32,604 nucleotides of DNA from Acidimicrobiales bacterium (GTDB lineage: Bacteria; Actinomycetota; Acidimicrobiia; Acidimicrobiales; GCA-2861595): contig DATAIT010000078.1 of the NCBI GenBank assembly GCA_036262515.1, forward strand, positions 1-32,604, read 5' to 3'. Shown here piece after piece: positions 1 through 32,604 of this stretch. Position 1 is the stretch's first letter. Each line of letters opens with the position of its first letter. The notes below the pieces were generated by a model. That model made no database searches. It saw nothing but the letters and a program-made list of their open reading frames with translations, and was not told the DNA's origin. A program made the position numbers and the translations under genes.

Positions 1-4
1 CGAG

Positions 5-1189
5 CTATTTCCTCGGGCGACGGTGGCGGCTGCCGGTCGGGTCGGCGTGGTGGGCCTGGACGGCCTTCATCACCGCCGCGCCGGCGGCGCCGATGAACTC
101 GCTGCGGTTGGCGGCGGCCCAGTCCTGCGAGGCGAGGGCACGGCGGGCCGTGCCCTGGAAGCGTGGGAAGACCTCGCGGGCGAGCAGCTCGTAGGAACGG
201 CGGGTGGCCGCCGGCTCGGCCCACTCGTGGGCCATGACGAGGTAGGCGCCGAAGCCCCCCGAACGCTCGGCCAGGCGCTCGATCTGGGCCGCCGCCATGT
301 CGGGCGTGCCGATCACCGCGAAGCCGCTGGCGTTCATGGCGTCGACCAGCTCGCCCGAGTCGTCGGTGGCGGGGGCCAGTTGGAGGGCGGCCACTTCCCG
401 GAAGTAGCGGACCCAGCCTGCCAGCCCGTAGGTGACGTCGGCGCGCGCCTGTGCCTCCGTCTCGGCCAGGTGCATCGGGCCCACGAGGCGCCAGCGGGCA
501 CGGTCCATCGTCTGCCCGTACCGGGCGGCTCGCTCCTCCGCCACCTGCCAGTGGCTGCCGAGCGCGTCGAAGCCGCCGAGGCTGGTGGCGCCGATGGACA
601 GGAGACCGGCGCCGAACCGTCCGGCGGTACGGGGACCGGCCGGCGAGATCTGGGCCGCCACCGCCACCTCGAAGCACGGTTGCTGGTGCGGACGCAGCTG
701 AAGTCTGGCGTCCTGGAGCGTGAACCAGTCGGCCCGGCGCGACACCGGCTCGTCGCTGGTGAGCAGGGCCAGGATTGCCTCGAGCGACTCCTCCATCATC
801 TCCCGCTGGCGCTCCGGGGCGATGCCCAGCATGAAGGCATCCGACGGCAGCGCGCCGGGGCCGACGCCGAACTTGACCCGCCCCCGCGTGAGGTGGTCGA
901 GCAGCACCATGCGGTCGGCCAGGAGGAACGGGTGATGGTAGGGGAGCGAGCTGACGCCGGTGCCGAGGGAGATCCGTCTGGTGCGGCCGGCGGCGGCGGC
1001 GATGAACACCTCCGGCGATGCGATCAGCTCCCATCCCGCCGAGTGGTGCTCCCCGATCCAGGCCTCGTCGAAGCCCAGGGCGTCGAGCTGCTCGAGCAGC
1101 TCGAGGTCGCGGGCGAGGGCGAGCGTCGGGTTCTGTCCTGCGGCGTGGAAGGGAGCGAGGAAGACGCCGAAGCGCAAGGGCCGGTCCAT
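5..1189 (-). CDS. LLM-class flavin-dependent oxidoreductase (luciferase-like)
   Basis: A 394-residue protein with the luciferase-like monooxygenase TIM-barrel pattern. The N-terminus has the first strand (RFGVFLAPFH), then the GFDEAWIGEHH segment near residues 39-49 typical of the family, and RISLGTGVSSLPYHHPFLLA near residues 72-91, followed by a GRVKFGVGPG loop. Family members bind reduced FMN or F420 and oxidise small organic substrates. The limonene or alkane monooxygenase-like subgroup looks closest, but the substrate cannot be read from sequence. The ATG start is at 1189. Six bases upstream is TAGGCC, close to an actinobacterial -10 element, so a leaderless transcript is possible. The gene is complete, with its TAG stop at 5-7, and is followed by the window edge. 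Confidence 0.85.
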   Translation of the reverse strand: MDRPLRFGVFLAPFHAAGQNPTLALARDLELLEQLDALGFDEAWIGEHHSAGWELIASPEVFIAAAAGRTRRISLGTGVSSLPYHHPFLLADRMVLLDHLTRGRVKFGVGPGALPSDAFMLGIAPERQREMMEESLEAILALLTSDEPVSRRADWFTLQDARLQLRPHQQPCFEVAVAAQISPAGPRTAGRFGAGLLSIGATSLGGFDALGSHWQVAEERAARYGQTMDRARWRLVGPMHLAETEAQARADVTYGLAGWVRYFREVAALQLAPATDDSGELVDAMNASGFAVIGTPDMAAAQIERLAERSGGFGAYLVMAHEWAEPAATRRSYELLAREVFPRFQGTARRALASQDWAAANRSEFIGAAGAAVMKAVQAHHADPTGSRHRRPRK

Positions 1190-1233
1190 CCCGATGGCCT
1201 ACCACCGGCGACCGCCGGCCGCCGCGCCCGGCT

Positions 1234-2325
1234 CTAGCGGGCCGGGCTCCCGCCGAGGGGATGGAGGCGCATGGCGGCGGCGATCTCCTCGTCGGCCACC
1301 TCCGTGTAGATCTGGGTGGTGGCCAGGCTGGCGTGGCCCAGGGCCACCTGGAGCTGGCGGAGGCTGAAGGCGCCCTCCCGCAAGCCGAGGGTGGCGAAGG
1401 TGTGGCGCAGGGCGTGGACGCGCACGCCGTCGCGGCGGGCCCCGAGGTGGCGGAGGACCCGGTCGACGACGTAGATCACCGTGTCGCGGCTCGCCTCGAC
1501 CGTGGTGCCGACGACCGCACCGCTGCGGTCACGGATGGGCCGGGCCCTGCTCGAGATTACGACGGTGGTGGCCTCCAGGGCGAGGGCGGCGAGCCGATCG
1601 GCCCGGGTCGGCACGTACTCCACGAGGGCCTGCTGGACCACCGGTGGAAGCCCGAGACGGCGCTCCTTGTCCCCCTTGCCCCGCACGATCACCCCGTGCG
1701 GCGGATCGCCCTCCACGTCGTCGAGGCGGAGCCGGGCGATCTCGTCCAGGCGCAGGCCGCAGGCCAGGGCCAGCGCCATGATCAAGGCGTCGCGCTCGGG
1801 CCATGCCGCCGAGCGCCCGGCTTCGGCCAGCGCCCGCCCGGCGGTGACCTGGTCGATGGCGCGCGGCATGCGCTTGCGCTTCTTGGGCGGCCGCAGCAGG
1901 GCAGCGGGGTCGGCGCCCACCCGCTGCGTGCGGTAGCACCAGGCAAAGAACGAGCGCAGGGCGGCCGTGCGGCGGGCCACCGTCGCCGGCGAGCGCTCCG
2001 ACGGCGAGCGCTCGGGGTGGCGGGCGAAACGAGGATCGGGACGGGTGCGGAACTCGGCCAGCGCCGCATCGAGGTCGTCGAGGGTGATGGCCGTCACGTC
2101 CAGGCGCTCGAAGGCGGTGAGCACCTCCGCCTCCCGCTGGGCGTCGTCCGCTCGGTCGAGGGTCGTCCGTGGCCGCAGGAGTCCGGCACCGATGGCGACG
2201 TCGGTCATCGTGTCGTCGAGGTCGTAGCGGTAGGCGGCCAGCGTCCGGGCCGAACGGCCCTCGTTGCTGAGGCGCTGGAGGAAGCGCTCCACCGTGACGG
2301 CGTAGGGGACGGCGGGGGGAGCCAC
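1234..2325 (-). CDS. Tyrosine recombinase, XerC/XerD-like
   Basis: A 363-residue site-specific recombinase/integrase. Residues 5-130 form the SAM-like core-binding domain and residues 155-355 the catalytic domain. All expected catalytic positions are present: Arg192 (GLRLDE), Lys218 (GKGDKER), His304 and Arg307 (HALRHTF), His331 (LGHASLATTQ) and nucleophile Tyr340 (QIYT). It is longer than housekeeping XerC/XerD (about 300 residues) because of about 60 extra residues between the first helices and the catalytic domain. The GTG start at 2325 has a GGAGG-like ribosome site just upstream. I see no attachment-site repeats, tRNA or phage genes nearby, so a chromosomal Xer role or a stranded integrase are both possible. 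Confidence 0.85.
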   Translation of the reverse strand: MAPPAVPYAVTVERFLQRLSNEGRSARTLAAYRYDLDDTMTDVAIGAGLLRPRTTLDRADDAQREAEVLTAFERLDVTAITLDDLDAALAEFRTRPDPRFARHPERSPSERSPATVARRTAALRSFFAWCYRTQRVGADPAALLRPPKKRKRMPRAIDQVTAGRALAEAGRSAAWPERDALIMALALACGLRLDEIARLRLDDVEGDPPHGVIVRGKGDKERRLGLPPVVQQALVEYVPTRADRLAALALEATTVVISSRARPIRDRSGAVVGTTVEASRDTVIYVVDRVLRHLGARRDGVRVHALRHTFATLGLREGAFSLRQLQVALGHASLATTQIYTEVADEEIAAAMRLHPLGGSPAR

Positions 2326-2419
2326 GGCCTCCAGCGTGATGCACAGGACCGCTCGGCGGGTGCATCCCCCAGCGGCGGACCGGGCTGAGCCGTCGAGACG
2401 CCGGAGGATCCCCTGCCGT

Positions 2420-2737
2420 TCAGCCCTCGAGCGGCTCGGCGCCTCCCAGGCGCCCGATCACCTCGGTACGGGTCACGATGTCGCCGGCGTCTCGCAGGCA
2501 TGCGGCGAGACGCTCGGGGTCGAGGCCGAACGCACCCGGCGGCAGCACGATCGTCGTGTCGCCGCCCGCCACGACCACACCGTTGTCCACGGTGATCCGC
2601 TCGATCCATTCCCAGCGCATCACCTCGTGGCGGTCGCCCGGGCCGAACACGGACACGCCGTGCAGGTCGATCCGCAGCCGTTGCGGGCGCCCGAACGGTC
2701 GTGGCCGGTGGACATGCTCGGCGACGCGGCTTCCCAC
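2420..2737 (-). CDS. Small PH-like domain protein, function unknown
   Basis: A 105-residue protein without signal peptide or membrane segment. The centre alternates short beta strands (LRIDLHGVSVFG, VMRWEWIERITVDNGVVVAGG, TTIVLPPGAFG), followed by a helix (PERLAACLRDAG). This resembles the bacterial PH-like fold in which a W-x-x-I-x-x-I element sits between strands. The GTG start at 2737 is preceded by TACAGT at a six-base distance, suggesting a leaderless transcript. I do not recognise the family with certainty and assign no function. Confidence 0.65.
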   Translation of the reverse strand: MGSRVAEHVHRPRPFGRPQRLRIDLHGVSVFGPGDRHEVMRWEWIERITVDNGVVVAGGDTTIVLPPGAFGLDPERLAACLRDAGDIVTRTEVIGRLGGAEPLEG

Positions 2738-2743
2738 GGGTGC

Positions 2744-2749
2744 ACTGTA
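2744..2749 (-). promoter_or_regulatory. Predicted -10 element (TACAGT) of a leaderless promoter
   Basis: Minus-strand TACAGT fits the actinobacterial TANNNT -10 element and lies exactly six bases before the GTG at 2737. This would place the transcription start on the start codon. No ribosome-binding site and no good -35 are visible. Confidence 0.45.
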
Positions 2750-2885
2750 CCGGCGCGGCCGCCGTCCACCCCTTCGATGACTCCCTGCTAAAGCATGATT
2801 ATGTAGGGACCAAGCCTACCGGTCTTTCGGAGGACTTCGCGGGCCATCCGCCTCGCCCGCCACTCGTTGGTAGGTTGAGTGAGGC

Positions 2886-4988
2886 ATGAGTCGCCGCATC
2901 GAAGTCGAGCTCACGAGCGCAAAGGGCGACGGCACGTGGACGTGGCGCGCCGCGGGCGCCAAGCAACCCAAGGGCGTGGTCGACGCCGCGCTGCTCTACG
3001 AGGGCGCACGGGTCGGCGACGTGGTGCGCGCCGAGGCCGACTTCGAGATCGAGGGCATCCTCATCACCGCTGTGCTCCCACCGCGCGAGAAGAAGCGGTC
3101 GGAGCCGGAGCGCCTCGAGATCATCGGCCCGCCCCGCGAGCACCAGGGGGTGACCTCGTCGCTCGTTCCGAAGTCCGACCGTCCCCGGATGCCTCGGGGC
3201 CGCGACGGCGACCGGGACCGGGGCGGCGACCGGGGCCGCGACGGCGACCGGGGCCGCGACGGTGACCGGGGCTTCGGCGACCGGGGCGGTCGGGCCGGCA
3301 GCCCGGGCTTCGGCGACCGTCGCACCGGCGCCTCACGGCCGCGCGACGACGCGGCCGGACGTCCGGGTGCCCGCATGCCCGGCTCCGACGGTCGACCCCG
3401 GTCGGACGGCCGCCCCCGACCCGAGGGAACGAGAAGCCGGCCGGAGAGCGGCAGGCCGCGCATCGACGGCACCGGCGAGCACCGCCCCGAGCGCGGAGCC
3501 CGTCCCGATGGCGGCGAGCGCGCCGACGGCGGCCACCGTCCGGCCGGGCGTGATCGCCGCAGAGAGGCGCCGCCGTTCGAGGCTGCTCCCAAGCCGAAGC
3601 GGTTGGCGCCCGCCAACACCCACCGGTCGGCGGTGCTCGGGACGCTGCTGCCCGAGCAGCGCCCGATCGCCGAGCAGGTCCTGCGGGGCGGCATCCCGGC
3701 CGTTCGCCAGGCCGTCGAGGCCCAGAACGCGCGGCTTCGGGAGGCGGGCGAGCCCGAGGTCCAGGCGGACCCTCTGGTCGCCATGGCCGAGCAGCTTCTC
3801 CCCCAGCTGAAGGCGGCCGAGTGGCGGGACAGGGCTGAAGCGGCAGCGAAGGTCGTCGACGAGGTGTCGCTGCGCGACCTCCGGTCGGTCGTCGCCGGCG
3901 CCGACGCGGCTCGCGACGACGAGGGCCGCATCCTGGCCGGCACCCTCCGCCAGGCACTCGAGCGCCGGGTCGAGGAGCAGCGGACCAAGTGGGTCACCGA
4001 CATGTCCACGTCGCTCGACGAAGGACGCCTGGTGCGGGCACTGCGTCTGTCGGCTCACCCGCCTGACCCTTCCACCCGCTTCCCGGCCGAGTTGGCCGTC
4101 CGCCTCAGCGAGGCGGCGGGGGCGGCGATGACGTCCGAGGTCACGGCGGACCGGTGGACCACCCTGCTGGAGGCGGTGGCGGATTCACCCGTGCGGCGCA
4201 CCGTGCGACCGGTGGCGCTCCCCGCCGAACCGGGAGAGTCGCTGCTGCAGGCGGCCCGCCAGGCCTCCGGGCGTGTGCCGGCGCTGGCCGCCCTTCTCGG
4301 CATCACGATGCCGCCGCCACCCGGACCGCCTCGCGCCGCCCGCCCGGGCAACCGCCCACCGCGCGGCGCGGGTGCGGCGGCGCGCCGGCGTCCACCGCCC
4401 CCTCCCCGGCCGCCGGCCGTGCACGACTCGCCGTCGCCGGTGCCGTCGGCCGAGTCGGCATCTGTGTCGGCTCCCGCCGTCGTCGAGGGCGAGCCGGGGC
4501 CGGCGCAGCCGCCCGACCCGGCGCCTGCCGCCGCCAGCGTGCCTGTGGAGGCGGAACCGATTGCGGCTCCTGCCGTCGAGACCGAGTCGCAGCCGGCGTC
4601 GGTGCCCGACCCGGCGCCTGACGCGCCCGCCACCGCCGGTGCGCCGGTCGATGCGGAACCGACAGCGAGTGGTCCTGCCCTCGAGACCACTGCCCCGGCG
4701 TCACCGGCTCCTTCCGCCCCGGCGGCGGATGCTCCGCCGCCTGCGCCCGAGCCGGCGGCGGCCGACACCCCAGCCCCGCCGGAGCCCGTGTCTGCGCCCG
4801 AGCCGGCGGCGGCCGACAGCCCAGCCCCGCCGGAGCCCGTGTCTGCGCCCGAGCCGCAGCCGGTGGCGTCTGCCGACGAGGCGGCGCCCTCCCCCGCCGC
4901 GCCGGCGGCCGTGGAGCCTCCGCCGGAGGCGCCTCCGGCGGACCCCTGGACGATGCCGGCGCCGGGTCCCGTCAGCGACTCCCCCTGA
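2886..4988 (+). CDS. Large low-complexity protein with small N-terminal beta domain, function unknown
   Basis: A 700-residue protein. Residues 1-80 form a small beta-rich domain (IEVELTSAKGDGTWTWRAAG, then GARVGDVVRAEADFEIEGILITAVLPP) that reads like an OB-fold or TRAM-like module. Residues 95-230 are a basic and acidic low-complexity region rich in Arg, Gly and Asp with GDRGRD repeats. Residues 235-475 are a folded, mostly helical region beginning with LAPANTHRSAVLG. Residues 480-700 are Pro/Ala/Glu-rich with near-identical 17-residue repeats. RGD-type disorder beside an OB-like domain suggests nucleic-acid binding, but that is inference. The ATG start at 2886 follows a TAGGTT element at 2871-2876. 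The gene stands alone on the plus strand between two minus-strand groups. Confidence 0.75.
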   Translation: MSRRIEVELTSAKGDGTWTWRAAGAKQPKGVVDAALLYEGARVGDVVRAEADFEIEGILITAVLPPREKKRSEPERLEIIGPPREHQGVTSSLVPKSDRPRMPRGRDGDRDRGGDRGRDGDRGRDGDRGFGDRGGRAGSPGFGDRRTGASRPRDDAAGRPGARMPGSDGRPRSDGRPRPEGTRSRPESGRPRIDGTGEHRPERGARPDGGERADGGHRPAGRDRRREAPPFEAAPKPKRLAPANTHRSAVLGTLLPEQRPIAEQVLRGGIPAVRQAVEAQNARLREAGEPEVQADPLVAMAEQLLPQLKAAEWRDRAEAAAKVVDEVSLRDLRSVVAGADAARDDEGRILAGTLRQALERRVEEQRTKWVTDMSTSLDEGRLVRALRLSAHPPDPSTRFPAELAVRLSEAAGAAMTSEVTADRWTTLLEAVADSPVRRTVRPVALPAEPGESLLQAARQASGRVPALAALLGITMPPPPGPPRAARPGNRPPRGAGAAARRRPPPPPRPPAVHDSPSPVPSAESASVSAPAVVEGEPGPAQPPDPAPAAASVPVEAEPIAAPAVETESQPASVPDPAPDAPATAGAPVDAEPTASGPALETTAPASPAPSAPAADAPPPAPEPAAADTPAPPEPVSAPEPAAADSPAPPEPVSAPEPQPVASADEAAPSPAAPAAVEPPPEAPPADPWTMPAPGPVSDSP
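3207..3278 (+). repeat. Four tandem 18-bp units inside the unknown 700-residue gene
   Basis: Units begin at 3207, 3225, 3243 and 3261. The second and third are identical (ggcgaccggggccgcgac) and the outer two diverge slightly. They encode the GDRGRD repeat. Unit identity at DNA level suggests recent expansion or conversion. Confidence 0.8.
4741..4859 (+). repeat. 51-bp tandem repeat, two full units plus part of a third
   Basis: Units start at 4741, 4792 and 4843 (partial). The first two differ at one base (gacacc versus gacagc). They encode a 17-residue Pro/Ala/Glu unit containing APEPAAAD and PAPPEPVS, and lie in the disordered C-terminal part of the protein. Confidence 0.85.
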
Positions 4989-5015
4989 GCCCGCCCGGCG
5001 CGGGGCCGGGCGGCG

Positions 5016-5447
5016 TCAGGTGATCAGGTCGAGGATGCCGTGCTCGTGCAGGAACTCGGCCAGCCCGTCCACCAGCCGCAGGTCGGCCACACCGGCCAGC
5101 GGGACCCATGCCGCCTCGGCGGCATCGGACCCGGCCACCGGATCGGCCGGATCGAGGACGCGGACGCGGAAGTCGAGGATGACGAAGTGGTGGTCGTCGC
5201 CGATCCGCTCCACCCACCCGATGAGCTCGTCGCACATGCCCTCCAGGCCGGTCTCCTCGGCGACTTCCCGGAGCACCGCCTCGGCCAGCGTCTCCCCCCG
5301 CTCCACCCGACCCCCGGGGACCGACCACTCGCCCGCCGCCGGTCCGTGGCCACGGCGCACCAGCAGCAGGCGCTCGGCGTCGATCGCCACGGCGCCCACG
5401 CACACCTCGGGGCGGGCTTCTGTCGTGGGGACCAACGGCAGAGTCAC
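5016..5447 (-). CDS. NUDIX hydrolase
   Basis: A 143-residue MutT-like protein. The Nudix box is intact at residues 46-68: Gly46, five residues, Glu52, seven residues, then REVAEETGL. Family members hydrolyse nucleoside diphosphates linked to another moiety, using Mg2+ bound by the box glutamates; the substrate is unknown. I chose the GTG at 5447 because it gives the usual short N-terminus, and because longer openings would run into the acetyltransferase gene upstream, whose stop lies ten bases before this start. The AGG-rich sequence around that stop can serve as ribosome site, so the two genes are probably translated from one message. Confidence 0.85.
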
Positions 5448-5457
5448 GGGCGTCGCC

Positions 5458-5931
5458 TCATCCCTCCATACGGTGGTGCATGACCAGCAACCGGGCGGTG
5501 AAGCCGGATTCCTCGAAGAAGTTCTTGGTCTCGCGGGCGCCGGGCAGCGCCGTGGAATCGACACCCATGCATCGGCGGTGGCGGAACCAGTCGAGCAGCT
5601 GGTCCATCATCGCCTCGCCGACCCCGACGGCACGGGCGTCCGGCTCGACGAACAACTCGGGGATGATGCCGAGGATCGTCCCGTCCCGGAGCACCTCGGT
5701 CCGGCCGGTGGCGTAGCCGAGCACCACCTCGTCATAGCAGCCGACCACGACGATCACGTCGGGATCGGCGACGTCGGCCCGCAGGCTGACGTCGACCGGC
5801 TCGGCCCGGGCCTCGCGCGCCACGAAGACCGGCCCGCCGCGCTCGCGCGCCTCGAGCTCGGCCAGCGCCATGCGGCACAAGCTCGCCAGCCGGGCCACGT
5901 CGGCCTCGGCGGCCGGCCGGGCCGCGTCCAT
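5458..5931 (-). CDS. GNAT-family N-acetyltransferase
   Basis: A 157-residue protein with the GNAT fold. Strand 4 and the acetyl-CoA pyrophosphate loop are seen as [20 protein letters not shown] (about residues 90-109), matching the Q/R-x-x-G-x-G/A loop. The terminal segment [11 protein letters not shown] is the usual helix-strand end. It probably transfers an acetyl group to a small molecule or protein amine, but the acceptor cannot be predicted. The ATG at 5931 has GGGAG just upstream. It is the upstream partner of the NUDIX gene in a tight minus-strand pair. Confidence 0.82.
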
Positions 5932-5945
5932 GGCTCCCGGAAGCC

Positions 5946-6521
5946 TCAGGAGCCGGTCTGGATCTGGGCGATCCTGCTCAGGATCGTCTTGCGCCCGCGG
6001 GTGGCGGATTCGTACAGGCGAACGGCCTCCAGCTCTTCGTCCGACAGACCGTCGAGGCGCTGTACCACGTGGGGCGCCGATAGGGAGTCGTATCCGGGGA
6101 TGGCCAGGGCATCGGCCGGCGGGCGCAGCGGCGGCTCGGCTGCCGAGGACCCCTCGTCTGCGGGCGCGGGCCCGGCCGCCGCCGGCGTGGCCGCGTCGGG
6201 CGGCGCCCCCGCGTCGGCCTCGGCAGTCGACGGCGGGTCCGGTGCCTCGCCGGCGGCCTGCGACGCGCGCCGAGGGTCAGGCACCAGTCCGAGGTCGGCC
6301 AACCGCTCGGTGGCCTGGCGGACGAGCTTGCCCGCCTCCCGGTGGCCCATGTCGACCGCCATCTTCCCGACGAAGCGTGCGCCCGTCGCCTCCTGGCGGC
6401 CCTTGGCGATGAGACGGGGCAACTCGTCGCGGGCGGTGACGAGGACGCCGAGGGGCGCGTGGATCAACAGGTCGACGGCCCGGGCGACGGGCGACTTGGG
6501 GTCGGGCTCCGGTCCCGTCAT
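5946..6521 (-). CDS. Conserved-looking actinobacterial protein, function unknown
   Basis: A 191-residue protein with a helical N-terminal part (residues 12-85, including ARAVDLLIHAPLGVLVTARDELPRL), a Pro/Ala-rich linker (about 90-145) and a helical C-terminal segment (LDGLSDEELEAVRLYESATRGRKTIL). That terminal segment resembles a short hydrophobic-acidic helix-turn-helix, perhaps a protein-binding module. I start it at the ATG at 6521 because this overlaps the stop of the DUF4193 gene by four bases (ATGA), a sign of translational coupling. No catalytic motif is visible. Confidence 0.7.
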   Translation of the reverse strand: MTGPEPDPKSPVARAVDLLIHAPLGVLVTARDELPRLIAKGRQEATGARFVGKMAVDMGHREAGKLVRQATERLADLGLVPDPRRASQAAGEAPDPPSTAEADAGAPPDAATPAAAGPAPADEGSSAAEPPLRPPADALAIPGYDSLSAPHVVQRLDGLSDEELEAVRLYESATRGRKTILSRIAQIQTGS

Positions 6522-6979
6522 ACGCAGTCCCGGCACAGTTGACGGTCGCCGTCGGCCAACTGGCTCGGATGCTTCACGAGGAAGCACGACTGGCAGACGA
6601 ACTCGTCCGGCTGCTTGGGGAGCACCTTGGTGGTGGTCTCGACCCTGTCCTCCTGGTCCGACGCCTCCTCGGTGTCCTCGTCGTCGGCGACGACCAGCTT
6701 CTCCTTCAGGATGACGTCGAGGCTGGCCTCCACGTCGTCCTCGTCGGCCTCGTCGTCGTCGTCGTCGTCCTCGTCGTCGTCAGATGAGGTGGTCGTGACC
6801 GGAGCCGGAGGGACGACCACGTCGTCGATCTCCGGGATGTCGACCTCGTCGACGGCGACGTCGAGGCCGTCGTCGAGCAGGTCGTCCTCGGGCATGTCCT
6901 CGAGGTCCGCCTCTTCGAGGTCGTCCGGTCCATCCACATCTTCGTCGAGAAGTTCTTCGTCGACGTTGTCTTCAGCCAT
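6518..6979 (-). CDS. DUF4193 family protein with C-terminal zinc ribbon
   Basis: A 153-residue protein. The first two thirds are extremely acidic (runs of Asp/Glu around residues 65-100). The C-terminus has two Cys-x-x-Cys knuckles (CQSCFLVKHPSQL and CRDC), typical of the actinobacterial DUF4193 family. The function of the family is unknown; the zinc ribbon and acidic tail suggest a partner of a nucleic-acid or transcription complex, which is inference. The ATG at 6979 is preceded by an AGGGGA ribosome site. TATCGT at 7010-7015 on the minus strand is a possible -10. Confidence 0.85.
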   Translation of the reverse strand: MAEDNVDEELLDEDVDGPDDLEEADLEDMPEDDLLDDGLDVAVDEVDIPEIDDVVVPPAPVTTTSSDDDEDDDDDDEADEDDVEASLDVILKEKLVVADDEDTEEASDQEDRVETTTKVLPKQPDEFVCQSCFLVKHPSQLADGDRQLCRDCV

Positions 6980-7334
6980 GACGTCCCCTGCGCAGCGGTT
7001 GCGGGCGGAACGATACACCGGACCCGCCACCTGTCCGGAGGACGGGCTGGAGGTCCCAGGAAGCCGTTGGTGCCGTCCTGTGGCTCGACCGATGCGCAAT
7101 CGCGTCGATGAGTTATCGGGACGTTCTCTACTTGGCTTCCTGGTACCCCCGCATACCCGATGACCACCCCCTCCGCTTCCCCGAGAGGAATCAGAGGCCC
7201 ACGACCTTGGCGTCTGGGGCGTCTAGGGACGGCGCACAGTCTCGCGCTTCGGCGTGACCCGTCAAGAGCGGCGTGACCTGGGGTTTCTCGCGTCGTCGCA
7301 GGTCAGAAGGGTCCCTGCGGCCAAATTTTTGTGC
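6980..7334. other. 355-bp gap without a convincing protein gene
   Basis: The left end holds the probable promoter and leader of the DUF4193 gene. The right part holds two direct repeats of CGGCGTGACC (7250-7259 and 7269-7278, 19 bp apart), a doubled GGCGTCT near 7210-7224 and a plus-strand terminator-like hairpin (7297-7330). I find no tRNA, and none of the conserved RNase P, tmRNA or SRP RNA motifs I looked for. A small plus-strand RNA is possible. Confidence 0.5.
7297..7330 (+). terminator. Hairpin plus T-tract, plus-strand intrinsic terminator candidate
   Basis: CGCAGG (7297-7302) pairs with CCTGCG (7314-7319) around an 11-base loop and is followed by GCC, AAA and five T. The T-tract lies in the plus direction only, although both flanking genes are on the minus strand. 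The hairpin alone could also end transcription of the lytic transglycosylase gene. Confidence 0.45.
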
Positions 7335-8063
7335 TCAGAATTTCTGGCGAAGGGCCAGCACGTTGGCGACGTAGTGCCGGGTCTCGGGCAGGGCTCCCTG
7401 CCGGCGGACCGAGGCCAGGCCCTGGTAGTACGACGACAACGCCAGGACGGCGTCACCGCCGTTCTGGTGGAGCAGGTAGGCCAGGAAGCGCGCCGACATC
7501 CGGATGTTGTGCTCCGGCTTCTTCGGGTCGAGCTTGGCCCGCAGGAGCAGGCCGTTCACGAAGGCGACGGTGTCCGGCATGAGCTGGCCGATCCCGACGG
7601 CCCTGGTCGACGACACCTTCTCGTTCTGCCAGCCCGACTCGAGCCACGTCATGGCCTTGAACAGGTCGGCCGGGATGCCGAACTCGGCGGCGGCCGCGTC
7701 GAACGCCGGCAGGAGGGCCAGGCGCTGGGGTTGCGCCCGCAGCCGCTCCGGCAGCGCGGCGGAAACCTTGACCGTCGCCGGGGCGGCGCCCTTGGGCATG
7801 GTGGGGGCGCCACCGTCGGGAATCAGGAGGCGTGTGCCGGCCCGGACCCGGTGGATGTCGGTGATCCCGTTGGCGGCGGCCAGGCTGGCCACGCTGACGC
7901 CGAGCGACCGGGCGACGGCGGACAGGGTGTCGCCCTCCACGACCGTGCGCGTCCCGGGCGGGTCGGTGCGGCGCCCGGAGGCCCCGGCGGTCTGGTCGCC
8001 CATGGCGACGCCGAGGACGGCCACGAGGGCGACTGCGCCGTACAGCTTCCGGCTCAGCACCAC
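7335..8063 (-). CDS. Secreted LysM - SLT lytic transglycosylase
   Basis: A 242-residue protein with an N-terminal signal peptide or anchor (RKLYGAVALVAVLGVAMG), one LysM peptidoglycan-binding domain (about residues 40-85, VVEGDTLSAVARSLGV) and a C-terminal SLT/lysozyme-like domain. The catalytic glutamate is Glu142 in TWLESGW, followed by the family motif AVGIGQLMP. It cleaves glycan strands of peptidoglycan outside the membrane. The start is one of two adjacent GTG codons (8063 or 8060). Both lie inside the end of the upstream LysM-M23 gene, whose stop overlaps this gene by up to ten bases, and no separate ribosome site is visible. Translational coupling is therefore likely. Confidence 0.85.
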   Translation of the reverse strand: MVLSRKLYGAVALVAVLGVAMGDQTAGASGRRTDPPGTRTVVEGDTLSAVARSLGVSVASLAAANGITDIHRVRAGTRLLIPDGGAPTMPKGAAPATVKVSAALPERLRAQPQRLALLPAFDAAAAEFGIPADLFKAMTWLESGWQNEKVSSTRAVGIGQLMPDTVAFVNGLLLRAKLDPKKPEHNIRMSARFLAYLLHQNGGDAVLALSSYYQGLASVRRQGALPETRHYVANVLALRQKF

Positions 8064-8878
8064 GCGTGCAGTGTCGGGTAGGGGTTCACGGACGGTCCGC
8101 CTCCAGGTTTCAGCTCGAAGTGCAGGTGGGGCGTGGTGCCCTTGGCATTGCCGGTGCTGCCCACGGTCCCGAGGACGGTGCCCCGCTCCACCCGTCCGAT
8201 GGGTCCGAGCGTGTCGAGGTGGGCGCCGTAGTAGGTGTTGCCGTCGTCGCCGTCGAGGTAGTAGCCGTTGCCGGCGATCGCCCCCGTGCTGTGGCGCACG
8301 GTGCCCCCGACGTTGGCCACCACGGGCGTCCCGCGGGCTGCGAAGACGTCGACACCGAGGTGGCGGCGCCCTCCTTCCCGTGGCTGGCCCCAGCTGTCGG
8401 TGAACTGGTGAGGCCCCTGCACCGGGCACAGCCACGGGGGTCCGGGCACCTGCAGGTCGACTCCCTCCCGGATGAGGTTGGGGTTCTTCAGGTGGTTGGC
8501 CTCGACCAGCTGGGTGACGGTGGTGTCGTAGCGGCGGGCGATGGTGGCCAGGTTCTGCCCGGCCGTCACGTGATGGGTGCGGGCGCCGCCTGCGACCACG
8601 ATCGGCGACGGGAGCGGCGGCAGTGGGGTGGGCGCCACCGGGGCCGGCTCCCCCACCCGAGGGATGGTGAGCACCTGCCCGGCCAGGACCCGGTCGAGGT
8701 TCGTGATGTCGTTGGCCCGGGCCAGGGCGTCGACGGGAACGCCGGCGCGCCTGGCGACTCGGATGAGGGTGTCACCCGTGCGCACCTTGTACGTCCCGGC
8801 CGCCGGCGCGGCGGCGGCCTGCGCGGACCCGGCGAGGGCCAGCGCCACCAGCCCCGCCACGGCCTGCATTCGTCGCAC
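8054..8878 (-). CDS. Secreted double-LysM M23 metallopeptidase
   Basis: A 274-residue exported cell-wall enzyme. It has a signal peptide ending near residue 25 (VALALAGSAQAAAA), LysM domains at about 29-75 (KVRTGDTLIRVAR) and 98-145 (HVTAGQNLATIARRY), and an M23 (lysostaphin-type) domain at about 165-270. Zinc ligands are visible: His173 in HLGVD with its following Asp, and the His251-x-His253 pair in PHLHFEL. M23 enzymes cut peptide cross-links or stems, or activate amidases. The GTG at 8878 has GGAGGAG at good spacing. It is co-transcribed with the overlapping SLT gene, giving a peptide-cutting plus glycan-cutting pair. Confidence 0.9.
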   Translation of the reverse strand: MRRMQAVAGLVALALAGSAQAAAAPAAGTYKVRTGDTLIRVARRAGVPVDALARANDITNLDRVLAGQVLTIPRVGEPAPVAPTPLPPLPSPIVVAGGARTHHVTAGQNLATIARRYDTTVTQLVEANHLKNPNLIREGVDLQVPGPPWLCPVQGPHQFTDSWGQPREGGRRHLGVDVFAARGTPVVANVGGTVRHSTGAIAGNGYYLDGDDGNTYYGAHLDTLGPIGRVERGTVLGTVGSTGNAKGTTPHLHFELKPGGGPSVNPYPTLHAWC

Positions 8879-8918
8879 GCGCCTCTCCTCCGCCCAACCA
8901 ACAAGACGCTACTCCTTC

Positions 8919-8952
8919 ACCATGGGCCACATCAACCCCAATGTCAACATTG
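8919..8952 (-). promoter_or_regulatory. Candidate promoter with operator-like inverted repeat for the M23-SLT pair
   Basis: On the minus strand TTGACA (8942-8947) is a perfect -35; 17 bp further is CATGGT (8919-8924), a weak -10. An alternative is TTGATG, 18 bp, TAGCGT slightly downstream. The perfect inverted repeat CAATGT-CA-ACATTG (8939-8952) overlaps the -35 and could be a repressor site. It lies between the divergent M23 and alanine racemase genes. Confidence 0.4.
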
Positions 8953-9043
8953 ACCACAGGCGGACGATCGGTGCCCGCCGGCCGTTGCCGCCGCCGCGGG
9001 CGACGGAGCGGCCCCGCCGTCGTCCGGTAACGTCCCGGGCACC

Positions 9044-10201
9044 GTGGCTGACCGGCGCGCCGAAGGCGATTGGCGGGCGTCGTGGGCCGAGATCGACCTC
9101 GACGCCGTACGGCACAACGTCCGGATCCTGGTGGAGCGGTGCGCGCCGGCGAGCGTGTGCGCCGTGGTGAAGGCGGACGCCTACGGCCACGGCGCGCCGG
9201 CGGTGGCCGCCGCCGCCCTCGACGCCGGGGCGGCGTGGCTGGCCGTGGCCCTGGTGGAGGAGGGCGTCGTCCTGCGCGATGCCGGCGTCCAGGCGCCGGT
9301 CCTGCTGCTGGCCGAGCCTCCTCCGGCCGCCATGGGAGCGGTGCGGGCCGCCCGCCTCGTTCCCACGCTGTACACCCGCACCGGCGTGGCCGCCGCTGCT
9401 GCATCGGCTGCGCCGGGTGATCCCCCGCTGGAGGTCCACGTGAAGGTCGACACGGGCATGCACCGCGTGGGGGCCGATCCGGCCGACGTGGTCGCGCTGG
9501 CCCGGGCCGTCGAGGATGCACCTCCGCTGCGCCTCGGCGGCACGTGGACCCACCTGGCCGTGGCCGACGAGCCGGGGCAGGCGGCGTACACGGCTGCCCA
9601 GCTGCGCCGGTTCGACGAGGTGCGGGCCGAGCTGTCGGCGGCGGGCATCGACCCCGGCACCGTGCACGCGGCCAACTCGGCGGCAGCGCTCAGCGAGCCG
9701 GCGTCGCGGTACGACCTGGTGCGGTGCGGGATCGCCGTGTACGGCTACTCCCCGGTCCCCGTGCCGGGAGGGTGGCCCCTCCTCCGCCCGGTCCTGTCGC
9801 TGCGCTCGAAAGTGAGCCTCACCAGGGCCCTGCCGGCCGGCGAACGGATCTCGTACGGGCTGCGATACGGCTTGACCAGCGACGCCGTCGTGGCCACCGT
9901 CCCCCTCGGCTACGCCGACGGCGTCCCCCGCCGGCTGTCGGCCGCCGGCGGCCAGGTCCTCGTCGGCGGGCGCCGCATCCCGATGGCGGGAACCGTCACC
10001 ATGGACCAGCTCATGGTCGACTGCGGTCCCGGGGCTGCGGTCGCCGCTGGGGACGACGTCGTGCTCCTCGGCCGCCAGGGCGACGAGGAGATCTGGGCCG
10101 ACGACTGGGCCAGGCGCCTCGACACGATCCCGTACGAGATCGTGTGCGGCATCGGCAAGCGGGTGCCGCGGATCGTCCGCAACGGCCCCGGGGACGCCTG
10201 A
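9044..10201 (+). CDS. alr: Alanine racemase
   Basis: A 385-residue PLP enzyme that interconverts L- and D-alanine in the cytosol, feeding D-Ala to peptidoglycan synthesis. The PLP lysine is Lys43 in the signature VVKADAYGHG, and the second catalytic residue is Tyr271 in RISYGLRYG. The substrate-side motif AGTVTMDQLMVD is present near residue 320. Length and domain order (barrel then C-terminal beta domain) are normal. The GTG start at 9044 is preceded by TAACGT at 9028-9033, so the leader would be very short. It is divergent from the two cell-wall hydrolases, in keeping with a cell-wall context. Confidence 0.95.
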   Translation: MADRRAEGDWRASWAEIDLDAVRHNVRILVERCAPASVCAVVKADAYGHGAPAVAAAALDAGAAWLAVALVEEGVVLRDAGVQAPVLLLAEPPPAAMGAVRAARLVPTLYTRTGVAAAAASAAPGDPPLEVHVKVDTGMHRVGADPADVVALARAVEDAPPLRLGGTWTHLAVADEPGQAAYTAAQLRRFDEVRAELSAAGIDPGTVHAANSAAALSEPASRYDLVRCGIAVYGYSPVPVPGGWPLLRPVLSLRSKVSLTRALPAGERISYGLRYGLTSDAVVATVPLGYADGVPRRLSAAGGQVLVGGRRIPMAGTVTMDQLMVDCGPGAAVAAGDDVVLLGRQGDEEIWADDWARRLDTIPYEIVCGIGKRVPRIVRNGPGDA

Positions 10202-10223
10202 GGCGTCGCCGGCCCGACGGCTG

Positions 10224-11828
10224 TCAGGGACGGGACGATCGGCGGGCCTCGGCGCGCCGCTCCGCTTCGAGGCGCTCGAGGTCGTAGGTGCCGTGGTCCA
10301 CGAACGTCATCATCTGGGCGACCACCCGGTGCCCGGCCTCCTCGGCGATGAGGCGATGCATCTCCTGGCACACGCGGCGGTACTCGGGATGGCCCTGGGG
10401 GCTCGTGCGCAGCTCCAGCATGTGCATGGCCGCCCTGGCGTTGAGCTGCATGGCGTAGCGCACCTTGTAGGCCAGGGCCACGGCGTAGCCGGCCTGGGCG
10501 GGGAAAGGGCCGTTCAGGTCGCCGTAGAGCTCCGCCGAGCGCTCCATCGCCTCGTCGAACGCCGCCTGCCGGCCCGCCTCGTCGATCGCCTCCGGGCGGA
10601 CGAACCCGTGATGGGGAGTGAGGGCCTGCCACTCGATGGTGAGCATCCGGTGCCGTTGGAGGTCCCTGAAGGCCCCGTAGTCCGAGACGACGTCGAAGCG
10701 GTACCCGATGCGCTCGAGCGCCCGCCCCGGACGCTGACGGCGGTTGGAGCGTTCCCCGGCGTACGCCCGGGCGATGGCCAGCTTGTCCTCCGTCCCGAGG
10801 GTGCGCACCCGCGCCAGGATCTGGTCGTCCGGCAGATCCGCGTAGGGGTAGAGCATCGCCGCGACCAGCTTGTCCTCGGCATCGGGGTCGAAGTCGGCCA
10901 GCGTGACGGCCGGCCGGGGCTCGGGTCGGTCGTCGGCGAACAACCGGTCGGCGACGTCCTGCATCGCCTCGCTGTTGGTCCGCAGGTAGGCCGACCACGC
11001 ACCGCCCCGCTCCGGCATGTCGACCCGCTTCAGGAACGAGGGGATCACCTTGCGGAGCTCCTCGAGCATCATCCCGGCGTAGGCGCGGGCCTCCGGCAGG
11101 GCCGACGCCCGCATGCGCAGCAGGAGCATCTCGTACGCCTGGCCGGTGCCGTAGATGCCCACGTTGGACACGGCGGCGGCAGGCAGGAGGCCCCGGAGGG
11201 CGTCGAACGCCTTGGCCCGGATGGATTGGCGGTACACGAAGTCCGAATCGGCGGAATGCTTCGGGTACCGGCCGGCGAACCACTCCTGCATCTGCGGGAC
11301 CAGCTCCGCGTAGGTGTCGAACATGCGGTCCATGGCGCCGACGTAGCGGGCTCCGAGAGGCGAGTCGACGACCTCGGGGTCGCGGACATAGCGGTAGCGG
11401 CCGTTGTCCCGCACGTCGTAGGCGACGTACCGGGTCGACTGCTCGAGATAGGCCATGAGGCGACCCCGCTCGAGGATCTTGGTGAGCAGGTTGGACGCCT
11501 GCTCGCAGGCCAGGTGCACGCCGCCGAGCTGGGCCACGGAGTCGTCCCCGTACTCGAGGAACACCCGGTCGTACAGCTGCTCGGCGCGGGCCACGCCCAT
11601 GGTGGCGTCGATGGTGAGGTCGCCGGCCATGTCGAGGTCGACGACGAACTCGTCGAGGAACAGCCGGCGCAGGCTCTTGGCCGATCGCGAGTAACGGGCG
11701 AAGAGCGCGCCCTTCACGACCTCGGGAAGGTTCACGAGTGCGAACACGGGCCGGTCGAGGTTGGTGAAGTAGCGGCGCAGGACCGCCTGCTCTTCCTCGG
11801 TGAACGTCTCCGGCGGGAGGAGGGCCAT
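10224..11828 (-). CDS. Tandem ThyX-fold protein (flavin-dependent thymidylate synthase family), activity uncertain
   Basis: A 534-residue protein, about twice the length of ThyX (220-250), reading as two ThyX-like halves. The first half has RGRLMAYLEQSTRY (about residues 120-134), which lines up with the ThyX signature RHRTASFNEQSTRY but lacks its His, Ser and Asn. The second half has RHRMLTIEWQ (from Arg392), which keeps RHR but loses the distal Ser-x-Arg. Canonical ThyX methylates dUMP with methylene-tetrahydrofolate, FAD and NADPH, with active sites built between subunits. Here the two half-motifs might complete one another, or the protein may do something else. The ATG at 11828 has no ribosome site but follows TACGCT, so a short leader is likely. 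Confidence 0.75.
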   Translation of the reverse strand: MALLPPETFTEEEQAVLRRYFTNLDRPVFALVNLPEVVKGALFARYSRSAKSLRRLFLDEFVVDLDMAGDLTIDATMGVARAEQLYDRVFLEYGDDSVAQLGGVHLACEQASNLLTKILERGRLMAYLEQSTRYVAYDVRDNGRYRYVRDPEVVDSPLGARYVGAMDRMFDTYAELVPQMQEWFAGRYPKHSADSDFVYRQSIRAKAFDALRGLLPAAAVSNVGIYGTGQAYEMLLLRMRASALPEARAYAGMMLEELRKVIPSFLKRVDMPERGGAWSAYLRTNSEAMQDVADRLFADDRPEPRPAVTLADFDPDAEDKLVAAMLYPYADLPDDQILARVRTLGTEDKLAIARAYAGERSNRRQRPGRALERIGYRFDVVSDYGAFRDLQRHRMLTIEWQALTPHHGFVRPEAIDEAGRQAAFDEAMERSAELYGDLNGPFPAQAGYAVALAYKVRYAMQLNARAAMHMLELRTSPQGHPEYRRVCQEMHRLIAEEAGHRVVAQMMTFVDHGTYDLERLEAERRAEARRSSRP

Positions 11829-11884
11829 GGGGAGGGCCAGCGTACGGCCCGTCCCCTGGCTGCATGCGGACCGCGCTGCGCGCG

Positions 11885-12493
11885 CTAGATCACCACCGTG
11901 AGCGCGTCCGGTTCGACGCGTACGGACAGGCTGCGACCCCGCCCGACGACGACGCCGTCGGCGCGGACGCCCACGGCGCCGGGCAGCTCGACCTGCACGG
12001 CGGGGCCCCGCCGCTCCTTGATGCGGGGGTGCGGCAGGTGGGTTCCGTGGTGGAGCCGGGCCCGCACCTTGGGCAGGTCCGACAGCGACAGGGCGCACTC
12101 GTACGTGTCGAGCTTGGCGTCGCCGGGATGGGCCCGGGGCCCGAGGTTCCACGTTCCGAGCCACTGGGCGTTCATGGCCACGAAGCTGTGCCGCCACAGC
12201 CGGTCGCGGGCGACGAGGTGGGCGACGAACAGGACCACGCGGCCGTCCACCAGCGCCTCGCCCAGGTCGACCGGAAACGTCACTGCGTCCTCGGAACGCA
12301 GGCGGGCCTCGTCGCCGGTGCCCCCGAGCGTCCGGCACAGATCGCCCCCGAGCAGGCCGAGGGGCGGGAAGGGCCGTCCCGAGCGGCGCGCCTCCTCCAG
12401 CACCGCCCGCGCCTCGGCGTCGGTGCGGACCACGACGCCATCGCCCGCCAGCGCGCCGGGCGCCCCCCACGCCTTCCCCCGCTCGATGGTCAT
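11885..12493 (-). CDS. Hypothetical protein resembling the C-terminal part of diacylglycerol/lipid kinases
   Basis: A 202-residue protein whose ATG overlaps the helicase stop by four bases (ATGA), so it is translationally coupled to it. The order of motifs resembles YegS/DgkB lipid kinases after their glycine-rich loop: LGLLGGDLCRTLGG (compare the family GTGNDLARTLG), then FPVDLGEALVDGRVVLFVA, then HPRIKERRG, and a terminal strand pair GVRADGVVVGRGRSLSVRVEPDAL. The N-terminal GGDGT nucleotide-binding lobe is missing or unrecognisable, so kinase activity is doubtful. The similarity is my reading by eye. Confidence 0.6.
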   Translation of the reverse strand: MTIERGKAWGAPGALAGDGVVVRTDAEARAVLEEARRSGRPFPPLGLLGGDLCRTLGGTGDEARLRSEDAVTFPVDLGEALVDGRVVLFVAHLVARDRLWRHSFVAMNAQWLGTWNLGPRAHPGDAKLDTYECALSLSDLPKVRARLHHGTHLPHPRIKERRGPAVQVELPGAVGVRADGVVVGRGRSLSVRVEPDALTVVI

Positions 12494-15132
12494 CGCCCCA
12501 CCGCACCCGGCGCCACGTCCGGCGCGGGTGCGGCCGCCGCCGGGCCCGTGCCCACCACCGAGGAGGCGGCCACCACACCCCGGAACAGCTGCTCGGCCGC
12601 GGCGCGGGCGGCGGACGCGGTCGACGGGGTGGGCGAGGCGTCGCCCAGCTGGCGCAGCAGGTCGATGAGCTGCTTGACGTTGCGGACGAAGTCGCCGCCG
12701 GACATGTCGTCGTCGGCCATCACCTCCTCGAGGGCGTCGCCGGACGCCCACGCCGACGCCGCGTCGACGAAGCCGGGGTCGGGCTCGCGGGTGAGCGGGA
12801 GGCCGGCGTCCTTTTCCGCCCCTTGCAGCTCCTTGGCCAGCTCCTCCACGGCGTGCCAGCGACGCCGCACCTCGCCGTTGGGGAACCGGGGCGAGGATTG
12901 TGGGCCCGGGCGGCGGTGCTCGTAGGTGAACACCGACGCCAACCCGGCCACTGACGGGGCGTCGAGGTCGTCGAACAGGCCCGCCCCGACCGCCTCGGCG
13001 ACCAGCAGGTCGCACTCGTGGTACAGCCGGGTCAGGCGCCGCCCGGCGTCGGTGAGCGACCAGCCGTCCACGTACCCCCACGCCTCCAGCACCCGCAGGA
13101 CGCGGTCGAACTGGCGGGCCAGGCTCTCGGTACGGCCCTGGATGCGCCGCTCCAGCCAGGCGCCGTCGCGCTCCAGCCGCTCGACCCGCTCCGCCGCCCG
13201 CAGGTGGCCCCGGGCGTCCGGGCAGGCGGCCACCGGGTGCCGGTGCGGCGACGGGCGCTCGGCCCGGTCGCCGTGCTCCTCGCCACCGCTGAGCCGGGCC
13301 TTGGCCAGCGCCTGGGCCACCGACCGCTGGAACGTCCGGCTGGCTGGGGCGTACGGCACCGGGAGCTCCACGCGCGCCCGGGGGCGGGGTGGAGAGCGGA
13401 AGTCGCGCGGGGACAGGCTCACCCGGCGACGGTCGGGGGTGAGAGCGGTGACCCGCACGTCGGCCCCCCGCCGCTGCGACGTGGCCAGCACCGCCACCCG
13501 CCCGGCCGACTTCCCGCCGGGCACGACCAGCACGTCCCCCGGGCGCACCCGGGCCAGCGCCTCGGCGACGGCCCCGTCCGGCGACGGCGGAGGCTTGCGC
13601 TGCAGGCTCCGGTACTCGGCCACGTCGCCCAGGTGGCAGGCGGCCCGCTCCCTGGCCTCGACCAGGGCCTGTCGGTTCCGTTCCAGCTGGGCCTCCAGGC
13701 GGACCACGTCGGCGTCGGCCCGGTACTGGGCGAAGCTGAGGTTCAGCAGGTGGTGGGCGACGTCGGCCGGGTACCGGCGCACCAGGTTGGCCGCCATGTT
13801 GTAGGTGGGCCGGAACGACGAGGACAAGGCGTAGGTGCGGGTCGACGCCAGCCCCGCCACCTGGTCGAAGGGCACGAACGGCGACCACAGCACCACGGCG
13901 TAGCCGACCTCGTCGATGCCCCGGCGCCCGGCCCGGCCGGTGAACTGGGTGTACTCCCCCGGCGTGAGCGGCTCGTGACGCTCGCCGGTGAACTTGGTGA
14001 GCTTCTCGATGACGACCGAGCGGGCCGGCATGTTGATGCCCAGCGACAGCGTCTCGGTGGCGAACACGACCTTCACCAGGGCGGTCGAGAAGCAGGCCTC
14101 CACCGCCTCCTTGAACGGTGGCACGAGCCCGGCGTGGTGGGCGGCCAGCCCGCTCTCCATGCCGGCCAGCCACGAGTCGTACCCGAGCACGTCCAGGTCG
14201 GCGTCGGACAACGACGCCACCTTGGCCTCGGCGATGGCACGGATGGCGGCGCGGTCGTCGGGCGTGGTCAGGCGCAGGCCGTCGTCGAGGCACTGGCGTA
14301 CGGCGTCGTCACAGGCGGCCCGGCTGAAGATGAAGAAGATGGCGGGCAGCATGTCCTCGTCGAAGAGGCGCTCCACCGTCTCGGCCCGCCGCGGGGTCGA
14401 AAAGCGCCCCCGCCGGGCCCGGCTGCGGGTGTCCGGTCCCCGCAGGGCCCGGTTGTCCAGGTTGGCGGCCTCGGGGTTCGGGCTCCCGTCCACGAAGGTG
14501 GGCAGCAGGTGGAGGCGCTCGGAGAAGCGGTCGCCCACCAGGTAGAGGTGTTGGAGCTCGACGGGCCGGCGCTCCTCGATCACCGCCGTGGTGGCGCCGC
14601 GCACCGTGCCGACCCAGTCTGCGAACTCCTCGGCGTTCGACACTGTCGCCGACAGGCAGACGAGGTCGACCTCGGGAGGCGTGTGGACGATGACCTCCTC
14701 CCACACCGCGCCGCGGTAGGGGTTCTGGAGGTAGTGGACCTCGTCGAGCACCACGTAGCGGAGGCCGTGGAGGGCGGCGGAGCCGGCGTAGATCATGTTG
14801 CGCAGCACCTCGGTCGTCATCACCACGACGGGTGCGTCGCCGTTGATGGCGTTGTCACCGGTGAGCAACCCGACGCCGTCCGGCCCGTGGGCGCGCACGA
14901 GGTCGCCGTACTTCTGGTTGGAGAGGGCTTTGAGGGGTGTGGTGTAGAAGGCCTTCCTGCCCTCGGCCAGCGCCTTGGCGATGGCGTACTCGGCCACCAC
15001 CGTCTTGCCCGATCCGGTGGGCGCCGCCACCAGCACGGACCGCCCGGCGTCGAGGGCGTCTATGGCATGGAGCTGGAACGGGTCGGGGGTGAACCCGAGA
15101 CCTTCCAGGAAGCGGTCCCTCGTCCCGCTCAC
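12490..15132 (-). CDS. helY: DEAD/DEAH-box helicase of the Ski2/Mtr4 type (HelY-like)
   Basis: An 880-residue superfamily 2 helicase. Walker A is APTGSGKT (residues 37-44), the Walker B box is DEVH (131-134), motif III is LSATVSN and motif VI lies in QFTGRAGRRGID. A DSHCT-like helical C-terminal domain follows beyond about residue 650. Ski2/Mtr4 enzymes unwind RNA for degradation or surveillance; the mycobacterial homologue HelY sits downstream of tatA-tatC, exactly as here. The GTG start at 15132 is embedded in GGAGGTGA, a Shine-Dalgarno-like string overlapping the start codon itself. It follows tatC by ten bases and is coupled to the next gene by ATGA. Confidence 0.9.
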   Translation of the reverse strand: MSGTRDRFLEGLGFTPDPFQLHAIDALDAGRSVLVAAPTGSGKTVVAEYAIAKALAEGRKAFYTTPLKALSNQKYGDLVRAHGPDGVGLLTGDNAINGDAPVVVMTTEVLRNMIYAGSAALHGLRYVVLDEVHYLQNPYRGAVWEEVIVHTPPEVDLVCLSATVSNAEEFADWVGTVRGATTAVIEERRPVELQHLYLVGDRFSERLHLLPTFVDGSPNPEAANLDNRALRGPDTRSRARRGRFSTPRRAETVERLFDEDMLPAIFFIFSRAACDDAVRQCLDDGLRLTTPDDRAAIRAIAEAKVASLSDADLDVLGYDSWLAGMESGLAAHHAGLVPPFKEAVEACFSTALVKVVFATETLSLGINMPARSVVIEKLTKFTGERHEPLTPGEYTQFTGRAGRRGIDEVGYAVVLWSPFVPFDQVAGLASTRTYALSSSFRPTYNMAANLVRRYPADVAHHLLNLSFAQYRADADVVRLEAQLERNRQALVEARERAACHLGDVAEYRSLQRKPPPSPDGAVAEALARVRPGDVLVVPGGKSAGRVAVLATSQRRGADVRVTALTPDRRRVSLSPRDFRSPPRPRARVELPVPYAPASRTFQRSVAQALAKARLSGGEEHGDRAERPSPHRHPVAACPDARGHLRAAERVERLERDGAWLERRIQGRTESLARQFDRVLRVLEAWGYVDGWSLTDAGRRLTRLYHECDLLVAEAVGAGLFDDLDAPSVAGLASVFTYEHRRPGPQSSPRFPNGEVRRRWHAVEELAKELQGAEKDAGLPLTREPDPGFVDAASAWASGDALEEVMADDDMSGGDFVRNVKQLIDLLRQLGDASPTPSTASAARAAAEQLFRGVVAASSVVGTGPAAAAPAPDVAPGAVGR

Positions 15133-15142
15133 CTCCGGGGCC

Positions 15143-15886
15143 CTACTTGTGCAACAGCTTGCCGATGACGATCGAGGCCTCGTAGAAGATGTACATCGGG
15201 ATGGCCATGGCGAACAGCGAGTAGGGATCCTGGCTCGGCGTGATGACGGCGGCGATGATGAAGATCACGACGATCGCCTGCCGCCGCCACGTCGACAGCC
15301 GGCGGCTGGAGAGCACGCCGGCCAGCTGCAAGAACACGAGGAGCACCGGGAACAGGAAGGCCACACCGAACGCCAGCGCCACGAGGATGACCAGGCGCAG
15401 GTACTTCGAGGGGCTCAGGATCGCCTCGAGGTCGTCGCCGCCTACCGCCAGCAGGAAGTCGAGGGCCTTCGGGAAGGTGAGACGGGCCATGAGCGCGCCC
15501 AGGCAGAACAGGACCACCGACGAGGTCACGAACGGCACGGCGTAGCGCTTTTCGTTGGGGTTCAGGCCCGGCGTGATGAACCGCCAGAACTGGAAGAGCA
15601 CGACCGGCGACGAGAGCAGGAACCCGGCCCACGTGGCGACCTTGAGCCGGGTCGCGAAGCCCTCGAGCGGGTCGGTGATGAACAGGGTGCACTTGCGACC
15701 CGCCGGCAGCGTGTCGCAATAAGGCTTGATGAGGAATGCCAGGATCTGGTCGTAGAACACGAAGGCCAGGATGGCGCCGACGCCGATCGCCACCGCCGAC
15801 ACCACCAGCCGGCGCCGGAGCTCCGAGAGGTGCTCGACGAGCGACATCCGATCGGGTGAGCGCGCTGGCTCCCGACGCTTCTTCAC
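15143..15886 (-). CDS. tatC: Sec-independent (twin-arginine) translocase subunit TatC
   Basis: A 247-residue membrane protein with six predicted transmembrane segments. The cytosolic N-terminal signature SLVEHLSELRRRL is present at residues 15-27, followed by the first membrane helix. The first periplasmic loop and the segment FQFWRFITPGLNPNEKR (about 108-124) match TatC, the receptor for twin-arginine signal peptides. It works with TatA, encoded 42 bases upstream. The GTG start at 15886 gives the usual short basic N-terminus. The order tatA-tatC-helY is conserved in mycobacteria. Confidence 0.95.
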   Translation of the reverse strand: MKKRREPARSPDRMSLVEHLSELRRRLVVSAVAIGVGAILAFVFYDQILAFLIKPYCDTLPAGRKCTLFITDPLEGFATRLKVATWAGFLLSSPVVLFQFWRFITPGLNPNEKRYAVPFVTSSVVLFCLGALMARLTFPKALDFLLAVGGDDLEAILSPSKYLRLVILVALAFGVAFLFPVLLVFLQLAGVLSSRRLSTWRRQAIVVIFIIAAVITPSQDPYSLFAMAIPMYIFYEASIVIGKLLHK

Positions 15887-15928
15887 CAGGCTCGCGATGG
15901 TGGCGCCTTGCCGTGCTCGGAACCGGGC

Positions 15929-16225
15929 TCAGGCCGACGGCGGCGGGTCGGGTTCCCGGACCACCGCGACCTCGGAGTGCTCGGGGGACGAGGGCGGCGC
16001 GTGCGTCGAGGCCCCGTCCGGAGCCGGCGAGGACGCGGGAGTCGGATAGGTGGGCGCCTCGGCGAAGGCGTCGCGCACCTCGGCCTGCATCCCGGAGGTC
16101 ACCCGACGCACCTCGGCCAGAGCCTTGCCGAGCGATCGGGCCGCGTCAGGCAGGCGGTTCGGGCCCAGGACGATCAGGGCCACCACGAGGACGACGAGGA
16201 TCTCGGCCGGACCGATGCTGCCCAC
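15929..16225 (-). CDS. tatA: Twin-arginine translocase subunit TatA/TatB family
   Basis: A 98-residue protein with the TatA pattern. A short N-terminus carries one membrane helix (PAEILVVLVVALIVLGPNRLPDAAR), with the Gly-Pro hinge, followed by an amphipathic helix (SLGKALAEVRRVTSG) and a disordered Pro/Ala/Glu tail. TatA oligomers form the translocation path with TatC. GPNRLPDAARSLG has some TatB flavour and no other tatB is in the window, so the assignment to A or B is not certain. The GTG start at 16225 lies six bases after TAGACT and lacks a ribosome site, suggesting a leaderless transcript. Confidence 0.88.
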   Translation of the reverse strand: MGSIGPAEILVVLVVALIVLGPNRLPDAARSLGKALAEVRRVTSGMQAEVRDAFAEAPTYPTPASSPAPDGASTHAPPSSPEHSEVAVVREPDPPPSA

Positions 16226-16231
16226 GGAAGG

Positions 16232-16237
16232 AGTCTA
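16232..16237 (-). promoter_or_regulatory. Predicted -10 element (TAGACT) for tatA-tatC-helY
   Basis: Minus-strand TAGACT is a TANNNT hexamer six bases before the tatA GTG, so transcription would begin on the start codon. No -35 is recognised. It lies in the 42-base gap after the small membrane-protein gene. Confidence 0.45.
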
Positions 16238-16267
16238 AGCCCGCAGAGGAACCCGGCAGGCGCCGGG

Positions 16268-16474
16268 TCAGGCGCCCAGCTCGGCGATGCCGGCGCTGAG
16301 CCGGCGGGCGCCGACGGAGATCTCGCGCACCATCGGGCGCAGCGTGCCCACCCGGACGAGGGCGACCCGCAGCTGGCCCGCCTCGTCGGCCACCTCCCCG
16401 AACATCCGCACGACCGCCACCAGGGTGACGGCGGTGAGGACGAGCGGGAGCAGGAGGACGACCATCGGCGTCAC
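16268..16474 (-). CDS. Small single-pass membrane protein, function unknown
   Basis: A 68-residue protein: one N-terminal hydrophobic helix (MVVLLLPLVLTAVTLVAVVRMFG), then an amphipathic helical stretch (EVADEAGQLRVALVRVG) rich in Val, Arg and Glu. Its GTG start at 16474 overlaps the stop of the upstream zinc-ribbon gene by four bases (GTGA). An internal ATG three codons later is an alternative start. I do not recognise the family; position before tatA hints at an envelope role only by association. Confidence 0.6.
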   Translation of the reverse strand: MTPMVVLLLPLVLTAVTLVAVVRMFGEVADEAGQLRVALVRVGTLRPMVREISVGARRLSAGIAELGA

Positions 16475-16836
16475 GCCAGGTCCTGGGGACCGGCGTTCTC
16501 CAGCCAGCGGGCGGTGCCGGCGGACAGCAGGGTGTCCAGATCGGCGCCGCTGTTCAGCTGGAAGTGGAACTCGAGGAGGTCGTCGTAGCTGATGGGCGCA
16601 CCAGCCTTGTGCTCGTCCAGCTCGGCCGGCATGTGCCACACCGAGAGCGAGATCCCCGACGCCAGCAGGACGTCGACCACACGGGCCTCCGCCGGCTTGG
16701 CCACCGCCACCCGGCACGACGGGCACTGGAAGGCGTAGGAGCTCTCGTACGTGGTCGAGCACAGCAGCACGCGGACGTCGTGGGTGGTCAGCTCGACGTC
16801 ACCACACGTGGGGCAACTGGCCCGAATCATCGCCAT
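16471..16836 (-). CDS. Small zinc-ribbon-like protein, function unknown
   Basis: A 121-residue protein with two Cys pairs, CPTC near residue 8 and CPSC near residue 37, spaced as in a zinc ribbon. A C-terminal helical part follows, with ISYDDLLEFHFQLNS. No membrane segment or catalytic motif is visible. I chose the ATG at 16836 because GGAGGGAGGAG stands at correct distance upstream. It is the first gene of a likely minus-strand operon running through tatA, tatC and helY. Confidence 0.75.
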   Translation of the reverse strand: MAMIRASCPTCGDVELTTHDVRVLLCSTTYESSYAFQCPSCRVAVAKPAEARVVDVLLASGISLSVWHMPAELDEHKAGAPISYDDLLEFHFQLNSGADLDTLLSAGTARWLENAGPQDLA

Positions 16837-16935
16837 GCTCTCCTCCCTCCGATTCCGTCGTTGTCTCATCGGCCTGGGACTTCCATCGGCGCGGACCTCG
16901 CTCTGACTTAAGAATTCCGTTCGACTCTTCCCAGG

Positions 16936-16961
16936 GGGAGGGGGGACTAGTCCTCCCCTCC
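16936..16961. repeat. Imperfect 26-bp inverted repeat between divergent genes
   Basis: A purine-rich arm (ggggagggggga) meets a pyrimidine-rich arm (tcctcccctcc) around ACTAGT; 11 of 13 arm positions pair, or 10 Watson-Crick plus wobble depending on register. It sits between the zinc-ribbon gene and the histidine kinase gene, where an operator could act on both. No known regulator motif is recognised. Confidence 0.4.
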
Positions 16962-17003
16962 GCGCATTCAAGCGAGCGCCCGTTTGCGTCGATAGGACCC
17001 GCA

Positions 17004-18878
17004 GTGGATCGGTCGCACGCCCTCCTGCAGTCGATGCTCAGCGGGGTCGCAGCCGGTGCCGATCCGGACCACCTGCTGCGCGAGGCGCTGGCCGGTGCCC
17101 TGGCCGCATCGGGGGGGACCGACGGCGGCGTCGTCCGCCTGGCCGGCGGCGAGTGCATTCCTGCCGCAGCCGCTGGTCGCCTCAGCCCCACAGCCCTCGA
17201 AACCGCCAAGGCGGCCGTGGCGGCGGCGCGGCTGGTCCGGCGCCGGGACGCCGAGACGGGGCTCACCACCGCGGCGGAGCCGCTCCGGGCAGGGCCGTCG
17301 GTCATCGGCGCCTTGATCGTGACCGGCCCCCTCGACCACCTGGACACCTCCGTCCTCCCGCTGTTCGCCGCCGCCGCCGCCATCGTCATGAAGCGTCACG
17401 CCCCTTCCACGCCCGAGGCCCTCCCCGAGCTCCTGGCGTCCCTGGCCGTGATTGCCCGCGATCTCGACGGATCGGCCATGGCGGCGCGGATCCTGGATGC
17501 CGTCCGCGACCTGTTCGGCGTCGACTCGTCGTTGTGCGCCCTGTCGTCGGACGGGGCCGTGCGCGTCGCCGGCTTCCGCGGCATCGACGCCGGGCGGGTG
17601 GCGCAGGCGTCGAGGATGCCGGGATTCCGATCCCTGGTCACGGGCAACGAGGTTCGCATCGACGGCGCCGACGATCCGGTCGTCGCATGCCTGGCCGGCG
17701 TCGATGAGGTCGCCGTGGGGCTGCCCATGGTCGCCGGCGGCCGGATCCTCGGCCGTCTCGTGCTTCTGCTCCCGGCACCGCCGGCTCCTTCCGGTCTCGC
17801 CGTGCTCGAGCGCTTCGCCAGCCAGGTGGCGGTGTGCCTGCTCGCCGCCCACCTGCACCGCACGCTCGGTGACCAGGAGCACCGCCTCTCGTCGGTGACG
17901 CACTCCGTCGGCCAGCCGGTCGTCATGGTCGACGAGAGCGGTCGCCTGGTGGAGGTCAACGGCGCCGCCGCACACGCCTTCCGCCTGGCCGGGAACTTCG
18001 AGCGGGGCCAGTCGGTCATCGGGCGACTGGGGCACCCGGCGGTGGAGAGGATGCTGACGTCGGGCCACGAGGGCACCGCCGAGGTGGTCGTCGGCTCCGG
18101 CGAGGACCGGGTCTACCGGGCCACCGTGCGGCGTGTCCGAGGGGCGGACGGTCGCGTCACGGGGCGGGTCCTGGTGCTCGACGACGTCACCACGGCGCGC
18201 CAGACCGACGCCCTGAAGGCCGATTTCGTGGCCGTGATCGGGCACGAGCTGCGCACGCCGATCACGGTCATGAAGGGCTACCTCAAGACCCTCGTGCGCA
18301 GGGGCGACAGCCTGACGCCGGAGCGGCGGGCGCAGGCCCTCAACGCGGTCGACGCCAACGTGTCACGGCTGGAGCGCCTCATCGAGGACCTGCTCTTCGT
18401 GTCGTCGATCGAGCAGCGCTCGGCCCAGCTCGACCTGCGTCCGGTGAACCTGTGCGAGCTGCTGCGCGGGCAGGCGGGAGGCCGTGTGGCCGTCGACCTG
18501 CCCGACTCCCCCGTGCTCGTCGAGGTGGACGAGGACCGCCTCGGCCAGGTCGTCCGTCACCTGCTGGAGAACGCCCTCGAGCACTCGGCCGGCGAGGTGA
18601 CGTTGCGACTCCTGCAGAACGGGAACTCGGCCGAGGTGTCGGTGGAGGACTCGGGGCCCGGCATCTTCTCGGGCGACGTGCCGCACCTGTTCTCCCGGTT
18701 CCACCAGCTCGACGGTTCGTCCACCCGTACCCACGGCGGCCTCGGGATCGGCCTGTACATCTGCCGCCGCATCGTCGAGGCCATGGGTGGCAAGATCTGG
18801 TGCGAGAGCCGCCTGGGCGTCGGCAGCCGCTTCATCTTCAGCGTCCCCACGGTCGCCGTCCACGCCGAGGTCTCGTGA
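17004..18878 (+). CDS. Soluble sensor histidine kinase with GAF-like and PAS domains
   Basis: A 624-residue protein without membrane segments. Two GAF-like sensory regions are suggested (about 1-130 and 145-290), then a PAS domain (about 300-400, starting GQPVVMVDESGRLVEVNGAA), a HisKA domain with phosphoacceptor His414 in GHELRTPIT, and an HATPase domain (about 500-620) with N-box HLLENALEHS, DSGPGI and GGLGIGLYI. It should autophosphorylate on His414 in response to a cytosolic signal; no response regulator is encoded in the window, so its partner is elsewhere. The GTG start at 17004 has only a weak AGGA upstream. Confidence 0.9.
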   Translation: MDRSHALLQSMLSGVAAGADPDHLLREALAGALAASGGTDGGVVRLAGGECIPAAAAGRLSPTALETAKAAVAAARLVRRRDAETGLTTAAEPLRAGPSVIGALIVTGPLDHLDTSVLPLFAAAAAIVMKRHAPSTPEALPELLASLAVIARDLDGSAMAARILDAVRDLFGVDSSLCALSSDGAVRVAGFRGIDAGRVAQASRMPGFRSLVTGNEVRIDGADDPVVACLAGVDEVAVGLPMVAGGRILGRLVLLLPAPPAPSGLAVLERFASQVAVCLLAAHLHRTLGDQEHRLSSVTHSVGQPVVMVDESGRLVEVNGAAAHAFRLAGNFERGQSVIGRLGHPAVERMLTSGHEGTAEVVVGSGEDRVYRATVRRVRGADGRVTGRVLVLDDVTTARQTDALKADFVAVIGHELRTPITVMKGYLKTLVRRGDSLTPERRAQALNAVDANVSRLERLIEDLLFVSSIEQRSAQLDLRPVNLCELLRGQAGGRVAVDLPDSPVLVEVDEDRLGQVVRHLLENALEHSAGEVTLRLLQNGNSAEVSVEDSGPGIFSGDVPHLFSRFHQLDGSSTRTHGGLGIGLYICRRIVEAMGGKIWCESRLGVGSRFIFSVPTVAVHAEVS

Positions 18879-18892
18879 GGGGTCGCCTCTCC

Positions 18893-18898
18893 TAGCTT
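18893..18898 (+). promoter_or_regulatory. Predicted -10 element (TAGCTT) of a leaderless promoter
   Basis: TAGCTT is six bases before the GTG at 18905, placing transcription start on that codon. There is no ribosome site. It gives the phosphodiesterase gene its own promoter in the 26-base gap after the kinase gene. Confidence 0.45.
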
Positions 18899-18904
18899 GG
18901 TGCG

Positions 18905-19606
18905 GTGGAGCCCGTCGTCCGGCCGCCCATCGGCTTCGCGCACCGAGGTGCGCGGGCGCATGCGGTCGAGAACACCGTCGACGCCTTCCGCCTGGCCCTG
19001 CGCCTGGGGGCCACCGGGCTCGAGAGCGACGTGTGGCTCACCGCCGACGGGGTCCCGGTCCTCGACCACGACGGTGTGGTCCGGGAACGGCTCCGCAAGC
19101 GTCGCTTCGCCGACCTCGATCGCGCCGCCCTGCCCGCCCACGTGCTGACGCTGCCCGAGCTGTACGACGCGTGCGGGACCGGCTTCGAGCTGTCACTCGA
19201 TGTGAAGGACGACGCGGCCGCCGGACCGGTGGCCGTCGCCGCCAGGGAGGCGGGCGCCGAGTCGAGGCTGTGGATGTGCCACCCGGACTGGAACACCGTG
19301 GCCGGTTGGCGGGCCCTGGCGCCGACGGCCCGGCTCGTGAACTCCACCCGCCGCCGGGCCATGAAGGAGGGTGTCGAGCGGCGAGCGGCGTCCCTGGCCG
19401 ATTCGGGCGTGGACGCCGTGAACCTCCACCACACCGACTGGACGACGGGATTCGTCACCCTCTTCCACCGCTTCGACGTGCTCACCATGGCATGGGACTG
19501 CCAGCACTCCCATGTCCTGCTCGAGGTGCTCCGCATGGGCGTCGACGCCGTGTTCTCCGACCACACCGACCGCATGCAGGAGGCCATCGCCGCCGTGCAC
19601 CGGTAG
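18905..19606 (+). CDS. Glycerophosphodiester phosphodiesterase family protein
   Basis: A 233-residue GDPD-type TIM barrel. Key residues are visible: His13-Arg14 in FAHRGA, Glu40 and Asp42 in GLESDVWLT, and His55 in VLDHDG, which together form the metal and general acid-base site. Further strand motifs ELSLDVKD and VDAVFSDHTDRM fit the barrel. The family hydrolyses glycerophosphodiesters to glycerol-3-phosphate and an alcohol; no signal peptide is seen, so it is probably cytosolic. It lies downstream of the kinase gene on the same strand and ends convergent with lepB. Confidence 0.88.
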   Translation: MEPVVRPPIGFAHRGARAHAVENTVDAFRLALRLGATGLESDVWLTADGVPVLDHDGVVRERLRKRRFADLDRAALPAHVLTLPELYDACGTGFELSLDVKDDAAAGPVAVAAREAGAESRLWMCHPDWNTVAGWRALAPTARLVNSTRRRAMKEGVERRAASLADSGVDAVNLHHTDWTTGFVTLFHRFDVLTMAWDCQHSHVLLEVLRMGVDAVFSDHTDRMQEAIAAVHR

Positions 19607-19673
19607 ACGTGCGCCGGCGATCCGGCGGACGGCTCCTGCCCGGGCCCGCCTTCGGGGCGAGGGCGCGCGTTCC

Positions 19674-20768
19674 CTAGAGGAGACCGACGGCGCTGAGGGG
19701 CCAGACCCGCACGAACGCCCGCCCGACGATGCTCGACTCCTCGATGGCGCCGAACACCCGGCTGTCGCTCGAGTTGCCCCGGTTGTCCCCCATCACCCAC
19801 ACGTAGCCGTCGGGAATGCGCTGCGGGCTGAAGTCCGCGGTGGTGATTCCCTGCTCGAGGTACGGCTCGCGCAGCTGCCGGCCGTTGACGTACACCGACC
19901 CGTCGTGGCCCTCCACCGTCTCGCCGGACAACCCGACGACCCGCTTGATGAGGTCGCGGATCTGGCCGACGTCGTTGGGAGGACGCTCGAACACCACGAT
20001 GTCGCCCCGGTGGACGTCGTGGAGCCGGTAGCTCAGCTTGTTGACGAGCACGCGGTCCTGGATGTTGAGGGTGTGCTCCATGGATGCCGACGGGATGTAG
20101 AAGGCCTGGATCAGGAACGTCTTGATCACGATGGCGGCGATCAGGGCGGCGCCGATGATCACGACCCACTCGATCGTGTTGCGCATCCGGCTGCGCGTGC
20201 CTGCCCGGGGCGGGGTCTCGTCGGCCGCCGGCCGCTCCAGCGTGGCCGTCGTGGTGTTGCCGGCGGCGAGCGTGGCGCCGGTGGTCGCCTCGCCCGTGCT
20301 CGTCGAGACGCTCGGGGCGCCCGTCGCCTCGACGGTGACGAGCGGGACGGTGGGCTCGTCGGCCCAGTGGGGAGGTGCTTCCGGAGCGACGTCCGCCGGC
20401 GCGTCCACTCCCCCATCGGGCTCCGTGCCCTGCTGCAGCCACGCCGCCTCGTTCGCCCGATGCTCCGGTATGCGCCCGGTCGGAGGCCACCCCGTCGCGC
20501 CCTCTGGCTCCGCCACCTCGACCTCGGGCGGCGGCTCGGGAGGACGGCTCCACGGATCGTCGGCCGCCTCGACCGGGCTCCACGGGCGTTCCGCGGGCGC
20601 TTCGATCGGGCTCCACGCGTCCGTCTCCGGCGTTCGCCCGACGTGGGCGACGGCGGCGGCGCTCCCCAGCCGCTCGGCGGCCCGCTGGCCCCGACGGCGC
20701 TCGCGGGCGCGAGCCCTGCTCGACCGGGCAGGCGGACGTCCGTGACGAGCTTCACCCGGTGAGATCAC
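19674..20768 (-). CDS. lepB: Signal peptidase I with long N-terminal extension
   Basis: A 364-residue type I signal peptidase that cleaves exported preproteins at the outer face of the membrane. The nucleophile is Ser229 in PSASME and the general base Lys275 in DLIKRVVGLSGE; the GDNRGNSSDSR box is near residue 333. One membrane helix precedes the catalytic part (about 197-220, EWVVIIGAALIAAIVIKTF). The first 195 residues are an unusually long cytosolic region rich in Pro, Ala, Glu and Thr with repeated WSP segments. The GTG at 20768 is 12 bases after the pafC stop and follows TAGGGT by nine bases. Confidence 0.92.
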   Translation of the reverse strand: MISPGEARHGRPPARSSRARARERRRGQRAAERLGSAAAVAHVGRTPETDAWSPIEAPAERPWSPVEAADDPWSRPPEPPPEVEVAEPEGATGWPPTGRIPEHRANEAAWLQQGTEPDGGVDAPADVAPEAPPHWADEPTVPLVTVEATGAPSVSTSTGEATTGATLAAGNTTTATLERPAADETPPRAGTRSRMRNTIEWVVIIGAALIAAIVIKTFLIQAFYIPSASMEHTLNIQDRVLVNKLSYRLHDVHRGDIVVFERPPNDVGQIRDLIKRVVGLSGETVEGHDGSVYVNGRQLREPYLEQGITTADFSPQRIPDGYVWVMGDNRGNSSDSRVFGAIEESSIVGRAFVRVWPLSAVGLL

Positions 20769-20780
20769 GGTGGAAACACC

Positions 20781-21734
20781 CTACCTGCGGTCTTCCCGAC
20801 CGCGGTAGCGCGTCGCCACCCGGGCCGCCGCCTCCGCCGCCATCGCCGGATCGCCCCCCACGACGTCCGCCGCCGGTCCGAGACGAAGAAGCAGGCGTTC
20901 GAGCCACGCCCGCTCACTCACCCGCAGCCGCACCCGTCGCCGTCCGGAGGCAAGGTCCTCCGCCGCCTCGACCGGGTACTCCTCGGCCACCCAGCGGGCT
21001 TCCGGGGCCAGGTCGAGGACGACCACGGGGTCGTCGGGGCGCGGGTTGAACACGGGCGGCTGCACGGCGGAGGGCCGGGGCTCGAACCGGTCGTCCAGGA
21101 GGGTGGCCGAGCGCGTCCTGTCGACCCGGAAGACCCGGTCGGCCGTCGCCCGGTGGCACCACGCCGCCACGTACCACTGACCGGCGGCGTTGAACACCTG
21201 GTGGGGGTCGATCACCCGCCGGGCCCAGGCGTCGCGTCCGAACGAGTAGTAGTCGATCTCCACCTGGCGGCGCTCGGCCGACGCCTGCTGGAGGGCGGCG
21301 AGCACCTCGGGCGGAGCCGCCCCCAGCTCCACGCCCACCGCCTCGTCGGGGTCCACGCCGAGCACGGCCGCCACCTTGGCCAGGCCGCGCGCCAGCGGGC
21401 CCTCCGGATCGGTTCCCGGGACGGCGAGGAGCGCGTTGCCGGCGGCGACCAGGGCCAGCCCTTCGGCGGGCGTCAGGCGCAGCGGGCGGTCGAACCAGTC
21501 CGCGAACCGGATCCACACGCGCCCGTCCTCGACCGCGGCGTCGATGAGAGTGTCGGGGGTGAACGGGTGGACGCCGCAGAGGAAGAGCAGGCCCAGGTCC
21601 TCGACGACCTCGTCCTCGGTGCAGCCGAACCGCATGCACACGTCCTCGATGGCCGGACCGTCCTCGCCGGCGACCCACGGCACCATGGCCAGCAGGCGGC
21701 GCAGGCGGCGATCGGCCGGCGCGACGGGACTCAT
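20781..21734 (-). CDS. pafC: WYL-domain transcriptional regulator, PafC-like
   Basis: A 317-residue protein with an N-terminal winged-helix-like region (RRLRRLLAMVPWVAGEDGPAI), a central WYL domain (about 145-225, including VEIDYYSFGRD and QWYVAAWCHRATADRVFRVDR) and a WCX-type C-terminal domain. In mycobacteria PafB and PafC form a heterodimer that activates DNA-damage genes independently of LexA, with ligands sensed by the WYL domain. Here it is coupled to pafB by an ATGA overlap and followed 12 bases later by lepB. The assignment as C rests on order and on its divergent N-terminus. Confidence 0.88.
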   Translation of the reverse strand: MSPVAPADRRLRRLLAMVPWVAGEDGPAIEDVCMRFGCTEDEVVEDLGLLFLCGVHPFTPDTLIDAAVEDGRVWIRFADWFDRPLRLTPAEGLALVAAGNALLAVPGTDPEGPLARGLAKVAAVLGVDPDEAVGVELGAAPPEVLAALQQASAERRQVEIDYYSFGRDAWARRVIDPHQVFNAAGQWYVAAWCHRATADRVFRVDRTRSATLLDDRFEPRPSAVQPPVFNPRPDDPVVVLDLAPEARWVAEEYPVEAAEDLASGRRRVRLRVSERAWLERLLLRLGPAADVVGGDPAMAAEAAARVATRYRGREDRR

Positions 21735-22666
21735 CGGGTCACGAAAGCGTCGAGCCATGCGAGCATGTCCGCACGCACCTCCGACGGGCCGAGTACCTCG
21801 GCGTGGTCGAGGAACCCGAGGGCGAACGTGCGGAAGGCGGCCCTGTTCGTGACCGGCAGGGCGAGGACGACGGAGCCGTCGGGGCGCCGCTCCCGCACGG
21901 CCGCCCCTCCGGTGCGGGCCTCGGCCCATCCCGCCTGGTCGGCGTCGACCAGGAGCAGGGCCTCGACCTCCTCCTCGTCGCCCATGCGCCACGGGGCCGG
22001 CGCCGGACCGGGGCGGGCCGCCGGCCTCTCGAAGGCCTGGGGTGGGCCCGGTCGGGGGGCGGAGTCGATGCGGTCGAGCCGGAAGTTCCGGTCCTGCCCG
22101 CGGGCGTGGTCGTGGCCGATCAGGTACCAGTGGCCGCCGCTGTAGGAGAGGCGGTACGGATCGACCGTCCGCTCGGTGGAGCGGTAGCCGAACCGCACGG
22201 TGCGCCGCTCACCCAGCGCAGCGAAGAGCACGGGCAGGTGCTCGCTCCCGGGCAGGGCGGCCACCGGGGCGTCCCGGCCGGCCCGGCCGGTGGCCCCGCC
22301 GAGCTTCCAGATGGCGGTGGCCGCGTCCCCGGGCCCGTCGTCGCCCGCCGCCCCGAGGCGCACGGTGGACGCGGCCAGGTGCAGCGCTGCCAGCTCGTCG
22401 GGCGCCAGGTGCGGATCGGGCAGGCGGTACTGCTCGGGCGGGATGCGGTAGCCCTCGGCACCCTCGGCATGGTCGCCGTCGAGGGGCTCGAGCACCACGG
22501 GGATGCCCATGGCCCGGAGGGCGTCCTTGTCGCGTTCGAACGCCCGGCGGGCCGACTCGCCTTCGCCGTAGCCCGGAACCCGCCGCTGGATCTCCGCCCG
22601 GGAGAGGGGCCGGCCGGCGTCGAGCAGTGCGGCGACCAGGTTGAGCAGGCGTTCGAGCCGGTTCAC
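21731..22666 (-). CDS. pafB: WYL-domain transcriptional regulator, PafB-like
   Basis: A 311-residue partner of PafC. The N-terminal winged helix is clear (LERLLNLVAALLDAGRPLSRAEIQ, then RRAFERDKDALRAMGIPV). The WYL domain follows (about 165-230, TVRFGYRSTERTVDPYRLSY and HWYLIGHDH) and then the WCX domain. The GTG start at 22666 overlaps the DUF3866 stop by four bases (GTGA). TAGCGT lies seven bases before the start codon, within the end of the DUF3866 gene, so pafB may also be transcribed from its own leaderless promoter. Confidence 0.9.
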   Translation of the reverse strand: MNRLERLLNLVAALLDAGRPLSRAEIQRRVPGYGEGESARRAFERDKDALRAMGIPVVLEPLDGDHAEGAEGYRIPPEQYRLPDPHLAPDELAALHLAASTVRLGAAGDDGPGDAATAIWKLGGATGRAGRDAPVAALPGSEHLPVLFAALGERRTVRFGYRSTERTVDPYRLSYSGGHWYLIGHDHARGQDRNFRLDRIDSAPRPGPPQAFERPAARPGPAPAPWRMGDEEEVEALLLVDADQAGWAEARTGGAAVRERRPDGSVVLALPVTNRAAFRTFALGFLDHAEVLGPSEVRADMLAWLDAFVTR

Positions 22667-23679
22667 CCGCCCGACGCTACCGAGGCGGCCAGGACGCCGG
22701 CGGCGGCCGCGTAGGCGTGGAACCGGGGATCCTCGGCCGGCGTCCGGCTCATGCTGGTCACGGCCAGCCCAGCCGACCGGAGCAGGGCGACGACGTCGGG
22801 GATGTCGACGTCCACGACCTCGTGCCTGCCGGCGGCCGGGTGCGGCTCGCCCCGTGGGACGGCGACGAGGGCCTTCTCGCGCGCCAGCTCGAGCACGGTG
22901 GCCGAGTGGTGACTCAGCCCGTGGTGGCGGGCTCGGGTATCGGCGTCGGACCAGCGCAGGGCCACGATGACGTCGGCGTGACGGCGGGCGGCGGCATCGA
23001 TGAGCGAGGCCCCTTCGACCGCACCGTGGCCGTGCCGGGTGCCGGTGCCGACGATCCCCGGCCCGGGCGCCACGACCACGGCGTCGGCGCCGGCCACGGA
23101 CACGGCGACGTCGAGGCCGGACAGGGGGTTGACCGCCTCGTGGTCGCCGCCGAACGCCTGCCCCGCCGACACGGTGGCCGCCAGCAGATCCCGCTGACGC
23201 AGATCCGCCACCAGATCCGACAACGCGAGCGGCAGCGCGGCAGAGTCGGTCATCACGTGGACCAGCCGCCGGCCGGGAGCGGTCGCCGCGAAGGCGCAGG
23301 CGACGGCGGCCAGGTGGCTGTGCAGCGGGCACACCACGACGGGCACCCCGGCCAACGACCGGGGAGGGGCGTAGCCCTCGGCCTCCTCGGCGACCCCGGC
23401 GTCCACCTGGACGGAGGTGTACCGCACCTTCATCACATGCCCACCCCCGGGAAGGGAGAGCTCGGATCGCGACAGGTTCCAGTGCACCACGTCCCAGCCC
23501 CCGGTCCCCAGACCGAGGTCCACCGCGGTCGTGTTCACGACCACCGAGTCCCCGACGGCCACGGGCCCGACCAGATGCGTGAGCACGTACGCGCGCCGCC
23601 CGGAGTCGAGGGACACCCGCTGCAACCCGTCCCGTTGGGACACAAGCGCGGCGACAACGTGCGTCGAGAAGCTCGGCAC
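22663..23679 (-). CDS. DUF3866 family protein
   Basis: A 338-residue soluble protein of the actinobacterial DUF3866 family. Visible features are an N-terminal beta-rich part (SRRAYVLTHL-like, VAVGDSVVVNTTAVDLGLGTGGWDVVHWNL), the segment HVMKVRYTSVQVDAGVAEE near residue 80, and a Rossmann-like region with VVVAPGPGIVGTGTRHGHGAVEGA near residues 200-222. The biochemical role of the family is not known to me. It sits between pafA and pafB and overlaps pafB, so it is probably expressed with the pupylation and regulator genes. The GTG at 23679 has no strong ribosome site. Confidence 0.85.
   Translation of the reverse strand: MPSFSTHVVAALVSQRDGLQRVSLDSGRRAYVLTHLVGPVAVGDSVVVNTTAVDLGLGTGGWDVVHWNLSRSELSLPGGGHVMKVRYTSVQVDAGVAEEAEGYAPPRSLAGVPVVVCPLHSHLAAVACAFAATAPGRRLVHVMTDSAALPLALSDLVADLRQRDLLAATVSAGQAFGGDHEAVNPLSGLDVAVSVAGADAVVVAPGPGIVGTGTRHGHGAVEGASLIDAAARRHADVIVALRWSDADTRARHHGLSHHSATVLELAREKALVAVPRGEPHPAAGRHEVVDVDIPDVVALLRSAGLAVTSMSRTPAEDPRFHAYAAAAGVLAASVASGG
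22674..22679 (-). promoter_or_regulatory. Possible internal -10 element (TAGCGT) for pafB
   Basis: Minus-strand TAGCGT, a TANNNT hexamer, lies seven bases before the pafB GTG inside the last codons of the DUF3866 gene. No -35 is visible. Chance occurrence in coding sequence is possible. Confidence 0.3.
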
Positions 23680-23806
23680 GCTCAGCGCGCCGCCCGGCGG
23701 CGGCCGCCGGCGGGCGGGCCGGACGGGAGGGGACCCGGCGGAGGGGCCCAGCCGCCGGCCGGGGTGGACCGGAATGGGAGGAGCCCCTGAGGCTCAGGAC
23801 CGGCCG

Positions 23807-23822
23807 CTCGCCCGGGGGCGAG
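23807..23822 (-). terminator. GC-rich hairpin after pafA
   Basis: CTCGCCC and GGGCGAG form a perfect 7-bp stem with two bases between, 12 bases after the pafA stop. There is no T-tract, as is common for actinobacterial terminators. A second inverted repeat (CCTGAG/CTCAGG, one base between) follows in the same 154-bp gap before DUF3866, which otherwise shows nothing. Confidence 0.45.
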
Positions 23823-23833
23823 AAGCGGTGCCC

Positions 23834-25192
23834 TCACAGGGAGGCGATGAGCTTCTCGACGCGCTCGTCCTTGGCTTTGAACGGGTCCTTGCACAGCACC
23901 GTTCGCTGCGCCTGGTCGTTCAGCTTGAGGTGGACCCAGTCCACCGTGAAGTCGCGCCGCCGTTCCTTGGCCCGCTTGATGAACTCGCCCCGCAGCTTGG
24001 CGCGGGTGGTCTGCGGGGGCTCGTCGACGGCGGTGTTGATGGCCTCGTCGGTGCAGATGCGCTCCACCATGCCGCGCTGCTGCATCTTGTAGAACAGCCC
24101 GCGCTCCTGGGACACGTCGTGGTACTGGAGGTCCATCAGGGCGATCTTGGGATGGGTGAGCGGCACGCCGTGGCGGGCCTGGTAGCCGTCGAGGAGCTTG
24201 TACTTGATCACCCAGTCGCACTCCCGGTCGAGCGACATCGGATCCTTCTCCAGGCCGTTGAGGCAGTGCTCCCACATCATCAGGGCCTGCTCCTCGAGGG
24301 GGCTCAGCCCACGCTGGGCGTGGTACTTCTGGGCCCTCGTGAGGTACTCGGACTGGATGTCGATGGCGGTGACCTCGCGGCCGTTGGCCAGGCGGACCCG
24401 TCGTTTGCAGGTGGGATCGTGGCTGATCTCGCGTATGGCCCGGATCGGGTTCTCCAGGGTCATCTCCCGGAGCACCACGTTCGGGTCCTCCAGCATCCGC
24501 AGCATGATGCTGGTGGCGCCGACCTTCAGGAAGGTGGCGTACTCGCTCATGTTGGAATCGCCCACGATCACGTGGAGGCGCCGGAACCGCTCGGCGTCGG
24601 CATGGGGCTCGTCGCGCGTGTTGATGATGGGCCGGCTGCGGGTGGTGGCGCTGCTCACGCCCTCCCAGATGTGCTCGGCCCGCTGGGCCATGCAGTACAC
24701 CGCGCCCCGCGCCGTCTGCAGCACCTTCCCGGCGCCGGCGTAGATCTGGCGGGAGACGAAGAACGGGATCAGCACGTCGGCGTAGTGGCCGAAATCGTCC
24801 CGCCGGCTCGTCAGGTAGTTCTCGTGGCAGCCGTAGGAGTTGCCGGCCGAGTCCGTGTTGTTCTTGAACAGGTAGATGACCCCCCGGATGCCTTCCTCCC
24901 GGAGTCGCTGCTCGGCGCTGAGCAGCAGGTGCTCGAGGATCCGCTCCCCCGCCTTGTCGTGCACGACCAGGTCGTAGATCGAGTCGCACTCGGGCGTGGC
25001 GTACTCGGGATGGCTGCCCACGTCGAGGTAGAGGCGGGCCCCGTTCTCCAGGAAGACGTTGCTGCTGCGGCCCCAGCTGACCACCCGGCGGAACAGGTAG
25101 CGGGCGACCTCGTCGGGGCTCAGCCGGCGCTGCCCGCGGAGCGTGCAGGTGACGCCGTACTCGTTCTCGAGCCCGAAGATGCGTCGATCCAT
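23834..25192 (-). CDS. pafA: Pup-protein ligase PafA
   Basis: A 452-residue ligase, the same length as the mycobacterial enzyme. It phosphorylates the C-terminal glutamate of deamidated Pup with ATP and joins it to substrate lysines. The N-terminal metal-binding signature is [13 protein letters not shown] (Glu9), and the catalytic aspartate is Asp57 in [16 protein letters not shown]. The nucleotide-site motifs [17 protein letters not shown] and NTRDEPHAD are present. It lacks the extra loop near residue 40 that marks Dop. The ATG at 25192 gives the canonical N-terminus; no ribosome site is obvious. Transcribed after a 58-base gap that is divergent from the DUF2007 gene. Confidence 0.97.
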
Positions 25193-25250
25193 CGTGGGTG
25201 GGTGCCCCCCTGGCGAGCCGGGTGTGTCCTCCACGGTACCGTTCGCCTTC

Positions 25251-25580
25251 ATGGATGCGGGCCCGATGGTCCACCTCCGCTCGGTTGCCGACACGTTCCA
25301 CGCCCGGGTCATCGCCGCCAGGCTCGGCTCGGACGGCATCGTCACCGAGCTGCGGGGAGCGGTCGACGGCCCGTACCCCGGCCTCGGCGAGGTCCGCATC
25401 TACGTCGCCGCCGAGGACCTGGCCGTCGCCCGGGAGCTGCTGCTCGCCGACGAGGTGGAATCGGCCTTCGAGGACCCCGACGACCTCGACGCACCGGGCC
25501 GCAGGCGGGTGCTGCCGGCCTGGCTGGCCGTCGCGGTGCTCGTCGCCGTGGCCGCCGCTTGGCTGGCCCGGGCGTACTAG
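25251..25580 (+). CDS. DUF2007-like protein with C-terminal membrane anchor
   Basis: A 109-residue protein. Residues 10-75 look like the DUF2007 (putative signal-transducing) domain: a helix ([18 protein letters not shown]) followed by strands and [18 protein letters not shown]. Residues 90-107 are hydrophobic ([20 protein letters not shown]), giving a tail-anchored arrangement with the domain in the cytosol. The ATG at 25251 follows TACCGT by eight bases; a second ATG five codons later is possible. The gene is the only plus-strand gene in the proteasome locus, divergent from pafA and ending six bases from the prcA stop. Confidence 0.75.
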
Positions 25581-25586
25581 CGGGCG

Positions 25587-26354
25587 TCAGCCCGCAGGGG
25601 CGTCGCCGTTCGACCCGTCGGCGGCCGGCGGCGGTGCTTCGGGCGGCGTGCCCGGTGCGGAGGGCTCGGGACGTTCGAGCAGCGCGCCCAGCTCGGCGTC
25701 GACGATGCGGTGGAACGCCCGGCGTTCCCGGGGTCGCTCCAGTACCGCCGCCTCGAGGTCGGACGGCTGCAGCGTGCGCTCCGGGCCGGCCAGCGCGGCG
25801 ACAGCGGCCTCAAGGGCGTCGACCAGCGACCATCCCTCGGTGAAGGCCTCGGCCATGCGGTCGTGGATGGCGTCGGCCTCCCCGCCGAGGACGGCGAACT
25901 GGTCCTCGTCGTAGATCGTGCCGCTGAAGTCGATGTGGTACAGCTGATCGGAGCCCTCGCCGTTCTGGGGCCCGACCTCGGCGACGAGGATCTCGACCTC
26001 CATCGGCTTGATCTCGCGGGTGAACACCTGGCCGAGCCACTGGGCGTAGGCGTTGGCCAGCGACCGGGCGTCGACGTCCTCCCTGCTGTACTCGTAGCCC
26101 TTCACGTCGGCGTGACGGACCCCGCCCACCCGCAGCTGGTCGAACTCGTTGAACTTCCCGACGCCGGCGAAGGCGATGCGGTCGTAGATCTCGCTGATCT
26201 TGTGCAGGGTGCGGGACGGGTTCTCGGCCGCCAGCAGGATGCCGTCGGCGTAGGTGACGCCGATGAGGGAACGGCCGCGGGCGATGCCCTTGCGGGCATA
26301 GTCGGCCTTGTCCTTCATCATCTGCTCGGGGGCGACGTAGAACGGCATGCTCAT
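25587..26354 (-). CDS. prcA: 20S proteasome alpha subunit PrcA
   Basis: A 255-residue proteasome alpha subunit. The N-terminus MSMPFYVAPEQMMKDKADYARKG carries the gate-forming H0 region and the YARKGIARG motif of actinobacterial PrcA. No N-terminal threonine is expected in alpha subunits. The C-terminal 30 residues are a Pro/Ala/Glu tail ending GDAPAG. Seven-membered alpha rings cap the PrcB rings and dock ARC. The ATG at 26354 has AGGAG upstream at nine bases; an alternative ATG is two codons later. It follows prcB by 40 bases. Confidence 0.96.
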   Translation of the reverse strand: MSMPFYVAPEQMMKDKADYARKGIARGRSLIGVTYADGILLAAENPSRTLHKISEIYDRIAFAGVGKFNEFDQLRVGGVRHADVKGYEYSREDVDARSLANAYAQWLGQVFTREIKPMEVEILVAEVGPQNGEGSDQLYHIDFSGTIYDEDQFAVLGGEADAIHDRMAEAFTEGWSLVDALEAAVAALAGPERTLQPSDLEAAVLERPRERRAFHRIVDAELGALLERPEPSAPGTPPEAPPPAADGSNGDAPAG

Positions 26355-26394
26355 CGGGTCACGCTCCTGCCGGCGGCGAGGCGGTCGACGTCGC

Positions 26395-27189
26395 TCACGG
26401 GTGCATCCCCCGGTTGGTGCGGCGGTCGATGAGGGCGCCGAAGCGGGCGGCCACCTCCGACTCCGGCAGCCGGCTGAAGCCGGCCTGGGCGATGGTGGCG
26501 ATCACGGGGTAGATGCCGCGAACGGGATCGGGACCGCCTGTGGCGCTGTCCTCTTCGGCCGCCTCGTACAGGCTTTGGATGGCCAGCTCGACGGCGGCGT
26601 CGAGGTCCATGCCCTCCTTCCACCCGAGCTTGATGGTGGTGCGGGCGTCCCGCCCCCCCGAGCCGTCGGCGTGGTAGTCGGCCTCCTCGTAGCGGCCGCC
26701 GGTGACGTCGTAGGTGAAGATGCGGCCGCGGCGGCGGCGGAGGTCGTAGCCGGCGAAGATGGGGACGACGATCAGCCCCTGGAAGGCCATCGGCATGTTG
26801 GCCCGGATCATCCCCGCCAGCTGGTTGGCCTTGCCTTCGAGGCTGAGGGCGGCGCCCTCCACCTTCTCGTAGTGCTCCAGCTGGAGCTGGAAGAGCTTCA
26901 CCATCTCCATGGCCGGACCCGCCGCGCCGGCGATGGCCACGCCCGAGTGGCGGTCGGCCGGGTACACCTTCTCCATGTTGCGGTGGGCGATGGTGGAGCC
27001 GGCCGTGGCCCGGCGGTCGCCGGCCATCACCACGCCGTCGCCGTAGCGGATGGCGACGATGGTGGTGCCGTGGGTGATGGTGGCCGGATCGTCGACCGGG
27101 AACTGGTGGGGCCCGCCCCGCAGCCGGTGCAACAGGTTGGCGAAGCTCGGCCCCGGGTCGTCCGTCGGAGGGAAGAGCGGCAGGTTCAT
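26395..27189 (-). CDS. prcB: 20S proteasome beta subunit PrcB
   Basis: A 264-residue catalytic subunit made as a proprotein. Cleavage before Thr42 in THGTTIVAI exposes the nucleophile. Counting from it, the other catalytic residues fit exactly: Asp58 is position 17 (MAGDRR) and Lys74 is position 33 (NMEKVYP). The 41-residue propeptide is typical for actinobacteria. Beta rings form the proteolytic chamber. The gene starts 13 bases after the stop of the endonuclease VII-like gene, so the two are almost certainly on one transcript together with prcA. Confidence 0.97.
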   Translation of the reverse strand: MNLPLFPPTDDPGPSFANLLHRLRGGPHQFPVDDPATITHGTTIVAIRYGDGVVMAGDRRATAGSTIAHRNMEKVYPADRHSGVAIAGAAGPAMEMVKLFQLQLEHYEKVEGAALSLEGKANQLAGMIRANMPMAFQGLIVVPIFAGYDLRRRRGRIFTYDVTGGRYEEADYHADGSGGRDARTTIKLGWKEGMDLDAAVELAIQSLYEAAEEDSATGGPDPVRGIYPVIATIAQAGFSRLPESEVAARFGALIDRRTNRGMHP

Positions 27190-27202
27190 GGCCCGCCGGA
27201 GG

Positions 27203-27754
27203 CTAGTTGCTGGCTGCGCCCGCCGACATCGCCACGAGGTCGGTCAGCCGGGCCGTCAGCCGGTCTGCAAAGACGTACTCGGCGGCACGGCTGAGGAGTT
27301 CAGGCGAGTCCTCGAAGTCGCCGAGCGCGTTGTTGCACCGAAAGCACAGGAGCCCACGGATTCGGCCGCTTCCATGGTGGTGATCGACGTGAAGCGAGAT
27401 CCCCGGGGTCGGACGCCGCCCGCAGACAGCGCAGACGCCGGCCTGGGCGGCGAGAAGCTCGTCGTACCTCTCGGGCGTGATGCCATACGTGCGACGCAGG
27501 TACCCCGCTCGTTCCCGGAGCCGACCCTCGCGAGACTGCTTCATCCGGCGCTGGTTCGCCAGGTACTGCTCACGGTGCTCGTCGCGCCAACGCTTCGCTC
27601 GCTCGATCGACTGCTCCCGGACCTTCGGGTACCGCTCCTTGGCTCTGGTTCGAAAGCAGTCCTTACAGTCGCCCCGGAGGCCGTCGCGCCCGCCGGTGGC
27701 CTTGTAATAGTTCTCGAGGGGCTGGAGCACGCCGCACTTCGTGCACTTCTTCAT
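27203..27754 (-). CDS. Endonuclease VII-like HNH (beta-beta-alpha metal) nuclease inside the proteasome operon
   Basis: A 183-residue protein with two zinc modules. The N-terminal one is Cys4, Cys7, Cys30 and Cys33. A basic helical linker (34-100) follows. The nuclease domain has Cys108, Cys111, Cys137 and Cys140, with the active-site string HVDHHHGSGRIRGLLCFRCN (Asp124, His125, His127, Asn141). This matches the recombination endonuclease VII family, which in T4 resolves branched DNA. All catalytic positions are intact. It lies between pup and prcB, 13 bases before prcB. The ATG at 27754 is directly preceded by a promoter carrying a LexA box and has no proper ribosome site, so the transcript is predicted leaderless. 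Confidence 0.88.
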   Translation of the reverse strand: MKKCTKCGVLQPLENYYKATGGRDGLRGDCKDCFRTRAKERYPKVREQSIERAKRWRDEHREQYLANQRRMKQSREGRLRERAGYLRRTYGITPERYDELLAAQAGVCAVCGRRPTPGISLHVDHHHGSGRIRGLLCFRCNNALGDFEDSPELLSRAAEYVFADRLTARLTDLVAMSAGAASN

Positions 27755-27760
27755 GGCTCC

Positions 27761-27789
27761 ATTGTAGCGAACGTACGTTCGCTACACAA
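27761..27789 (-). promoter_or_regulatory. LexA (SOS) box within a consensus promoter driving endonuclease-prcB-prcA
   Basis: On the minus strand: -35 TTGTGT (27784-27789), 17-bp spacer, -10 TACAAT (27761-27766), six bases, then ATG. Positions 27763-27786 form a 24-bp perfect palindrome. Its core CGAACGTACGTTCG (27768-27781) matches the Gram-positive LexA consensus CGAACRNRYGTTYG at every defined position and the mycobacterial box TCGAAC-N4-GTTCGA in all but the outermost bases. The core lies entirely in the spacer, where LexA would block RNA polymerase. I saw no second such box in the window. Confidence 0.82.
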
Positions 27790-27825
27790 GGAGAATTGCC
27801 TGTCCAGAGGCTTGCTTGTACGAAA

Positions 27826-28023
27826 CTACTGGCCGCCCTTCTGCACGTACGAACGGACAAAGTCCTCGGCGTTCTCCTCGAGCACCTCGTCGATTTCGTC
27901 CAAAAGCTCGTCCAGCTCCGCCTTGATCTTGTCGCCCTGCTTGGAGTCAGCGGGCGCGGCCTCGTCGACCTCCTCGGCCTGCCGGGTGGTCGACTGCTTC
28001 TTCTTCTGCTCTCGCTCTGCCAT
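27826..28023 (-). CDS. pup: Prokaryotic ubiquitin-like protein Pup
   Basis: A 65-residue disordered tag protein. The C-terminus is KGGQ, so Dop must deamidate Gln65 to Glu before ligation. Residues 30-60 (DKIKAELDELLDEIDEVLEE then NAEDFVRSYVQ) form the helix that binds the ARC coiled coil, and the N-terminal part is charged and flexible as needed to start unfolding. The ATG at 28021-28023 has a GGAGG ribosome site nine bases upstream. It begins 14 bases after the dop stop, so the two are co-transcribed. Confidence 0.97.
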   Translation of the reverse strand: MAEREQKKKQSTTRQAEEVDEAAPADSKQGDKIKAELDELLDEIDEVLEENAEDFVRSYVQKGGQ

Positions 28024-28037
28024 CGCTCGCTGCCTCC

Positions 28038-29528
28038 TCAGGAGCCCAGCCGCTCCAACAGCTCGGCCGGGCTGGTACATCCATCCAACAACGTATCGAC
28101 CATCGAGGCCGTTCCTTTGAGCGGCTCCATCATCGGAACCCTGCGCAGCGGGTCGCCGCCCAGGTCGAAGACCAGTGAATCCCAGTTCGCCGCCGCGATG
28201 GAGGATCCCCAGCGCTGGAGGCACTTGCCCCGGAAGTACGCACGGGTGTCGCGAGGGGGCTCGGTGACCGCCTCTGCCACCGACGCCTCGGGGACGAGGC
28301 GCTCCATGCCGACCCTGGCGAACAGCGAACGGCCGGGTTCGAGCGAGTGGTACTGGAGATCCATGGCCGCCAGCTTGTGGTCCGACCAGGAGAGACCGTG
28401 GCGATCCCGGTAGCCGCTGACCAGCCGGTACTTGGCCACCCAGTCGAGCTGGTCGGCCAGCTCCATCGGGTCGCTCTCCAATCCGGTGAGCACCGCTTCC
28501 CACCGGCGCATCACCTCGGCGGCCACATCGGCGCCCAATGGCTCGAGGCCGCGGTCCTCGGCGTACTTGCGGGCCAGGTCGAAGTACTCCCACTGGATCT
28601 CCAGCGCCGTCATGCGCCGGCCGTCGGCCATCTCCACCGGCTCCCGTAGGCCGAGGTCGTAGGAGATCCGCCGCAAGGAGCGCACGGGGGTCGCGAAGGT
28701 GAAGTCCCGGTCCCCGAACCAGTCGTCCTCGATCATGCACAGCACGATCGACGTCACCCCGACCTTCAGCAGGTTGGCGACCTCCGACAGGTTGGCGTCG
28801 CCCACGATCACGTGGAGCCGCCGGTACTTCGACGCGTCGGCGTGAGGCTCGTCGCGGGTGTTGACGATCGGCCGCTTCAGCGTGGTCTCGAGGCCGACCT
28901 CCTCCTCGAAGAAGTCCGCCCGCTGGGTGAGCTGGAACGGGACGTCGACGCCACCGGTGGACGACGCCTCCGTCCCGACCTTGCCCGCCCCGCAGTAGAT
29001 CTGGCGGGTGACGAAGTGGGGCATCACGTGCTGCACGATCCGGCCGAACGGGGCCTGGCGGTCGACCAGGTAGTTCTCGTGGGTGCCGTACGAGTTGCCC
29101 TTGCGGTCGGAGTTGTTCTTGTACACGGCGATCGACTGCCCGGGCGGGAGGAGCCGGGCGGCGGCCTCCATCGAGCGGACGAGGATCAGCTCCCCCGCCT
29201 TGTCGTACCGGACGCACTCCAGGGCATCGGCACACTCGGGCGTCGAGAACTCGGGATGGGCATGGTCGACGTAGTAGCGGGAGCCGTTGGTGAGGACGGC
29301 ATTGACGAGGTGCGTCTCGACCTCGGGTGCGACCGTGCCCTCGCGGGCGAAGCCCCGAGCGTCGTTGCCGGGCGACTCGTCCTCGAAGTCCCACGCCACC
29401 TTGCGGGCCAGCTCGCTGACGTAGGCGTTGATGAGCACCGACGACGCCGCGATCGGGTTCGACTCCCCCGCGCCACGGTGCACGATCCCGTACTCCGTCT
29501 CCATGCCCACGACCTTGGCGATGGCCAC
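28038..29528 (-). CDS. dop: Pup deamidase/depupylase Dop
   Basis: A 496-residue paralogue of PafA that deamidates Pup and removes Pup from substrates. The metal-binding GMETEYG motif is at residues 8-14 (Glu10), and the catalytic Asp88 lies in YYVDHAHPEFSTPEC. Between them is the Dop-specific insertion (about residues 38-65, WDFEDESPGNDARGFAREG). The nucleotide motif KNNSDRKGNSYGTHENY and NTRDEPHAD are present. The GTG at 29528 is six bases after TAGGGT, so a leaderless transcript is likely. The 106-base gap from the arc stop shows nothing else. Confidence 0.97.
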   Translation of the reverse strand: MAIAKVVGMETEYGIVHRGAGESNPIAASSVLINAYVSELARKVAWDFEDESPGNDARGFAREGTVAPEVETHLVNAVLTNGSRYYVDHAHPEFSTPECADALECVRYDKAGELILVRSMEAAARLLPPGQSIAVYKNNSDRKGNSYGTHENYLVDRQAPFGRIVQHVMPHFVTRQIYCGAGKVGTEASSTGGVDVPFQLTQRADFFEEEVGLETTLKRPIVNTRDEPHADASKYRRLHVIVGDANLSEVANLLKVGVTSIVLCMIEDDWFGDRDFTFATPVRSLRRISYDLGLREPVEMADGRRMTALEIQWEYFDLARKYAEDRGLEPLGADVAAEVMRRWEAVLTGLESDPMELADQLDWVAKYRLVSGYRDRHGLSWSDHKLAAMDLQYHSLEPGRSLFARVGMERLVPEASVAEAVTEPPRDTRAYFRGKCLQRWGSSIAAANWDSLVFDLGGDPLRRVPMMEPLKGTASMVDTLLDGCTSPAELLERLGS

Positions 29529-29534
29529 GAAGCG

Positions 29535-29540
29535 ACCCTA
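29535..29540 (-). promoter_or_regulatory. Predicted -10 element (TAGGGT) for dop-pup
   Basis: Minus-strand TAGGGT stands six bases before the dop GTG, placing transcription start on it. No ribosome site and no -35 are recognised. It would separate dop-pup expression from that of arc. Confidence 0.45.
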
Positions 29541-29634
29541 CAACCCCCCGAACACCAGCTTGCGTCCACGCGCACAAGAGGACGAGGGCGAAGAATCGGG
29601 CTTGAAACCCGCCGGCCAGCTGCCGACACCGAAA

Positions 29635-31407
29635 CTACAGGTACTGGCCGGTGCCCACCCGCTCGATGGCCCGCCCGCCCGTGGGCTCGCCCTTGCCCTC
29701 CGTCATGAGCACCCGCAGGAAGACGATGCGCTCGCCCTTCTTGCCGGAGATCTTTGCCCAGTCGTCGGGGTTGGTGGAGTTGGGGAGGTCCTCGTGCTCC
29801 TTGTACTCCTGGCGGATCGACGCCGACAGGTCGGACATCCGGATCCCCCGCCCCTCGTCGGCGATGCGCCGCTTGATGGCCAGCTTCTTGGCCCGGCGCA
29901 CGATGTTCTCGATCATGGCTCCGGAGGCGAAGTCCTTGAAGTACATGACCTCCTTGTCGCCGTTCTGGTACGTGACCTCGATGAACCGGTTGTCGTCGTC
30001 CTGGCGGTACATCTCCTCGACGGTGCGCTCGATCATCACGCGCACGGCCTTGTCGGCATCACCGCCGCCGAGCCTGTCGACCTCGCCCTGGTCGAGCGGC
30101 AGGTCGGAGGTGAGGTAGCGGGCGAAGATCTGGGTGGCGGCCTGCTCGTTGGGCCGCTCGATCTTGATCTTCACGTCGAGGCGACCCGGGCGCAGGATGG
30201 CGGGATCGATGAGGTCCTCGCGGTTGGAGGCGCCGATGACGATCACGTTCTTCAGCGTCTCCACGCCGTCGATCTCGGCCAGCAGCTGCGGGACGATGGT
30301 GGACTCCATGTCCGAGGAGATCCCGGTTCCCCGAGTGCGGAACAGCGAGTCCATCTCGTCGAAGAACACGATGACGGGCATGCCCTCCTCGGACTTCTCC
30401 CGGGCCCGCTGGAACACCAGACGGATCTGGCGTTCGGTCTCCCCGACGTACTTGTTGAGCAGCTCGGGGCCCTTGATGTTGAGGAAGTAGCTCTTGGCGT
30501 TCTTGTCGCCCGTGACCTCGCCGACCTTCTTGGCCAGCGAGTTGGCCACCGCCTTGGCGATCAGCGTCTTGCCGCAACCAGGTGGGCCGTAGAGCAGGAT
30601 CCCCTTCGGTGCCGGGAGCTTGTGCTCGATGAACAGGTCCCGGTGGACGAACGGGAGCTCGACGGCGTCGGTGATGGCCTCGATCTGCTCGTCGAGGCCA
30701 CCGACGTCGGCGTAGGAGATGTCGGGGACCTCCTCCAGGATGAGCTCTTCCACCTCGGGCCGGGGCAGGCGCTCGAGGAGCATGCCGGTGCGGCTGTCCA
30801 TGAGGACGGTGTCGCCGGCCCGCAGGAATGTGCCCTCGAGCTCCTCGGTGAGCTCGACCACGCGCTCCTCGTCGGCCCGTCCCACGATGAGGGCCCGCTT
30901 CCCGCCGTCGAGCAGCTCCTTCAGGGTGACGACCTCGCCCGCCACCTCCTGGCTGCGCGCCAGCACGACGTTGAGCGACTCGTTGAGGACGACCTCCTGG
31001 CCTCGCTTCAGATCGTCGATCTCGATCTCGGGATGGAGGGCGACGCGCATCTTGCGGCCGCCGGAGAACACGTCGACCGTGCCGTCGTCGTTCGTGCCCA
31101 GGTAGGTGCCGTAGGCGGACGGCGGCTGGGTGAGCTTGTCGACCTCCTCGCGCAGGGCGGCGATGTGCTCGCGCGCCTCGCGGAGGGTGTAGGTGAGCTT
31201 CTCGTTCTGGGAGACGGCCTGGGCCAGCTGCCCCTTGGTCTCGAGCAGCTTCTCCTCCAGGGTGCGGACGCGCTTGGGCGCATCGTGCAGCCGGCGTCGG
31301 AGGGTGACGATCTCCTCCTCGAGCACCTTCACCTGCTCCGTCAGCTCCGTCGCTTCCAACCTGTCGGCGCTGGCCCTGCCCTGCTCCTCGGAGTCCGTCG
31401 CAACCAC
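29635..31407 (-). CDS. arc: Proteasome-associated AAA ATPase ARC/Mpa
   Basis: A hexameric unfoldase that recognises Pup and drives substrates into the proteasome. With the GTG at 31407 it has 590 residues: a coiled coil (about 15-95), two OB domains (about 100-230) and one AAA domain with Walker A GPPGCGKT (Lys280) and Walker B VFFDEMDS. The C-terminus GQYL is the penultimate-tyrosine motif that docks in the alpha ring. The start is uncertain: the frame stays open to a TTG at 31506 (623 residues) and has another GTG at 31428. I prefer 31407 for its GAAGG sequence upstream and because the N-terminus then matches the mycobacterial length before the coiled coil. Confidence 0.95.
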
Positions 31408-31493
31408 CTCCCTTCGGCGACCATACACGTCTGCCGCGGCTGTGGACGTCGATCGTGCGGCGGGTTTTCCTCGCCGATCCCGTGGAAACTCGC

Positions 31494-31499
31494 TATGCT
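31494..31499 (+). promoter_or_regulatory. Possible -10 element (TATGCT) for the ferredoxin gene
   Basis: TATGCT is five sixths of a TATAAT-like pattern with the required TA and final T. It gives a leader of about 36 bases that includes GAGGGAAGGG. No convincing -35 is seen. Confidence 0.35.
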
Positions 31500-31541
31500 C
31501 GGACAACCGGGGCTACACGCCCGAGGGAAGGGCTTGACGAC

Positions 31542-31781
31542 ATGGGAATGAAGGTCTGGATCGACCAGGACCTGTGCACGGGCGACGGGCTGTGCGAGGA
31601 GATCGCCCCCGCCGTCTTCACGTTGCTCGACGACGGTCTGGCCTACGTGAAGGAAGGCACCAAGGTCTTCAATCCGGGCGGCCAGGCCGGGGTGGCCGCC
31701 GTCCCCGCAGGGATGGAGGACGAGACGATCGAATCCGCCGAGGAGTGCCCCGGCGAGTGCATCTTCATCGAGACCGAGTAA
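31542..31781 (+). CDS. Small ferredoxin (3Fe-4S/4Fe-4S type)
   Basis: A 79-residue electron carrier. Cluster cysteines are in CTGDGLC (residues 12 and 18 or so) and CPGEC near the C-terminus, with the family context APAVFTLLDDGLAYV between them. The order C-x5-C then C-P-x-x-C resembles the single-cluster ferredoxins that serve cytochromes P450. The ATG at 31542 follows a GAAGGG ribosome site; an ATG two codons later is an alternative. It is divergent from arc and convergent, by 15 bases, with the protease gene. Its redox partner is not in the window. Confidence 0.88.
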   Translation: MGMKVWIDQDLCTGDGLCEEIAPAVFTLLDDGLAYVKEGTKVFNPGGQAGVAAVPAGMEDETIESAEECPGECIFIETE

Positions 31782-31796
31782 GAGGCTCGGAAGGGG

Positions 31797-32604
31797 TCAG
31801 CCCGACGTGAGGCACGGCCCTGCGCTGGTCGGGCCGTTGCGCGGGACGGCGAGCACGGCCCGGAGCTCCTTGCTGGTGAGGGCGTAGGCCGTTCCCGGCT
31901 GGTCGGGGGCGATGGCGAAGGCCACGCCGGTGACCTGGCCTTCCTTGTTGACGAGTGCGGCGCCCGAGTCGCCCGGTCGCAGGGCGGCGGCGAGGATGAA
32001 CACGTCGCGCCGGGTCGTGCGCGCGTCGTAGAGGTCGCGCCCGACGGCGTCGACCTGCTGGCGGATGGCGGCGGGCGCGATCCGGAGCTCCTCCTGGCCG
32101 CCGGGATGTCCCATCACCGCACCCTGGTCGCCGACGTGGCCGGCGCCCACGGGGAGCGGAGGCTCGCCGAGACGCGGCACGCTCAGCACGGCGAGGTCCC
32201 GCGCCGGGTCGAACACCACGACGGTGGCGTCGAGGATGGTGCCGTCGGGTCTCTCGACGGAGGTGCCTCCGGGTCGATGCCCCGCCACCACGTGGGCGTT
32301 GGTCACGACCGTGTCGGGCGCGGCCGCGAACCCGCTCCCCTCCTGAGTCCGCGAGCAGGCGATACCGGCGACCTTGACGGTGGACGACTTCACCCGGTCC
32401 AGGATCGGGATCGGGATGCCGGTGCTGGCGGGCGGGGGGCCCGTCTCGGGGGCGGGTCGCAAGGCCTCGAAGACCTTCGGGAAGTTGGTCTCGCCCACCA
32501 CGCGGCGAAGGGCCTTGAGCGTGTCGGGAGGCGCCGGCAACCGGTGGTCCACGAACCGGGCGATGGCCGAGCTGCGCGCCTCACGCGCCACCGACCCGGG
32601 CACG
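31797..32604 (-). CDS. MarP-like trypsin-fold serine protease, 5' end outside the window
   Basis: The 268 or so C-terminal residues of a chymotrypsin-fold protease. The catalytic triad is visible as His in VVTNAHVVAG, Asp in PARDLAVLSVP and Ser in LRPGDSGAALV. Two cysteines (AGIACSRT and GPCLTSG) could form the disulfide seen in MarP. MarP of mycobacteria is a membrane protease with an N-terminal CvpA-type membrane domain; that part would lie beyond the window edge and cannot be confirmed. The reading frame is open to the last base, so no start is assigned. MarP in mycobacteria supports acid resistance. Confidence 0.85.
   Translation of the reverse strand, partial: VPGSVAREARSSAIARFVDHRLPAPPDTLKALRRVVGETNFPKVFEALRPAPETGPPPASTGIPIPILDRVKSSTVKVAGIACSRTQEGSGFAAAPDTVVTNAHVVAGHRPGGTSVERPDGTILDATVVVFDPARDLAVLSVPRLGEPPLPVGAGHVGDQGAVMGHPGGQEELRIAPAAIRQQVDAVGRDLYDARTTRRDVFILAAALRPGDSGAALVNKEGQVTGVAFAIAPDQPGTAYALTSKELRAVLAVPRNGPTSAGPCLTSG

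Follow-up and report, generated by a model that had tools for sequence, protein, structure and literature searches.

We analyzed a window of 32,604 nucleotides, positions 1 to 32,604 of contig DATAIT010000078.1 from an Acidimicrobiales bacterium, which was found to contain a complete Pup-proteasome locus with the gene order ATPase, dop, pup, nuclease, prcB, prcA and pafA, and with pafBC farther down (Table 1). The order dop-pup-prcB-prcA-pafA is the same as that of the standard locus; text searches of two reviews of the Pup-proteasome system (PMC3511204 and PMC8223512) showed pup directly upstream of prcB and revealed no endonuclease. In the window, the position between pup and prcB (hereafter the slot) is occupied by the nuclease gene, the stop codon of which lies 13 nt from the prcB ATG. 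Among the papers readable without a subscription, we found no description of a nuclease between pup and prcB. No phage genes were present beside the slot nuclease. A DUF3866 protein is encoded between pafA and pafBC (window 22663-23679, minus strand). By eye, the pup-prcB gap of other genomes contained different frames, namely a Tat-signal protein in one locus (L040, genome G010) and DapD-like and Nudix-like frames on the opposite strand in another (L043, genome G021).

Table 1. Positions of genes and sequence elements in the window, listed along the direction of transcription
Feature	Position	Strand	Basis or remark
mpa/arc proteasome ATPase	29635..31506	-	TIGR03689
dop (depupylase)	28038..29528	-	TIGR03688
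pup, 65 aa, ends GGQ	27826..28023	-	PF05639, 77 bits
pup 3' tail, last 22 codons	27829..27894	-	In relatives swapped with the nuclease and synonymously recoded
TTTCGTACAA, directly 3' of pup stop	27816..27825	-	
-35 element TTGTGT of nuclease promoter	27784..27789	-	Sequence; sister loci share layout
LexA (SOS) box, perfect palindrome AGCGAACGTACGTTCGCT, fills predicted -35/-10 spacer	27766..27783	.	
-10 element TACAAT, 6 nt upstream of ATG	27761..27766	-	TANNNT-N6-ATG/GTG in most sister loci
Slot nuclease gene, EndoVII/DHHRN-type, 183 aa	27203..27754	-	PF02945, PHROG, AlphaFold2
N-terminal CxxC...CxxC zinc knuckle, C4/C7/C30/C33	27656..27745	-	Resembles Hpy99I residues 65-106
EndoVII catalytic domain, C-terminal half of protein	27272..27499	-	Domain coordinates; invariant columns
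TAGCCT, putative prcB -10, overlaps nuclease stop codon	27200..27205	-	Nuclease-free loci have a similar TANNNT ahead of prcB
prcB (20S proteasome beta)	26395..27189	-	TIGR03690
prcA (20S proteasome alpha)	25587..26354	-	TIGR03691
pafA (Pup ligase)	23834..25399	-	TIGR03686
Second WYL match, likely pafB	22058-22243		
pafC (HTH_PafC + WYL)	20781..21992	-	

A profile search with PF02945 matched the slot nuclease at 82.2 bits (cut-off 23.6), and this was the sole PF02945 match in the whole genome; the PHROG family annotated as endonuclease VII was matched at 132 bits. The PF02945 domain spans residues 86-161 of the protein, with an N-terminal extension preceding the EndoVII motif. The zinc cysteines of the motif (C108/C111/C137/C140), those of the N-terminal zinc knuckle (C4/C7/C30/C33) and the catalytic residues (D124-H125-x-H127, R133 and N141) are all intact, and an alignment revealed that they were invariant across 34 slot relatives. 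The original prediction of an intact endonuclease VII-like gene, tightly spaced to prcB, was borne out, and the loss of active-site residues in close relatives, which it had named as a possible argument against itself, was not seen among these 34 proteins. Slot nucleases are under purifying selection, with a median dN/dS of 0.14 and complete cores in 82 of 84 proteins.

The AlphaFold2 model of the slot nuclease showed a mean pLDDT of 95, and its best relatives in the PDB were Hpy99I and T4 endonuclease VII, although the structural scores were modest. Hpy99I (3fc3) was the best match by both sequence and Foldseek; both proteins contain an N-terminal zinc knuckle and a beta-beta-alpha-Me domain, but the slot nuclease has no methylase partner. 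T4 endonuclease VII (1en7 and 1e7l) is similar in its catalytic domain, with a VIA Z of 4.4 and an rmsd of 3.7 over 57 residues. In T4 endonuclease VII, however, the motif is N-terminal and the dimer part C-terminal, and this order is reversed in the slot nuclease. Assignment as a T4-type Holliday junction resolvase, which is characterized by an N-terminal motif and a C-terminal dimer/DNA part, was rejected on this ground. A type II restriction-modification system of the Hpy99I kind was also rejected, as the immediate neighbours are Pup-proteasome genes and a methyltransferase is absent. PADLOC returned a weak type II restriction match for the nuclease, and neither a methylase nor an immunity gene was found among the operon genes examined.

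The residues of the slot nuclease (D-H-x-H...R...N with CxxC/CxxC) are those of DHHRN/EndoVII-type homing endonucleases, and its architecture, in which the motif lies C-terminal behind an N-terminal extension, is also that of this family (PMC6083498). F-CphI from cyanophage S-PM2 is a proven homing endonuclease with an EndoVII catalytic motif (PMC6083498). The two proteins share the D, H, H, R and N residues, the CxxC...CxxC zinc site and a motif that follows an N-terminal extension and lies in the C-terminal half, and both are encoded by a free-standing gene adjoining a conserved gene. In contrast, F-CphI is a phage gene paired with a group I intron, which blocks self-cutting, whereas the slot nuclease is chromosomal and no intron was evident.

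On the minus strand, the region of the nuclease start reads TTGTGT-AGCGAACGTACGTTCGC-TACAAT-GGAGCC-ATG, in which the 17-base spacer is filled by a perfect LexA palindrome. In a sigma-70 consensus scan of positions 27100-28100, no promoter reached the threshold, as TTGTGT and TACAAT together fell too far short of the scan's thresholds; the promoter call therefore rests on the layout common to the sister loci, which recurs although the nucleases there are only ~45-70% identical. Because the -10 element ends 6 bases before the ATG, transcription is predicted to start at the start codon or immediately beside it, and the nuclease transcript is predicted to be leaderless and SOS-controlled. The sequence CGAACGTACGTTCG at positions 27768-27781 is the sole exact copy within the window. 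Throughout the genome, CGAAC-N4-GTTCG occurred at 18 sites, compared with 2 for the reversed control, and by eye some of these sites precede lexA (two boxes), recA, ruvC and a DNA polymerase IV gene. The predicted box in the nuclease promoter is thus accompanied by boxes at lexA and recA of the same genome, as would be expected for a member of the LexA regulon. Between pup and the nuclease, GAAC-N4-GTTC was present in 8 of 19 nuclease loci of the order (0.02 expected from shuffles) and in none of 48 nuclease-free loci, and the SOS promoter that had been proposed originally was upheld by these counts. The combined LexA/-10/ATG pattern gave no match in the six genomes searched, two of which were unintended choices. 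The idea that the SOS promoter induces prcBA was not favoured, as prcB seems to own a -10 element; read-through is possible.

A few relatives appear to use a different element. The motif TGTCACAC-N8-TANNNT was found exactly at the nuclease in genomes G219 and G484 and with one mismatch in G288. It occurred 41 times in five genomes (reversed control, 0), and by eye it lies upstream of recA and of radA-, sbcD- and recQ-like genes. We take it to resemble the mycobacterial PafBC/RecA-NDp promoter, TTGTCRGTG-N8-TANNNT, and this resemblance points to a probable PafBC-type promoter that responds to damage; with its position before DNA-repair-like genes, the motif is likely such a promoter outside mycobacteria. 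At recA of the window's genome (G000:C72:41066-41133; also L120 and L153), a LexA box is followed 33 bases on by TGTCACAC-N8-TANNNT.

This type of regulation raises the possibility that the gene encodes a host repair nuclease of the SOS regulon, a reading that we consider unlikely. As a structure-specific enzyme of the EndoVII type, it would cleave branched or mismatched DNA after damage, and the place in the operon would then be explained by a need for pupylation-dependent removal of the nuclease, or of RecA-type partners, afterwards. Such a role is favoured by the LexA box common to lexA, recA and ruvC, by the PafBC-type promoter that some relatives have instead, by the purifying selection on the nuclease and by the presence of pafBC in the same locus, and also by the pupylation of RecA and further damage-response proteins in mycobacteria (PMC8223512). 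It is opposed by the C-terminal position of the motif, as in homing and restriction members of the family rather than the N-terminal position in the T4 resolvase (PMC6083498), and no damage promoter was seen in the slot loci of genus g233, which the N-terminus of PrcB suggests is probably Streptomyces. The frequent decay and loss of the nuclease and its exchange, together with the pup tail, among close relatives, both presented below, also speak against it.

The distribution of the slot nuclease differs from that of its neighbours. Whereas pup was near universal among the relatives searched (57 of 59), PF02945 was detected in only 24 of 397 genomes of the order, in 18 of which the gene lies directly after pup. 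In a phylum sample of 396 genomes, a strong PF02945 match (E<=1e-16) was found in 22, and in 19 of the 22 it was located between pup and prcB; these slot occurrences were spread over several families. In g233, approximately 64 of 150 genomes have a slot nuclease, and 149 of 150 have pup. The suggestion in the original prediction, offered there tentatively, that endonuclease VII-like genes occur near pup-prcB in other actinobacteria was thus correct. In two families (f67 and f99; loci L090, L094, L095, L097, L098 and L101), the slot holds two EndoVII genes in tandem, apparently from an old duplication, and the copies form two sub-groups in the tree.

In g233, the 3' end of the nuclease gene overlaps the first ~16 prcB codons in a different frame, and the likely prcB ribosome-binding site is located inside the nuclease gene. 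Among 40 nuclease-negative loci of g233, relics with frameshifts or truncations that reach past this overlap persist in at least 28, and decayed or lost copies accounted for about half of the g233 loci examined. The conserved C-terminal peptide WKPTLVAPGVYQLPS of dead g233 loci was considered as a functional relic and rejected, because it overlaps the first prcB codons in the other frame and its wobble positions vary in loci that lost the nuclease long ago; the relic counts were therefore limited to matches reaching beyond the overlap. Truncated or stop-interrupted copies were also seen in the slots of L104 (G547), L069 (G050) and L083 (G144).

A tree that included 72 viral relatives placed the slot nucleases of g233 and others from outside the window's order in one virus-free group, and those of the window's order in a near-group that also includes two viral sequences. 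Upon constraining all full slot nucleases to one clade, we obtained a log-likelihood 54 units above that of the free search and a p-AU of 0.917, so placing the slot nucleases in a single clade is acceptable. In the tree, the nucleases on viral contigs L338 and L341 are interspersed with slot nucleases from the window's order, and these contigs are possible phage carriers.

We found that the nuclease is exchanged between otherwise very similar loci. In four g233 pairs, dop, prcB and prcA were ~97-99% identical and the DNA of the nuclease region was ~55-65% identical; between the window's genome and a genus-mate, the identity was 94% for PrcB and 49% for the nuclease. The left border of the exchange lies inside pup, where the last 30-90 bases carry many synonymous changes with the protein almost unchanged. 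The exchanged unit thus consists of the nuclease and the last ~20-26 pup codons, and the rest of the locus is host-like. Among 57 intact loci, the nuclease distance and the codon difference in the pup tail were nearly flat against prcB distance, whereas the pup head scaled with it. Partial Mantel tests revealed that the pup tail followed the nuclease when prcB was controlled for (0.264, p 0.001) and not prcB when the nuclease was controlled for (0.045, p 0.13), in sharp contrast to the pup head, which followed prcB (0.557, p 0.001) and not the nuclease (-0.09). By these tests, the pup tail belongs with the nuclease and the remainder of pup with the host. In three near-identical g233 pairs, the last residue of Pup flipped between Glu and Gln with the nuclease allele; such flips were seen, for example, between L091 and L167, L191 and L196, and L177 and L201. 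A Pup that ends in Gln needs deamidation by Dop. Directly behind the stop codon of pup, CGTNCAA was present in 7 of the 19 nuclease loci compared with 0 of 48 nuclease-free loci. This motif reads Tyr/Phe-Val-Gln, as at the pup end, and may be what is left of a displaced pup tail, or else a protein site.

The pup tail is not only exchanged but also recoded. In g233, the fraction of A/T-ending codons among the last 22 pup codons was 0.368 in loci with an intact nuclease, 0.170 in those with relics and 0.149 in those without the gene, with 0.07-0.10 in the pup head and 0.05-0.08 in prcB; recoding accompanies the intact nuclease and relaxes after its decay. The tail exceeded the head in 56 of 57 intact loci. 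A general gene-end effect was rejected, as the ends of dop (0.095), prcB (0.100) and prcA (0.136) displayed no comparable rise. A/T-ending codons were also more frequent in the tail than in the nuclease (0.23), and the two values were uncorrelated (rho 0.02), so foreign composition alone does not account for the recoding. For loci of the window's order, the tail value was 0.273 with the nuclease, compared with 0.093 for nuclease-free loci matched in GC (p 5e-5). In the window itself, the pup tail (0.09) has no strong A/T recoding; it differs synonymously from that of the genus-mate.

Taken together, these results do not support functional integration with protein degradation, which the original prediction had preferred, as the main reading, because the gene is sporadic, often decayed and exchanged independently of its neighbours. 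The sporadic occurrence and phylogenetic decoupling from the neighbours are the pattern that the prediction had itself named as contradicting integration; the exchanged unit, moreover, carries a recoded pup 3' end, and prcB appears to have retained a -10 element of its own. In the sampled genomes, the nuclease does not behave as a partner of the Pup-proteasome, as pup is near universal and the nuclease is sporadic and decoupled from prcB. The mobile HNH-type gene that had been offered as the alternative fits better. The neighbouring Pup-proteasome genes appear to be a landing site, and the nuclease appears to have hosts, not partners, in prcBA and pupylation.

Judging from sequence comparisons, we consider it reasonably probable that the slot nuclease is an EndoVII-type (DHHRN) homing enzyme whose free-standing gene resides at the pup 3' end. 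Free-standing homing endonucleases have been described mainly from phages. Such a gene is flanked by two conserved genes, one of which its product cuts (PMC6083498), and the slot nuclease is likewise an optional gene between two conserved genes, present or absent among relatives. T4-type phages provide well-documented cases of co-conversion of flanking sequence (PMC2988022), and here the pup tail travels with the nuclease, an observation with which ordinary recombination is also compatible. The T4-type genes SegF, SegG and MobE (PMC2988022) are similar to the slot nuclease in being optional genes between conserved genes, with flank co-conversion and a sporadic distribution, but they have GIY-YIG or HNH catalytic domains and belong to lytic phages.

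According to this proposal, the nuclease would recognise and cut the conserved pup 3' end in alleles without its own version, and repair from the nuclease-bearing allele would copy the cassette in, co-converting pup. The recoded tail would shield the resident copy from cutting; in this respect, and in its LexA control, the slot nuclease may differ from F-CphI. Until DNA damage occurs, the nuclease would be kept silent in the window's genome and order by LexA or, in a small number of relatives, by a PafBC-type promoter, and expression timed in this manner would coincide with induction of the recombination proteins needed for homing. We found no precedent for a LexA-controlled chromosomal homing endonuclease, and to our knowledge no host stress promoter is known for SegF, SegG or MobE. 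More tentatively, and at somewhat lower confidence than an even balance, the homing proposal may be extended to a "home-and-rescue" drive, in which each invasion repairs the broken pup with a recoded, uncuttable tail and alleles repeatedly re-invade each other, the process being fired in Acidimicrobiia-type bacteria by the SOS or PafBC damage response, at a time when recombination is on hand.

Several observations weigh against homing or admit another cause. Ordinary homologous recombination with diversifying selection could act as the cassette exchanger, and phylum-wide persistence and low dN/dS equally suit a useful host gene. A rival reading, which seems to us rather improbable, is a diversifying nuclease of defence or competition, in which restriction-like alleles target different foreign DNA, undergo ordinary recombination through the conserved pup and prcB arms and are held diverse by frequency-dependent selection. 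The high allelic diversity on near-identical backgrounds is consistent with it, as are the nearest solved relative, the restriction enzyme Hpy99I, and the PADLOC match, although the operon genes examined lack a methylase or immunity gene. By itself, it leaves unexplained why the synonymous codons of the pup tail track the nuclease and relax upon its death.

The codon evidence has a rival cause as well. The A/T-richness of the pup tail may stem from the open mRNA needed for translation of the nuclease, and the window's own tail is not A/T-rich. In g233, the nuclease starts right after pup, where such a need would apply at least; coupling to pup translation is a weaker explanation in the window's order, because the nuclease there mostly has its own promoter after pup. 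Combined with passive recombination of a neutral, prophage-derived nuclease, this open-mRNA need would account for the recoded tail, and the many related genes in phage genomes favour such an origin, but we regard that combination as very improbable. The gene occupies the same slot across the phylum, its dN/dS is low and no phage genes adjoin it, and the tail is recoded in the window's order although most nuclease genes there have a leaderless promoter of their own, located downstream of pup.

Homing at the pup 3' end, if true, would make the slot nuclease a phylum-wide chromosomal homing gene on the gene of a ubiquitin-like tag, and would show in what way such elements can last over very long periods in bacteria. 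Self-cutting would be avoided through synonymous recoding of the host gene, and DNA-damage control would be linked to homing. For the host, a cassette swap can alter the last residue of Pup between Glu and Gln, which decides whether Dop is needed before Pup can be used.
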